A stretch of DNA of 64,000 bases from assembly GCA_905234565.1 (NCBI GenBank), contig CAJOHW010000001.1, positions 19,732-83,731 of the forward strand. Direction: 5' to 3'. A model generated the notes under the pieces. The model saw only the letters and a list, made by a program, of their open reading frames with translations. It ran no database searches and had not been told where the DNA came from. Within the stretch, counting starts at the first letter, position 1. Every line of letters begins with the position of its first letter. Both the position numbers and the translations under genes were made by a program. Source of the DNA: an uncultured Oscillibacter sp. (GTDB lineage: Bacteria; Bacillota; Clostridia; Oscillospirales; Oscillospiraceae). Below, one piece after another: positions 1 to 64,000 of the stretch.

Positions 1-514
1 CTGGCTGTCCCTGAACAACGCTTTCACCTGCTGCAGTTTCATCGCCCAGACTTTGGAGGCCATGGATGTGATCACTCGGAAGGACTCCCAGATGGACGAG
101 TACGCCGGAGATCTGGTGGATCTGTACGGGGCGTATCTCTCCGCCGTGCAGGAGGCATCGGTGAAAACCCTGCTCTTCGGGGACCGGTTCCCCTTCCGGT
201 ATCTGACGGAGGAACTGGATCTAAGCTGCTATGCCGCCTTCTCCGGCTGTTCCGCCGAGACGGAGGCCAGTTTTGAGACCATCGTCTTTCTCTCCGGCAA
301 GGTGGACGAACTGAATCTCCCCGCCGTGCTGACCATCGAGGGCAGCGACGGCAAAATCGCCCGGACCATTGTGGAGAACACCGTGTCCAAGACCGCCAAA
401 GTCCTGACCCTGGACTCCATGCAGTCCGTCACGGCGGAGGATGTGGAGAATGGGGCCACGTATCTGGGGATCATGGAACAGAACTTGGAAGTCCTGCGGG
501 AAGCCCTCCAATAG
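1..514 (+). CDS. Metal (Zn/Mn) ABC transporter substrate-binding protein, C-terminal part (5' truncated by window)
   Basis: Open frame continues upstream of the ORF-track start (WLSLNNAFTCCSFIAQTLEAMD...); ZnuA/AdcA-like C-terminus; followed directly by the ATPase and permease genes. Confidence 0.8.
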   Translation, partial: WLSLNNAFTCCSFIAQTLEAMDVITRKDSQMDEYAGDLVDLYGAYLSAVQEASVKTLLFGDRFPFRYLTEELDLSCYAAFSGCSAETEASFETIVFLSGKVDELNLPAVLTIEGSDGKIARTIVENTVSKTAKVLTLDSMQSVTAEDVENGATYLGIMEQNLEVLREALQ

Positions 515-542
515 ACGGCAAAAGGCGGCAAGGAGAAACGAT

Positions 543-1253
543 ATGGCACTGATCACCTGTGAGAATTTGGCCCTGGGGTACAACGGAAGGGAAATTCTGC
601 GGGGCCTGAACTTTACAGTCCCCCCCGGCGACTATCTCTGCGTCGTGGGGGAAAACGGCTCCGGTAAGAGTACGCTGATGCGGACCATCCTGGGCCTCCA
701 GGCCCCTTTAGAGGGCAGCGTCCGGACCGGGGACGGCTTGGAGCGCCGGGAGATCGGGTATCTCCCCCAGCAGACCGTGGTCCAGCGGGATTTCCCTGCC
801 ACGGTGTGGGAGATTGTGCTCTCCGGCTGTCAGGGAAGGCAGGGGCTCCGGCCCTTCTATACGGCGGAGGACCGGGCATTGGCACGGGAGAACATCAAAA
901 AGATGGGCCTCGCCGCCTTGGAGCGGCGGTGCTGCCGGGAACTCTCCGGGGGACAGCAGCAGCGGGTCCTGCTGGCCCGGGCTCTCTGCGCCACCCGGAA
1001 ACTCCTGCTTCTGGATGAGCCCGTCTCCGGCCTGGATCCCAAGGTGACCGCGGAGATGTACGAATTGATTGCGCGGCTCAACCGGGAACAGGGGATCACC
1101 ATCCTCATGATCTCCCACGACATCGCCGCCGCCGTGCGCTATGCCGCCCATATCCTCCACATCGGGGATCGCGTGTTTTACGGCACCCGGGACGCATACC
1201 TCAAAAGCGGCGCAGGGGGACAGTTTCTCACGGAGGGAGGCGGAATGGCATGA
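543..1253 (+). CDS. Metal ABC transporter ATP-binding protein
   Basis: Walker A GENGSGKST, signature LSGGQQQR, Walker B LLLLDEP; ATG at 543 after RBS-like aaggagaa. Confidence 0.93.
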   Translation: MALITCENLALGYNGREILRGLNFTVPPGDYLCVVGENGSGKSTLMRTILGLQAPLEGSVRTGDGLERREIGYLPQQTVVQRDFPATVWEIVLSGCQGRQGLRPFYTAEDRALARENIKKMGLAALERRCCRELSGGQQQRVLLARALCATRKLLLLDEPVSGLDPKVTAEMYELIARLNREQGITILMISHDIAAAVRYAAHILHIGDRVFYGTRDAYLKSGAGGQFLTEGGGMA

Positions 1254-2095
1254 GAGAGACCTGGGAAGCCCTGGCGCTGTATTTTCAATTCCCCTTTGTG
1301 CGCTATGCCCTGATTGTGGGCGTGCTGATTGCCCTGTGTTCCTCCCTGCTGGGGGTCACTCTGGTCCTAAAACGCTTCTCCTTCATCGGGGACGGGTTGT
1401 CCCATGTGGCCTTCGGGGCTATGGCCGTCTCCGCCGTGCTGAAGCTGAACAGCGACCTGCCTCTGGTGCTGGTCATCACCACCCTGTCCGCCGTCCTTCT
1501 GCTGCGCACGGGACAGAACGCCAAAATCAAGGGGGACGCCGCCGTGGCTATGATCTCCGTAGGGTCCCTGGCCCTGGGATACCTGCTGATGAACCTGTTC
1601 TCCACCTCCGCCAACCTGTCCGGGGACGTTTGCTCCACCCTGTTCGGCTCCACCTCCATCCTGACCTTAACGCCGTTAGAGGTCTGGCTGTGCGCGGGAC
1701 TGTCCGCTCTGACCATCGCCGCCTTTGTGGTGTTCTACAACAAGATCTTCGCCGTAACCTTCGACGAGAACTTCGCCCAGGCCACGGGCGTCAACGCAAA
1801 ACTCTACAATCTGCTTATCGCCGTGCTGATCGCGGTGATCATCGTTCTGGCTATGAACCTGGTGGGGTCCCTGCTGATCTCCGCCCTGGTGATCTTCCCG
1901 GCCCTGTCCGCCATGCGGGTGTTCCGGAGTTTCCGCTCCGTCACCGTCTGCTCCGCCCTGCTCTCCGTATTCTGCGCCGTACTCGGCATTTTGATCTCCA
2001 TTGTCCAGGGAACGCCGGTGGGGTCTACCATCGTGGCGGTGGATATGGCCGCCTTTGCCCTGTTCTCCCTGGCGGGAGCCATGTTCAGGAGGTAA
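1250..2095 (+). CDS. Metal ABC transporter permease (ZnuB family)
   Basis: Polytopic membrane protein with GDGLSHVAFGAMA motif; overlaps the ATPase gene by 4 nt. Confidence 0.92.
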   Translation: MRETWEALALYFQFPFVRYALIVGVLIALCSSLLGVTLVLKRFSFIGDGLSHVAFGAMAVSAVLKLNSDLPLVLVITTLSAVLLLRTGQNAKIKGDAAVAMISVGSLALGYLLMNLFSTSANLSGDVCSTLFGSTSILTLTPLEVWLCAGLSALTIAAFVVFYNKIFAVTFDENFAQATGVNAKLYNLLIAVLIAVIIVLAMNLVGSLLISALVIFPALSAMRVFRSFRSVTVCSALLSVFCAVLGILISIVQGTPVGSTIVAVDMAAFALFSLAGAMFRR

Positions 2096-2101
2096 CGCCC
2101 A

Positions 2102-2701
2102 ATGAAAAGGAATTACGCTTTCGCCGCCGCGGCCCTGGCCGCCCTGATCTTCCTCAGCGGGTGTGAAAACGCCCAGGCCGCCTCCCGGACCGCGTCTGCC
2201 AGCCTGTCCGGGGCCTCCGTGGCTGAGATTATGGAATCCGCCACTGAGGAAATCACTGATGATTCCAGCGATTCCCAGTCCATCTCCAATCTCCCGGCGG
2301 AGGACACCCCGCAAATCCAACCCCTCTCCCCGGAGGAGGTGCAGACGCAGGTGGCGGCCTCCGCCCATGACGGCATCGACATCGATCTCACCCGCATGAG
2401 CAGTACCATGGTCTACGGCCAGGTGTCCGGTATGATGTACACGCCGGACGACTATGTGGGCAAGACCATCCGAATGCGGGGGGAATCCTACTCCGAGTAC
2501 TATGATTATACGGACACCACCTATTACAGCATCCTCATCGCCGACGCCACCGCCTGCTGTGCCCAGGGGGTGGAGTACCTGCTCTCTGACAGCGCCGCCT
2601 ATCCGGAGGACGGGTCCGAGGCCACGGTGACGGGGGTCTTTGAGCTGTACGAGGAGCTGGGCGTCACCTACTGCCGCCTGGGAAACGCCTCCGTTCAGTG
2701 A
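2102..2701 (+). CDS. Putative lipoprotein in the metal ABC operon
   Basis: Lipobox LIFLSGC; OB-fold-like C-terminal part with DATACCAQG motif. Confidence 0.7.
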   Translation: MKRNYAFAAAALAALIFLSGCENAQAASRTASASLSGASVAEIMESATEEITDDSSDSQSISNLPAEDTPQIQPLSPEEVQTQVAASAHDGIDIDLTRMSSTMVYGQVSGMMYTPDDYVGKTIRMRGESYSEYYDYTDTTYYSILIADATACCAQGVEYLLSDSAAYPEDGSEATVTGVFELYEELGVTYCRLGNASVQ

Positions 2702-2731
2702 GGGTGGCTCTTTTCCGTTTCGTATCACAGG

Positions 2732-3109
2732 TTATGACTGCTTGTCGTCTTTGGCGGAGGGGGTTCCCTCCGCCAGCATTTTGACGGCGCAGATCAAAAG
2801 CCCCGCTCCAAAGGGACGGCGGAACAGGGCCGGATCCAGGGCCGTGGCCGTCCACGCCCCCGCCAAAGCCCCGAAAAAGGCCCAGGGAATTGCGAAACGC
2901 AGAAGTTTCCGGTCCAGATTCCCCTGCCGGGCGTGGCTCCACAGGGCCGCCGCCGCCGTGGGCAGGAAAAAGAGCAGGTTGATTCCCTGGGCGGTACGCT
3001 GTTCCACTCCCAGAAACAGGGTCATGACCATCAGCAGCAAGGTCCCGCCTCCGATGCCCCAGGCGGACAGGATGCCGCAGGCCGCGCCGCATAAAAACGG
3101 GATTCCCAT
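2732..3109 (-). CDS. Half-size TSUP (TauE/SafE) membrane protein, second of a pair
   Basis: MGIPFLCGAACGILSAWGIGGGTLLLM...; ATG at 3109 starts 2 nt after the stop of the upstream half gene. Confidence 0.75.
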   Translation of the reverse strand: MGIPFLCGAACGILSAWGIGGGTLLLMVMTLFLGVEQRTAQGINLLFFLPTAAAALWSHARQGNLDRKLLRFAIPWAFFGALAGAWTATALDPALFRRPFGAGLLICAVKMLAEGTPSAKDDKQS

Positions 3110-3111
3110 CC

Positions 3112-3456
3112 TCACCACAGCAGATACCGCAGGCCCCCATAGATCAGAAACGCCGCGAACAGGCGGCGCAGCCACCGGGAAGGGACATTCCTATACAGCC
3201 GCCCGCCTAACAGGCCTCCCAGCAGTCCTCCCGCCAGATACGGCGCCGCCTGCACCGCCGACACCCCGCCCCGCAGCAGATACACACCGGCGGACAGGGC
3301 GCACACCGGAAACATCACCCCCACACAGGTGGGGTACAGCTTCCCCTCCGGCAGACGGTGCCCCAGGACGGGCAGCAGCACCATGCCGCCCCCGCCCCCA
3401 AAGAGGCCGTTGACCGCTCCCGCCGCCGCAGCCCCCGCCGCCGCTCCCCTGTCCAT
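3112..3456 (-). CDS. Half-size TSUP (TauE/SafE) membrane protein, first of a pair
   Basis: AVNGLFGGGGGMVLLPVL glycine-rich TSUP motif, 114 aa, about 4 TM segments. Confidence 0.75.
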   Translation of the reverse strand: MDRGAAAGAAAAGAVNGLFGGGGGMVLLPVLGHRLPEGKLYPTCVGVMFPVCALSAGVYLLRGGVSAVQAAPYLAGGLLGGLLGGRLYRNVPSRWLRRLFAAFLIYGGLRYLLW

Positions 3457-3548
3457 GCGCCGCGCCTCCCTTTATTGATGACACAGAATCTATGTACGTC
3501 CTGGGGGACGGGGGAGAAACGGTTCTCCCCCGTCCCGGTTTCCCTGTC

Positions 3549-3716
3549 TCACTTCATGCGGAAGCTCTGGCAGTCCGTACACTCCTCCTGGGTGGGATCC
3601 GTCTCGTGGGTGCCCACCTGGATGGTGTCCAGGGCGCAGTACTGGGCGTCCTGGCAGTGGTGGGCGCAGCTGTTCACGTAGCACCGGATGCTCTGGTTGG
3701 GATTGTCCTTTTGCAT
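3549..3716 (-). CDS. DUF1540-type small Cys-rich protein
   Basis: MQKDNPNQSIRCYVNSCAHHCQDAQYCALDTIQVG...CTDCQSF; Cys spacing typical of DUF1540; ggaggtaat upstream. Confidence 0.85.
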   Translation of the reverse strand: MQKDNPNQSIRCYVNSCAHHCQDAQYCALDTIQVGTHETDPTQEECTDCQSFRMK

Positions 3717-3927
3717 GGTATTACCTCCCGTTCCCTCTCGTGAGAACCGATATTGGTGATTGGCCTTCGCCGCTGACAGTTTGCCCCGGAACGGAAAAAT
3801 CATGCGCCCCAAATCCCGAATCCCGCCGTTTTTTTTAGATTGTTACCGTTTTGATGTGGCATTCCCGGGCCGGGTGTGGTAGAATAGACGCAGAAAGACA
3901 GAGAGAGACAAAAGGAGGTGTTTGGAG

Positions 3928-4374
3928 TTGACGTACCTCTTGTGGCTGGTGTGGCTGGGAGCCGTGGTGTTGTTCGTCCTGGCGGAGGCCGCTACCGCCC
4001 AGCTGGTGTCCATCTGGTTCGCCCTGGGCGCTGTGGCGGCGCTGCTGGCGGCGCTGCTGCGCGTAAAGTTCGTGGGCCAGTTTTGGACGTTTATCCTGGT
4101 GTCCGCCATTGCCCTGGCCGCTGTCCGGCCTCTGGCCTTCCGCCGGGGCCGGGACCGGGTGGTTCACACCAACGCGGACCGGGTGCTGGACGTGGCGGGC
4201 CGGGTGACGGAGACCGTGGACGCCGACGGAGGCATCGTGTACGCCGACGGCAAGTCCTGGTCCGCCCGCAGCGCCGACGGTGAGGTCATCCCCGTGGGTA
4301 CCCGGGTGCGGGTGGAGCGGATGGAGGGTGTCCGGCTCTTTGTCCGGCCCTTCCCGGAACAGGCCGTCCTGTAA
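3928..4374 (+). CDS. NfeD family membrane protein
   Basis: N-terminal TM helices plus C-terminal OB-like domain; directly upstream of an SPFH gene; TTG start chosen by spacing from aaaggaggtg. Confidence 0.82.
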   Translation: MTYLLWLVWLGAVVLFVLAEAATAQLVSIWFALGAVAALLAALLRVKFVGQFWTFILVSAIALAAVRPLAFRRGRDRVVHTNADRVLDVAGRVTETVDADGGIVYADGKSWSARSADGEVIPVGTRVRVERMEGVRLFVRPFPEQAVL

Positions 4375-4429
4375 GCCCGCCGGAAACCGTGATTCATTCC
4401 ATTTTTGAAACAGCGGAAGGAGAAAAACT

Positions 4430-5371
4430 ATGCTGCCACTGATCATTCTGGGCATTCTGGCGCTGGTCATCATCGCCATCGCCATCGCCAACGTGAAGAT
4501 CGTCCCCCAATCTGAGGCCTATGTCCTGGAACGCTTAGGCGCGTTTTACGAAGTCTGGAACGTGGGACTGCACCTCAAGACCCCCTTCATTATGCGGATT
4601 GTAGCGAGAATCTCCCTGAAAGAGCGGGTGGCGGATTTCCCGCCCCAGCCCGTCATCACCAAGGACAACGTAACCATGGAGATTGACACGGTGGTCTTTT
4701 ACCAGATCACCGATCCCAAGCTCTTTACTTACGGCGTGGCCAATCCCATCAACGCCATTGCCAACCTGACCACCACCACCCTGCGCAATATCATCGGCGA
4801 CATGGAACTGGACCAGTCCCTGACCAGCCGGGATATCATCAATACCCGGATGTGCTCCATCCTGGACGAGGCCACGGACCCCTGGGGCATTAAAATCAAC
4901 CGGGTGGAACTGAAGAACATCATCCTGCCCCAGGAGCTGCAAAAGACCATGGAAAAGCAGATGCGGGCCGAGCGGGAGCGCCGGGAATCCGTCCTGCAGG
5001 CGGAGGGCCAGAAGGCCTCCCAGATCCTGGTGGCGGAGGGCGAAAAGCAGTCCGCCATTCTCCGGGCCGACGCCGCCAAGCAGTCCGCCATTCTCAAAGC
5101 GGAGGGCGAGCGGGAGGCCCGGATCCTGGCGGCGGAGGCGGAGGCCCAGGCCATTATGAAGGTCCAGCAGGCCCTGGCGGACTCCCTGCGGCTTTTGAAC
5201 GAGGCCGCCCCCAACGACCAGGTGGTGAAGCTGAAAGCCCTGGAGACCATGGCCAAGGTGGCCGACGGCAAGGCCACCAAGATCATCATCCCCTCCGAGC
5301 TTCAGGGTCTGGCGGGCTTCGCCGCCGGAGCCAAGGCCGTGTGGGAGAGCGAGGAAGCGGCGAAAGAGTAA
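4430..5371 (+). CDS. SPFH/Band 7 (stomatin/QmcA-like) protein
   Basis: IVPQSEAYVLERLGAFYEVWNVGLHLKTPF; long Ala/Glu-rich coiled coil. Confidence 0.93.
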   Translation: MLPLIILGILALVIIAIAIANVKIVPQSEAYVLERLGAFYEVWNVGLHLKTPFIMRIVARISLKERVADFPPQPVITKDNVTMEIDTVVFYQITDPKLFTYGVANPINAIANLTTTTLRNIIGDMELDQSLTSRDIINTRMCSILDEATDPWGIKINRVELKNIILPQELQKTMEKQMRAERERRESVLQAEGQKASQILVAEGEKQSAILRADAAKQSAILKAEGEREARILAAEAEAQAIMKVQQALADSLRLLNEAAPNDQVVKLKALETMAKVADGKATKIIIPSELQGLAGFAAGAKAVWESEEAAKE

Positions 5372-5387
5372 GCAAGCATATCGTTTT

Positions 5388-5425
5388 TACGCACCTGTCC
5401 CGAATAGGGGCAGGCGCGTTTTTTT
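5388..5425 (+). terminator. Rho-independent terminator after SPFH gene
   Basis: cgcacctgtccc gaata ggggcaggcgcg followed by T7. Confidence 0.75.
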
Positions 5426-5453
5426 GCCCGCTCCATTGGACCCGCAAGACCAG

Positions 5454-5482
5454 GCATAACCGGGGACGAGCCGTCATAGAGT
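5454..5482 (+). promoter_or_regulatory. Possible SigE-type promoter for spoIIIA operon
   Basis: gcATAAc - 14 nt - CATAgagT, resembling the B. subtilis SigE consensus; upstream of spoIIIAA. Confidence 0.4.
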
Positions 5483-5504
5483 AAAAGCGGATAAAAGGGG
5501 GCGG

Positions 5505-6419
5505 ATGTACATGGAGCGAAACAATGAGGCGGAGCGGTACGACCGGGCGGCGGCAGTGCTGCCCAGCCGTCTGCGGAAAGCGGCCCTGGCGCTGCCGCCG
5601 GAGAAAAAGCGTCTGGCGGAGGAACTGCGTCTGCGGACCGGACGGCCTGTGACCGTACTGCTCCCCGGCGGAGAAGAGGAACTGGACGTGACAGCGGAGC
5701 CGGAGGATCTGGAAACCCTGTGCGATTTGGCGGCGGAGTTCTCCCGGTACGCCGCCGCGGAGACCCTGCGGCAGGGCTTCATTCCCGTCCGGGGAGGCTT
5801 CCGGGTGGGGCTGTGCGGTACGGCGGTGATGAAGGACGGAATCAACACCAATCTGGTCCACCTCTCCTCCGCCGCCATCCGCATTGGCCGGGAACAACCA
5901 GACGCCGGAGCGTCAGCGGCTCCCCAGCTGTTCCGGCAGGGGGACTTCGCCAGTACCCTGCTGCTCTCCCCTCCGGGAGGGGGGAAAACCACCTTGCTGC
6001 GGGATTTGGTGCGGCGGCTGTCCATGGGAGTGGAACCCTACGGCCCAAGACGGGTGGCCCTTATCGACGAGCGGGGAGAGGTGGCGGTGTGCGTCCAGGG
6101 GATTCCCCAGATGGACGTGGGACCCCATACGGACGTGCTGGACGCCTGTCCCAAGGCCATTGGAATCCCTATGGTACTGCGGGCTATGAACCCCCAGATC
6201 ATCGCCGTGGACGAGATCACCCTCCGGGAGGATTTGCAGGCCGTATCCATGGCCGCCGGGTGCGGCGCGGCGGTGCTGGCCACGGTCCACGCCGCCGATA
6301 TTGAGGATCTGCGGCGGAAGCCCCTGTACCGGGATCTGCTGGAAAGCGGGGTCTTTCGTCTGGCGGTCACCATCTCCCAAGAGGACGGACAGCGGCGGTA
6401 TGACGTGGAGGAACTGTGA
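5505..6419 (+). CDS. spoIIIAA: Stage III sporulation protein AA (ATPase)
   Basis: Walker A LLSPPGGGKTTLLRDLVRRLS; first gene of a spoIIIA-like operon. Confidence 0.93.
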   Translation: MYMERNNEAERYDRAAAVLPSRLRKAALALPPEKKRLAEELRLRTGRPVTVLLPGGEEELDVTAEPEDLETLCDLAAEFSRYAAAETLRQGFIPVRGGFRVGLCGTAVMKDGINTNLVHLSSAAIRIGREQPDAGASAAPQLFRQGDFASTLLLSPPGGGKTTLLRDLVRRLSMGVEPYGPRRVALIDERGEVAVCVQGIPQMDVGPHTDVLDACPKAIGIPMVLRAMNPQIIAVDEITLREDLQAVSMAAGCGAAVLATVHAADIEDLRRKPLYRDLLESGVFRLAVTISQEDGQRRYDVEEL

Positions 6420-6898
6420 AGGCGGCGGGGGCGGCGTGGATTCTGCTGGGGGCGGTCTGGTGGGGCTGGATCTCCCTGTCGGAACGCCGCCGGAGGCGCG
6501 CCCTGTTGGAGGAACTGGGGCGGTCCCTTCTGCGGATGTCGGAGGAGATCCGGACGGACCGGACCCCTATGCCTTCCCTCCTTCGGCAGAGGGCGGCGGA
6601 GTGCGGCGGGGACGCCGCCGCCTTTTTCCGCCGGGCCGGAACGGGAGAGGACCGGTCCCGATCCTGGGAACAGGCGGCGGAGGCCCTGCCCCTGTCCCCT
6701 CAGGAGCGGCAGGTCCTTGGGAAGCTGGCCCAGGATTTGCGGGGAGACGAGATCCGGATCCGGCGGGCTTTTGCCCACGCCGCCGGGTACTTACAACAAA
6801 ACGCCCGGGAGATGGACCGCACTTACCGGGAGGATCTGCGCCGGACCGCCGCCTTAGCGCTCTGCGGCGGGATCATGCTGGCGGTTTTCCTTTACTGA
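6416..6898 (+). CDS. spoIIIAB: Stage III sporulation protein AB
   Basis: GTG start overlapping the AA stop; size, TM pattern and synteny. Confidence 0.88.
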   Translation: MKAAGAAWILLGAVWWGWISLSERRRRRALLEELGRSLLRMSEEIRTDRTPMPSLLRQRAAECGGDAAAFFRRAGTGEDRSRSWEQAAEALPLSPQERQVLGKLAQDLRGDEIRIRRAFAHAAGYLQQNAREMDRTYREDLRRTAALALCGGIMLAVFLY

Positions 6899-6922
6899 CC
6901 TGACCTATTCCGGAGGGACAAC

Positions 6923-7117
6923 ATGGAAGTGGATCTGATCTTCAAAATCGCGGCCATCGGCATTCTGGTGGCGGTGCTGAACCAACTGCTGGTCCGGTCC
7001 GGACGGGAGGAACAGGCCATGATGACCACCCTGGCGGGACTGGTGGTGGTGCTGATGATTCTGGTCCAGCGGATCAGCGATCTCTTTGACCTGATTAAGA
7101 GCCTGTTCCAGTTCTGA
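6923..7117 (+). CDS. spoIIIAC: Stage III sporulation protein AC
   Basis: 64 aa, LIFKIAAIGILVAVLNQLLVRSGREEQAMMTTLAGLVVVL. Confidence 0.95.
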   Translation: MEVDLIFKIAAIGILVAVLNQLLVRSGREEQAMMTTLAGLVVVLMILVQRISDLFDLIKSLFQF

Positions 7118-7119
7118 GG

Positions 7120-7509
7120 ATGGAGCTTCTCTGGCAGATCGCCGTACTGTGCGCGGCGGGGGCAGTGCTGTCCCTGGTGATCCGGCAGGGCAGTCCCGTT
7201 ATGGCCCTGGTGCTGTCCCTGGGACTGGCGGTGCTGGTCCTCAGCGCCCTGGCGCCGTCCCTGGGGGAACTGCTGGCCTTCTTCCGGGAACTGGAAGATC
7301 GCAGCGGCCTGCCCCCCGCCCTCTTAGGCCCCCTCTATAAGACCGTGGGCATCGCGGCGGCGGTGCGGATCGGCGGGGATCTGTGCCGGGACGCCGGGGA
7401 GTCCGCCTTGGCCTCCACCGTGGAGGCCGCCGGAACCGTGTGCGCTTTACTGACGGCCCTGCCCCTTCTGCGGGAGGTGCTGGAAATGCTGTTGGAGTTG
7501 ATGGAATGA
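7120..7509 (+). CDS. spoIIIAD: Stage III sporulation protein AD
   Basis: Synteny and TM pattern. Confidence 0.92.
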   Translation: MELLWQIAVLCAAGAVLSLVIRQGSPVMALVLSLGLAVLVLSALAPSLGELLAFFRELEDRSGLPPALLGPLYKTVGIAAAVRIGGDLCRDAGESALASTVEAAGTVCALLTALPLLREVLEMLLELME

Positions 7510-8579
7510 GGGGAATTCTGTGCAGCCTGTTCGCCCTATGTCTGCTCTTTTGCGCCGCCTCCGCCCTGGGGGTTCCGCAGGACGTGATCCAGGCCGCGCC
7601 GGAGGGGGCGTCGGAGTACACAGCGGAGTTTGAGGATCAGTCCGGTCCCCAGGCCCTGGACGGCGGGATCCGGCGGATCTGGGAGGATCTGCGGCGGCAG
7701 TGCGGGGCGATTTTCCGGCAGAGGCTCCGGGGGGCGGCGTCGGTGCTGACGGCGGTGATCCTGTGCAGCGGGGCAAAGGGACTGCTGGGGGATCGGGAGG
7801 GGGGTCTGCTTCTGCCCATGGCGGGAGCATTGGCGGTGACAGCCCTGGCCGCCGGAAGCCTGGACTACCTCATCGGCCTGGGCTGGGACACCATCCGGGA
7901 CTTAGACCGCTTCTCCAAAGCCCTCCTGCCCGCCCTGGCCGCCGCCACCGCCGCCTCCGGCGCGGTCACCACCGCCACCTTCCAGCAGGTGGCCACCGTG
8001 TTCCTGTCCGAACTCCTGGTGGGCTGGATGAGCGGGGTATTGATGCCCGTGACCTATCTCTACATCGGGGTCCTGACCGCCTCCTGTGCCCTGGCGGAGG
8101 ACCGTCTGGCTCTCCTGGCGGCAGGGCTTAAAAAAATCGTCACCAGCCTCCTGACCGGGTCCCTGCTGCTCTTTACGGTGTATCTGTCCGTGTCCCGGGT
8201 GATCACCGGGTCCGTGGACGCGGCGGCGGTGCGGACCGCCAAGGCCGCCGTGTCCAACGTGGTGCCGGTGGTGGGAGGGATTCTGGCGGAGGCGGCAGAG
8301 GCTGTGCTGGCCGGGGCGGGAACGCTGCGGGCGTCCCTGGGGGTCTTTGGAATGGTGGCAATCTTAGGGGCCTGTGTCTATCCCTTCTTACAGCTGGGGA
8401 TCCAGTATCTCCTCTATAAGGCGGCGGCCCTGCTGGCCTCGTGTGTGGGGATGCCGGAGCTGTGCCGCCTGCTGGACGGCCTGGGCGGGGCCTTCGGTCT
8501 GGTGCTGGGGATGACAGGCAGCTGTGCTTTACTGCTGCTGGTGTCGGTGCTGAGCTTCGTCTCGGCGGTGACGCCGTGA
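7506..8579 (+). CDS. spoIIIAE: Stage III sporulation protein AE
   Basis: MRGILCSLFAL start overlaps AD stop; polytopic, long SpoIIIAE-like TM region. Confidence 0.92.
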   Translation: MRGILCSLFALCLLFCAASALGVPQDVIQAAPEGASEYTAEFEDQSGPQALDGGIRRIWEDLRRQCGAIFRQRLRGAASVLTAVILCSGAKGLLGDREGGLLLPMAGALAVTALAAGSLDYLIGLGWDTIRDLDRFSKALLPALAAATAASGAVTTATFQQVATVFLSELLVGWMSGVLMPVTYLYIGVLTASCALAEDRLALLAAGLKKIVTSLLTGSLLLFTVYLSVSRVITGSVDAAAVRTAKAAVSNVVPVVGGILAEAAEAVLAGAGTLRASLGVFGMVAILGACVYPFLQLGIQYLLYKAAALLASCVGMPELCRLLDGLGGAFGLVLGMTGSCALLLLVSVLSFVSAVTP

Positions 8580-9040
8580 TGGGGGCGGTGCGGTCCTGGC
8601 TCACGGGGGTGATTTTGACCGCCCTGCTGTCCTCCCTGATCCGTTCCCTTCTGCCGGAGGGTGCCGTGCGGCGGATTGGCGCGTTCACCGGGGGACTGGT
8701 GCTCATGTCCGCCATGCTCCTGCCGTTCCTGCAGGGACGGCTGGATCTGCCGGATCTGCGGTGGGAGACCTATGAGGAGGCGGTGGCCCAGCGGAAAGCG
8801 GAACTGGACGGGGAAGCCGCCCGGGAACTGGAGACGCAAGTGGCCCGCCGGACGGAGGCGCTGATCAAAGTCCGGGGGGCGGAACTGGGCCTCTCCTTGG
8901 ACTGCGCCGTGACGGTGCGGGGGGATCCGCCCCTGCCCTGGTCGGCGGCGCTGTCGGCGGAGCGGGATCCGGACCTGGAACGCTGGATAGAGGCAGAACT
9001 GGGGATCCCCGCCCTGCGGATTGCGTGGGGAGAAGAATAG
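8579..9040 (+). CDS. spoIIIAF: Stage III sporulation protein AF
   Basis: MGAVRSWLTGVILTALLSSLIRSLLPEGAVRR...: two N-terminal TM helices plus soluble tail; overlaps AE stop. Confidence 0.8.
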   Translation: MGAVRSWLTGVILTALLSSLIRSLLPEGAVRRIGAFTGGLVLMSAMLLPFLQGRLDLPDLRWETYEEAVAQRKAELDGEAARELETQVARRTEALIKVRGAELGLSLDCAVTVRGDPPLPWSAALSAERDPDLERWIEAELGIPALRIAWGEE

Positions 9041-9071
9041 GCCGTCCCGGAGGGGACGGCCTGGGTTTTTC
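9039..9071 (+). terminator. Terminator directly after spoIIIAF
   Basis: aggccgtcccggaggggacggcct then gggttttt; stem overlaps the spoIIIAF stop codon. Confidence 0.8.
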
Positions 9072-9123
9072 GTTGGGGGCACTGTTGGCCCTCCGTCGAG
9101 GTTCAATTTTTGTAGGATTGCAC

Positions 9124-9153
9124 AAAGAGCCGCCCCGCGAACAGGACGGCTCG
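9124..9153 (-). terminator. Terminator for small membrane protein gene
   Basis: Minus strand: gagccgtcctgttcgcggggcggctcttt. Confidence 0.55.
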
Positions 9154-9165
9154 ATAAACTGAAAT

Positions 9166-9390
9166 TTACTGATCTGCCTTGTCTTTTATCACGAATGACG
9201 CAGTCAGCAATGTCACCGCGGCAATGAGGTATCCCAGATAGAAAATCCTCTTAACATGGGCATCGACTTTGAAACTGCCAATATAAAACACTCGTCCCAA
9301 CTGAGGCGCGTTCAGCGCCACATAAACAAAGATGACAGCAACGATGAGCATGAGAATGCCTATGGCTCTGAGAAGTCTCTTTGTATTCAT
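9166..9390 (-). CDS. Small two-TM membrane protein, unknown function
   Basis: MNTKRLLRAIGILMLIVAVIFVYVALNAPQLGRVFYIGSFKVD...; ggaggtgcagaATG. Confidence 0.7.
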   Translation of the reverse strand: MNTKRLLRAIGILMLIVAVIFVYVALNAPQLGRVFYIGSFKVDAHVKRIFYLGYLIAAVTLLTASFVIKDKADQ

Positions 9391-9537
9391 TCTGCACCTC
9401 CGTAAATCCAGATTTGCCTGCCCGGTATCGTCAATGATACCGTCTGATTTCAACATGGCGCGCCCGCAAGTTTCGTCAAATCGCTGAAACGCCTGACCAG
9501 CCTCCGATAAAGGAAAAAGGACTTTTTCCTTTCCCCT

Positions 9538-9566
9538 TTGCAAATCCGTATGGGCTGTGGTACAAT
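9538..9566 (+). promoter_or_regulatory. SigA-like promoter of two-component system
   Basis: TTGCAA - 17 nt - TACAAT. Confidence 0.55.
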
Positions 9567-9598
9567 AGGCGGCATACCGGAGGCAGGAGGTGGGATGT

Positions 9599-10288
9599 AT
9601 GCGGGTGCTGGTGGTTGAGGACGAGGCGCGGCTGGCCGCCACGGTCCGGGATCTGCTGGAACTGGACGGATATACCGTGGACGTGTGCCGGGACGGGGAG
9701 AGCGGTTTGGACAACGCCCTGTCCGGGATCTATGACGTGTGCCTGATGGACGTGATGCTGCCCAAACTGGACGGCTTCGAGGCCGTGCGCCGCCTCCGGA
9801 ATGAGGGCTGCGGAGTACCTGTGCTGATGCTCACCGCCCGGTCCGATCTCTCCGACCGGGTCCGGGGCCTGGACTGCGGGGCGGATTACTACCTGACCAA
9901 GCCCTTTGAACCTAAAGAACTGCTGGCCTGTGTCCGGGCCCTGGTCCGCCGTCAGCCGGAACTGCGGGACACCGGGATCCTGGAATACGGGGACCTGCGG
10001 CTGGACAAAAACGGCTTCCAGCTCTCCTGCGGGGAGCGGTCCATCCACCTGAGCCGGAAGGAGTACAGCCTGCTGGAACTGCTCATGCTGAACCGGGAGC
10101 GGGTCCTGGAAAAGGAGACCATTTTCTTGAAAATCTGGGGCTACGACTCCGAGGCGGAGGGCAACAACGTGGAGGCCTATATCTCCTTCCTCCGCCGGAA
10201 ACTGGCCCACCTCCACTCCCATGTCCACATCCGCACGGTGCGCATGGCGGGCTACTGCCTGGAAAAGGCCCCGGAAACCGCCGGATAG
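9599..10288 (+). CDS. OmpR-family response regulator
   Basis: MRVLVVEDEARLAA..., receiver MDVMLPKLDG, wHTH NNVEAYISFLRRKL. Confidence 0.95.
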   Translation: MRVLVVEDEARLAATVRDLLELDGYTVDVCRDGESGLDNALSGIYDVCLMDVMLPKLDGFEAVRRLRNEGCGVPVLMLTARSDLSDRVRGLDCGADYYLTKPFEPKELLACVRALVRRQPELRDTGILEYGDLRLDKNGFQLSCGERSIHLSRKEYSLLELLMLNRERVLEKETIFLKIWGYDSEAEGNNVEAYISFLRRKLAHLHSHVHIRTVRMAGYCLEKAPETAG

Positions 10289-10299
10289 GAGGCGGTAAC

Positions 10300-11535
10300 G
10301 TGCTGAAAAAGCTGCGGCTCAAATTCGTGGCCGTGTGTATGGCCCTGATTACGGCGGTGCTGGCGGTGATGATCGGCACGGCGGTGCGGTCCGCCCGGGA
10401 GCGGGTGGAGCGTATCAGCGCCGATGTGCTCAGCCGCGTCATCGCCGAACAGCCGGGAAAACGGAGTATCGGCATCGGCGGCGGGGAAGTGGCCCTGCCC
10501 TACTTCACCGTAGAGGTGTGGCAGAACACCGCCTACGTCACCGGGGGCACCTACGGGGAGTTGGAGGACACGGAGGCCCTGACCGCCATTCTCTCCGCCT
10601 GTATGGAAAAGCCGGAGGCGGAGGGAATGCTGCCGGAGTACAATCTGCGCTATCTCCGCCGGGACAAGGGGCTGTACAGCCGGGCAGCCTTTGTGGATAT
10701 GTCCATGGAGATAGCCGCCCTGCGGGAGATGCTGGCTTCCTGGCTCCTGACCGCCCTGGCCTCCCTGCTGCCCCTGTTCGGGGTGTCGGTACTGCTGTCC
10801 CAGTGGGCAGTGGGGCCTGTGGAGCGGGCCTGGAAACAGCAGCGCCAGTTCCTCTCCGACGCCTCCCATGAGCTGAAAACCCCCCTGACCGTCATTCTCT
10901 CCAACGCCGGAATGCTGGAAGAAACCGACCTCCCGGACCGCCCCCGCCAGTGGGCGGAGAACATCCTGTCCGAATCCCGGCGGATGAAAACCCTGGTGGA
11001 GGAGATGCTGGCCCTGGCCCGGGCGGACAACGCCGCAAAACCCGAACCCTTCGGGGAGATCTCCCTGTCCGGCGTGGCGGAGGACTGCGCCCTGGCCTTT
11101 GAACCTGTGGCCTTTGAGGCGGGAAAGCCTCTGGAATCCGCCCTGGCCCCAGGCGTCACCGTGCTGGGCGACGGGGAAAAGCTCCGGCGGCTCATCTCCG
11201 TCCTGCTGGACAACGCCATTAAATACGGCGCGGAGGGGGGAACCCTCCGCCTGTCCCTGGAAGCGGGGGACCGTCAGGCGAAACTCACTGTCACCAACCC
11301 CGGGGAACCCATCCCGCCGGAGGTCCTGCCCCATCTCTTTGAGCGTTTCTACCGGGGGGACGCCTCCCGGGGAGAGCGGCCCGGGTTCGGCCTGGGGCTG
11401 AGCATTGCCGGGGCCATTGCCCGGGAACACCGGGGCACTTTGAAAGCCCAGAGCGGCCCGGAGGGCACGTCCTTCCTCTTTACCATGCCGCTGAAAAACA
11501 CACGAAAAAGCGCCGGATCCCCGGCGCACCAATGA
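10300..11535 (+). CDS. Sensor histidine kinase
   Basis: H-box SDASHELKTPLTVILSNAGML, N-box DNAIKYG, G-box GFGLGLSIA. Confidence 0.95.
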   Translation: MLKKLRLKFVAVCMALITAVLAVMIGTAVRSARERVERISADVLSRVIAEQPGKRSIGIGGGEVALPYFTVEVWQNTAYVTGGTYGELEDTEALTAILSACMEKPEAEGMLPEYNLRYLRRDKGLYSRAAFVDMSMEIAALREMLASWLLTALASLLPLFGVSVLLSQWAVGPVERAWKQQRQFLSDASHELKTPLTVILSNAGMLEETDLPDRPRQWAENILSESRRMKTLVEEMLALARADNAAKPEPFGEISLSGVAEDCALAFEPVAFEAGKPLESALAPGVTVLGDGEKLRRLISVLLDNAIKYGAEGGTLRLSLEAGDRQAKLTVTNPGEPIPPEVLPHLFERFYRGDASRGERPGFGLGLSIAGAIAREHRGTLKAQSGPEGTSFLFTMPLKNTRKSAGSPAHQ

Positions 11536-11549
11536 CAGGAGGTATTCCC

Positions 11550-12980
11550 ATGAGAAGAACCAAGATCATCTGCACCCTGGGGCCGTCCTCGGACAATCCC
11601 GACACCATCCGCGCCCTGATTCGCGGCGGGATGAACGCCGCACGGTTCAACTTCTCCCACGGCTCCCACGAGGAACACCTGGCCCGGCTCCATATGTTCG
11701 CCTCCGTCCGGGACTCCATGAGCCACCCCGTGGCCACCATCCTGGATACCCGGGGGCCGGAGATCCGTATCAAGAGCTTTTCCACCAAGTCCATCGAACT
11801 CCACGCCGGGGATAACTTCACCCTGACCGTGCGGGATCTGGTGGGGGATCAGGGCGTAGTGTCCGTCACCTATCCGGAACTGGCCAGCGAACTGTCCCCG
11901 GGACAGCGGATCCTCATCGATGACGGCCTGGTGGAACTGGAAGTGGACACCATCCGGGATACGGAGATCGTGTGCAAGTGCCTGAACAACGGCACCCTCT
12001 CCGCCAACAAGTCCATCAACATCCCCGGGGTCCACATCCGCCTCCCGGCCCTGACTGAGCGGGACGTGGACGACATTATCTTCGGCATCCAGAACGATTT
12101 CGACTTCATCGCCGCGTCCTTCGTGCGCCAGGCCGCCGATGTGGAGGCCATTCGGAAGGTCCTTCACGAAAACGGCGGGGACGCCATCCGGATCATCGCC
12201 AAAATCGAGAACCAGGAGGGCGTGGACAACGTGGACGAGATCCTGGCCGCCGCCGACGGCATTATGGTGGCCCGGGGGGATTTGGGCGTGGAGATCCCGG
12301 AGGCCCGGGTGCCGGTGCTGCAAAAGCAGATGATCCGCAAGGGCCTCCAGGCGGGCAAACCCGTTATCACCGCCACCCAGATGCTGGACTCCATGATGCG
12401 CAATCCCCGGCCCACCCGGGCGGAGGTGTCCGATGTGGCCAACGCCGTGTTTGACGGCACCAGCTGCGTCATGCTCTCCGGGGAGACTGCCGGAGGGAAA
12501 TATCCCCTGGAAGCTCTGGAAGCCATGGACAGCATCGTCCGGGAGGCGGAGGGCTCCATCGACTTCTGGGGTGAGTTCCAGGAGAGCCGGATGTATCCGG
12601 AACCCAACATCAACGATGCCATTACCCACACCTGCTGCCTGACCGCCAAGGACTTGAACGCCACTGCCATCCTCACCGCTACCAACTCCGGACACACCGC
12701 CCGGATGATCAGCCGCTTCCGTCCCGCCTGCCCCGTGGCCGCCCTGACCATGCGGGAGAAGGTCCGGCGTCAGATGGCCATCAGCTGGGGGGTCCTGCCC
12801 TTCCTGACCGGAGAGGTCAACTCCACGGACCGGATCTTCTCCCTGTCGGCGGAGATTGCCCTGAAAGAGCGCCTTGCCAAACACGGCGACACCATCGTCA
12901 TCACCGCCGGGGTGCCCCTGGGCCACACCGTGGCCACGAACCTGATCAAAGCCCACGTCATCGACGAGGAGGATATGTGA
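11550..12980 (+). CDS. pyk: Pyruvate kinase
   Basis: MRRTKIICTLGPSS, MVARGDLGVEIP, KPVITATQMLDSM. Confidence 0.97.
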   Translation: MRRTKIICTLGPSSDNPDTIRALIRGGMNAARFNFSHGSHEEHLARLHMFASVRDSMSHPVATILDTRGPEIRIKSFSTKSIELHAGDNFTLTVRDLVGDQGVVSVTYPELASELSPGQRILIDDGLVELEVDTIRDTEIVCKCLNNGTLSANKSINIPGVHIRLPALTERDVDDIIFGIQNDFDFIAASFVRQAADVEAIRKVLHENGGDAIRIIAKIENQEGVDNVDEILAAADGIMVARGDLGVEIPEARVPVLQKQMIRKGLQAGKPVITATQMLDSMMRNPRPTRAEVSDVANAVFDGTSCVMLSGETAGGKYPLEALEAMDSIVREAEGSIDFWGEFQESRMYPEPNINDAITHTCCLTAKDLNATAILTATNSGHTARMISRFRPACPVAALTMREKVRRQMAISWGVLPFLTGEVNSTDRIFSLSAEIALKERLAKHGDTIVITAGVPLGHTVATNLIKAHVIDEEDM

Positions 12981-13935
12981 GGGAAAAATACTTCTCCCGG
13001 AAGGGCACCTTCTCCACCTCAAAGCTCCGCCCCCGGAGGTAATTCAGGATTCCCGCGTCTGTGGGAAAATCGAAGGTCACCCGGTAAGCGTACAGGGCCT
13101 GGCGGCTCTCGTGATAGCGGCGGTTGACGTCCCCCCGGCCGTATTTGCCATCGCCTAAGAGGGGACAGCCCATCTCCGCCATGGATGCCCGGATCTGGTG
13201 GGTGCGGCCTGTCAGCAGGCCGCACTCCACCAGGGACAGTTCCCCCCGGGTCTCCAGGGTCCGGTACCGGGTGGCGGCACTGCGGCCCCCCGGCACCGGA
13301 TGGCGGTAAAACGTCACCTGTCTGCGGTCCTCATCCTTGCGGAGAAACCCGGTAATGGTTCCCTGGGCGGGTTTGGGACGGCCCACGGTGATGCAGAGAT
13401 AGGTCTTTTCGATCTCATGGGCGCGGATCTTGCCGTTGAGAATCCGCAATGCCTCCGCGTTCTTCGCCGCCAGGACGATGCCCCCGGTGTTCCGGTCGAT
13501 GCGGTTGCACAGCGCCGGGGCAAAGGCGTTCTCCCGCCCCGGATCCCACTCCCCCCTCTGGTAGAGATAGGCTTGGATGTGGTGAATCAAGGTATCCACC
13601 TTCTCCGTCTCGTCGGTGTGGACGCTCTGGCCGGGACGCTTGTCCGCCAAAAGCAGATTTTCGTCCTCATAGACCACCCGCAGATGGGGGACAAACCGGT
13701 CTAAGAAGCCCGGAACCGCCTCCGGTTCGGCAAAGAAGGCGTCGTCAATGTAGAGCTGCAAGGTGTCCCCCTGCTGCAGGCGCACGTCCCGGCGGGAGCC
13801 CCTGCCGTTCACTTTGATCCGCTTTAACCGGATGTACTTCTGGGCCAGGGCCGAGGGCAGGGCCGGCAGGCTCTTGCCCAGGAAACGGTCCAGCCGCTGT
13901 CCGGCGTCGTTGGCTCCGATGCTCAGTTCCCGCAT
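12958..13935 (-). CDS. RluA-family pseudouridine synthase
   Basis: S4-like N-terminus, HRIDxxTGG equivalent NRIDRNTGGIVLAAK, LLTGRTHQIR; convergent overlap with pyk. Confidence 0.93.
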   Translation of the reverse strand: MRELSIGANDAGQRLDRFLGKSLPALPSALAQKYIRLKRIKVNGRGSRRDVRLQQGDTLQLYIDDAFFAEPEAVPGFLDRFVPHLRVVYEDENLLLADKRPGQSVHTDETEKVDTLIHHIQAYLYQRGEWDPGRENAFAPALCNRIDRNTGGIVLAAKNAEALRILNGKIRAHEIEKTYLCITVGRPKPAQGTITGFLRKDEDRRQVTFYRHPVPGGRSAATRYRTLETRGELSLVECGLLTGRTHQIRASMAEMGCPLLGDGKYGRGDVNRRYHESRQALYAYRVTFDFPTDAGILNYLRGRSFEVEKVPFREKYFSLTYPPRR

Positions 13936-14061
13936 GACGGTCCCTCCTGCTGTGTCCGTGAGAAAGCGTGAAAAGGTTCGCGCAGTTGGCGTATAGAGTT
14001 TGCGTATAGAGTATGATACCCGTTCCCGGGTAGATTGTAAAGTGGAAAATAGGAGGCGCGT

Positions 14062-14496
14062 ATGGATAAGGACCGGATCAACGCCCTGCTGGCCGCCGTC
14101 CGGGACGGAGGGCCCTGGCTGGAGCGGTTCACCCGTCCCCGGTACGCCGGGGCCTTTCAGGACTATACGGCCCAATACGGCGCTCTGTGGCGGACCGCCC
14201 TCCGGGAGACGGAAGACCCTGCCCGTCTGGCGGAGGACCTGATAGACGCCATGGAGGCCGGGTGGAAGGAGGAGCGGTTCTGGAACCGCTCCGTGCGGCG
14301 GTTTGAGGAGAAGCGGATGCTCCTCACCTACCTGTCCCCCATGCTGCTGGAACTGGGAGAGGAACCCTTCGCCGCCTGTCTCCGGGACGCCTGGAACCGC
14401 CGCCGTCCCCAGGATACTTATACTTACGTGTCCTTCGCCGAGTTAAACGGCGGCTTTCGCAACGCCATTCTGGGCTTCGATCTGGGTTCCCGGTAA
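14062..14496 (+). CDS. Hypothetical protein (144 aa)
   Basis: Good coding frame MDKDRINALLAAVRDGGPWLERFTRPRYAGAFQDY with upstream aggaggcg. Confidence 0.65.
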   Translation: MDKDRINALLAAVRDGGPWLERFTRPRYAGAFQDYTAQYGALWRTALRETEDPARLAEDLIDAMEAGWKEERFWNRSVRRFEEKRMLLTYLSPMLLELGEEPFAACLRDAWNRRRPQDTYTYVSFAELNGGFRNAILGFDLGSR

Positions 14497-14549
14497 AACC
14501 CAGATCAAGCGTACATAATACCCCTCAAAGAGAAAGGAGGCGCGGAATC

Positions 14550-15821
14550 TTGCGCCAGCCTTTGGCGGACGAAATCCGCCCGCAGACCTTGGACGACGTG
14601 GTGGGCCAGGAACACCTCCTGGCTCCCGGGGCGGTGCTCCGGCGGCTCATCGAACAGGGGGCGGAGGCCAATATGGTCTTTTACGGCCCCTCCGGTACCG
14701 GCAAAACCACCCTTGCCAACATTATCGCCAAACGGACCCAAAAGGCCCTGCGCCGCTTAAACGCCACCACCGCGTCCCTTTCAGACGTGAAGGACATAAT
14801 GGCGGACGCGGGCACCCTCCTGGCCCCGGGAGGGATTCTCCTGTATTTGGACGAGATCCAGTACTTCAACAAGAAGCAGCAGCAGAGCCTGCTGGAATTC
14901 ATGGAGAACGGGAAACTGACCCTCATCGCCTCCACCACGGAGAACCCCTATTTCTACGTGTACGGCGCCCTGCTGTCCCGCAGCACCGTGTTCGAGTTCA
15001 AGGCGGTACCCGCCCGGGAGACGGAGCGGGCAGTACTTCGGGCCTTAGACATCCAGCGCCAGCGCTCCCCCCTGCCCTTAGACTGGGACCCCGCTGTGCC
15101 GGGATACCTGGCCACCTCCTGCGGCGGGGACGTGCGCAAGGCCATCAACGCTGTGGAACTGCTGGTCCAGGCCGCCCGTCCCGGGGACGGCGGCGCGTTG
15201 CGCCTCACCCTGCCGGACGCGGAGGCGGTGTCCCAGCGCAGCGCCATGCGGTACGACAAGGGGGGCGACGCCATGTACGATGCCGCCTCCGCCTTGATGA
15301 AGTCCCTCCGGGGCAGCGACCCGGACGCCGCCCTCCACTATCTGGCCCGGTTCCTGGAGGCCGGGGACCTCATCACCCCCTGCCGCCGCCTCCTGTGCTC
15401 CGCCTGTGAGGACATCGGGTTGGCCTATCCCCAGGCCATCGCCATTGTGAAAGCCTGTGTGGACACCGCCTTCCAATTAGGACTGCCGGAGGCCCAGCTG
15501 CCCCTGGCCCAGGCCGCCATTCTCCTGGCCACCGCCCCCAAATCCAACAGCGTGGTGGCGTCCATCGGCGCGGCCTGGGGAGACGTGAAGGCCGGAAAAA
15601 CCGGGGACGTGCCCCGGCACCTGCAAAACGTCCACGCGGACACCACCGGGTTCGACAACGTCCAGCACTATCTCTACCCTCATGACTTTCCCCGCCACTG
15701 GGTGGATCAGCAGTACCTGCCGGACGCCCTGGCCGGACGGAAATACTACACCTGGGGAGACAATAAGACGGAACAGGCCGCCAGGGCGTACTGGGAGGGC
15801 ATCAAAGGAGACAGGGCATGA
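14550..15821 (+). CDS. rarA: Replication-associated recombination protein A (MgsA/RarA AAA ATPase)
   Basis: MRPxxLDDVVGQEH-like N-terminus, GPSGTGKTTLANIIA, YLDEIQYFNKKQQ; TTG start. Confidence 0.95.
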   Translation: MRQPLADEIRPQTLDDVVGQEHLLAPGAVLRRLIEQGAEANMVFYGPSGTGKTTLANIIAKRTQKALRRLNATTASLSDVKDIMADAGTLLAPGGILLYLDEIQYFNKKQQQSLLEFMENGKLTLIASTTENPYFYVYGALLSRSTVFEFKAVPARETERAVLRALDIQRQRSPLPLDWDPAVPGYLATSCGGDVRKAINAVELLVQAARPGDGGALRLTLPDAEAVSQRSAMRYDKGGDAMYDAASALMKSLRGSDPDAALHYLARFLEAGDLITPCRRLLCSACEDIGLAYPQAIAIVKACVDTAFQLGLPEAQLPLAQAAILLATAPKSNSVVASIGAAWGDVKAGKTGDVPRHLQNVHADTTGFDNVQHYLYPHDFPRHWVDQQYLPDALAGRKYYTWGDNKTEQAARAYWEGIKGDRA

Positions 15822-16009
15822 ATCTGCGGCTGCATGACCGGGTGGAGCTGAAAAAGCCTCATCCCTGCGGGGCAAAACAGTGGGAGGTTCTGCGCCTGGG
15901 CATGGACATCAAAATCCGGTGCCTGGGCTGCGGACATGAGCTCATGCTGCCCCGGTCCAAAGTAGAAAAGAGCATCCGGAAAATCATCACAGAGGAGGAT
16001 CATCCATGA
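15818..16009 (+). CDS. DUF951 domain protein
   Basis: LRLHDRVELKKPHPCGAKQWEVLRLGMDIKIRCLGCGHELMLPR. Confidence 0.93.
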   Translation: MNLRLHDRVELKKPHPCGAKQWEVLRLGMDIKIRCLGCGHELMLPRSKVEKSIRKIITEEDHP

Positions 16010-16158
16010 AAAAGAAACCTGCTCCCATCCAACAACGCCTGTCCCGTCTGGGCGGATACGTCCGGCGGAACGCCGCCCGGATTCTTGCAACTGTCCTGGC
16101 CGCTGTCATGCTCCTGGGCTTCGCCGGGACCATCCTCACCGCCTTGCTGGCGGGATAA
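16006..16158 (+). CDS. Small single-TM protein (50 aa), absent from the ORF track
   Basis: ATG 16006 to TAA 16158 after gaggaggatcatcc RBS: MKKKPAPIQQRLSRLGGYVRRNAARILATVLAAVMLLGFAGTILTALLAG. Confidence 0.65.
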   Translation: MKKKPAPIQQRLSRLGGYVRRNAARILATVLAAVMLLGFAGTILTALLAG

Positions 16159-16200
16159 CAGCGGCATTCCATTCCGTCTATCCGGCCTGGAAAAATCCCC

Positions 16201-16228
16201 TTGACAACCGGATAAAAACTGGGATAAT
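16201..16228 (+). promoter_or_regulatory. SigA-type promoter upstream of gltX
   Basis: TTGACA - 16 nt - GATAAT. Confidence 0.75.
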
Positions 16229-16258
16229 AAGGGGCAGCAAATATACGGAGGTACTGCC

Positions 16259-17752
16259 ATGGAGCTGGACACAGCGTTTTTTGAGGATATGGAGGCGCGG
16301 ATCCCCAAGGGAAAGGTCCGTACCCGCTTTGCCCCGTCCCCCACGGGCTATATGCACGTAGGGAATCTGCGTACGGCCCTGTACGCCTATCTCATCGCCC
16401 GCCACGCCGGGGGAACGTTCCTTCTGCGCATTGAGGATACGGATCAGGGACGCCTGGTGGAGGGGGCGGTGGACGCCGTCTATAAAACCCTCCGGGAGTG
16501 CGGCCTGAATCACCAGGAGGGGCCGGATCTGGGAGGACCTGTGGGACCGTACATCCAGTCGGAGCGCAGGGAACTGTACGGGAAATACGCCCACCTGCTG
16601 GTGGAAAAGGGGGCGGCCTATCGGTGCTTCTGCGAAAAATGCGCCTCCAAAGAGGACTCCGGAGAGTTTGACCGGGAGGACGATCCCTGCCGCGCCTTGG
16701 ACAATGCCGCGGCGGAGGCCCGGGCCGCGGCGGGAGAACCCTATGTCATCCGCCAGCGGATCCCCCATGAGGGCCGCACTACCTTCCATGACGTGACCTT
16801 CGGGGATATCTCCGTGGAGAACGGGGAGATCGAGGACCAGATCCTCCTCAAGCGGGACGGCCTGCCCACCTATAACTTCGCCAACGTGGTGGACGACCAC
16901 CTCATGGGCATCACCCATGTGGTCCGGGGCAGCGAATACCTGTCCTCCGCCCCCAAGTACAACCTGCTCTATGCCGCTTTCGGCTGGGAGATCCCCGCCT
17001 ATGTCCACTGCTCCCCGGTCATGCGGGACGCCCACAACAAGATGTCCAAACGCCACGGGGACCCCTCCTATGAGGATCTGGTGGCGGAGGGGTATCTCTC
17101 CCAGGCCATTTTGAACTATGTGGCCCTCCTGGGCTGGGCCCCCCGGGGAGCGCGGGCCGAACAGGAGTTTTTCACCCTGGAAGAACTGGCGGAGGCCTTT
17201 GAGATTGCGGGGATCTCCAAATCCCCCGCCATCTTTGACCGGGCCAAACTGGACTACTTCAACGCCGCCTATCTGCGCGCCCTGTCCCCGGCGGACTTCG
17301 CCCGGGCGGCGGAGCCGTGGATCCGCAAGGCGGTAAAGAATCCCGCCCTGGACGCCGCCGCCATTGCCGCCCTGCTTCAGGCCCGGTGTGAAAAGCTGTC
17401 GGATATCCCGGAGAAGCTGGACTTCTTCGACGCCCTGCCGGACTACGGCGTGGAGTTCTTTACCAATAAGAAATCCAAGACCAATCCGGAAGTCTCCAAA
17501 CGGATGCTGGAAGCCGCCATTCCGGTTTTGGAGGGCGTGGAGGACTGGACGGCGGAGGCGGTCCACGATGCCCTGTTTGGCCTGGCGGCGGAACAGGGCG
17601 TGAAAAACGCCACGCTGCTGTGGCCCGTGCGCATCGCGGCGGCAGGCAAACTGGTGACCCCCGGCGGGGCGGTGGAGATCTGCCAGATCTTAGGCAAAAC
17701 GGAAACCCTGCGGCGTCTGCGGATGGGGCTTGCGAAACTGGACTCCCAGTGA
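16259..17752 (+). CDS. gltX: Glutamyl-tRNA synthetase
   Basis: RFAPSPTGYMHVGNLRTAL (HIGH-like), KMSKRHGD (KMSKS-like). Confidence 0.97.
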   Translation: MELDTAFFEDMEARIPKGKVRTRFAPSPTGYMHVGNLRTALYAYLIARHAGGTFLLRIEDTDQGRLVEGAVDAVYKTLRECGLNHQEGPDLGGPVGPYIQSERRELYGKYAHLLVEKGAAYRCFCEKCASKEDSGEFDREDDPCRALDNAAAEARAAAGEPYVIRQRIPHEGRTTFHDVTFGDISVENGEIEDQILLKRDGLPTYNFANVVDDHLMGITHVVRGSEYLSSAPKYNLLYAAFGWEIPAYVHCSPVMRDAHNKMSKRHGDPSYEDLVAEGYLSQAILNYVALLGWAPRGARAEQEFFTLEELAEAFEIAGISKSPAIFDRAKLDYFNAAYLRALSPADFARAAEPWIRKAVKNPALDAAAIAALLQARCEKLSDIPEKLDFFDALPDYGVEFFTNKKSKTNPEVSKRMLEAAIPVLEGVEDWTAEAVHDALFGLAAEQGVKNATLLWPVRIAAAGKLVTPGGAVEICQILGKTETLRRLRMGLAKLDSQ

Positions 17753-17782
17753 GAGACCAGTCAGAGAAAGGATGTGGGAGAC

Positions 17783-18790
17783 ATGAGCAAACTGACCATC
17801 CCGGAAGGGTACCGAATGCGCCTGACCAATAATGAGCTGCAGCGGGCCATTGAACTGATCCATGCGGAATTTCAGAGGAACCTGTCTGTCCGGCTGAACC
17901 TGCACCGGGTGTCCGCCCCCCTGTTTGTGGACGGACATACGGGCATCAACGACAACCTCAACGGCGTGGAGCGGCCGGTGGCCTTTGATATCCCCGATGT
18001 GGGCGTCACGGGTGAGGTGGTCCACTCCCTGGCAAAGTGGAAGCGTCTGGCCCTGAAACGGTACGAGTTCAAACTGGGTACCGGGCTTTACACCGACATG
18101 AACGCCATCCGGCGGGATGAGGTGGTGGACAACCTGCACTCCGTGTATGTGGACCAGTGGGACTGGGAGAAGCACATCGACCCTCAGAACCGGGAACTGC
18201 AGTACCTGAAAGACACGGTGCGGGACATTGTGGGCTGTATCTGCGATACCGCCACGGCGGTGCGCAACGCCTTCCCTGCCCTGACCTTCCGCCCGGACCG
18301 GGACGTGTACTTCCTCACCACCCAGGAACTGGAAGATCGGTTCCCCGGCCTGTCCCACGGGGAGCGGGAGACGGAGATCTGCCGCCTCCACCGGACCGTG
18401 TTCCTCATGCAGATCGGCAAGAAACTGCGCTCCGGTACCCGCCACGACGGGCGGGCCCCGGACTATGACGACTGGGAGCTGAACGGAGATATTCTGATGT
18501 GGAATCCGGTGCTGCGCCAGGCCTTTGAGGTGTCCTCCATGGGCATCCGGGTGGACGCCGCCGCTCTGGACCGCCAGCTGACGGAGGCCGGGTGCGATGA
18601 CCGCCGCCTCCTGCCCTTCCATCGGATGCTCCTGAACGACGAGTTGCCCCAGTCCATCGGCGGCGGTATCGGTCAGTCCCGGCTGTGTATGCTGCTGCTG
18701 GAAGCCTGCCACATTGGAGAAGTCCAGGCCAGTTTGTGGGACCCGGACACTGTGGAACAGTGCGAGGCGGCGGGGATTACCCTGCTGTAA
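17783..18790 (+). CDS. asnA: Aspartate-ammonia ligase
   Basis: LNLHRVSAPLFVDGHTGINDNLNGVERPV, DMNAIRRDE, QSIGGGIGQSRLCM. Confidence 0.95.
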   Translation: MSKLTIPEGYRMRLTNNELQRAIELIHAEFQRNLSVRLNLHRVSAPLFVDGHTGINDNLNGVERPVAFDIPDVGVTGEVVHSLAKWKRLALKRYEFKLGTGLYTDMNAIRRDEVVDNLHSVYVDQWDWEKHIDPQNRELQYLKDTVRDIVGCICDTATAVRNAFPALTFRPDRDVYFLTTQELEDRFPGLSHGERETEICRLHRTVFLMQIGKKLRSGTRHDGRAPDYDDWELNGDILMWNPVLRQAFEVSSMGIRVDAAALDRQLTEAGCDDRRLLPFHRMLLNDELPQSIGGGIGQSRLCMLLLEACHIGEVQASLWDPDTVEQCEAAGITLL

Positions 18791-18801
18791 GCGCGAGAAA
18801 A

Positions 18802-18833
18802 CCCCCGTCTCAAAAGAGACGGGGGACGTTTTT
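18802..18833 (+). terminator. Terminator after asnA
   Basis: cccccgtctc aaaa gagacggggg acgttttt. Confidence 0.88.
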
Positions 18834-18881
18834 CAGGGGGTTTTCTGGATTGGAATCGTGCTTCGTTTCTGATAGGATCCG

Positions 18882-20294
18882 TCACTCCAGGATATACACC
18901 GTGCAGGAGCGGCGGCCAAAGTTGTTCATGCCCTTGTAGCTCTCGAAATACAGGTCGATGATGTTGCCAAACACGCCCGTATCCTCCGCCACGCCGTAGC
19001 CGTACTCGTAGCCCTTGGCGACCACGTACATCTTGGTGCCCAGGGGGATGACCTTCTTGTCAACCGCGATGACGCCCTTGTGGACCGTGGTGCCGGTGGC
19101 GGTGATGGTCCCCACCTTGGGTTCGTCCTTGTTGTAGGCGGTGGCGGTCATGTTCTTAATATACTTATACCGGGCGGTTCTGCCGGACTGGAACACCAGA
19201 ATGCCGCTGCCGTCGCCGTTCTTGTGGACATCCACCAGGGTGTCCATAGGCAGGCTGGGATCCGGATTCTCCTTGAACGCGGGCTCCGGCTCGGGTTCCG
19301 GTTCCGGCTCCGGTTCGGGAGCGGGCGCAGGTTCCGGTTCGGGCTCAGGAGCGGGTTCCGGCTCCGGCGCGGGGGCAGGCTCCGGTTCGGGAGCGGGCGC
19401 GGGTTCCGGTTCCGCCACAGGCTCCGGTTCACTGACCGGCTCCGGCTCCGGGGCCAGGACCATGGTCACTTCTTCCTGCTTGGGCTCCTGTTTCGGTTCC
19501 TGTTTGGCTTCTTCTTTGGGCTCCGCCTTGGCGGGTTCCTTCGGGGCGCTGGCGGTATTGGCGGGATTCACGCTCTGCCAGGTGCCCGTGGACGCTTTCG
19601 GCGTCTCCTTGGCCTGGGCCGGGGCTGGCAGAAGCAGCTCTACCGCTCCCGCTTCCGCGGTGCCGTACTCTACAATCTCGTCCCTGGCGCTGTCGGACAT
19701 CTCCTCCACCAGGGTCCGGGCGACTTCCTCGCCCTGGGACCAAGTCACCTCATAGACACAGGTGTGGACGCCGTCCCGGCCCTCCTGGATGACCCGCTCC
19801 AAGCCCTCCGGCAGAAAGCTGTTGGGCCGGAGAATGGTGGCGTGGGGAGAGGATACGGTCTGGATCTCCCGGTAGGACACCGTCTCCCCGATTTCCAGTT
19901 TGGCGGTGTTGGTGTTGGACAGGTCCACCAGGACCATCTCCTCCGGGGAGACTTCCACCTGCAGCCGGTCCAGCAGGGTGGAGATCCGCTCCTGGCGGGA
20001 CTCCGCCGTCAGTTCCTCCACGCCGTTGCGCAGAATCGTGACGGCCTGGCCCCCAGCCAGGGCCACTTCCCGGCTGGTGCTCTCCTGGGATTCATAGACC
20101 ACCTGGGAGGAGAGATTGGAGCCATCCACGTCCTTGGTCAGGACGATGGCGGCGGTGTCCTCCGCGCCGGTAAAAATATACAGTGCGTCCGCCCAGCCTG
20201 TGGCGGAGAGCGCGAACAGCAGCACCGTTGCGACGGAGGAAACCGTCACCACATGGTGGAGCCAGGACAATCGCGCGGAATGGTTGTTTTTCAT
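18882..20294 (-). CDS. G5/3D-domain cell-wall protein with Glu-Pro-rich linker
   Basis: C-terminal 3D domain [11 protein letters not shown]...[18 protein letters not shown]...[17 protein letters not shown]; (EP)n/(AP) linker about 19268-19450. Confidence 0.9.
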
Positions 20295-20409
20295 GATTCT
20301 TGCCTCCTGTCATGGGCCGCAAATTTCCAATGAATTGCAATTCATGGAAACTCTGGCGGCCGCCGGAAACCAGCTTGTTACTTTTGTTACCCTTTGAAAA
20401 ACTGGTGCA

Positions 20410-20438
20410 AGTATACACCCCATCCCCACTCTTGTCAA
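20410..20438 (-). promoter_or_regulatory. SigA promoter of 3D-domain gene
   Basis: Minus strand TTGACA - 17 nt - TATACT. Confidence 0.8.
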
Positions 20439-20624
20439 GGAAAAACGGCCTCACCCCGGGCCGATCCCCCACTTTTTTGCCTCCGGTGGGTCGAAAAATA
20501 GGAAAAATCTGTAATTCCCACATATTGACACAGCTAAAAATTACAATTCAGTTACAGGAACCGCGCCATTTTGTCACCATCCTATTCCGCCGCCGTTTTC
20601 CTGAGAATTCCCAAAGAACTCTCA

Positions 20625-20672
20625 AAAAACGATGCGCCGCAAGCCATTTTTTAGGCTTGCGGCGCAGTTTTT
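20625..20672 (-). terminator. Terminator (bidirectional-looking) after nucleoside phosphorylase gene
   Basis: tgcgccgcaagcc attttttа-type loop ggcttgcggcgca, T tract on both strands. Confidence 0.85.
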
Positions 20673-21439
20673 TACTTCTGTCGATCCCAGGTAATCAGGC
20701 GTTTCAAGCCCTCCACCCCCACCCGGACGGCGGCTTCGGTGTCCGTGCTCATGTCCTGGTCCAGTCCGGCGGCCTCCCGCTCCTGGTTCCACACCACATG
20801 GAAACAGGACCCGCAGCGACACCCCAGAGCCGCCGCTACCACGAACAGGGCCGCCGATTCCATCTCGCTGGCCTTGACCCCCAGACGTTTCCAGGCCTCC
20901 CAGCGCTCTTTCAGCATCCCGCTGACCGGGGAGGCGTCGGGGCTGTGCTGGCCGTAAAAGCTGTCCTTGCACTGGACCACTCCGGTGTGACAGGGCAGTC
21001 CCAAGTCCTTTGCCGCCTGGACCAGGGCGTTGGCCGCCTCCCAGTCGGACACGGCGGGGAATTCCGGCGGGGCGTATTCCAAACTGGTGTGCTCAAACCG
21101 CACGGCCCCCGTGGCCACCACAATGTCCCCGGACCGGACGTTCAAGTCAATTCCCCCGCAGGTGCCGGTGCGCAGAAAGGTGTCCGCGCCGCACTTGTGC
21201 AGTTCCTCCATGGCAATGGCGGCGGAGGGACCGCCGATGCCCGTGGAACAGGCGGTGACTTTCTCCCCCAGGAGATACCCGGTCCACACGTTGTACTCCC
21301 GGTTGCAGGCCACCTGCCGGGCGTCCTCAAACAGGGCGGCGATGGACGGCACCCGCCCCGGGTCCCCGGGCAGGATACAGTAGCGGCCCACATCCCCCTG
21401 CGTACATTGAATATGGAACTGTTTTTCCAAGGCTTGCAT
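20672..21439 (-). CDS. Nucleoside phosphorylase (uridine/purine phosphorylase family)
   Basis: [11 protein letters not shown]..., [32 protein letters not shown]. Confidence 0.93.
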
Positions 21440-21460
21440 GGCGTGATCTCCTTTCTTCTC

Positions 21461-21778
21461 TCACCGGGGGCGGATCCGCACGGCGGTGCCGTAGGCCATG
21501 ACCTCCGCCGCGCTCTGCATGACGGAGGACGTGCCAAAGCGCACATTGACCACGGCGTCCGCTCCCAGTTTCTCCGCCTCCGCCGTCATACGGTCCAGGG
21601 CGATTTGCCGGGCCTTTTCCAGCATTTCCGTGTAATCGTGGATTTCCCCGCCTACGATGTTTTTCAGTCCTGCCAGAAAGTCCAGCCCCAGATGCACGGA
21701 TTGTACCGTGGTGCCCGTCACCAGTCCCAGGGCAGTGATCTCCTCCCCCGGGATGTGGTCGATGGTATAGAGTTTCAT
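21461..21778 (-). CDS. YbjQ family heavy-metal-binding domain protein
   Basis: LGLVTGTTVQS...GADAVVNVRFGTSSVMQSAAEVMAYGTAV. Confidence 0.93.
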   Translation of the reverse strand: MKLYTIDHIPGEEITALGLVTGTTVQSVHLGLDFLAGLKNIVGGEIHDYTEMLEKARQIALDRMTAEAEKLGADAVVNVRFGTSSVMQSAAEVMAYGTAVRIRPR

Positions 21779-21821
21779 AAAGCGCCCCCCTTTGGCTTCT
21801 ATGCGTGCCGCAAACCCGTGT

Positions 21822-24209
21822 TTATTTCAGCGTCACCACCGTGACGCCGCTCTCCCCTTCTCCGTAGACCCCTAAGCGGAAACTCTTCACCGCCTTATTA
21901 CGCTTGAGCATGGCGTGGACCGCCTTGCGCAGGGCTCCGGTGCCCTTGCCGTGGATGATGGTGACGGTGTCCAGGTGCCCCAGGACGGCGGCGGACAGGA
22001 AGTTCTCCACCACTCCCTCCGCCTCAATGGTCTCTAAGCCCCGGATGTCCAGTTCTTTGGCAGCGGCGGTCCGCAGAGGCCGGATGCCCCCGGAGGAACC
22101 GGACCCCGCCGGCTTCTTCCGGGACGCCGGCCCTTCCAGCAGCCGCACTTCCTCCGCCCGCACCTGTAAGGCCATGGCTCCGGCCTGAAGGCGCAAGGTG
22201 CCGTTGTCCCCCACGCTGAGGACCTCCGCCGGGGTCCGGACGCCGGGGATCTCCACCAGGTCTCCAGGCCGGATGGGCCGGGAGGGTTTGGGAATGGGCT
22301 CCGCCTGGGGGTCCGGCGCACCGATGGCCGCCTCCGCCTCGTTGAGTTTCCGCCGCAGTTCCGCCCGGGCCTCGTTGGGGTCCGCCCCAGACCGCTGTGC
22401 CCGCTCCTGGGCCTTTCGCAGGGCGTCCAGTTCGGCAAACACCTGGTCCGCCGCGGACCGGGCGTCCCGCACAATCCGCTTGGCCTCCGCCTCTCCCCGG
22501 CTCCGGGCGTGGTCCTTGGCCCGCTCCATCTGTTCCCGGAACTCCCGGGCCTTCCGGGCGTCCTCCTCCCGCTGCAAGTACAGCCGCTCCGCCGCCGCCT
22601 CCCGCTTCTCTAAAGCCTGCCGCTTCTCCTCCAACTGGGTCAGGATATCCTCAAAGCGCAGACTGTCCCCGCTCATGTGGGACTGGGCGTCGGCAATCAG
22701 TTCCTCCGGCAGTCCCAGCCGCCGGGAGATGGCAAAAGCGTTGGATTTCCCCGGAATCCCGATGATCAGCCGGTAGGTGGGGGCCAGGGTCTCCACGTCA
22801 AACTCACAGGAGGCGTTTTCCACCCCCGCCGTGGTCATGGCAAAGGTCTTTAACTCCGCGTAGTGGGTGGTGGCGGCGGTGCGGGCCCCTAACGCCCGGA
22901 CGTGCTGGATGATGGCAATGGCCAGGGCCGCCCCCTCCACGGGATCCGTCCCCGCCCCCAGTTCGTCAAAGAGCAGTAAGCTTTCGCTGTCCGCCTCCCC
23001 TAAGATCGACACAATGTTGGTCATGTGGGCGGAGAACGTGGACAGGCTCTGCTCAATGCTCTGCTCGTCCCCGATGTCCGCCAGTACCCGCTCAAAGACG
23101 GACAGGGAACTCTGGTCCCCCGCCGGAATGTGGAGGCCGCACTGGGCCATGAGAATCAGCAGGCCCAGGGTTTTCAGGCTGACGGTTTTGCCCCCAGTGT
23201 TGGGTCCCGTGATGACTAAGGTGTCAAACTCCTCCCCCAGGGAGAGGTCAATGGGCACCGCCGCCTTGGGGTCCAGCAGGGGATGCCTTGCCCGGCGGAG
23301 ACGGACGCCCCCGTCCCGGCGGAGTTGTGGCCGGACGGCATCCATGGCATAGGACAGCTGTCCCCGGGCGAACACGCAGTCTAAGCGCACCAGCAGTTCA
23401 TAGTCGCTCTCGATGCCCTGGCGGTGGGCGGCGGCATCGGCGGACAGTTCCGCCAAAATCCGGTCAATCTCCCGCTGTTCCCGGGCCTGCCACTCAATCA
23501 GCTCGTTGTTGGCCTGGACCACTCCCATAGGCTCCACAAACACCGTGGCCCCGGAGGAGGACACATCGTGGACCAGCCCCGGCATGGCCCCCCGCTGCTC
23601 CGCCTTCACCGGTACCACAAACCGCCCGTCCCGCTGGGTGATGATGGCCTCTTGCAAGATCCGGGAGTATGAGGAAGATGAGATGATCCGCTGTAAGATC
23701 TGCCGCCCCTTGGACTGGGCCGCCCGCATATGCCGCCGGATGTCCGCCAGTTCCGCGCTGGCCCCATCCGCAATGGTGTCCTCATCCACAATGCAGCGGC
23801 GGATCTTCTCCTCTAAGAAACGGTTGCCCTGTAAGGCCAGAAACCAGCCGTCCAAGGCGGTTTTTTCCTCCGACTGGCTGTTATAGTAGCTCCGGGTGGA
23901 CCGGGCGGCGGTCAGAACCCCCGCCACAGCCAACAGTTCCCGGGTGTTCAGGCTTCCGCCCCGATCCGCCCGCTCCAAAATCTCCGCCACCCGCCGGACC
24001 CCGTAGAAGGACGGACTGCCGTGGAGGCCGATCATGTTCCGGGCGGCGTCCGTCTCGTCTAAAAGCTGCTCCACCTCCGCCGCCTCCGTCTCCGGACGCA
24101 GGGCAAGACAGCGGGCCTTGGCATCGTCGCTCCGGGCCTGATCCGCCAGCAGTTCCAGCACCCGGGGCAGTTCCAGGGTGCGGATGGATTTCTCAAACAG
24201 TTCGCTCAT
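21822..24209 (-). CDS. mutS2: Endonuclease MutS2
   Basis: ITGPNTGGKTVSLKTLGLL; C-terminal Smr domain LDIRGLETIEAEGVVENFL...IIHGKGTGALRKAV. Confidence 0.96.
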   Translation of the reverse strand: MSELFEKSIRTLELPRVLELLADQARSDDAKARCLALRPETEAAEVEQLLDETDAARNMIGLHGSPSFYGVRRVAEILERADRGGSLNTRELLAVAGVLTAARSTRSYYNSQSEEKTALDGWFLALQGNRFLEEKIRRCIVDEDTIADGASAELADIRRHMRAAQSKGRQILQRIISSSSYSRILQEAIITQRDGRFVVPVKAEQRGAMPGLVHDVSSSGATVFVEPMGVVQANNELIEWQAREQREIDRILAELSADAAAHRQGIESDYELLVRLDCVFARGQLSYAMDAVRPQLRRDGGVRLRRARHPLLDPKAAVPIDLSLGEEFDTLVITGPNTGGKTVSLKTLGLLILMAQCGLHIPAGDQSSLSVFERVLADIGDEQSIEQSLSTFSAHMTNIVSILGEADSESLLLFDELGAGTDPVEGAALAIAIIQHVRALGARTAATTHYAELKTFAMTTAGVENASCEFDVETLAPTYRLIIGIPGKSNAFAISRRLGLPEELIADAQSHMSGDSLRFEDILTQLEEKRQALEKREAAAERLYLQREEDARKAREFREQMERAKDHARSRGEAEAKRIVRDARSAADQVFAELDALRKAQERAQRSGADPNEARAELRRKLNEAEAAIGAPDPQAEPIPKPSRPIRPGDLVEIPGVRTPAEVLSVGDNGTLRLQAGAMALQVRAEEVRLLEGPASRKKPAGSGSSGGIRPLRTAAAKELDIRGLETIEAEGVVENFLSAAVLGHLDTVTIIHGKGTGALRKAVHAMLKRNKAVKSFRLGVYGEGESGVTVVTLK

Positions 24210-24982
24210 GAAGGTTTCTCCATACTTCCCGGCCGTTCCAAACTCCGGTAAAACTCCAAAGAGCGGAAGTTCCGCTCCAACTGTGCCATTAAAAACGCCT
24301 CCGCCGCAGCGCCCAGACGCTGTAACGCCTCCGGGCCTAAGCGCACAGAGTACAACCGCCGGTCGTCCCCGTAGACGGCGTGGCGCAGAGCCGCCAGGGC
24401 GTCCGGGCCAAGGGGGAGTCCCCGCCGGTTCCCCCCGCAGGTCCCGCAGCACACCACCCCCTGCACCGGGTCCAGCACCGGATCCACGGGATCGATCTTT
24501 CCGCAGCAGGCGCACTCGCTTGCCAAAGGCTCATACCCCGCCAGGCACAGAAACCGCAGTTCAAAGAGGGGTTTCACCAGTTCCGGCGGTTTCCGAAGGG
24601 TCCCTAAGGCGTACAGGCCGTTCAGCAGGTGCCGCAACAGGTCCCGGGCGGGGACTTCCTCCATGGAAACAGATTCCGTCAGTTCCGCGAAATAGAAGCC
24701 CAAGGACAGGGCCCCCAACTCCTGCCGCAGTCCCGGGAACAGTTCGATGGTGGAGCCCTCATGGGCGTAGTACCAGTTTCCCCGGTGGTACAAGGTCCAC
24801 TCCGAATAGGCCAGAGGCTGGGCGCTGGCGGCGTAGGGACAGCGCTTGCGCCGCAGATTCCGGGCCAGGACGGAGATCTTTCCCCGGTCCTCTGACAGCA
24901 CCGTCAAAATCTTATCCGCGTCCCGGAAGGGCGTCTCCCGCAGGACAATGCCCCGGGTGACAATATAGGGCGTGTCCGCCAT
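24206..24982 (-). CDS. recO: DNA repair protein RecO
   Basis: GIVLRETPFRDADKILTVLSEDRGKISVLARNLRR; zinc-finger Cys cluster CACCGKID...CCGTCGG. Confidence 0.94.
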   Translation of the reverse strand: MADTPYIVTRGIVLRETPFRDADKILTVLSEDRGKISVLARNLRRKRCPYAASAQPLAYSEWTLYHRGNWYYAHEGSTIELFPGLRQELGALSLGFYFAELTESVSMEEVPARDLLRHLLNGLYALGTLRKPPELVKPLFELRFLCLAGYEPLASECACCGKIDPVDPVLDPVQGVVCCGTCGGNRRGLPLGPDALAALRHAVYGDDRRLYSVRLGPEALQRLGAAAEAFLMAQLERNFRSLEFYRSLERPGSMEKPS

Positions 24983-25069
24983 GGCGTCCCCTCCTGTTCT
25001 CCCCCTATTCTACCACGCCATACCCAAAACCGCAACAGGAATCAAAACCTCTCTATGCGTTCCGGACGC

Positions 25070-25108
25070 AAAAGCAGCCTCTGTCCCTTGCGGGACGAGA
25101 CTGCTTTT
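25070..25108 (-). terminator. Terminator at the 3' end of the ribosomal operon
   Basis: aaaagcagcctctgtccc ttgc gggacgagactgctttt. Confidence 0.8.
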
Positions 25109-25142
25109 CCTGTATTCCCGATGGTCCCCGGGACGCTTCCGG

Positions 25143-25484
25143 TTATACCAGTTCGATGACCGCGGTTTCGGCGGCGTCGCCCCGGCGGACCCCCGTGCGG
25201 ACAATGCGGGTGTAGCCTCCCTGGCGCTCCGCGTATTCCGGGGCGATCTCCTGGAACAGCTTCTTGCACACATCCTCCCGGGTGATGAAGGCCATGGCCT
25301 CGCGGTACGCGGCCAGATCGCTCTTCTTGCCCAGGGTAATCATCTTCTCGGCTAAGGGTTTGATCTCCTTGGCCCGGGTGACGGTGGTCTCCATCCTTCC
25401 CCGGCCCAGGAAATCCGTCACCTGCTGGCGCAGCATGGCCATGCGCTGGTCAGTGGGCTTGCCGAGCTTGCGGTTCTTAGGCAT
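25143..25484 (-). CDS. rplQ: 50S ribosomal protein L17
   Basis: [26 protein letters not shown]. Confidence 0.96.
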
Positions 25485-25572
25485 TTCCATCTCCTCCTGT
25501 CTGGGACAGCGCCTCACGCCCTGCCCCGGAATGGCGCGGAACCACCAACTGTCCCGCGCATATCATCGCCGG

Positions 25573-26526
25573 TCAGGTGGCGGCCTCCTCATCGGCAAGA
25601 TGCAGGCCCATCATTTCCAGCTTGTTGATCACTTCTTCCAGGGACTTCCGCCCCAGATTCCGTACCTTCATCATCTCATCTTCCGTCTTGGAGATCAGGT
25701 CCTCCACGGTGTTGATGTTGGCCCGCTTCAGGCAGTTGAAACTGCGCACGGACAGATCCAGTTCCTCAATGGTCATTTCCAGCACTTTGTCCCGCTGGGC
25801 CTCCGCCTTCTCCACCACCGTGGGACGGGTGCCCACGTTGTCGGACAGGTCCGTAAAGAGCATGAAGTGGTCGCAGAGAATCTTCGCCCCTAAGGACACG
25901 GCATCCCGGGCGGAGATGGTGCCATCGGTCCACACTTCTAAGGTCAGCTTGTCGTAGTCGCTGGACGTGCCCACCCGGGTAGGCTCCACGGTGTAGTTCA
26001 CCTTCCGCACCGGCGTGTAGATGGAGTCCACGGCGATGACGCCGATGATGGTCTGCTGGGGCTTGTTCCGGTCCGCGTTCACATAGCCCCGGCCATGGGA
26101 CAGGGTAATCTCCATGTTCAGGGACGCGCCGGTGTCCAAAGTGGCGATGTGCATCTCCGGGTTCAGGATCTCCACCTCGCCGTCGGCCTTGATGTCCCCG
26201 GCGGTCACTTCACAGGGGCCGGTGGCCTCAATGTAGACCGTCTTAACCGTGTCGCTGTGGAGTTTCGTCAGGAGGCCCTTGATGTTCAGGACAATCTCCG
26301 TCACGTCCTCCTTGACGCCGGGAATGGTGGAGAACTCGTGCTGTACCCCGGCGATCTTAATCGTGGTAGGCGCTGTGCCCGGAAGAGACGAGAGCATGAT
26401 GCGGCGCAGGGCATTGCCCAGCGTGGTTCCGTAGCCCCGCTCCAGGGGTTCCACCACATACCGTCCATAGGTCGCCTCCCCAGGGGTCTCAATGCAGGAG
26501 ATCTGGGGCTTTTCAATTTCGATCAT
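25573..26526 (-). CDS. rpoA: RNA polymerase alpha subunit
   Basis: MIEIEKPQI...[22 protein letters not shown]-terminal [16 protein letters not shown]. Confidence 0.98.
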
Positions 26527-26574
26527 GCGGTTATACCCTCCTTCCTCTTCTGATATCCGCGTCAAAAAGTTTTC

Positions 26575-26648
26575 CTCGCGTTCTAAAAGATTTTCCGGAT
26601 CTCAAGTCTCTGGCACGGCAGCCAGCAACAAATCTTATCGCTCACGAG
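26575..26648 (-). repeat. 74-bp palindromic repeat, copy A (rpsD-rpoA spacer)
   Basis: Minus: CTCGTGAGCGATAAGATTTGTTGCTGGCTGCCGTGCCAGAGACTTGAGATCCGGAAAATCTTTTAGAACGCGAG; aligns without gaps to copies B-D. Confidence 0.85.
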
Positions 26649-26760
26649 TACAGGCACCCGGACCGGCTGTCCGGGGCCCAAAGCCCTTCCCGACGCGGGT
26701 ATATCCGCGCCGCCGGAATGCCCCGGCGGCTTTGTTTGCCGCGCATGAGGGTATCCGGGG

Positions 26761-27363
26761 TTACTTCGAGTACAACTCCACGATCAGGTGCTCTTCCACG
26801 GGCACGTCGATATCCTCCCGGGCGGGAAGGCGGGTGACGGTGCCTTTCAGGCCGTTCTTCTCCCGCTCCATCCAGGCCGGCAGCAGAAACACCGGGGCGT
26901 CCTGGCCCAGGAGCCGCTTGAAAATCGGGGACGTGCGGCTGCTCTCCGCCACTTCGATCACGTCTCCGGCCTTCACCAAATAGGACGGAATGTCCACCTT
27001 CCGGCCGTTCACCGTGAAGTGGCCGTGGTTCACCAGCTGGCGGGCCTGGCGGCGGGTCATAGCAAAGCCCATGCGGTAGACCACGTTGTCCAGGCGGCGC
27101 TCCACCGTAATGAGCAGGTTGTCGCCGGTACGGCCCGGGGCCGCGGCGGCGGACTCGTAATAGGAGCGGAACTGCTTTTCCAGCACGCCGTAGATGAACT
27201 TGACCTTCTGCTTCTCGTTCAACTGGATGCCGTAGTCGCTCTTCTTCCGGCGCATCTGGCCGCCGGGATTGCGTTTGGTGGTCTTTTTCGCGTACCCCAT
27301 CACAGCGGGAGAGATGCCCAGAGCCTTGCAGCGCTTGGCGACCGGCTGCATATTCTTAGCCAT
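26761..27363 (-). CDS. rpsD: 30S ribosomal protein S4
   Basis: [40 protein letters not shown]. Confidence 0.97.
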
Positions 27364-27383
27364 AGTGTCCTCCTTACAGTCTA

Positions 27384-27788
27384 TTACACGCGGCGGCGCT
27401 TCGGGGGGCGGCAGCCGTTGTGGGGAATGGGGGTGACATCCTTGATCATGGTCACTTCCAGACCCACCGCCTGCAAGGCGCGGATGGCGGCTTCCCGGCC
27501 CTGTCCGGGGCCTTTCACGTAGACTTCCACGGTCTTGAGTCCGTGCTCCTGAGCCGCCCGGGCGGCGGTCTCCGCCGCGGTCTGGGCCGCGAAGGGAGTG
27601 GACTTCTTGCTGCCCCGGAAGCCCAGGCCGCCGGAGGAGGCCCAGGAGATGGCGTTGCCCTGGGTATCGGTCACGGTAACCATGGTGTTGTTAAAGGAAG
27701 AACGGATATGGACCTGCCCACGCTCGATGTTCTTCCGCTCGCGGCGGCGGCGGATGACCTTCCGCCCGCCGGTCTTTGCTGCTGCCAT
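27384..27788 (-). CDS. rpsK: 30S ribosomal protein S11
   Basis: [44 protein letters not shown]. Confidence 0.98.
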
Positions 27789-27803
27789 ACGGGTTCTCCC
27801 TCC

Positions 27804-28169
27804 TTACTTCTTCTTGTTGGCGATGGTCTTCTTGGGACCTTTCCGGGTCCGGGCGTTGGTCTTGCTGCGCTGGCCCCGTACCGGAAGCCCCCGGCGGTGC
27901 CGGATGCCACGATAACAGCCGATTTCGCTCAGCCGCTTGATGTCCAGCGCGGTCTGGCGGCGCAGATCGCCTTCCACCGTGTAGTCCTCCATGGCGTCAC
28001 GGAGTTTCTGTTCGTCCTCGCCGCTGAGGTCCTTCACCCGGATGTCCGGGTTCACCCCCGTCTTCGCCAAAATGTCCTGGGCGCTCTTTCTGCCAATGCC
28101 GTAGATATAGGTCAGGCCGATTTCAATGCGCTTTTCCTTCGGCAGGTCGATACCGGCAATACGTGCCAT
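27804..28169 (-). CDS. rpsM: 30S ribosomal protein S13
   Basis: [30 protein letters not shown]. Confidence 0.98.
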
Positions 28170-28198
28170 ATTGTTCATGCACCTCCAAAACTCAACTC

Positions 28199-28312
28199 TC
28201 AGCCCTGTCTCTGCTTATGCTTGGGATTTTCGCAAATCACCATGACCCGCCCCTTCCGGCGGATGATCTTGCACTTCTCGCACATGGGCTTTACGGACGG
28301 TCTCACTTTCAT
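28199..28312 (-). CDS. rpmJ: 50S ribosomal protein L36
   Basis: [37 protein letters not shown]. Confidence 0.97.
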
Positions 28313-28355
28313 GGTCTGTCTTCCTTTCCGCTCTTCGCGTTCGGCTGGGCGGATC

Positions 28356-28574
28356 TCACTTGCTCCGCCAGGTGATCCGGCCGCGGGTAAGGTCATAGGG
28401 AGACATTTCCACTGTGACTCTGTCACCGGGCAGAATCCTGATGAAATTCATTCTGAGTTTTCCGGAAATATGGGCCAGGATCTGGTGCCCGTTTCCTATG
28501 TCAACTTTGAACGTCGTGTTGGGCAGGGCCTCTACCACGACGCCCTCCACCTCGATCATATCGGATTTTGCCAA
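28356..28574 (-). CDS. infA: Translation initiation factor IF-1
   Basis: [70 protein letters not shown]. Confidence 0.98.
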
Positions 28575-28577
28575 ACG

Positions 28578-28859
28578 TCATCCCTCCTGCTCCGCGGCCG
28601 CGCGGTAGGCCGCAAGGGTCCTGCGGAGTTCACTGTTGGTCAGTTTCCCCCCGCCCCTGATTTTCCTGGAAAGCCGCGTCTCCTGCTCCGCCGCCACAAA
28701 GCTCACGTGCCGCCGCTTTTTCCGCTTGGGCGACTCCAGCTTCCGGCCCTTCCCGTCCGCCAGCAGCAGGTACTCTCCGTCCACATCCAGAACCACGAAC
28801 AGTTTCCCGCTGTCCCTGCCGGCCTGGGACCGGACGATGTTGGATTTTTCGATCTCCAT
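28578..28859 (-). CDS. KOW/L14e-like domain protein
   Basis: MEIEKSNIVRSQAGRDSGKLFVVLDVDGEYLLLADGKGRKLESPKRKKRRHV; located between map and infA (an alternative start is at 28874). Confidence 0.85.
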   Translation of the reverse strand: MEIEKSNIVRSQAGRDSGKLFVVLDVDGEYLLLADGKGRKLESPKRKKRRHVSFVAAEQETRLSRKIRGGGKLTNSELRRTLAAYRAAAEQEG

Positions 28860-28870
28860 AGGCCCCTTCG

Positions 28871-29623
28871 TCATATGGCCGGGGCCGTGAGAATCTCCGG
28901 CTCCCCGTCGGTAATGAGGATCGTGTTCTCATAGTGGGCGGAGAGTTTCCCGTCCGCCGTGACCACGGTCCAGTCATTGGAAAGCTTGGCGACGCCGTAG
29001 GTTCCCGCGTTGATCATAGGTTCCACCGCCAGCACCATGCCCCGCAGGAGCCTGGGCCCCCGGCCGGGGGTGCCGAAATTGGGAACCTCCGGCGGCTCAT
29101 GGAGCTGGGTGCCCACACCGTGGCCCACGTACTCCCGGACCACGCCGTAGCCAAAGCTCTCCGCGTAAGTCTGGACCGCGGCGGAGATGTCCCCCAGGCG
29201 CTTTCCCTGCCGGGCGTTGCGGATGCCCTCAAAGAAGCTCTGGCGTGTGACTTCGATGAGCTTCAAGGCCTCCGGGGACACCTTGCCGCAGGGGAACGTG
29301 GCGGCGCAGTCGCCGTGATAGCCGTCGATGAGGGCTCCCACGTCGATGCTGACGATGTCCCCCTCTTCCAGGCGGCGCTTGCCGGGGATGCCGTGGATGA
29401 TCTCTTCGTTGACGCTGATGCACACGCTGGCGGGGAAGCCGTTGTAGTGGTAGAAGGACGGCACCGCCCCTTCCCGGCGGATGAACCGGTCCACTGCCCG
29501 GTTGATCTCTCCGGTGGTAACCCCGGGGCGCACCATCTCCCCCGCCAGCGCCCGGGCCGCCGCGGTGATCTTCCCGGCCCGGCGCATAAGCTGAATCTCG
29601 TGGCTGGATTTGAGGCTGATCAT
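28871..29623 (-). CDS. map: Methionine aminopeptidase type I
   Basis: ISVNEEIIHGIPGKR, GYHGDCAATFPCG, YVGHGVGTQLHEPPEVPNFG. Confidence 0.98.
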   Translation of the reverse strand: MISLKSSHEIQLMRRAGKITAAARALAGEMVRPGVTTGEINRAVDRFIRREGAVPSFYHYNGFPASVCISVNEEIIHGIPGKRRLEEGDIVSIDVGALIDGYHGDCAATFPCGKVSPEALKLIEVTRQSFFEGIRNARQGKRLGDISAAVQTYAESFGYGVVREYVGHGVGTQLHEPPEVPNFGTPGRGPRLLRGMVLAVEPMINAGTYGVAKLSNDWTVVTADGKLSAHYENTILITDGEPEILTAPAI

Positions 29624-29627
29624 GCGT

Positions 29628-30260
29628 TTATCTCCCCAGGGCCTGGAGAATCCCCTGGGTGGTCTCCGCCACGGTGGAGCGGTTCTCCACCGTCTTGAGA
29701 AGGCCGCGTTTCGCGTAGAACTCTTTCAGCGGCTCCGTCTCCTTGTGGTAGACTTCCAGCCGGGAGCGCACCGTCTCCGGGGCGTCGTCCTTGCGCTGGA
29801 CCAGGTTCCCGCCGCAGTTGTCGCAGATGCCCTCCTGCTTCGGCGGCACCGCCGCCACATGGTAGCTGGCCCCGCACTTCTCGCACACCCGCCGTCCGCT
29901 CATGCGGTTCATAATCGTCTCGTCAGAGATCTCAATGGACACCACCGCGTCGAACACGATGCCGGCCTTCTCCATGGCCTCCGCCTGGGCAATCGTCCGG
30001 GGGACGCCGTCCAGGATGTAGCCCTGGGCGCAGTCCGGCTCCGCCAGACGCTCGTGGATGATGCCGATGATGACCTCGTCGGGCACCAGTTCCCCAGCGT
30101 CCATAAAGGCCTTGGCCTTCAGACCCGTGGGGGTGCCGTTCTTCACGGCGGCGCGGAGGATGTTGCCGGTGGAAATGGTGGGGATCCCCAGTTCTTTGCA
30201 CAGGATCTCCGCCTGGGTCCCCTTGCCCGCGCCGGGAGCGCCCAAAAGAATCAGTTTCAT
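29628..30260 (-). CDS. adk: Adenylate kinase
   Basis: MKLILLGAPGAGKGTQAEIL; Cys4 lid CEKCG...CDNCGG. Confidence 0.98.
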   Translation of the reverse strand: MKLILLGAPGAGKGTQAEILCKELGIPTISTGNILRAAVKNGTPTGLKAKAFMDAGELVPDEVIIGIIHERLAEPDCAQGYILDGVPRTIAQAEAMEKAGIVFDAVVSIEISDETIMNRMSGRRVCEKCGASYHVAAVPPKQEGICDNCGGNLVQRKDDAPETVRSRLEVYHKETEPLKEFYAKRGLLKTVENRSTVAETTQGILQALGR

Positions 30261-30282
30261 AAAGCCTCTCCTTTTCCCCCGC

Positions 30283-31653
30283 TCAGCCTAAGAATCCCTT
30301 GTACTGCCGCATGAGCATCTGGGATTCCAGGGCCTTCACCGTCTCCAAAGCCACGCCTACCACGATGATGACCGACGTGCCGCCGATGGACACGGAGCTG
30401 TTCTGCACCACCTTGCCCACAATCAGGGGGCACAGGGCCACGATGCCGAGATAGATGGCGCCAAAGAACGTGATCCGGTTCAGCACCCGCTTGATAAACT
30501 CAATAGTGGGCTTGCCGGGCCGGAACCCCGGAATGAAGCCCCCCTGCTTTTTCAGGTTGTTGGCGATCTCCACGGGGTTGAACTGAATGGTGGCGTAGAA
30601 ATAGCTGAAGCCGATGATCATGATGAAGTAGGCGATCATATAGGCCACAGACTGGGTGTCGATGGCCTTATACACGGAGTACCACACCGTGCCCTGCTGG
30701 GGAACGCCGATGAAGCTCCATACCGTGATGGGCAGGGACGCGATGCTCTGGGCAAAGATGATGGGGAGCACGCCGGCCATGCCCACTTTCATGGGCAGGT
30801 TGCTGCTCTGTCCGCCGTACATCCGGCGGCCCACCTGCCGCTTGGCGTACTGCACCGGGATCCGGCGCTCCGCGTCGTTGATGAACACGATGAACATAAT
30901 GAGGGCCAGCATTCCCAGGACCAGCAAAAGCGCGCCCCAGGGGGGAATGGCGGAGTCCATGACCTGCTGGGCCCGCTCCGAGGTGTATCCGGCGCTTTGC
31001 AGGCTCTCCACGGTCATATCGCCGCTGCGAATGTTAAACCAGTACCGTACGCTCTCCCACAGCCCTGTGATCATGCTGGGCACCCGGGAGAGGATGCCGG
31101 CAAACAGGATCATGGAGATGCCGTTGCCGATGCCGAACTCGTTGACTTGCTCTCCCATCCACATGACGAAGGAGGAACCGGCAATCAACGTGACGATGAT
31201 CACCAGGGCGGGCCAGATGCCCTCCTGCTGAAGGATGCCGTACCGCTTCATCATGAAGTAGTAGCCCACGGCTTGGAGCACGGCGATGGCGATGGTGGCG
31301 TACCGGGTGATGGCCTGGATCTTCTTGCGGCCCTCCTCCCCGCCGTCCTTGGACATCCGCTCCAGGGCGGGGATCGCCACCGTCAGCAGCTGGATGATGA
31401 TGGAGCTGTTGATATAGGGCTGAATGCTCAGGGCAAAGACCGTGGCCATTTGGAACGCGCCGCCGCTCATGGCGTTGAGCAGACCGAAATAAGTGGTGCC
31501 CATGGCCTGCATCTGATCCCGCAGCAGCTCCCGGTCAATATAGGGCACCGCAATGGCGTTGCCGATCCGGAAAATCAACAGAATCAGCAGGGTGAATACG
31601 ATTTTCCGGCGAAGCTCCGGGATGTCCCAGGCTTTGCGAATCGTTCCTATCAC
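30283..31653 (-). CDS. secY: Preprotein translocase SecY
   Basis: Polytopic; IPELRRKIVFTLLILLIFRIGNAIAVP, FIPGFRPGKPT. Confidence 0.98.
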   Translation of the reverse strand: MIGTIRKAWDIPELRRKIVFTLLILLIFRIGNAIAVPYIDRELLRDQMQAMGTTYFGLLNAMSGGAFQMATVFALSIQPYINSSIIIQLLTVAIPALERMSKDGGEEGRKKIQAITRYATIAIAVLQAVGYYFMMKRYGILQQEGIWPALVIIVTLIAGSSFVMWMGEQVNEFGIGNGISMILFAGILSRVPSMITGLWESVRYWFNIRSGDMTVESLQSAGYTSERAQQVMDSAIPPWGALLLVLGMLALIMFIVFINDAERRIPVQYAKRQVGRRMYGGQSSNLPMKVGMAGVLPIIFAQSIASLPITVWSFIGVPQQGTVWYSVYKAIDTQSVAYMIAYFIMIIGFSYFYATIQFNPVEIANNLKKQGGFIPGFRPGKPTIEFIKRVLNRITFFGAIYLGIVALCPLIVGKVVQNSSVSIGGTSVIIVVGVALETVKALESQMLMRQYKGFLG

Positions 31654-31654
31654 C

Positions 31655-32095
31655 TTAAATCACCTCGGCCTTTCCGCCGGCCGCCTCGATTGCCTCTTTG
31701 GCGGACGCGGAGAATCCGGAGGCCTGTACGGTGACTTTCTTTGTCACCTGCCCGCCGCCCAGCACCTTGTAGCCGTACCGGCACTTGGAGAGGATCCCCT
31801 TGTCCAGCAGGGCCTGGGCCGTCACCGTCTCGCCGTCCTGGAACTGTTCCAGGGCGTCCAGGTGGATGATCTCCAGGGGCTTGGCAAAGATGTTGTGGAA
31901 GCCCCGTTTAGGGACCCGGCGGGCCAGAGGCATCTGTCCGCCTTCAAACCCGGCCCGGACCTTGCCGCCGGAGCGGGCCTTCTGGCCCTTGTGTCCCCGG
32001 CCGGCGGTCTTGCCGTTGCCGGAGCCGCTGCCCCGGCCCTTGCGGTAGGCCGGACGGACGGAGCCGTCAACCGGAGACAGTTCGCTCAGTTTCAT
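31655..32095 (-). CDS. rplO: 50S ribosomal protein L15
   Basis: [21 protein letters not shown]. Confidence 0.98.
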
Positions 32096-32108
32096 TTCCG
32101 ACCCTCCC

Positions 32109-32291
32109 TTACTTCTCTTCCGCCACCTGAAGGAGATAGCCGATCTTGGCGATCTTCCCCCGGGTACAGGCGTTGTCGGGCTGCACCGTGGAATCGCCGA
32201 TTTTCCGCAGACCCAGGGCGTGGGCCGTGGCGACCTGCTTTTCCAGGCGTCCGTTCAGGCTCTTTACAAGCCGGATGTTCAAATTCGCCAT
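32109..32291 (-). CDS. rpmD: 50S ribosomal protein L30
   Basis: [40 protein letters not shown]. Confidence 0.96.
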
Positions 32292-32302
32292 ACCGCGCCT
32301 CC

Positions 32303-32803
32303 TTAGCCCACGATGTCCGCCGCGCTCTTGCCCCGGATGCGGGCCACTTCCTCCGGTCCCCGCATACTCCGCAGGCCCTGGAACGCCGCCGCCACCACGT
32401 TGTTGGGGTTGTTGGACCGCAGGCACTTGGCCCGGATATCCTTAATTCCGGCGGCCTCTACCACGGCGCGCACCGCGCCGCCGGCAATCACGCCGGTGCC
32501 CGGGGCGGCGGGCTTCATCAGCACCCGGCCCGCGCCGGACTCCCCGATGGTCTCATGGGGGATGGTGTCGCCGGACAGCGTCACGGTGATCAGGTTCTTC
32601 TTGGCGGCCTCAATTCCCTTGCGGATGGCCTCGGGCACTTCGGCGGCCTTCCCCAGGCCATAACCCACTTTGCCCTTGCCGTCCCCGACGACCACCAGGG
32701 CGGAGAATTTCATAACCCGGCCGCCCTTGACCGTCTTGGAAACCCGGTTCAGGGAAACGACCTTCTCGATATACTCGCTCTGCTCCCGTTCAAATCTGGG
32801 CAT
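32303..32803 (-). CDS. rpsE: 30S ribosomal protein S5
   Basis: [39 protein letters not shown]. Confidence 0.98.
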
Positions 32804-32820
32804 CTTGTCGTCCTCCCCTC

Positions 32821-33180
32821 TCAGAACTTCAGGCCGCCGGCCCGGGCACCGTCCGCCAGGGCCTTCACCCGGCCGTGGTACAGATAGCCGCCCCGGTCAA
32901 AGACCACCTTCTCCACTCCCTTGGCGATGGCCCGTTCCGCCACCAGTTTGCCCACGGCTTCCGCCGCGGCGGCGTTGCCGCCGTAGCCCTCAATGGACTT
33001 ATCCAGGGTGGACGCCGACGCCAGGGTCACGCCCTTGGTGTCGTCGATGACCTGGGCGTAGATGTTGGCCTCGCTGCGGAACACGTTCAGGCGGGGCATC
33101 TCCGGCGTCCCGGAAATCCGGCCCCGGACCCGCCGGTGCCGCCGGAGGCGCTGGGCATTGGTATTCGGTCTCTTAATCAT
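32821..33180 (-). CDS. rplR: 50S ribosomal protein L18
   Basis: [24 protein letters not shown]...IYAQVIDD. Confidence 0.98.
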
Positions 33181-33193
33181 TGCTCACGCCTCC

Positions 33194-33739
33194 TTACTTC
33201 TTCGCGCCGGTCTTGCCGACCTTCCGGCGGATCACTTCGTCCGCGTACTTGATGCCTTTGCCCTTGTAGGGCTCCGGAGGCCGCTTCTCCCGGACCTCCG
33301 CCGCGAACTGGCCCACGGCCTGCTTGTCGCAGCCGCTGATGACAATCTTGTTGGGGGCCGGAACCTCAATGGTGATGCCCTCCGTCTCGGCAACAATGAC
33401 CTGATGGGAATAGCCCAGGTTCATCACCAGGTTCTTCCCCTCTTTGGCCGCACGGTAGCCCACGCCGTTGACTTCCAGTTCCTTCTTGTACCCCTCCGTG
33501 ACGCCCACCACCATGTTGTGCAGCAGCGACCGGGTCAGGCCGTGGAGGCTGCGGTGGAGCTTGTCGTCAGAGGGGCGCTTCACCGTCAGTACGGCCCCCT
33601 CCTGATGGATCTCCATCTCAGGCCGCAGGGCCTGGCGCAGTTCCCCCTTGGGGCCTTTCACCGTCACCACGTTGCCTTCGGCAATCTCAACGGTGACGCC
33701 GGCGGGGACGGTAATGGGCATTCTCCCGATTCTCGACAT
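33194..33739 (-). CDS. rplF: 50S ribosomal protein L6
   Basis: [18 protein letters not shown]-terminal [26 protein letters not shown]. Confidence 0.98.
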
Positions 33740-33754
33740 AAGCCTTTCCCTCCC

Positions 33755-34153
33755 TTACCACACGAACGCCAGCACTTCGCCGCCAACGTGCAGTTCCCGG
33801 GCCTTCTTGTCCGTCATGACGCCCCGGGACGTGGAGATGATGGCGACGCCTAAGCCCCGCAGCACCCGGGGCAGTTCATCCGCCCCGGCGTACACCCGCA
33901 GACCCGGCTTGGACACCCGGCGAAGGCCCGTGATGACCTTTTCCTTGCCCGCGTTGTACTTCAGGGTGATGTGGATCATGCCCTGGAGGCCGTCCTCCTC
34001 CACCTTGTAGCCGCGGATATATCCCTCGTCCAACAGAATCTGGGCGATGCTCTTTTTCATGTTGGAGGCGGGAATGTCCACCGTGTCATGTTTCGCCGCG
34101 TTGGCGTTGCGGATGCGGGTGAGCATATCCGCAACCGGATCGGTGATATGCAT
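33755..34153 (-). CDS. rpsH: 30S ribosomal protein S8
   Basis: [34 protein letters not shown]. Confidence 0.98.
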
Positions 34154-34267
34154 GAGTGTTCCTCCTTGTTCAAACTGCGGCTGTTCTGATGTTCCAGGAA
34201 CGCAGCCGCTTCGGCGGCGGGGTTTCTCCGCACCCGGAGACCTTCCGCCGTCCGTCTGCCGTCTATC

Positions 34268-34341
34268 CCCGTGTACGATAAGATTTGCCGCCAGTTGCCG
34301 TGTCAATGACCTGAAATGACGCAAATCTTAAAGAGCGCGGG
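34268..34341 (+). repeat. 74-bp palindromic repeat, copy B (rpsN-rpsH spacer)
   Basis: CCCGTGTACGATAAGATTTGCCGCCAGTTGCCGTGTCAATGACCTGAAATGACGCAAATCTTAAAGAGCGCGGG. Confidence 0.9.
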
Positions 34342-34358
34342 CAGGAGCCTGTCGGCTC

Positions 34359-34544
34359 TCAGAACGACGCCTTGCGTACGCCGGGGATCTCGCCCTTATA
34401 GGCCAGTTCCCTAAAGCAGATCCGGCACACGCCGTAATCCCGCAGATAGGCGTGGGGCCGTCCGCACAGCTTGCAGCGGTTGTATCTCCGGGTGGAGAAC
34501 TTGGCGGGCCGCTGCTGCTTCAAAATCATGGATTTCTTCGCCAT
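34359..34544 (-). CDS. rpsN: 30S ribosomal protein S14 (zinc-binding type)
   Basis: 61 aa with [25 protein letters not shown]. Confidence 0.98.
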
Positions 34545-34557
34545 TGTCCCTTCCTCC

Positions 34558-35097
34558 TCAGCGGGCAAAAGGCGCGCCCACCTGCGAGAGCAGGACGCGG
34601 GCCTCTTCATCGGTTTTCGCGGTGGTGCAGATGACCACGTCCATGCCCCGGATCTTGTCGATCTTGTCGTACTCGATCTCCGGGAAGATCAGCTGCTCCC
34701 GGATGCCCAGGGCGTAGTTGCCCCGCCCGTCAAAGGAGTTGGGGTTGATGCCCTGGAAGTCCCGTACACGGGGCAGCGCCACGTTGAACAGGCGGTCCAG
34801 GAACTCCCACATCTTCTCTCCCCGCAGCGTCACCTTGACGCCGATGGGCATATCCTCCCGCAGCTTGAAGTTGGCGATGGACTTGCGGGCCCGGGTGATC
34901 ACGGGCTTCTGTCCGGTGATCTGGGCAATGTCCCGGACCACGTTGTCCAGGACTTTGGCGTTCTCCCGGGCCTCACCGCAGCCGACGTTCACCACAACCT
35001 TTTCCACCTTGGGAATCTGCATGACGCTCTTATAGCCGAACTGTTTCATCAAAGAGGGGGCGACTTCCTTCGTGTACTTCTCTTTCAATCTGGCCAT
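34558..35097 (-). CDS. rplE: 50S ribosomal protein L5
   Basis: [43 protein letters not shown]. Confidence 0.98.
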
Positions 35098-35113
35098 GCC
35101 GCTTCCTCCCCTC

Positions 35114-35437
35114 TCACAGATCCGCGCCGCAGTGCTTGCACACCCGGTACTTCTTGTTCTTGCCGTCCTCTTCCCGGAACACGTGGCCCACCCGGGTGGG
35201 CTTGCCGCACTTGGGGCACACCACCTGCACCTTGCAGGCGGCAATGGCCAGTTCCCGGTGCATGATGCCGCCGGTCTCATCCTGGCGGCGGGGCTTCACA
35301 TGGACCGTGGCCATGTTCACGCCCTCTACGACCACCTTTCCCTCTTTGGGCACGGTGCCGGATACCTTTCCCTGACGGCCCCGGTCCTTTCCCGAGAGGA
35401 CCACGACCGTGTCGCCCTTTTTCACTTTCATCGACAT
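35114..35437 (-). CDS. rplX: 50S ribosomal protein L24
   Basis: [21 protein letters not shown]. Confidence 0.98.
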
Positions 35438-35449
35438 CTCGCAGCCTCC

Positions 35450-35818
35450 TCAAATCACCTCGGGAGCCAGGGACAGGATCTTCATGTAGTCCTTGTCCCG
35501 CAGTTCCCGGGCCACAGGCCCAAAGATACGGGTGCCTCTGGGGTTCTTGTCGTCCCGGATGAGCACCGCGGCGTTGTCGTCAAAGCGGACATAGGTGCCG
35601 TCCGCCCGGCGCACGCCCTTGGCGCTGCGGACGATGACGGCTTTCACCACCTCGCCCTTCTTCACCGTGCCGCCGGGGTTGGACTTGCGCACGGAGGCCA
35701 CGACCACGTCTCCGATGTTGCCAAACTTCCGGGTGGAGCCGCCCAGGACCCGAATGCACTTGATCTCCTTGGCACCGGTGTTGTCCGCTACCTTCAGAAA
35801 CGTCTCCTGCTGAATCAT
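35450..35818 (-). CDS. rplN: 50S ribosomal protein L14
   Basis: [28 protein letters not shown]. Confidence 0.98.
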
Positions 35819-35832
35819 GTGACCGCCCCTCC

Positions 35833-36099
35833 TTACTTCGCCTTCTCAAGGATCTCAACGACCCGCCAGCGCTTGTCTTTGGACAGGGGCCGCGTCTCCA
35901 TGACCCGGACCCGGTCGCCGATGCCGCACTCGTTCTTCTCGTCATGGGCCTTGAGCTTGTAGGTCCGGCCTACGATCTTTTTGTACAGCGGGTGGGCCAC
36001 CCGATCCGCGATGGCTACCACCACGGTCTTGTCCATCTTGTCGGACACCACTTTGCCCACTCTCGTCTTGCGGGAAGAAGTCCTCTTTTCGTCGCTCAT
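35833..36099 (-). CDS. rpsQ: 30S ribosomal protein S17
   Basis: [21 protein letters not shown]...[23 protein letters not shown]. Confidence 0.98.
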
Positions 36100-36116
36100 T
36101 GCTGTTCCTCCTTCCC

Positions 36117-36311
36117 TCACCGCTGGGCGGCCAGTTCCGCCAGCACCGTCTTGACCCGGGCGATGTCGTGTTTCGTCTCCCGGATACGCAGGGGGTTATC
36201 CAGCTGGTTGGTGGCGTGCTGCATCCGCAGGAAGAAGAGGTCCTTCTTCAGTCCCACCAGCTTCTCATTCAGCTCTTCCGAGCTCATCTTGCGAAATTCA
36301 CTTGCCTTCAT
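36117..36311 (-). CDS. rpmC: 50S ribosomal protein L29
   Basis: [39 protein letters not shown]. Confidence 0.97.
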
Positions 36312-36747
36312 CCTGCTCACCTGCTTCCCCGGTTTCCCCGGATTCCTTCGCCACGATCTTGGTCTTGATGGGCAGCTTGTGGCTGGCAAGGCGCAGGGCC
36401 TCCCGGGCCACATCGTCGGATACGCCGGCAATTTCAAACATGACCCGCCCGGGCTTCACCACGGCCACCCAGAACTCCGGGGAGCCTTTGCCGGAACCCA
36501 TGCGGGTTTCCGCCGGCTTCTTCGTCACGGGCTTGTCAGGGAAAATCTTGATCCACACCTGTCCGCCACGCCGGGTATACCGGGTCATGGCGATACGGGC
36601 CGCCTCAATCTGGTTGCTGGTGATCCAGCCCGGCTCCATGGCCTGGAGGCCGTACTCACCGTAGGTAATCGTGTTGCCCCGGCTGGCTTTCCCGGTCATG
36701 CGCCCCCGGTGGACCCGGCGATACTTGACTCTCTTGGGCATTAACAT
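36298..36747 (-). CDS. rplP: 50S ribosomal protein L16
   Basis: [36 protein letters not shown]. Confidence 0.98.
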
Positions 36748-37755
36748 TTACTTTGCCCCTCCTTCCTTTCCGGAAGGCGCGCCTTTCGCGCCGTCCGCCC
36801 CGGGACGCGGACCCCGGCCCTGTGCGCCCTGGCGGTCGCGGTTAAAGCCGCCCTGGGGACGGTCCGCACGGTTAAAGCCGCCCTGGGGACGATCCCCTCC
36901 GGCCCGGTTGAAGCCCCCCTGGGGACGGCCCTGGCCGCCGCCGGGGCCTCCGGCCCGGTTAAAGCCGCCGCCCTGGCGGTCCCGGCTGAACCCGCCGCCC
37001 TGGCGATCCCGGCCGCCGCTGCCGCCGCTGCGGAACCCGCCCCGGCGGTCGTCCCGACGGCGCCGATCCCGGCGCTCCTGCCAGGGCTTGCTGGTGTCCA
37101 TGGTCCGGGGGGTGGTCCGCAGGGTCTGGGAGAGGACCTCTCCCTTGTAGATCCACACCTTCACGCCGATGCGGCCAAAGGTGGTGGCCGCCTCCGCGAA
37201 ACCGTACTCAATGTCCGCCCGGATGGTTTGCAGAGGAATGGTGCCCTCGTGGTAGTGCTCCACGCCGGCGATCTCCCGGCCTCCCAGACGGCCGGAGCAA
37301 CAGATCTTGATGCCCTTGGCTCCCGCCCGCATAGCCCGGGCCATGGAGTTTTTCATAGCCCGCCGGTGGCTGATGCGCTTTTCCAGCTGCTGGGCGATGT
37401 TCTCCGCCACCAGCTGGGCGTCCATGTCCGGGTTCTTCACCTCCACGATGTTCAGCCGGACCTTCTTGTGGACCAGCTTCTCCACCGCGGCGCGGTACTG
37501 CTCAATCTGCTCGCCGCCCTTGCCGATGACCTGGCCGGGACGGGCGCAGTGCAGGAAAATCGTCACCACATCGTTGCTGCGCTCAATCTCAATCCGGGGC
37601 ACCCCGGCGGAGTACAGCGTTTTCTTCAGGAATTTCCGGATCTTCTGATCCTCCACAATCAAATCGCCGACTTTTTCCTCACTGGCGTACCAGCGGGAGT
37701 CCCAGTCCTTAATCACGCCCACGCGCAGGCCGTGGGGATGCACTTTCTGTCCCAT
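36748..37755 (-). CDS. rpsC: 30S ribosomal protein S3 with long Gly/Arg-rich C-terminal tail
   Basis: [26 protein letters not shown] core; tail of repeated RPQGGFNR / RDRQGGGF units. Confidence 0.98.
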
Positions 37756-37775
37756 AGAAAACCGTTTTCCTCCTC

Positions 37776-38120
37776 TCAGGCCTTTTCCGCCACCGTCAGG
37801 GTGACGTGCGACGTGCGTTTGTTGATCCGGTAGGCGCGGCCCTGGGCCCGGGGCATAATCCGCTTGAGAATGGGGCCGGGGGTGGCGTACACCTGGCTGA
37901 CCACCAGCGCCTCCGGGTCCATGGAGAAGTTGTTCTCCGCGTTGGCCACGGCGCTTTTAAGGAGCTTCATGAGAGGCTCGGAGGCGGCCTTGGGCGTCTG
38001 CATCAGCACCGCCATGGCGCTCTCCACATCCTTGCCGCGGATCAGGTCGCATACGATCTGGACCTTCCGGGGGGAGATGCGCAGATAGCGCAGATAGGCG
38101 CTTGCTTCCCTGTTATCCAT
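37776..38120 (-). CDS. rplV: 50S ribosomal protein L22
   Basis: [28 protein letters not shown]. Confidence 0.98.
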
Positions 38121-38138
38121 CGTGCTCCATCTCCTTCC

Positions 38139-38402
38139 TTAAGAGTCCTTCCTGTGTCCCCGGAAGGTGCGGGTGGGGGCGAACTCCCCCAGCTTGTGGC
38201 CCACCATATCCTCCTGGATATACACGGGCACGTGCTTGCGGCCGTCGTGGACCGCGATGGTGTGGCCCACAAAGGCCGGGAAAATGGTGGACGCCCGGCT
38301 CCAGGTCTTGAGGACCTTCTTCTCGTTCTTCTGGTTCAGCTCTTCCACGCGCTTGAGAAGTTCCGGGGCGACGAAGGGCCCTTTCTTAATCGATCTGCTC
38401 AT
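38139..38402 (-). CDS. rpsS: 30S ribosomal protein S19
   Basis: [20 protein letters not shown]...[21 protein letters not shown]. Confidence 0.98.
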
Positions 38403-38417
38403 ATCCTGCGTCCTCCC

Positions 38418-39254
38418 TTACTTCTCGCCCCGGCGCTTCACGATGAAGCGGTTGGTGGGGTTCTTGCCCTTGCGGGTCTTGTAGCCCAGGGCGGGCTTGC
38501 CCCAGGGGGTCACGGGTCCGGGACGGCCCACCGGGGCCCGGCCCTCGCCGCCGCCGTGGGGATGGTCGTTGGGGTTCATGACGGAGCCGCGGACCGTGGG
38601 CCGCCAGCCCATGTGCCGCTTCCGGCCCGCCTTGCCGATATTGATGTTCTCGTGGTCGATGTTCCCCACCTGGCCGATGGTGGCCATGCAGTTCACCCGC
38701 ACGATGCGCACTTCCCCGGAGGGCATCCGGATCTGGGCGTCCCGGCCCTCTTTCGCCATGAGCTGGGCGGCGGTGCCGGCGCTTCGCACAAGCTGGGCGC
38801 CCTTCCCCGGGTGCATCTCCACGTTGTGGATCACCGTGCCCACGGGGATGTTGGCGATGGGCAGGGCGTTGCCGGGCTTGATGTCCGCCTCGGGACCGGA
38901 CTCCACCTTGTCCCCGGCGGCCAGGCCCACAGGCGCAAGGATGTAGCGCCGCTCCCCGTCCTCATATTCCAGCAGCGCGATGTTGGCGCTGCGGTTGGGG
39001 TCGTACTCCAGGCGCAGGACCGTGGCGTCCACGCCCTGCTTATCCCGCTTGAAGTCAATCACCCGGTACTTGCGCTTGTTGCCGCCGCCCCGGTGGCGGA
39101 CGGTGATGTGGCCGTAACTGTTGCGGCCGGAGTGCTTTTTCAGGGTCTCCGTCAGGCTGGGCTCCGGCTTGGCCTTTTTGTCAATGCCGTCGAACCCGGA
39201 GACCGTCATCTGACGCCTGGAGGGGGTCGTCGGCTTATAGGATTTGATGGACAT
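38418..39254 (-). CDS. rplB: 50S ribosomal protein L2
   Basis: [48 protein letters not shown]. Confidence 0.98.
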
Positions 39255-39278
39255 ACCTTACTGCTCTCCCTTCCCCCG

Positions 39279-39575
39279 TCAGACCATGCCCTCGAAGAAC
39301 TCAATGGGCTTGGAGTCTTCCGTCAGCGTCACGTAGGCTTTCTTCCACTTCTTGGTCAGGCCCGGGCGTCCCGCGCCCATGCGCTTGCGCTTCCCGGGCA
39401 CCGTCAGGGTGTTGACGGCGGCCACCTTTACGCCGAAAATCTCCTCCACGGCCTTGCGGATCTCAATCTTCCCGGCGGACCGGGCCACCTCGAAGGCGTA
39501 CTTCTTGTCCGCCGCTCCGGCCATGGAGCGCTCCGTCAGCAACGGGCGGAGGATGACATCATAGGAAATCGCCAT
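39279..39575 (-). CDS. rplW: 50S ribosomal protein L23
   Basis: YDVILRPLLTERSM...YAFEVARSAGKIEIRKAVEEIFGVKVAAVNT. Confidence 0.98.
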   Translation of the reverse strand: MAISYDVILRPLLTERSMAGAADKKYAFEVARSAGKIEIRKAVEEIFGVKVAAVNTLTVPGKRKRMGAGRPGLTKKWKKAYVTLTEDSKPIEFFEGMV

Positions 39576-40198
39576 TACGCGTACACCTCCTCAATCTTTT
39601 TCAGCGCCGCCTGATCCACCACCAGATACGTGGCGTTCAGAATGTCATAGACATTCAGCTGGGCGGCGGGGGCGGTCTCCACCCCGGGCAGGTTCCGGGC
39701 GCTCTTGTAGATCGTCATATCCACGGCGGGGGTCACCACCAGGGCCTTGCCGCTGACCTTCACCGCGTCCAAAAACTTCTTGAACTCGGCGGTCTTGATG
39801 GCGTCCATGCGGATGGCGTCGATGACCACCAGGTTCCCCTCCTTCACCTTGGCGGAGAGGACGGACTTGAGGGCAAGGCGGCGCACTTTCTTGTTCACGT
39901 GATAGCGGTAGCTCCGGGGCTTGGGGGCAAAGGCGATGCCGCCATGGGTCCACTGGGGAGCCCGGGTGCTGCCCTGACGGGCGTGGCCCGTGCCCTTCTG
40001 ACGCCAGGGCTTCTTGCCGCCGCCGGACACCTCCGCCCGGGTCAGGGCGCTCTGGGTGCCCTGGCGGCAGTTGGCCAGATGATTTTTCACCACCTCATGC
40101 ACAACGGCCTCATTGGGTTCGATGCCGAAGATGCCGTCGTCCAGCTCCACGGTTCCGGCGCTGCCGCCGGACATATTCAAAACATTCACGGTAGACAT
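39575..40198 (-). CDS. rplD: 50S ribosomal protein L4
   Basis: TRAEVSGGGKKPWRQKGTGHARQGSTRAPQWTHGGIAFAPKPR. Confidence 0.98.
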   Translation of the reverse strand: MSTVNVLNMSGGSAGTVELDDGIFGIEPNEAVVHEVVKNHLANCRQGTQSALTRAEVSGGGKKPWRQKGTGHARQGSTRAPQWTHGGIAFAPKPRSYRYHVNKKVRRLALKSVLSAKVKEGNLVVIDAIRMDAIKTAEFKKFLDAVKVSGKALVVTPAVDMTIYKSARNLPGVETAPAAQLNVYDILNATYLVVDQAALKKIEEVYA

Positions 40199-40216
40199 TC
40201 TCGAAACACCCCTTCC

Positions 40217-40933
40217 TTACTTCCTGGCGGAGGCCTTCTGGGGATTCCGCCCGGAGGCCTTCTGCGGGTTGCGGCTGGTGTCCGCGCCGGCCTGCTTGAT
40301 CTTGTGGACCTTCACCGTGGACTTCACCGTCACCAGTCCGCCCTTGGGGCCCGGCACCGCGCCGCACACCGCCAGGAGGTTCTGCTCCGGGTCCACCTTC
40401 ACCACCGCAAGATTCTGCACCGTCACCTGTTCCATGCCCATGTGGCCCGCGCCAATGTGTCCTTTGAACACCCGGGAGGGGTCCGTGCCCGCGCCCAGGG
40501 AGCCGGGATGCCGCCCCACGGGGCCGCTGCCGTGGCTCTCTTTGAGCCGGTGGGCTCCGCAGCGCTTAATGACGCCCTGATAGCCGTGGCCCTTGCTGGT
40601 GCCCGTCACGTCCACGAAATCGCCCACGGCGAAGGTGTCCGCCTTTACAATGTCGCCCACGCTCAGGTCCCCGGCGTTTTCCAGGTTGAATTCCTTCAAA
40701 TACTTCTTGGGGCCGACCCCGGCCTTGTTCAAATGGCCCAGCTCCGGCTTGGTCAGCTTCCGCTCGGCAACATCTCCGAAGCCCAGCTGTACCGCCTCAT
40801 AGCCCTCTTTTTCCTTGGTCTTCTTCTGCACGACCGTGCAGGGCCCCGCCTCAATGACGGTGACGGGAATCACCCGTCCGTTTTCATCGAAGACCTGGGA
40901 CATCCCCACTTTCCTGCCGATGATTGCTTTCAT
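40217..40933 (-). CDS. rplC: 50S ribosomal protein L3
   Basis: MKAIIGRKVGMSQVFDENGRVIPVTVIEAGPC; GRHPGSLGAGTDPSRVFKG. Confidence 0.98.
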   Translation of the reverse strand: MKAIIGRKVGMSQVFDENGRVIPVTVIEAGPCTVVQKKTKEKEGYEAVQLGFGDVAERKLTKPELGHLNKAGVGPKKYLKEFNLENAGDLSVGDIVKADTFAVGDFVDVTGTSKGHGYQGVIKRCGAHRLKESHGSGPVGRHPGSLGAGTDPSRVFKGHIGAGHMGMEQVTVQNLAVVKVDPEQNLLAVCGAVPGPKGGLVTVKSTVKVHKIKQAGADTSRNPQKASGRNPQKASARK

Positions 40934-41059
40934 CTGTTTTCCTCCTTACAGGTTATTGGTCGGCGCGCTCCTAATAAATTTAAGAGCTTTCCACCGACTT
41001 GACCCGCCTCCGGCCGCCGCCGGCGGCCCTTGGCAAGGGTAACTTACGTGCTTTGCGCT

Positions 41060-41371
41060 TTACAGCTTTACGTTGAACTCCACGCCGGCGGGCAGTTCCA
41101 GGGCCATCAGGGCCTCCACCGTCTTGGGCGTAGACTTGGTAATGTCAATGAGCCGCTTGTGGGTGCGCCGCTCGAACTGCTCCCGGCTGTCCTTGTACTT
41201 GTGGACCGCCCGGAGAATCGTGACGATCTCCTTTTTCGTGGGCAGGGGGATAGGCCCGGACACCTCCGCGCCGGTACGGCGGGCGGTTTCCACGATTTTT
41301 TCGGCGCTCTGGTCAATGACCTGGTGGTCATAGGCTTTCAGCCGGATGCGGATAAGCTGTTTCTGTGCCAT
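41060..41371 (-). CDS. rpsJ: 30S ribosomal protein S10
   Basis: [47 protein letters not shown]. Confidence 0.98.
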
Positions 41372-41660
41372 GGTGATTCCTCCGTACTCCTTTTTTGCTT
41401 GCCAGTACGGCGGGAAAAATCTATACGCGCTGCCGTGCGTATCATTCCTGCTCACGAGAAAACCGGCGCGGAGTTTCCGGCCGGTGGGATCGTGGCGCGG
41501 CGATCTACGCTGCGTACGGACCTTTCTCAGCCGCCCGATTGACGGACATACTCCCCGGAAGTTCCCCTGCGCCGCCCCTTTCGGGCCTCGGACAGGCAAT
41601 CTCCCGGTTCATCGCAGACCCTGCAAAGGTTGCAAACGCAACTTTTTCGCAGGTTCGTTT

Positions 41661-41689
41661 ATCATAAAGCAAATCCTCCCTCTTGTCAA
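41661..41689 (-). promoter_or_regulatory. Strong SigA promoter of the S10-spc-alpha operon
   Basis: Minus strand TTGACA - 17 nt - TATGAT, about 290 nt upstream of rpsJ. Confidence 0.85.
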
Positions 41690-41752
41690 GGGGGGATTTG
41701 ATGTTTTTCACAATTTTTTCCGGGAAAATTTTACAGGGGCTCATGGGGTCCC

Positions 41753-41898
41753 CCTCATCCGCCCCAGTGTGCGCACTGGGGCACCTTCCCCCACAGAGGG
41801 AAGGCTTGGGGCGCTCAAAAATTGAAACCGCTATCAAAGATGATAGGGCAAAAGCCCTCCCCACTTGTGGGGAGGGTGCCCCGGAGGGGCGGGTGAGG
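41753..41898. repeat. 146-bp palindromic MITE-like element
   Basis: Terminal inverted repeats CCTCATCCGCCCC / GGGGCGGGTGAGG; internal arms around gcaccttcccccacagagggaaggctt and aagccctccccacttgtggggagggtgc. Confidence 0.85.
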
Positions 41899-42031
41899 CG
41901 TCCTCCCGCCGCAGACGGCAAGCGCCGCAAAAACCGCCCCCCGCCAAGAGGCAGGGGGCAGAAAACAGTTTCAAAAACCGCACGGCAGACGCGCCGTCAC
42001 AGGGGCATGAAGGGCCGGGAGCTTTTTTCCT

Positions 42032-43372
42032 TTACTTCAAAGACTCCAGCCGGGCTTCCAGCGCGCCCCGGGCGTCCTCATAGCCGGGCTTGCCCAGCAG
42101 GGCGAACATATTCTTCTTGTAGGCCTCCACACCGGGCTGGTCGAAGGGATTCACGCCGATCATATAGCCGGAGATGGCCAGGCTCTTCCAGAAGAAGTAC
42201 ACCAGCTCACCGAAGCCGTAGTCGTCCAGCTTGTCCAGGGTCACCAGCAGGTTGGGGGTGCCGCCGTCCACATGGGCCAGGAGGGTGCCCTTCATGGCCT
42301 TCTCGTTCATCTCCTGCATGGAGACCCCGGCGGCAAAGTTCAGCCCGTCCACATTGGCGGGATCGTTGGGCACGTACAGCTCCTGGCGGGCGTTCTTCAC
42401 CCACAGCACCGTCTCGAACATGGTCCGGGAGCCGTCCTGGATGAACTGGCCGATGGAGTGCAGGTCCGTGGTGAAGTTGGCGGACACCGGGAACAGGCCC
42501 TTGTTGTCCTTGCCCTCGGACTCCGCCATGAGCTGCTTGTACCACTCGCCGAACATGGTCAGAGAGGGCTCGTAACTGGCCAGAATCTCCACGCTCTTGC
42601 CCTTCATGAGCATAATGAACCGGGTGGCGGCGTAGAGCATGGCGTCGTTCTGGAAGAGATCCGGGTTCTTGTAGCGCTCACAGGCGTCGGCGCAGCCCTT
42701 CATCACCGCGTCGATGTCGATGCCGCCGGCGGCCATGGGCAGCAGGCCCACCGCGCTCAGGCAGGAGAACCGTCCGCCGATGTTGTCGGGCACCACGAAA
42801 GTCTCGTAGCCCTCTTCCACCGCAAGGCCCCGGAGCGCGCCCTTCTTGGCGTCGGTGGTGGCGTAGATGCGGGACTTGGCCCCCTCCTTGCCGTACTTCT
42901 CCTCCAGTTTCGCCTTGAACAGCCGGAAGGCCACGGCAGGCTCCGTGGTGGTGCCGGACTTGGAGATGACGTTGACGGAGAAGTCCCGGTCGCCGATGAT
43001 GTCGAAGATGTTCTGGACATAGTCGGAGCTGATGTTGTTTCCGGCAAAGTAGACTTCCACGCCCTTGCCCTTGATCTGGTTGCCGAAGGGCCCCTTGACG
43101 AATTCCAAAGCGGCCCGGGCACCCAGATAGCTGCCGCCAATGCCGATGGCCACCAGCACCTGGCTCTGCTCCTGAATCCGCTTGGCGGCGGCCTTGATCC
43201 GGGCGAACTCCTCCTTGTCATAGGTGTTGGGCAGATCGTGCCAGCCCAGCATCTCGGCCCCCGCGCCGGAGTGATCCATCAGGGTCTTGAAAGCCGCCTC
43301 CACCTGGGGACGGACAAAGGCCAGCTCGTTCTCCCGCAGGCCCGCGTTGCGGATGTTCAGTTGGATGGACAT
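42032..43372 (-). CDS. pgi: Glucose-6-phosphate isomerase
   Basis: [48 protein letters not shown]. Confidence 0.97.
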
Positions 43373-43451
43373 TTCGCATTTCTCCTTTTCAACTATGCTC
43401 TTCAAGGGGACAGGAAGTCCCCATAAGGCCCTTGTGATTTGCCGTGTGTTC

Positions 43452-46400
43452 CTACTCCATGGGGATGGGGTTCACCACCGGGAGGTCGTTTCCCGCCGGG
43501 GGGTCCGGAACCACCGCTTCGCCGCCGCTGGTGGTGATCACATCCTCCTGGCTAAAGAGCGTGATCTCCATCTCCGGCGTCACATACGCTTTTCCCACAG
43601 CTTCCGCCTCCTTGCTCCCGGCGTTCCCGGCAAACCAGTCCTCCGCCGCCCGGCCATACCGGTACAGCGCCAGGACCACCTGCCGCAGCGGCGTGTCTTC
43701 CCGCTGTTTCAGCACCGCGTAGACATAGTTCATGGCGCTGTATGAAACCTCCACCCGGCTGTCCCCGGCGGAGACTGCAAAGGAATACGCCGTCCCCAGG
43801 TCCCGGGCGGGAATCCCTGGCAGGGAAAGACACCAGCCGTCCCCGGTTTGCTTCATCTCCGCTGCGTTTCCCTGCATAGACGCGGCGTACGCCCCGTCCT
43901 CTGGCAGGGTAAAGTACAGCCGCAGCACCGTGTCCGCGTCCAGGGACAGGTTCGCCCCCGTCAGGGCAATGCCGTCCCCCTCTGAGACCGGGGGCATGGG
44001 GACACAGGTCTCCAAAATCTCCGGGAGAGAGGATTCCAGATCCCCCCGGCAGCCGCCGCTGGGGTTCTTTCCATAGTGAAAATAAGTCCGGGCGGCCCGG
44101 CCCAGGTCATAGGCCGCGTCACACAGGGCGGAAAGCGTCGGTTCCTGCTCCGCCGCCGCCTGGAAATACCGCTCCACGGTGTAGCGGAAGCCGGTTTTTG
44201 TCACGTCCGCTCCGGTGGCGTCCGCCGTCAGGGGCCACAGACTGCCGTCCCCGCCGTAGAGCCGCAGTACCAGGGTGTCCCCCAGTTCCTTGGGGGCAGC
44301 GGCATAGGGGACCACATAGACAATCCCGTCCTCCGACTCCATCTGCTCCGCGTCGGCAAGGGGCAGCGTCACCGTGCCTCCGGGTCCGCTGACCTCCGCA
44401 TAGGCGGTGCCCTCCGCCGGGTCCGGCACCGACAGCAAAAACCGCAGTCCGAACTGACCGTCTAACCGCACGCTGGCTCCCGTCACCCGGGCCGGGTCCG
44501 AAAGCACCCGCACCAACACCGGGTCCGTGTACACCGTCTCCGCCTCCGGGGCGGAGGCGGCGCAGAAATAGGCGTAAACGCCCTGCTCCAACTCCGCCGG
44601 AAGGGCATAGGTTTTCTCTATGGCGTCCTCTATGGCCCTGCCGTCCCGGTACCACTGATAGGAAATCGATCCAGGGCTTCCCGCCGTCACAGCGGCGCGG
44701 GCGGTGAGCTGTCCCTTCGTCCCGGAGAGCAGGGTCACGCCAGAGGGCTGGGCGTCAAAGGCGACGCTCCCCTCAAAGGGCGGAACCGTCAGTTCCAGTT
44801 CCGCCTCCCGCTCCACGTCCCCCAGCGACAGGGCGGCCGTCAGTGTCACGGCGGCGTCAGGTTCTCCAAAGGCTCCCCGGGTAACGGTACCCGTCTCCGG
44901 ATCCACCACGTTCTCCTGAGAGGACCGCCACCGGACCTGTACTCCCCCCGGAAGCTCGGAGGGAAGGCACAGATCCGTTTTCACAGCCTCGGGGGATCCG
45001 TTGTCCCCCCGGACGGTATCCCATAGTCCGGAGGCCGCCGCGTCCATAATCTCCGCCGGTCCCAGCGGCGACGCCACCGCTTTCAGGGTAAAGTTGTACT
45101 TCTCCTCTGTCCACACCGCGCCGCTGGGACTGCCGGACCAAGAGGTCCCCGCCGCCGGGTCGGCGTAATCGTCATAGCCGATGGCGGACCGGGGCGCGCC
45201 GTCCAGGGCCGTCAGCCGGACCACCGCCGCGAAAGCGCTGCCCGCCTCCCCCAGGGCAACAGGGGTCCGGAGGGGAATCGTGTACCAGCCGGGGAACTCC
45301 GCCGTCAGGCGGCCCTTTTCAGAGAAAGCATAGCCGTCAAAGCTCTCAAAATCCGGAATGACATCGATCTCCGCCTGAATGGGGGCAAAGGGCACGAAAA
45401 CCCGGACAGAGCGCACCCACTGGTCCTCCGCGGATACCTGGAACACCCGGGCGTAGTGGGTGGGGCGGCTGCCGTACAGGGACACCATGGCCCCGTCCAT
45501 CTTGTAGTCGTACTCGTAAACCGTCTCCGCCGGATCATAATCCCGGACGCCGTCTATGGCCAGGGCGTTGATGGGGAAATTCGTGTCCTCATAGGAGATC
45601 CAGAAGTACCCGTCCGCCCCCCAGTCGGAACCCCAGCTGTTTTTGATGAGCCAGGCCCCGTCAGCGGCGGGCTGGCGTCCGGAGCGGAAGTTCGTCCGGG
45701 GATAGGCGTCGTCCCAGCCCGCAATCTCCACCATGTGGTTGGTGGCCAGGTCCCCGTAGCGGTTTAAGAGGCCGCCGTTGTAGTAATACGCCGCCTCTGA
45801 GCCGTTATAATACAGGGTGCTTCCGTTTCCGGCGGCGGAAGTGGCGGTGCCGTACCAGTACATGGACGCCGCCGCGCCGCCGTATTCCATGACCGCCCTC
45901 TGCAAGGCGGTCCGGTCCTCCAGCCTCTTCTCCCCGTTCAGAAACAGGATGTTCTCCACCCGGAAGCGCTTTTCCTTCCCCTTCGTGGTATTCAAAGATC
46001 GATAGCCCAGATATCCCGTACGGTAGGGGTCCGCAGCTTCCTCCACCGCCCCGCTCAGGTCCGTCCCCCGGGTCAGATAGGCGGCGGCGTAGTACCGGTT
46101 TCCGGCGTCCCCCGGGTCCCGGGACCAGCCCTGGTCCGTGTTCCCGGCGATGTCGCTGGCGGCATAGGCCATGTGCATCTCGGAGAGATCCCGCGCCCCG
46201 TATTCATGCTGCTTCAGCCACGCCTCCGCAATGGCGTAGGTTCCAAAGGCCCAGCACAGCTCGTTGGTGCCCTGGTCCCGGACCGGGGTCTGCCAGTCCC
46301 GCTCCCGGGCGTCAAAGGCGGCAGGGATCTCCTCCTCCATTCCCTGTAAGACCGCAGGGGCGGGGGCATAGCCCAAACGGGTCCCCTCCTGGACCAGACC

Positions 46401-46550
46401 GTCTAAGATCTCCGGCGTCTCCCGGGACGGGGCCTCCGCGTAAACGTCCCGCTCTCCGTCCGCTAAGGCGGGGACAGGAGGAACCATCACAGTTCCCGCC
46501 AGCAGCGCCGCCGCGAAAGCCGCCCCGGCAATCCGGCGCGCAATTCTCAT
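43452..46550 (-). CDS. Secreted C1 (papain-like) peptidase with lectin-like and Ig-like modules
   Basis: Signal peptide; [20 protein letters not shown] (catalytic Cys), [12 protein letters not shown] (His), [20 protein letters not shown] (Asn); 1032 aa. Confidence 0.92.
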
Positions 46551-46754
46551 GACAATCCCCCCTTCCGCTGTTTTTGCGTTTATAATTCTAATATGGAATC
46601 ATACCACACCTTGCCCGCCGTGGCAAGCGGCTTTTCCCTGGTTTTGCCCTCCGCCGGGAGAGTTCGGCAAAAAAAGATTGCGCCGTAAAGAGAGAACGCT
46701 TATAATATTCAACATCAAATGCGGGCAATCCTGCCAAAGACGGAGGCGGAATCC

Positions 46755-48302
46755 ATGAAACTGGCGTCATCACAGCAAATGCGGGAACTGGACCGGCAGG
46801 CCATCGAGGACCGGGGCATCCCCTCCATGGATCTGATGGAGCGGGCGGCGGGGTATGTGGCCCAGGCGGCGGCTTCCCTGACATCCCGGCGGGGGCGGAT
46901 CGCGGTGCTGTGCGGTCCGGGGAACAACGGCGGAGACGGCCTGGGGGCGGCACGGCGGCTGTTTTTGGAGGGGTTCCATGTGCGGGTGTTCCTGGCGGGG
47001 GACTATGAGAAACTGACGGAGGACGCTTTAGAAGAAACCCGTCGGCTGTCCACCTGCGGCGTCACCTTAGAACTGCTGGATCCGGAGGATCCGGACCAGC
47101 GGTCCTTTGTCCGAAACGCCGACTGTATCATAGACGCCCTGTTCGGCGTGGGGCTCTCCCGGGAGATCCGGCCCGAGTCCCCCTTTGGCATCGCCATAGA
47201 CTGGATCCAATCCTCCCACGCTGCCGTGGTGGCGGCGGACATCCCCAGCGGCGTGGAGGCGGACACCGGGCGGATTCTGGGGCAGGCAGTCCGGGCGGAC
47301 AAAACCGTCACCTTCTCCCTTCCCAAAATCGGTCACGCCGTGGGAGACGGGGCGTTGTACTCCGGGGCGGTGGAGGTCCGGGACATCGGCGTCCCGGCGG
47401 ATTTGATCCGGGCGGTCCGCTGCCCGGTCCAGACCGTGGAGGCCTCCTTCGTCCGGGAGGCCCTGCCGCCGCGAAAGCCCGACGGCCACAAGGGGGATTT
47501 CGGAAAGCTCCTCATTGTGGGCGGGTCCCGGGGCTATACCGGGGCGCCCTATTTAGCGGCCTCCGCCGCCGTCCGGTCCGGCTGCGGACTGGTGTATCTG
47601 GGGGTGCCCCAGGGGATCTGGGCCGTGGAGGCAGTGAAGTGTACCTGCGCCATGCCCTTCCCCCTGCCCACCGCGCCGGATTCCCCGGGACTGGACGATC
47701 TCTCCCTGTCCGCCATTGCGGAAAGGCAACGGGCCTGCCAAGTCTTAGCCTTGGGACCGGGACTGGGCCGATCCGACGCCCTGACGGAGCTGGTGTGTAC
47801 CCTTCTGCGGGAGACGGAGCAGCCTGTGGTCTTGGACGCCGACGGCATAAACGCCCTGGAAGGGCATATAGATGTACTGGACAGCCGCCTGGGCCGCGTC
47901 ACCATCCTGACCCCCCACGACGGGGAGTTTGCCCGGATCTGCCCGGACTTCCGTCCCCAGGGGGACCGGGTGGGGCAGGCCCGGGACTTTGCCGCCGCCC
48001 ATGGGTGCGTCCTGGTCCTCAAGGGCCACCGGACCGTCACCGCCTCCCCTCTGGGAAACGTGCTGGTGAACACCACGGGAAATTCCGGCCTTGCCAAGGG
48101 CGGCAGCGGGGACGTACTCACGGGGCTTACCGCCTCCCTGCTGTGCCAGGGGGCCGCTCCGGTCCAGGCCGCCGCCGCCGCTGTGTGGATCCATGGCCGG
48201 GCGGGGGATCTGGCGGCAAAGGCCCTGGGGCCTTACGCCATGACCCCCAAAGACGTGATCGCCCGTCTGGGGCGGGCCATCCGGGACGCGGCGGAGGGAT
48301 AA
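46755..48302 (+). CDS. nnr: Bifunctional NAD(P)H-hydrate epimerase / ADP-dependent dehydratase
   Basis: GPGNNGGDGLGAARRL epimerase motif; C-terminal carbohydrate-kinase-like NTTGNSGLAKGGSGDVLTGL. Confidence 0.96.
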   Translation: MKLASSQQMRELDRQAIEDRGIPSMDLMERAAGYVAQAAASLTSRRGRIAVLCGPGNNGGDGLGAARRLFLEGFHVRVFLAGDYEKLTEDALEETRRLSTCGVTLELLDPEDPDQRSFVRNADCIIDALFGVGLSREIRPESPFGIAIDWIQSSHAAVVAADIPSGVEADTGRILGQAVRADKTVTFSLPKIGHAVGDGALYSGAVEVRDIGVPADLIRAVRCPVQTVEASFVREALPPRKPDGHKGDFGKLLIVGGSRGYTGAPYLAASAAVRSGCGLVYLGVPQGIWAVEAVKCTCAMPFPLPTAPDSPGLDDLSLSAIAERQRACQVLALGPGLGRSDALTELVCTLLRETEQPVVLDADGINALEGHIDVLDSRLGRVTILTPHDGEFARICPDFRPQGDRVGQARDFAAAHGCVLVLKGHRTVTASPLGNVLVNTTGNSGLAKGGSGDVLTGLTASLLCQGAAPVQAAAAAVWIHGRAGDLAAKALGPYAMTPKDVIARLGRAIRDAAEG

Positions 48303-48330
48303 AACATTTTGCGTAATCGGAGGGACAGCC

Positions 48331-48912
48331 GTGCGGAAGGGACTGCTCTACCTGACGATACTCCTGACACTGGCGCTGTCAGGCTGCGGAACCCAGGAGG
48401 CCGATCCCCGGGAGGCGTACCGGTCCATGTCCGGCTGCGCCATGGAGGCGGAGGTCACCTGTGACCAGGAGGGCGTCCCGTGGACGGGTACGCTTCGCTG
48501 CGTGTACCTGCCGGAGGGGGAGTGTACGGTGGAAGTCCTTGCGCCCGATTCCATCGCCGGGGTACGGGCGGTGCTGGACGGGGACCGCCGGTCCCTGCGC
48601 TTCAATGGAAAGAATTTGGACGCCGGGGCCGTCAGCCAAGAGGGCCTCAGCCCCGCGGAGTGCCTGCCCGCCATGGTGGACGCTTTGCGCCAGGGCTGGC
48701 TCTTAGAAGAAAACCGGGAGAATTGGGACGGCGTTCCCTGTGTGCGCCTGGCCCTGGACCGGGACGGCACTGTGGCGGACAAAGTCCAGACCACCCTGTG
48801 GCTGCGCCAGTCGGACGGCACTCCCCTCCGGGGGGAGATCGCCGTGGACGGGGAAACGGTCCTGTGGGCGGAGTTTACAAGCTTTGCCTTTTATGGTATA
48901 ATGGATCCGTGA
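48331..48912 (+). CDS. Putative lipoprotein (LolA/outer-membrane-carrier-like fold possible)
   Basis: Lipobox LTLALSGCG; 193 aa. Confidence 0.7.
   Translation: MRKGLLYLTILLTLALSGCGTQEADPREAYRSMSGCAMEAEVTCDQEGVPWTGTLRCVYLPEGECTVEVLAPDSIAGVRAVLDGDRRSLRFNGKNLDAGAVSQEGLSPAECLPAMVDALRQGWLLEENRENWDGVPCVRLALDRDGTVADKVQTTLWLRQSDGTPLRGEIAVDGETVLWAEFTSFAFYGIMDP
48874..48902 (+). promoter_or_regulatory. SigA promoter for alr inside the 3' end of the lipoprotein gene
   Basis: TTTACA - 17 nt - TATAAT. Confidence 0.75.
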
Positions 48913-48981
48913 GGGGAAATTTCCTGTCAGACGGACCGCTGGGCGGTCCGTCTGGGAACGCATGGAAAGGGGGAACGGGTT

Positions 48982-50154
48982 TTGCGGGAAGAAGAGGTTT
49001 TGCGCCGCACTTGGGCGGAGATCGATTTGGACGCCCTGGCGTGGAACTATCACGCCGCCCGGCGGCGCATCGGACCGGAGGTCAGGTATCTGGGAGTGGT
49101 GAAGGCGGACGCCTACGGCCACGGGGCCGTCCAGATCTCCCGGAAACTGGAGGAACTGGGCTGTGACTATCTGGCGGTGTCCAGCCTGGACGAGGCCCGG
49201 GAACTGCGGGAGGGGGGCATCACGGGGCCTGTCCTGATTCTGGGCCATACGCCGCCGGAGATGACCGCCCAGCTTCTGCGCTGGAACATCACCCAGACCG
49301 TCTCCGCCCTGGCGAAAGCGGAGGCGTACAGCGAAGCCGCCCAGGCCGCCGGCGGCACGCTGAGAGTACATATCAAAGTGGATACGGGGATGTCCCGCCT
49401 GGGCTTTCTGGTGCGGGACGGGCACTTTACAGACGGCGTCCAGGCCATTGCCCGGGCCTGTGCCCTGCCCAATCTGGAACCGGAGGGGATCTTTACCCAC
49501 TTCTCCTGCTCCGACAGCGACACCCCCTCCGACCGGGACTATACCACGGAGCAGTTCCGCGTCTTTACCGCCGTGCTGGACGCCCTGGCCCAAGGAGGAC
49601 GGCGGTTCCCCCTGCGCCACTGTGCCAACAGCGGCGCCCTGGCCCGGTATCCGGAGACGTTTTTGGATATGGTCCGTCCCGGCATCGCCCTCTACGGCGG
49701 GGACCGGGACGCGGAGGCCATGGGAATGCGGCCTGTGATGACCTTGAAATCCTGCGTCTCCACCATCAAAATCCTGGACCCCGGCACGGAGATCAGCTAC
49801 GGCCGCACCTGCCGCACGGAGGGCCGCCGCCGGGTAGGGGTTCTCCCCATCGGCTACGCCGACGGGCTGTTCCGGGGTCTCTCCAACCGGATGTCCTTCT
49901 GGACGGAGGCCGGTCCCGCCCCGATTCTGGGCCGGATCTGCATGGATATGACCATGGCGGACCTGTCGGACCTGCCGGAGGTCCGGGTGGGCAGCGCCGT
50001 GGAGGTCTTTGGCACCCATCAGAGAGCGGATACCCTGGCGGAGATGCTGGATACTATCCCCTATGAGCTGGTGTGCGCCGTCAGCAAGCGGGTGCCCCGG
50101 CTGTACTTGGAGGGCGGACAGGTAAAGGAGCGGAGCCTGCGGATTATGGCGTGA
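48982..50154 (+). CDS. alr: Alanine racemase
   Basis: GVVKADAYGHGAVQISR PLP-lysine motif; MVRPGIALYGGDRD; RICMDMTMADLSD. Confidence 0.97.
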   Translation: MREEEVLRRTWAEIDLDALAWNYHAARRRIGPEVRYLGVVKADAYGHGAVQISRKLEELGCDYLAVSSLDEARELREGGITGPVLILGHTPPEMTAQLLRWNITQTVSALAKAEAYSEAAQAAGGTLRVHIKVDTGMSRLGFLVRDGHFTDGVQAIARACALPNLEPEGIFTHFSCSDSDTPSDRDYTTEQFRVFTAVLDALAQGGRRFPLRHCANSGALARYPETFLDMVRPGIALYGGDRDAEAMGMRPVMTLKSCVSTIKILDPGTEISYGRTCRTEGRRRVGVLPIGYADGLFRGLSNRMSFWTEAGPAPILGRICMDMTMADLSDLPEVRVGSAVEVFGTHQRADTLAEMLDTIPYELVCAVSKRVPRLYLEGGQVKERSLRIMA

Positions 50155-50168
50155 AACTGATTTGTTTG

Positions 50169-50242
50169 CTCGTGAACGATAAGATTTGCCGTCAGTTGCC
50201 GTGTCAGTGACCTAAACTTTGGCAAATCTTAGAGAGCGCGAT
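50169..50242 (+). repeat. 74-bp palindromic repeat, copy C (alr-mazF spacer)
   Basis: CTCGTGAACGATAAGATTTGCCGTCAGTTGCCGTGTCAGTGACCTAAACTTTGGCAAATCTTAGAGAGCGCGAT. Confidence 0.92.
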
Positions 50243-50533
50243 GAAAAAGTCCCCGCACACAAGGGTGCCCCAGGGCATAGGATGCTCTGGGGCGGAAGGC
50301 GGAAATTTCCCCGTTGCACGGGAAGATGCCCCCGGGAGAGAATTGCTGCTGATACGGCAAATCTTTTCCCGGCCGGGTATAAATTCCGGCCCTGTGTGGG
50401 AGACTGAAAGCGGCCCTACCGAATCCGAAACCCCTCTGTGCGCGCCTCCGGGCTGTCCCCGTCCCATGGGCAGGGCGGCGTTGGGCAGGCGCGGGGGGTT
50501 CCGGGCGGTGGCAGGTACTTCTTTCGGCGGAGT

Positions 50534-50911
50534 GTGAACATTGTGGATACGAGTGTCAAGCGCGGAGATATTTATTACGCCGATCTCTCCCCGGTGGTGG
50601 GCAGCGAACAGGGCGGCGTCAGGCCCGTCCTGATCATCCAGAACGATACCGGGAACCGTTACAGCCCTACGGTCATCGCCGCGGCCATCACGTCCCAGAC
50701 GGGAAAGGCCCGGCTGCCGACCCATATTGACCTTCCGGTCAACGAAAGCTCCGGACTGAGCCGGAATTCCGTGATCCTGCTGGAACAGGTCCGGACCTTG
50801 GACAAAAAGCGCCTGCGGGAGCGGATGGGCCATGTGGAGGAGACGATGATGAACAAGGTGGACGCGGCCATCGCGGTGAGTTTCGGACTGCCCCACGATC
50901 AACTGGTGTAA
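50534..50911 (+). CDS. mazF: MazF/PemK-family endoribonuclease
   Basis: [51 protein letters not shown] start at 50534 or 50543. Confidence 0.96.
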
Positions 50912-50934
50912 CCCCGGATAAAAAAACGGGATCC

Positions 50935-50970
50935 CTCCCGGAAAGGCGTTTCCCTTTCCGGGAGATTTTT
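50935..50970 (+). terminator. Terminator after mazF
   Basis: ctcccggaaagg cgtttc cctttccgggag attttt. Confidence 0.88.
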
Positions 50971-50998
50971 CCTTCCCGGCCCGGACAAGACTGCTCCG

Positions 50999-51781
50999 TC
51001 AGACGCGGGCCGGACGGTTCCTCTGGTACAGGGTCCACAGGCCGTTCATCAGCAGATACTTATCATAAACAATCGAGTTGCGGCAGTAGCGCACAATCAC
51101 CGGGGCGTTTCCCCCCGTGGCCACCACGCTGAGTTCCTGTCCCGGGAACTCCTCCCGGATCCGGTCGATGATGCCGTCCAGCATTCCGGCGGTGCCGTAG
51201 ACAATCCCGGAGCGCATACAGTCCTCCGTACTCTTGCCGATGAGGGCTTTGGGGTGCTGAAGGGAGATGTCCGGCAGCTGGGCCGCCCGGCGGCTCAGGG
51301 CCTCCAAGGACACCTGTACCCCCGGCAGCAGCAGCCCGCCCTCATAGGTCCGCCCCCGGGTGATGACGCCGATGGTGGTGGCGGTGCCCATGTCGATGGT
51401 GATGATAGGCGGCTGGAACCGCTCCAGCGCCGCCACGGCGTCGGCCACGATGTCCGCCCCCATTTGGGCCTGAATGGGCAGGCGGATGTTCAGCCCGGTG
51501 CGAAGTCCCGGTCCCACCACCATGGGCGGGCCGCCCAAAAGCCGGGTCAGGGCCTTTTCCATCATGAAGTTCAGCGGCGGCACCACGCTGCACAGAATCG
51601 CCCCGTTGACGGCGGTGTGGGAGTAGCCGTAGAGGGTGAACAGGTTCATGAGATCCACGCTGATCTGGTCCGCCGTCTTGCGGCTGTCCGTGTCCAGGGA
51701 GGCCAGAAAACACAGCGTCCCCTCCCCGTCAAACAGGCCCACGGAGGTGGTGGAATTCCCTACGTCAATGGCAAGCAGCAC
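50999..51781 (-). CDS. coaX: Type III pantothenate kinase
   Basis: MLLAIDVGNSTTSVGLFDG; ITIDMGTATTIGVI; GLLLPGVQVSLEALSRRAAQLP. Confidence 0.97.
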   Translation of the reverse strand: MLLAIDVGNSTTSVGLFDGEGTLCFLASLDTDSRKTADQISVDLMNLFTLYGYSHTAVNGAILCSVVPPLNFMMEKALTRLLGGPPMVVGPGLRTGLNIRLPIQAQMGADIVADAVAALERFQPPIITIDMGTATTIGVITRGRTYEGGLLLPGVQVSLEALSRRAAQLPDISLQHPKALIGKSTEDCMRSGIVYGTAGMLDGIIDRIREEFPGQELSVVATGGNAPVIVRYCRNSIVYDKYLLMNGLWTLYQRNRPARV

Positions 51782-51886
51782 GGCGATTCCCCCTTTTTCA
51801 AAACAAGTTCCTGTGCTTTCCTGTCCCTATGGTATCACGTCCGGGCCGGGACCGCAAGCCCCGGCCTGAGAGAAAAATTTGTGATA

Positions 51887-51960
51887 CTCGCGCTCTTTCA
51901 TATTTGCCACATTGCAGGCCATCGGCACGGCAACGAATGGCAAATCTTATCGTTCACGAG
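51887..51960 (-). repeat. 74-bp palindromic repeat, copy D (coaX-ogt spacer)
   Basis: Minus: CTCGTGAACGATAAGATTTGCCATTCGTTGCCGTGCCGATGGCCTGCAATGTGGCAAATATGAAAGAGCGCGAG; ATTTGTGATA on both sides. Confidence 0.9.
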
Positions 51961-51996
51961 TATAAAAAGATTTGTGATAAAGTGAGGAGGATTCCC

Positions 51997-52497
51997 ATGT
52001 ATCTCGCCCGTATGCCGTCCCCGGTGGGCGTGCTGGTTCTGGCCTCCGACGGTGCGTGCCTGACGGGGCTTTGGATGGAGCACCAGCGCCATTTTCCGGA
52101 CCTCTCCGGCGGGAAAGAGGCCCCGGATCTGCCCGTCTTTCGTCAGGCCCGGGCCTGGCTGGACGCCTATTTCCAAAAAGCCCCCCTGCCCCCTATGCCG
52201 CCCCTGGGTCCGGAGGGGACAACCTTCCAGAGGCGGGTCTGGGACGCTCTGAAAGCCATTCCCTACGGGTCCACCACCACCTACGGCGCTCTTGCGCAAA
52301 CCTTGGACAGCTCTCCCCGATCTGTCGGCGGCGCGGTGGGCCGGAATCCCATCTCCATCCTCATCCCCTGCCACCGGGTCCTGGGCACGGACGGCAGCCT
52401 CACCGGATACGCCGGAGGGTTGGACGCGAAACGCTTCCTTCTCACCTTAGAGGGAGCCGCCGTCGGTTCTGAGACAAGTCCGAAAAAGGGTACATAA
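51997..52497 (+). CDS. ogt: Methylated-DNA-protein-cysteine methyltransferase
   Basis: ILIPCHRVLGTDGSLTGYAGGLDAKRFLL active site. Confidence 0.96.
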   Translation: MYLARMPSPVGVLVLASDGACLTGLWMEHQRHFPDLSGGKEAPDLPVFRQARAWLDAYFQKAPLPPMPPLGPEGTTFQRRVWDALKAIPYGSTTTYGALAQTLDSSPRSVGGAVGRNPISILIPCHRVLGTDGSLTGYAGGLDAKRFLLTLEGAAVGSETSPKKGT

Positions 52498-52519
52498 AAC
52501 AAGACGAAGGAGGCCTTCT

Positions 52520-53155
52520 ATGACACTCTATTCCCATCCCTTTTCCGCCGCCTATTGGCGCACCGCCGCCGGGGAACTGCGGAACCTCCGCAAGCTCACC
52601 TTTGCCGCCCTCATGATCGCCATGTGTATCCTGCTGGGCATGGTGCCCTCTGTCCGGCTGGCCCAGGGGGTCCGGATCACCTGGGGGTTTCTGGCCCGGT
52701 CCCTGTGCGGCCTGGTGTGCGGTCCGGCTTTGGGAGCCGCCTTCGGATTCGCGGAGGATATTCTCAGCTTCTTCCTGTCCGGCGGAAACGGCTACCCCTT
52801 CTTCGCCGGATACACCCTGTCCACTATGATCGGCGTGGTGATCTATGCCCTGTGCCTCTACCGGACCAACCTGTCCTTTCCCCGGATTTTCCTTGCGAAA
52901 CTGCTGACCAACATCGAAAACGTCACCCTGGGGGCCCTGTGGACCGCCATCCTCAGCGGCAGTCCCAACCTGGCGGCGGCGTATCAGGCGGCGGCCTGGG
53001 TGAGCCTGTGGAAAAACCTTTTGATGCTGCCTATCCAGGCCATTCTGCTCTACGCCCTCTACGCCGCCCTCCTGCCCGGGCTCCGCAAGGCAAATCTGGT
53101 TCCGGAGGACACCAGTCTGGTCCTGTGGCGGCGGAAAAAGGCCCTTTCCCCCTGA
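52520..53155 (+). CDS. folT: Folate-family ECF transporter S component
   Basis: LTFAALMIAMCILLGMV...ITWGFLARSLCGLVCGPALGAAFGFAEDILSFFLSGG. Confidence 0.82.
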   Translation: MTLYSHPFSAAYWRTAAGELRNLRKLTFAALMIAMCILLGMVPSVRLAQGVRITWGFLARSLCGLVCGPALGAAFGFAEDILSFFLSGGNGYPFFAGYTLSTMIGVVIYALCLYRTNLSFPRIFLAKLLTNIENVTLGALWTAILSGSPNLAAAYQAAAWVSLWKNLLMLPIQAILLYALYAALLPGLRKANLVPEDTSLVLWRRKKALSP

Positions 53156-53200
53156 CCTTCCCCATTTTCAACAGAACAAGAGGGAATTTTTCGTTTCTCA

Positions 53201-53229
53201 TTGACAAAATCGCCCAAATCTGGTATGAT
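53201..53229 (+). promoter_or_regulatory. SigA promoter
   Basis: TTGACA - 17 nt - TATGAT. Confidence 0.85.
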
Positions 53230-53285
53230 AGCCAGGTGAGACGAAAGATTCCCAGGCGGTTCCATCTCAGAAAGGGGCGATTTTG

Positions 53286-53924
53286 ATGGCAATCCAGATC
53301 ATCAAGTATCCAAATCCGGACGAAGGCGTCCCCCTGCGCTTTGCCAGGGGCCACTTTGCCACCAACCACAGCCATGTCAATTACTACATCGATCTGACCA
53401 TGACAAAACACCGCCTGTCTGAGGCAAAGGCCGCGGCGGTGGAACTGGCGGACCGCTTCAAGGCCTCCACTGTGGTGGACACCATCCTGTGCCTGGACGG
53501 CACCCAGGTCATCGGGGCCTGCATGGCCAATGAGCTGACCCGGGCGGGCTTCACCAGCATCAACGCCCACCACACCATCTATGTGGTCACGCCGGAACAC
53601 ACCGTGGGCAGCCAGCTGGTGTTCCGGGAGAACACCTCCCCCATGATCCGGGACAAGCACGTGTTAGTGCTGGCTGCGTCCCTGACCACCGGCTATACCG
53701 CCCAGGAGGCCGTCAACATCATCCGCTATTACGGCGGCATCACCGTGGGGATCTGCTGTATCTTCACCCGCATTCAGGAGTGCAACGGCTTCCCCGTCAC
53801 CTCCATCTTCGACGGCAGCATCTTCCCGGATTACCAGAGCACCGCCGCCCATGAGTGCCCCCTGTGCAAGGCCGGCATCAAGCTGGACGCCATGGTCAAT
53901 ACCTTCGGCATTTCCAGCTTCTAA
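53286..53924 (+). CDS. Phosphoribosyltransferase-family protein (OPRT-like)
   Basis: VDTILCLDGTQVIGACMANEL; RDKHVLVLAASLTTGYTAQEAVNIIRYYGG PRPP-binding-like region. Confidence 0.8.
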   Translation: MAIQIIKYPNPDEGVPLRFARGHFATNHSHVNYYIDLTMTKHRLSEAKAAAVELADRFKASTVVDTILCLDGTQVIGACMANELTRAGFTSINAHHTIYVVTPEHTVGSQLVFRENTSPMIRDKHVLVLAASLTTGYTAQEAVNIIRYYGGITVGICCIFTRIQECNGFPVTSIFDGSIFPDYQSTAAHECPLCKAGIKLDAMVNTFGISSF

Positions 53925-53945
53925 AGAATTCTTTCTAACTCCCAT

Positions 53946-53985
53946 AAAACGGACCGGTTCCCCGAAACGGGAACCGGTCCGTTTT
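53946..53985. terminator. Bidirectional terminator between convergent genes
   Basis: aaaacggaccggttccc cgaaac gggaaccggtccgtttt. Confidence 0.85.
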
Positions 53986-54007
53986 GAAGTTTTTGCCTGA
54001 ATATTTC

Positions 54008-55852
54008 TTACGCCCCCGCCGGGGCCGTCTGTTCCTCCATGACGGACAGAAACGCCTCCCGCTCCATGGTCTCGTGTTCCAGCAGATACGCCGCCACGGC
54101 GTCCAGCTGGGCACGGCGCTGGGTCAGAATCTCCTCACAGCGCTTGTACGCCTTCTCCACCACGGACTGGATCTCCCGGTCAATCTCCGCCGCCATGGAC
54201 TCGGAGTACAGCCGTCCCTGGCTCATGGTGCGGCCCAGAAAGACCTCGTCGTGTCCGGAGTCAAAGGCCACGGGGCCGATGCGCTCGCTCATGCCAAAGG
54301 ACGCCACCATCTTCCGGGCCAGGTCCGTGGCCCGCTCAATGTCATTGCTGGCCCCGGTGGAGATGTCCTTCATGCACAGCTGCTCCGCCACCCGGCCCCC
54401 TAAAAGGGACACAATGCGGTTTTCCATAAAGCGCTTGGAGTAGAAAGACCGGTCCCGCTCCGGCAGGTAGATGGTCATGCCCCCCGCCTGGCCCCGGGGC
54501 ACGATGCTGATCTGGCTCACCGGGTCCTGGTCCGGCAGGAGATGGGATACCACCGCATGGCCCGCCTCGTGGAAGGCGGTCAGTTCCCGCTCATGAGGGG
54601 GAATCACCCGGCTGCGCTTCTCCGGTCCGGCGATGACCTTGATCTCCGCCTCTTTCAGTTCCTCCATGGAAATGAAGGGCTTGTTCCGCCGGGCTGCCAG
54701 CAATGCCCCCTCGTTCAGCAGGTTTTCCAGATCCGCCCCCGTGAATCCGGCGGTGCCCTGGGCCAGGCGGCGGAGATCCACGTCCTCGCCCAGAGGCTTC
54801 CCCCGGGCGTGGATCCCTAAGATCTCCTCCCGGCCCTTGACATCCGGCAGTCCCACATAGACCTGGCGGTCAAAGCGTCCCGGACGCAGAAGGGCCGGGT
54901 CCAGCACGTCCGCCCGGTTGGTGGCGGCCAAGACCACCACCCCCTCGTTGGGGGCGAAACCGTCCATCTCCACCAGCAGCTGGTTCAAGGTCTGCTCCCG
55001 CTCATCGTGGCCGCCGCCTAAACCCGCGCCTCTCTGACGGCCCACGGCGTCGATCTCGTCGATAAAGACAATGGCGGGGGCAGCCCGCTTGGCCTGTTCA
55101 AAGAGATTGCGCACCCGGCTGGCTCCCACGCCTACGTACAGCTCCACAAAATCCGATCCGGAGATAGACAGGAAGCCCGCCTCCGCCTCCCCGGCCACCG
55201 CCCGGGCAAGAAGGGTCTTTCCCGTACCCGGAGGGCCCACCAAAAGAACGCCCTTGGGGATCCGGGCACCCAAATTCGCGTACTTCTCCGGGTCTTTCAG
55301 GAAGTCCACAATCTCGGACAGTTCCTCCTTTTCCTCCTTGGCTCCCGCCACGTCCTGGAACGTGGAGCGCTTCTCCCCCTCCGGCAGGCCCCGGGTCCGG
55401 GCCATGCCAAAGCGGGCCATGCGATCCATGCCCGGGGCCTGGTTCCGGCCGGACATGAAGTACCACATCCCCCCGATGAACACCGCGGACATCACCCAGG
55501 GCAGGAGCAGTTCCAGCCAGTGGACGGAGTGGTCCTGATGGTAGTTGTAGCTGGTGATCACCTTCCGGTCAAACTGGTCCTCCACCAGGGCGTTCAGGTC
55601 CTCATAAAACGTCTGGAAGTCGTACAGCTCATGGCGCACCGTGCCGCCTCCCGCCGTCTCCTTCAGACGAAGGGTCAGAAGATCGTCCTCCACGGTAAAG
55701 GAGTCCACCTGCTCTTCCAGAAAGTACTGGCGGACCTGGGAGTATCCCGCCTGGGGCGGGGCCTCATTGGATCTCCAGAACCAGCTCATCACCGCCAGCA
55801 CCGCCAGGGCCAAAATCAACGCCCCCGAATTGTTTCCGGTTCTTCTCGTCAA
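54008..55852 (-). CDS. ftsH: ATP-dependent zinc metalloprotease FtsH
   Basis: [21 protein letters not shown] region, [12 protein letters not shown] zinc site. Confidence 0.97.
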
Positions 55853-55882
55853 GGCAACTCCCCCTTTGCGCCCGTTTCGCGC

Positions 55883-56443
55883 CTACGGTTCCTTCTTCTC
55901 ATACACCGCCGGTTTCAGCACCCCGATGTAGGGCAGGTTCCGGTACCGCTGGGCAAAGTCCAGGCCGTAGCCCACCACAAAGGCGTCGGGCACCGTGAAC
56001 CCCGCCAGATCCGCTGTAATGGCCTTCTCCCGCCGGGCGGGCTTATCCAGCAGCGTCACCACGGTCAAGGACGCCGCTCCCCGGCTTTTCAGATACCCGC
56101 ACAGAAACGACAGGGTGTTCCCGGAGTCCAAAATGTCCTCCACCACCACAATGTCCCGGCCCTCCACGCTGCGCTGGATGTCATAGTTGATTTTTGCCCG
56201 TCCGGAGGACACCGTGGCGTCCTCATAGGAACTGACAGCGATGAACTCCACGTTGCTTCTAAGCTGGCAGGCCCGGACCAGATCCGCCATAAACACGAAA
56301 CTGCCCTTCAACACCCCCAAAAACAAAGGGTTCTTCCCCTCCAGCCGATCATAAATGGCGTCTCCCAGTTCCTGTACCCGGGCTTTCAGCTGGTCCTCCG
56401 TAATGAGTACCTTCAAGATGTCCTGTTCCAGTTCGCTTTTCAT
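55883..56443 (-). CDS. hpt: Hypoxanthine phosphoribosyltransferase
   Basis: DIVVVEDILDSGNTLSFL PRPP motif; downstream of tilS. Confidence 0.97.
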   Translation of the reverse strand: MKSELEQDILKVLITEDQLKARVQELGDAIYDRLEGKNPLFLGVLKGSFVFMADLVRACQLRSNVEFIAVSSYEDATVSSGRAKINYDIQRSVEGRDIVVVEDILDSGNTLSFLCGYLKSRGAASLTVVTLLDKPARREKAITADLAGFTVPDAFVVGYGLDFAQRYRNLPYIGVLKPAVYEKKEP

Positions 56444-57792
56444 AAGGTCCTCCCTTCCGTGCGCCGGATCTCCACGAACCGGCAGTCCCGTCCCTCCGGT
56501 AGATACCCCGCGTCCGTCCCTAAATGCCACACCGCCGCCAATGTTCCGTCCACATAAATTGCGGGCAGTCCGTCCCGCTCCGTGAGATCGATCCCAAAGT
56601 CCAGACACAGCCGCTTTACGCTTCTGCTGCCCTTCGCCTCCGGCAGGCGCAGCCGTCCCCCCGGGGGACAGGGGGCAGCCGTCACGATCCCGCCCTCCGC
56701 CTCCCGGCGGGGGCGGAGGGAAAGCCCCGGCGTCCCCTCCGCGGGGCCCTCCGGACACTCCCAAAGGGTCAGCACATACACCCCCCAGGTGAGGGGCCTT
56801 CCCGGCGTCAGTTCCGCTTCCGTCAGGAGACCGGGCCGGGTTTCCAGCACCAGCGCGTCCCCCCGAAACCGGGCGGTGACGCCGTGGGGCAAGTCCAGGC
56901 GGCGCTCCCGGCCCGTGCCCTTCTCCATCAGGTCTAAAACGGCCTCCAAATGCGCCGCGCCGAAATCCTTCCGGCCAACGCCCAAGCGGTCGATGGCCCG
57001 GAGCAGCATCCGGGGCCGGACGGCGGCGCTGGCGTCCATCAGCGCCTCCCGTGGAAGCGTCACCCGGCCCTGCCGGACCTCCATCCCGGCGGTCCGCGCC
57101 GCCGCGTCCCCTTCCAGGGCGGCGTCCGCCTCTGAGAGCCGCCCTGCCGCCTCATGCAGATGCTCCGCCGCCCGGGGGTTGATCTCGCGTAAGAGCGGCA
57201 TGACTTCCAATCGGATCCGGTTCCGGGCCGCCGCCGACGGGTCCGCGTTGGTCTCGTCCTCCACGTGGGGAATTCCGTGAGCGGCGGCATAGGATGCTAA
57301 TTCCTCCCGGCTGACATCCAGCAGGGGACGGCAGATCCGGTCCCGGCAATGGACCATGCCTCCCAGTCCCCGGAGGCCCGTGCCCCGGATCAGGTTCAGC
57401 AGCACCGTCTCCGCGTTGTCCTCCATATGGTGGGCGGTGTAGAGAGCCGCCTGGGGCCGGGCGTCCAGCAGTCCCCGCAGAAAGTCATAGCGGAGGGTCC
57501 GGGCGGCTTCCTCTACGGACAGGCCCTGTTGTTTCCCGTATGCCTCCACGTCCCCCCGGCCCGCCGTGAAGGGGATCTCCCGCACAGCGCACCAGTCCCG
57601 GACAAAGGCTTCGTCCCGGTCCGCCGTGGGGCGGAGTTGGTGGTTAAAATGGGCGGCAAGGAGATAGGCATCCCGCTCCCGGCACCAGGTCCAGAGAAGA
57701 TGGAGCAGACACATGGAGTCCAGTCCCCCGGAGACGGCGCACACCGCCGTCCGGCCGGGTCCCGGCAGCCATGCCGCCGCGTCCTTCATCAT
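56440..57792 (-). CDS. tilS: tRNA(Ile)-lysidine synthetase
   Basis: AVCAVSGGLDSMCLLHLL PP-loop; C-terminal TilS domains. Confidence 0.95.
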   Translation of the reverse strand: MMKDAAAWLPGPGRTAVCAVSGGLDSMCLLHLLWTWCRERDAYLLAAHFNHQLRPTADRDEAFVRDWCAVREIPFTAGRGDVEAYGKQQGLSVEEAARTLRYDFLRGLLDARPQAALYTAHHMEDNAETVLLNLIRGTGLRGLGGMVHCRDRICRPLLDVSREELASYAAAHGIPHVEDETNADPSAAARNRIRLEVMPLLREINPRAAEHLHEAAGRLSEADAALEGDAAARTAGMEVRQGRVTLPREALMDASAAVRPRMLLRAIDRLGVGRKDFGAAHLEAVLDLMEKGTGRERRLDLPHGVTARFRGDALVLETRPGLLTEAELTPGRPLTWGVYVLTLWECPEGPAEGTPGLSLRPRREAEGGIVTAAPCPPGGRLRLPEAKGSRSVKRLCLDFGIDLTERDGLPAIYVDGTLAAVWHLGTDAGYLPEGRDCRFVEIRRTEGRTL

Positions 57793-57799
57793 CCGGGAT

Positions 57800-59152
57800 T
57801 TACTGGTCCCCATAGCGGTTGTCCATGGTGGCAAACATGGTGTACTCCGGCATCCAGCGCAGTTCCACCTTTCCCGTCTCCCCGTGGCGGTTCTTCGCCA
57901 CAATGCACTCCGCCACGTTGTGCTTTTCCGTGTCGTCGTTATAATAGTCGTCCCGGTACAGGAACATGACGATGTCCGCGTCCTGTTCGATGGCCCCGGA
58001 CTCCCGCAGGTCTGAGAGCATGGGCCGCTTGTCGTCCCGCTTCTCGTTGGCCCGGCTCAGCTGGCTCAGGCACAGCACCGGCACATCCAGCTCCTTGGCC
58101 ATGATTTTCAGCATCCGGGAGATGTCCGACACCGCCTGCTGGCGGTTCTCGTTCCGGCGCTCCCCTCCGGCGGAACCCATGAGCTGTAAATAGTCGATGA
58201 CCACCAGGCCCAGATTCTCCAACCGACGGCACTTGGCGTTCATGTCCGCCGCCGTCAGCATGGGGTTGTCGTCCATACGGATGTCCACCCGGTTGAGCAC
58301 CGTGGCGGCGGCGGCGATCTTCTCCCAGTCCGTCTCCCGCAGTTCCCCGGTACGCAGCCGCGTGTTCTCCACCAGAGCCTCAATGGACAGCAGCCGGGTG
58401 GCCAGCTGTTCCCGGGACATCTCCAAAGAAAAGATCGCCACGGTTTTCTCTGAGTGCTTCGCCACGTTCAGCGCCACGTTCAACGCCATGGAGGTCTTTC
58501 CCATGCCGGGCCGGGCGGCTAAGAGGATGAAATCCGATTTGTTCAGGCCCGTGATCTTCCGGTCCACGGCGGAGAGGCCTGTGGAGAGGCCGGGAAGGTG
58601 GTTTTCGCTTTCACTCATCTCCCCCAGCCGGTCCAGCACGTCCGGCAACACCTGCCGCAACGGGATCAGTTCCTGGGCCCCCTGGCCCCGGCGGATGGCG
58701 TAAATCTTCTGCTCGCTGGCCTCTAAGATATCCCCGGCGGCACCGGTGCCCTCCTGGACCAGAGCGGTGATCTCCGATGCCGCCTGGGCCACCTCCCGCA
58801 GCAGCGCCTTGTCCCGCACAATGGCGGCGTACTCCATGACGTTGGCGCTGGTGGGGGTGATCTCCATGAGCTGGGCCAAATAGGACCGGGTGGTGTTCTC
58901 GTCGTAGACCCCAGCCTTTTGCATCTCGTCCGCCACGGTAATGCCGTCAATAGGTTTCGCGTAGGCGAACATGGAGTAAATCGTCTCAAAGATCTCCCGG
59001 TTCTGCCGGAGGTAGAAGTCCCCGGGACGCAGTTTCTCCATAACCAGCTTCACGCAGTCCGGGTCAATGAGCATGGAGCCTAAGACCGCCTGCTCCCCTT
59101 CCAGGGAGTGGGGCATCTGGCGCAGCAATACGTTCTCATCGGGCACAGGCAT
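57800..59152 (-). CDS. dnaB: Replicative DNA helicase
   Basis: MPHSLEGEQAVLGSMLID; AARPGMGKTSMALNVALN; DYLQLMGS. Confidence 0.97.
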   Translation of the reverse strand: MPVPDENVLLRQMPHSLEGEQAVLGSMLIDPDCVKLVMEKLRPGDFYLRQNREIFETIYSMFAYAKPIDGITVADEMQKAGVYDENTTRSYLAQLMEITPTSANVMEYAAIVRDKALLREVAQAASEITALVQEGTGAAGDILEASEQKIYAIRRGQGAQELIPLRQVLPDVLDRLGEMSESENHLPGLSTGLSAVDRKITGLNKSDFILLAARPGMGKTSMALNVALNVAKHSEKTVAIFSLEMSREQLATRLLSIEALVENTRLRTGELRETDWEKIAAAATVLNRVDIRMDDNPMLTAADMNAKCRRLENLGLVVIDYLQLMGSAGGERRNENRQQAVSDISRMLKIMAKELDVPVLCLSQLSRANEKRDDKRPMLSDLRESGAIEQDADIVMFLYRDDYYNDDTEKHNVAECIVAKNRHGETGKVELRWMPEYTMFATMDNRYGDQ

Positions 59153-59184
59153 CCCTCCCCCTGTCTTTTACTCGAATACAGGCT

Positions 59185-59634
59185 TTACTTCTGCTCGTAC
59201 ACGGAGACATACACGGTCCCCGTGACCTCAAAGCCCAGTTTCGCTTTGATCTCGTAGTTTCCAAAGGACTTGATGGGTTCCGCCAGCACCAGCTTCTGCC
59301 GGGGAATCTCCAAGCCGAACTGCTCTTTCAGGGCGTCGGAGATCTCCTGGGTGGTGACGGAGCCGAACAGCTTGCCGTTGCCGCCGCCCCGGGCGGTCAG
59401 ACGCACCATGCACCCTTTCAGCTTCTCCGCCGCGGCCTCCGCCTCCGCTTTCTGCCGGGCCTCCTCCGCCTTCCGGGCCTTCTCTTTGAGCTTCATGGTG
59501 TTCACCGCGTCCGCCGTGGCGGGAACCGCCAGCTTCCGGGGCAGCAGGAAGTTCCGGGCATAGCCCTCCGCCACCTCCACCATCTGGCCCTTTTTCCCCT
59601 TGCCCGATACGTCCGCCTGTAAGATGACTTTCAT
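59185..59634 (-). CDS. rplI: 50S ribosomal protein L9
   Basis: [37 protein letters not shown]. Confidence 0.97.
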
Positions 59635-59683
59635 TGCCTCTGTCTCCTTTCCCTATCCAAAAACTATCAGAAACCTCTATGAA

Positions 59684-60982
59684 TCAGGAATCCGTAAGCG
59701 CCTGTTCCACGGCCTCCGCCATGGGACGGGCGGTCTCGTCCAGAATAAACACTTTCACCAGCGCCGCCCCCGTTACCTCCGGCACATAGTACCGTCCCGC
59801 CGTCTCCGCGGCCTGGGCACGTACGCCCATCAAACGCCCGTCCTTGTCATAAAACGCCGCGAACAGGGTGTCCAGTTCCCCCGGCTCTCCGCCAATCTCC
59901 ACCACGATCCGGATCCCCTCCTGGCGGACGCTGTCCACCGTGACAGGGGGCCTGGCGGCTCCCGCCTCCCCAAAATGGATCCGGATCCCCTGGGAACTGA
60001 TCTGCTGGCGGAAATCCGTCATGGTGACGGAGGCCCAGCGGGCCTCGCTGCCTGTATAGTATACGTCCCGCAAAAAGACGCAGTCCGCAAAGGCGCTGTC
60101 CCCGATTTTCGTCAGGCCGTTGGGCAGTGTTACGGTCCGAAGGCCGCTGCCCGCAAAAAACAGGTTGGGCAGTTCCGTCACGGCGGCGGGTACTGTGATC
60201 TCCCGCAGGGACTCGCAGTCCCGGAATACCCCGGCCCCCAGGGTTGCCGTCCGTTTTGGGATGTTCACCGTTTTCAGGGCGTAACAGCCGGAAAACGCCT
60301 GCTGGCCGATGCCGCTTAAGCCCTCCGGCAGAGCAGCCGATTCCAGAGCGGCGCAGTCCCGGAAGGCGTAAGCCTTTAACTCCGCCACCGCCGGGGGGAT
60401 CACAATAGCCTGCAAGGCGGAACACCCGGCGAAAACGGACTGGCCCATGGTCCGCAGGCTCTGGGGCAGATTCAGGGCCTCCAAGGCGGCGCACTTGTTA
60501 AACGCCCAGTTTCCCAGGGTCCGGACCCCCTCCTCCATGAGTACATCGATGAGATTGGGACAGTTTGCAAAGGCGGAGTCCCCGATGGCCGTCACCGTCC
60601 CCGGCACGGTCAGGGCGGTCAAATTGGGACAGCCCGCAAAGGCGTTGTTCCCGATGCCCGTGACGCCGCTGTGAATGTGAATGTTTTGAATCTCCGCCTT
60701 GTGGCCCCGGGAGAACCAGGGGGCGGAGTAGGCGTTGGCGTAGTCCGGGATCGCCGCCTTGCCCTGGATGGTCAGAACGCCGTCGCTGCCCAGGGACCAG
60801 TACACACTCCCCGCCTGACCGCTGTCCGGGGTCTGGGCGGCGGCGGGCAGACACAGCAGGGCGGTAAAGAACAACACGCACAGCGCCGTCCCCAGAAACT
60901 TCCCTGTTCTTTTTCCTATCCGTCCTCTCTGTAACATTGTTTTTATAAACAAAACAGGTTTCCTTTCTTTTCCAAATGTCAC
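59684..60982 (-). CDS. Secreted BspA-type leucine-rich-repeat protein
   Basis: Repeats IGDSAFANCPNLIDVLMEEGVRTLGNWAFNKCAALEAL; signal peptide; start may instead be 60937. Confidence 0.9.
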   Translation of the reverse strand: MTFGKERKPVLFIKTMLQRGRIGKRTGKFLGTALCVLFFTALLCLPAAAQTPDSGQAGSVYWSLGSDGVLTIQGKAAIPDYANAYSAPWFSRGHKAEIQNIHIHSGVTGIGNNAFAGCPNLTALTVPGTVTAIGDSAFANCPNLIDVLMEEGVRTLGNWAFNKCAALEALNLPQSLRTMGQSVFAGCSALQAIVIPPAVAELKAYAFRDCAALESAALPEGLSGIGQQAFSGCYALKTVNIPKRTATLGAGVFRDCESLREITVPAAVTELPNLFFAGSGLRTVTLPNGLTKIGDSAFADCVFLRDVYYTGSEARWASVTMTDFRQQISSQGIRIHFGEAGAARPPVTVDSVRQEGIRIVVEIGGEPGELDTLFAAFYDKDGRLMGVRAQAAETAGRYYVPEVTGAALVKVFILDETARPMAEAVEQALTDS

Positions 60983-62964
60983 GCCTGTTCCAGGTAGGCG
61001 TCAATGGCGGCGGTGAGTTTCCGGCGCACGTCCTCCACGGCGGCGCCGCTGACCCGGCCTCCGGCGGCGGTGGAGTTGCCCCCGCCTCCCAAAGCCTCCA
61101 AAATCACCTGGACGTTCACGTCTCCCAAAGACCGGGCGGACAACAGTACGTCCTCCCCGTGGCGGAACACCACAAAGGACGCCTGGACGCCTTTTAACGT
61201 CAGCAGTTCGTCCGCCGCCTGGGCGGCGGTCACCCGGTCGATTCCGTCCTCGTCCGCCGCCGCTAAGGCAATGCCCGGGCGGATCACCTCTCCCCGGCGG
61301 ATGATGCCGTAACGGGCGATCATACCCGCCAAGTCGCTTTGGAACAATTTCTGCACCCGCTCCGTGTCCGCCCCGCGGCTCCGCAGAAACGACGCCGCCT
61401 CAAAGGTCCGGGCGCTGGTGCGCTGGGAGAAGTGCTTCGTGTCCAGCACCATGCCCGCCAGCATGGCGTCCGCCTCCCCCCGCAAGAGTACGGAAGAATC
61501 CTCCAACAGGTATTGCAGCAGTTCCGCCACCAGTTCCGACGCGGAGGACGCCCCCGGCTCGTGGAAACTGAACGCGGCGTTTTCGATGTATGAGGCGGCC
61601 CTGCGGTGGTGGTCAATCACCGCCACCCGGTTGCAGGACTCTAAAATCTGGGGGCTTTCCACCATCTCCGGACGGTTGGTGTCCACCACCACCAGCAGCG
61701 TCCCCGGCACCATGCGCAAAAACGCCTCGTTGGGATCCAGAAAGACCCCCTTATACTCCGGCAGGGCTTCCAGTTCCTCAATGAGCTCCCGGGCGGAACT
61801 GCCCTCCGCGCTGATGACAATATGGCAGGGTTTCCCCTTGGCCCGGGCGGCACAGCACACCCCCGCCGCCGCCCCTACCGCGTCCATGTCCGCGTGGGCG
61901 TGGCCCATGGCGTAGACCTCGTCGGCGTCCGCCATCAGTTCCCCCAGGGCGCTGGCCATGACCCGGGATTTCACCTTCGTCCGCTTCTCCGCCGCCTTGG
62001 CACGGCCTCCGAAAAACACGAAATCTACCCGGTTCCGGACCACCGCCTGGTCCCCGCCCCGGCTCAGGGCCATTTCCAGCGCCACACAGGCGCTCTGGTA
62101 CAGGGCGGGGAAGCCGTCCGCGTCCTTGCCCACGCCGATGGAAAGGGTGGCGTTCAAGCCCCCCGCCTGAATGTTCCGCAAGGTGTCCAGGACGGAGAAT
62201 TTCTCCGCCGTCAGACGGACACAGGTCTTTTCGTCAAAGAGATAGAGAAAGCGGTCCCGGGCCATGCGCAAAAGCAGGCCGTCCTTGGCCCAGTCGTTGA
62301 GCTTTTCTTCCAACTGGGCTTGCAAAGCGCTGCGGCGGGATTCCGGACAGGCTTTCATCAGGTCCTCATAGTTGTCCAGCACCAGCACGGCAATGACGGG
62401 CCGCCCCGCCTCGTAGACCTCCCGCAGGGCGTCCGTCTCCGTGGTCTCCACCCAGTAGGTTGTCGCTACCAGATTTTGATCCTTCCCCCGGGGACGGGCC
62501 ATACTGCCGTAGACCCGGAAGCGGCGTCCGTTCAGCTCCACGCCCTCCGGACACTCCCGCTTTCCCGCTAAGAGCCACTGGGCGGAAAAACCCGGCACCG
62601 TGTCCTCTAAGCGGGACTCAAACAGCCCCGCCTGCCGTCCCGCCAGACGGCTGAACCCCTCGTTGCTCCAAAGGATCTCCCCCGTGTCCGGACGGAACAC
62701 CATGGTCGGCAAAGGGGAGTTGATGAGGTTGGACTTTCCGGCCACATCCACGCTGCCCGTGACGCTGTCCAAATACTGCACCACCCGGACCCGGCGCTGG
62801 CGGCTCTCCCGCACAAACAGCAGACACAGCGCCGCCGCCGCCGCGCCCTCCGCCGCCGCCAGAGCCGGACTGAACGGCAACGCCGCCACTACAAACAGCG
62901 CCAGCGCGATGAAATACAACTTCATATTGGGTTCCGGCATCCGGAAGGCTTTCTTCCTCCCCAT
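60979..62964 (-). CDS. gdpP: GdpP-type DHH cyclic-dinucleotide phosphodiesterase
   Basis: Two TM, degenerate GGDEF, DHH: AMGHAHADMDAVGAA ... VAVIDHHRR; DHHA1 C-terminus. Confidence 0.95.
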   Translation of the reverse strand: MGRKKAFRMPEPNMKLYFIALALFVVAALPFSPALAAAEGAAAAALCLLFVRESRQRRVRVVQYLDSVTGSVDVAGKSNLINSPLPTMVFRPDTGEILWSNEGFSRLAGRQAGLFESRLEDTVPGFSAQWLLAGKRECPEGVELNGRRFRVYGSMARPRGKDQNLVATTYWVETTETDALREVYEAGRPVIAVLVLDNYEDLMKACPESRRSALQAQLEEKLNDWAKDGLLLRMARDRFLYLFDEKTCVRLTAEKFSVLDTLRNIQAGGLNATLSIGVGKDADGFPALYQSACVALEMALSRGGDQAVVRNRVDFVFFGGRAKAAEKRTKVKSRVMASALGELMADADEVYAMGHAHADMDAVGAAAGVCCAARAKGKPCHIVISAEGSSARELIEELEALPEYKGVFLDPNEAFLRMVPGTLLVVVDTNRPEMVESPQILESCNRVAVIDHHRRAASYIENAAFSFHEPGASSASELVAELLQYLLEDSSVLLRGEADAMLAGMVLDTKHFSQRTSARTFEAASFLRSRGADTERVQKLFQSDLAGMIARYGIIRRGEVIRPGIALAAADEDGIDRVTAAQAADELLTLKGVQASFVVFRHGEDVLLSARSLGDVNVQVILEALGGGGNSTAAGGRVSGAAVEDVRRKLTAAIDAYLEQA

Positions 62965-62995
62965 TTCCGCGCCTCCTCCCAGTATTGTTACGCCG

Positions 62996-63250
62996 TACAT
63001 AATATCGGTTGTAAATCTCCCCCCGGTTTCCGGCGTCAATCACATAGACCACCAGCATTCCATGATCTACGGTATAGATAATGCGGTAACTTCCCACCCG
63101 GAGGCGGAACAACCCCTCATGCCCTCTGAGCGGCCTGATGTCCTCCCCAAAAGGGAGACGCTCCACCGCATCAACGATCCGTTTCCGTTCCTTCTGCGGC
63201 AAGCGGTCCAGGAACTTCTTGGCACGCTTCTTTCACACAATGCGGTACAT
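62996..63250 (-). pseudogene. RelE/ParE-family toxin with in-frame TGA at codon 6
   Basis: MYRIV*KKRAKKFLDRLPQKERKRIVDAVERLPFGEDIRPLRGHEGLFRLRVGSYRIIYTVDHGMLVVYVIDAGNRGEIYNRYYV; ATG overlaps stop of the upstream gene. Confidence 0.75.
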
Positions 63251-63465
63251 CAGTCCAGGCCCCACTCTTTTTTGCATTCCTCCAGCGGGAAAAGCTGATC
63301 TTTCTCCGGATCCGGATCCTGTTCGTATTCCTCCATCAGCCGCTGGCAGAATCTCTCGTCCGCCTCTTCGTCCGCTGTGATCCCCTGGACATAGGCCAGT
63401 ACATAGCCCATCTTGTACTCCGGTACGCTGTCCAACAGGGAAAGAACCTTTTCTCGATCACTCAT
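63250..63465 (-). CDS. Putative antitoxin of the RelE/ParE module
   Basis: 71 aa MSDREKVLSLLDSVPEYKMGYVLAYVQGITADEEADERFCQRLMEEYEQDPDPEK; translationally coupled to the toxin frame. Confidence 0.75.
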   Translation of the reverse strand: MSDREKVLSLLDSVPEYKMGYVLAYVQGITADEEADERFCQRLMEEYEQDPDPEKDQLFPLEECKKEWGLD

Positions 63466-63721
63466 GCGCGCTCCCCCGCCTTTCCGCCTAAGTCCTCACA
63501 GGCGTTTCACACCCTATTTCGCGTAGTATACCATTTTTAACGCCGGACCGCAACAAGGTTTTTCCCGCCCTGCCGCTTCTCCCCTTGCAATTTCAGGGAA
63601 ATTGGGGTAAAATGTCCGAAGAAACCTGAATAAGGAGGGATCCCGCTGTCCGGTTTCCGGCGGTTCCGTTTCGCGGAATCGCCTGTCCACGCAAAATCGC
63701 AAGGATGAAGGAGAATCGAAT

Positions 63722-64000
63722 ATGAAAAAACGTATCACACATCTTTTACTGGCCTGTATCGCGGCCATAGCCCTGTTCTGCGCCAGTGCCGCCGCCGCCG
63801 GCGGAACCACAGAAAACGGCCTTACCTGGGACCTGGACAGCGACGGCGTCCTCACCCTCAGCGGCAATGGGGAGTTGGAGGATTTCAACAGCTCCGACGA
63901 CGCTCCCTGGGGAGAGGACCTGGATGACATTACCTCCGTCGTGGTGGAATCCGGCGTCACCGGGATTGGAGCCTATGCGTTTGCGGACTGCGTCAAACTG
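63722..64000 (+). CDS. Secreted BspA-type LRR protein, 5' part (runs off window)
   Basis: MKKRITHLLLACIAAIALFCASAAAAGGTTENGLTWDLDSDGVLTLSGNG...SGVTGIGAYAFADCVKL; open to window end. Confidence 0.88.
   Translation, partial: MKKRITHLLLACIAAIALFCASAAAAGGTTENGLTWDLDSDGVLTLSGNGELEDFNSSDDAPWGEDLDDITSVVVESGVTGIGAYAFADCVKL

Follow-up and report, generated by a model that had tools for sequence, protein, structure and literature searches.

The genes spoIIIAA to spoIIIAH are described as one conserved operon, to the extent that operon context is used to identify its members (PMC7924749). In the stretch of DNA analysed here, 64,000 nucleotides of a draft genome of an uncultured Oscillibacter sp. (referred to below as the window), the series stops at spoIIIAF. 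A first-pass annotation of the window left two options, namely that spoIIIAG and spoIIIAH had been relocated or that the channel which SpoIIIA proteins form with SpoIIQ has a different composition in this organism. The question raised by the locus is thus whether the channel itself has changed or only the arrangement of the genes that encode it.

The two spoIIIA loci of the window genome

Six overlapping or closely spaced open reading frames occupy positions 5505-9040 of the plus strand and were identified by profile matches as spoIIIAA, AB, AC, AD, AE and AF, in the canonical order. The first, spoIIIAA (5505-6419), encodes a secretion-type ATPase (PF19568, 226 bits; TIGR02858, 261 bits) and is preceded at 5454-5480 (C1:25185-25211), on the same strand, by a putative sigma-E-like promoter, GCATA-N16-CATAGA, recognized by a pattern match to the motif alone. 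It is followed by spoIIIAB (6416-6898; PF09548, 72 bits), spoIIIAC (6923-7117; TIGR02848, 92 bits, above the cut-off), spoIIIAD (7120-7509; TIGR02849, 57 bits; PF06686, 70 bits), spoIIIAE (7506-8579; PF09546, 138 bits), the ATG of which overlaps the AD stop and corrects its start to 7506, and spoIIIAF (8579-9040). Start codons overlap the preceding stops at AA/AB (6416), AD/AE (7506) and AE/AF (8579), and these overlaps, together with the close spacing, bear out the tight coupling of AA-AF noted in the first-pass annotation.

The weakest profile match among the six is that of AF (TIGR02896, 33 bits; PF09581, 23.5 bits; both below cut-off). The suggestion that this gene might be a diverged AG was rejected, as TIGR02896 was its sole NCBIfam match at E<=1 and TIGR02830 was not among the matches. 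Neither the open reading frames nor a profile search revealed spoIIIAG or AH directly after AF, confirming their reported absence from this locus. A terminator stem had also been described across the AF stop, and a terminator-like hairpin is indeed found there: its 11-pair stem (9038-9063, plus strand) overlaps the stop codon (9038-9040), is followed by GGTTTTT, and has a folding energy of -28.8 kcal/mol compared with -13.5 +/- 2.5 in shuffled sequences (z -6.0), suggesting that an intrinsic terminator closes the AA-AF unit. The genes beyond it are, as had been stated, an unrelated small membrane gene and a two-component system, with the correction that the membrane gene, a 75-aa open reading frame without a family match, lies on the minus strand (9166-9393) and is convergent to AF; the response regulator and histidine kinase (plus strand, about 9599-11535) are followed by a gene for pyruvate kinase.

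The window genome (G000; a draft of 1.99 Mb in 74 contigs, 95.8% complete) was searched as a whole with models of SpoIIIAG and SpoIIIAH, and adjoining matches to the two were found on contig C4. Both genes lie on the minus strand and overlap by ten bases: spoIIIAG at C4:11375-11869 (TIGR02830, 43-49 bits, below the cut-off of 147.7) and spoIIIAH at C4:10794-11384 (PF12685, 128 bits, over the cut-off). A comparison by phmmer matched the product of the former to the cryo-EM structure of the SpoIIIAG ring (5wc3, E 1.8e-6), and that of the latter matched solved SpoIIIAH chains (3uz0, E 0.005). The identity of AG is thus based on its profile and structure matches and on the same position, before AH and nusB, of AG in relatives. 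Downstream of AH lie asp23, nusB, xseA, ispA, dxs and tlyA, and a divergent bioY is found 5' of AG. As the identical series, asp23-nusB-xseA-ispA-dxs-tlyA, follows AH in relatives with a joined operon, the AG-AH pair has remained at the ancestral, nusB-side address, and it is AA-AF which now lies elsewhere. The downstream neighbourhood of spoIIIA in B. subtilis, nusB-xseA-ispA-dxs, is similar.

The absence of AG and AH from the window locus could be read as a channel which truly lacks these two proteins or employs substitutes. Given an intact, adjacent AG and AH in the same genome, with sequences consistent with those of their clade and with a promoter motif of their own, this reading is refuted and its probability is negligible. 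Relocation, the other option of the first-pass annotation, is borne out by the pair on C4, a finding named there as one that would refute a changed channel, whereas a different channel composition is not supported, since the eight SpoIIIA proteins and sigma-E are encoded, AG and AH being standard genes. The genome also has four M23 genes, one of which, on C32, has SpoIIQ (NF053738) as its best NCBIfam match (68 bits, below the cut-off of 250) and is thus a candidate SpoIIQ-like LytM protein.

Distribution of divided operons among relatives

The positions of AA and AH were compared in 60 relatives, most of them metagenome-assembled genomes, and in 80 named loci from Oscillibacter, Dysosmobacter and neighbours. 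Nearly all same-genus genomes carry AA and AH on a single contig about 4 kb apart, as do most of the named loci, and the operon is joined in about 43 relatives within the genus. A joined operon is therefore the rule, and the synteny check proposed in the first-pass annotation exposes a clade in which it is divided: nine genomes, including that of the window, form a single clade in which AG-AH is separate or was not found. Breaks at contig ends were removed before true splits were counted, and G033, G040 and G051 were rejected on this ground as false splits; G004 was left out of the tally as its AC is interrupted.

In a tree of six genes (1233 columns, IQ-TREE, 1000 ultrafast bootstraps) every split genome of the genus except L127 falls into one clade with support of 100/99. 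Parsimony on a quick tree gave two changes from joined to split; a tree of AA only had placed the split genomes in more than one position with weak support, and these were brought together by the six-gene tree. The arrangement varies within the clade. The window genome has AA-AF and AG-AH, and a rumen subclade (G001, G060, G061 and G062) has AA-AB, AC-AF and AG-AH on three contigs. In G005 two different contigs carry AA-AB and AC-AF, and AH was not found in its genome. AG-AH is flanked in G022 by aminopeptidase and cysteine desulfurase genes; in L149 the genes after AF encode a GntR-type regulator and then a cysteine desulfurase; and in the genome of L145 a different contig carries AG-AH, which there stands behind a GntR-type gene. 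L127 has an AF-AG gap of about 2 kb which contains a gene of the metallo-beta-lactamase fold.

Outside the genus, G055, from another family of the order, shows a break between AF and AG with AG-AH kept near nusB (L225, L226); this split arose independently, and a sigma-E-like motif was not found within 260 nt 5' of its AG. A distant relative, G070, carries AA-AB and AC-AH on two contigs (L170, L230), the former adjoining a gene for a sporulation-type sigma factor. Aside from insertions within AC, all breaks seen lie at two seams, AB/AC and AF/AG.

It might be argued that the split is an artefact of assembly or binning in a draft of 74 contigs, particularly as the three genomes rejected above show that contig ends do create false splits. 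We regard this as very improbable. AF has a terminator of its own and then unrelated genes in the interior of contig C1, AG lies with its own promoter motif and the divergent bioY in the interior of C4, and independently assembled relatives share the identical break and the identical shift of the promoter.

Several further features of the relatives were observed. In G001, AG-AH comes directly after spoIIP (L073:6212-7990), another likely sigma-E gene. In G061 and G062 the pair lies beside rnpA or yidC (L206:7139-7501, L208:6017-7171), genes usually found near the replication origin, which suggests that AG-AH has moved more than once. A TIR-domain gene stands directly 3' of AG-AH in two rumen genomes (L073:8659-9786 and L206:9135-10082, both on the minus strand); the copy in L073 carries BspA-type repeats and the flanking genes differ between the two, as if the TIR-domain gene had moved together with the pair.

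The insertions within AC are of a different kind. The spoIIIAC gene of Pseudoflavonifractor phocaeensis An858 runs to about codon 40 and is then interrupted (L172:2740-7132, L231:5391-7330, on one contig of 167,731 bp), and the last 45 bases of AC, with AD-AH, lie ~127 kb further along the same contig. A serine recombinase gene is found near each end of the insert, the flanks of which share CTGG, and joining the flanks there would restore an open AC frame. Elements of the skin type are excised during sporulation (PMC5595907), and the insert, judged from its flanks and recombinase genes, resembles these and is a candidate skin-like gene-intervening element. spoIIIAC is broken at the same codon in L155 (at 11521, G004) and L112 (at 11535), the element end in L112 being nearly identical to the left end in P. 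phocaeensis and that in L155 related, so the site has been hit in more than one genus. A search of the available literature for spoIIIAC with prophage retrieved nothing relevant, and relatives of the element's recombinase were not found among viral contigs.

Promoter motifs and the separation of the loci

Promoters are treated throughout as sequence motifs, using the pattern [GT]CATA-N16-CATAnA, which resembles sigma-E promoters. The motif was found 5' of AA in 66 of 77 loci (some genomes being counted twice), compared with 1.7% of random 250-nt stretches. In the window genome KCATA-N16-CATANA gave 12 matches, against one for the reversed control, and among the 12 are matches 5' of spoIIIAA, spoIIIAG, spoIIP, ylbJ, a SipL-domain gene and a gene for a D-Ala-D-Ala carboxypeptidase.

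In joined operons the motif of AG lies within AF, about 190-220 nt 5' of AG, and outside the genus' own family most loci with a joined operon (L157-L177) have this internal motif as well. In seven split genomes (G000, G001, G022, G060, G061, G062 and L127) the motif is instead found about 52-78 nt 5' of AG; in the window genome it occupies C4:11910-11936, 55 nt from AG and outside AF. Each of the two units of that genome, AA-AF and AG-AH, thus has its own putative sigma-E-like promoter, as judged by motif. The internal motif is absent from the AF of the window, from all six AF genes which lie on contigs separate from AG, and from L127 and L149, although at genus level this link between a split and an AF without the motif amounts to only some two separate events, one in the clade and one in L127. 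In the three-module clade a further motif, TCATA-N16-CATAGG, has been gained 5' of AC, as seen by inspection of upstream sequences (L205, L207, L209, L210 and L211).

The internal motif appears to have left its mark on the AF reading frame. Among genus AF genes with AG in the same locus, ATA, a rare isoleucine codon, is used at the -35 element in 43 of 44, compared with a background of 6%, the lone exception being L127; at the -10 element GCA is used in 40 of 44 (background 9%), and a further ATA at the motif is also used in 40 of 44 (6%). Similarly, at the ribosome-binding site of AG, AGG is found in 41 of 43 (8% background) and GTT in 32 of 43 (6%). The peptide AYISDKA, present at the motif site of joined loci such as the AF of L121, drifts in split genomes, and it is only in loci whose AF contains the AG promoter motif that the peptide and its rare codons ATA/GCA/TAT/ATA are conserved. 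This part of SpoIIIAF would therefore appear to be a peptide sequence imposed by the overlapping promoter. The divided genomes may be regarded as a natural experiment, in which the loss of the AG motif from AF wherever the two genes are apart supports an internal promoter across the group.

A similar overlap bears on how the operon was divided. In joined operons the ribosome-binding site of AG lies inside the AF tail, GAGAGGCAGG...CATG, which the AF tail in the window does not contain. In the window genome a similar segment, GGAGAGAGGCAGG..TGCCATG, is still present 5' of AG, while AF retains a tail of its own. As the end of AF and the ribosome-binding site of AG shared sequence in the ancestor, and a form of this segment survives at each of the two daughter loci, the likeliest route would be that part of the operon was duplicated and that each copy then lost what the other retained. 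This route is based on short sequence relics, and we would give it roughly even chances. The occurrence of AG-AH or AF near the same GntR and cysteine desulfurase genes in G022 and L145/L149 would fit an early second copy. The neighbours 5' of AA in intact relatives were too variable to separate inversion from transposition of AA-AF.

A more serious alternative is that the split is a sign of a decaying sporulation programme in bacteria which no longer make spores. Genomes in the clade are small, at about 2 Mb, its branches are long and its AF is divergent, and Oscillibacter has been listed as asporogenous (Galperin 2012, PMC3533761). However, the reading frames are open, sigma-E matches its profile over the curated cut-off in the window genome as in every split genus genome tested, and sigma-E-like motifs stand 5' of AG and, in the three-module clade, of AC, which decay would not create. 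We therefore consider decay unlikely, whilst according it some weight.

The sequences show that all eight genes are present, that AG-AH retains its ancestral neighbours, that the split is common to a clade and that the motif has shifted from AF to a position before AG. We are confident that the octet has been divided at AF/AG into two loci, each with a sigma-E-like promoter motif, and that these would still supply the usual channel. Both AA-AF and AG-AH would be co-expressed in the mother cell under sigma-E, and SpoIIIA proteins from the two loci would meet in the septal membrane to form the usual SpoIIIA-SpoIIQ channel. It is thus most likely that the channel is unchanged and that the gene arrangement alone is new.

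A broader reading can be offered more tentatively, its four parts taken together having slightly less than an even chance of being correct. The octet would consist of three separable modules, AA-AB (the motor), AC-AF (the membrane core) and AG-AH (the rings), each viable as a sigma-E unit; the seams at AB/AC and AF/AG would have opened repeatedly in evolution; the modules would have moved apart in this clade, possibly with a change in how much of the rings is made, or when, compared with the motor; and the promoter and ribosome-binding site of AG would dictate AYISDKA in an intact AF, which drifts after AG leaves.

Comparison with known spoIIIA operons

A literature search, conducted with most subscription journals outside its coverage, yielded no earlier description of a split spoIIIA. 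The operon is broken here while every gene is retained, in contrast to the single conserved operon of the published descriptions (PMC7924749), and a survey that identifies these genes by their operon context would be mistaken in recording AG and AH as absent from genomes of this kind.

An internal sigma-E promoter for AG-AH is established in both B. subtilis and C. difficile (PMC4605598, PMC6934232, PMC3789822). In the former, a second and essential internal promoter serves spoIIIAG-AH, according to Guillot and Moran (2007) as cited in PMC2703783 and PMC6934232; in the latter, separate sigma-E promoters precede AA and AG in a contiguous AA-AH octet (PMC3789822; PMC4605598). The cut at AF/AG would thus coincide with a known transcription boundary, and it is perhaps not surprising that it was tolerated at low cost, as AG-AH already had a promoter of its own, in the manner of these two species. 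The split also predicts that AG-AH could be transferred to a distant locus without harm.

The window genome shares with B. subtilis the same eight genes and, as far as the motif indicates, sigma-E control, but has two loci and an AG promoter motif outside AF where B. subtilis has one contiguous operon; the octet which is unsplit in C. difficile is likewise split here. A further close parallel is the arrangement of the three-module rumen relatives, which have a lone AG-AH with the motif at about 54 nt and have lost the AF motif, and which differ in the extra cut at AB/AC, with a sigma-E-like TCATA-N16-CATAGG before AC.
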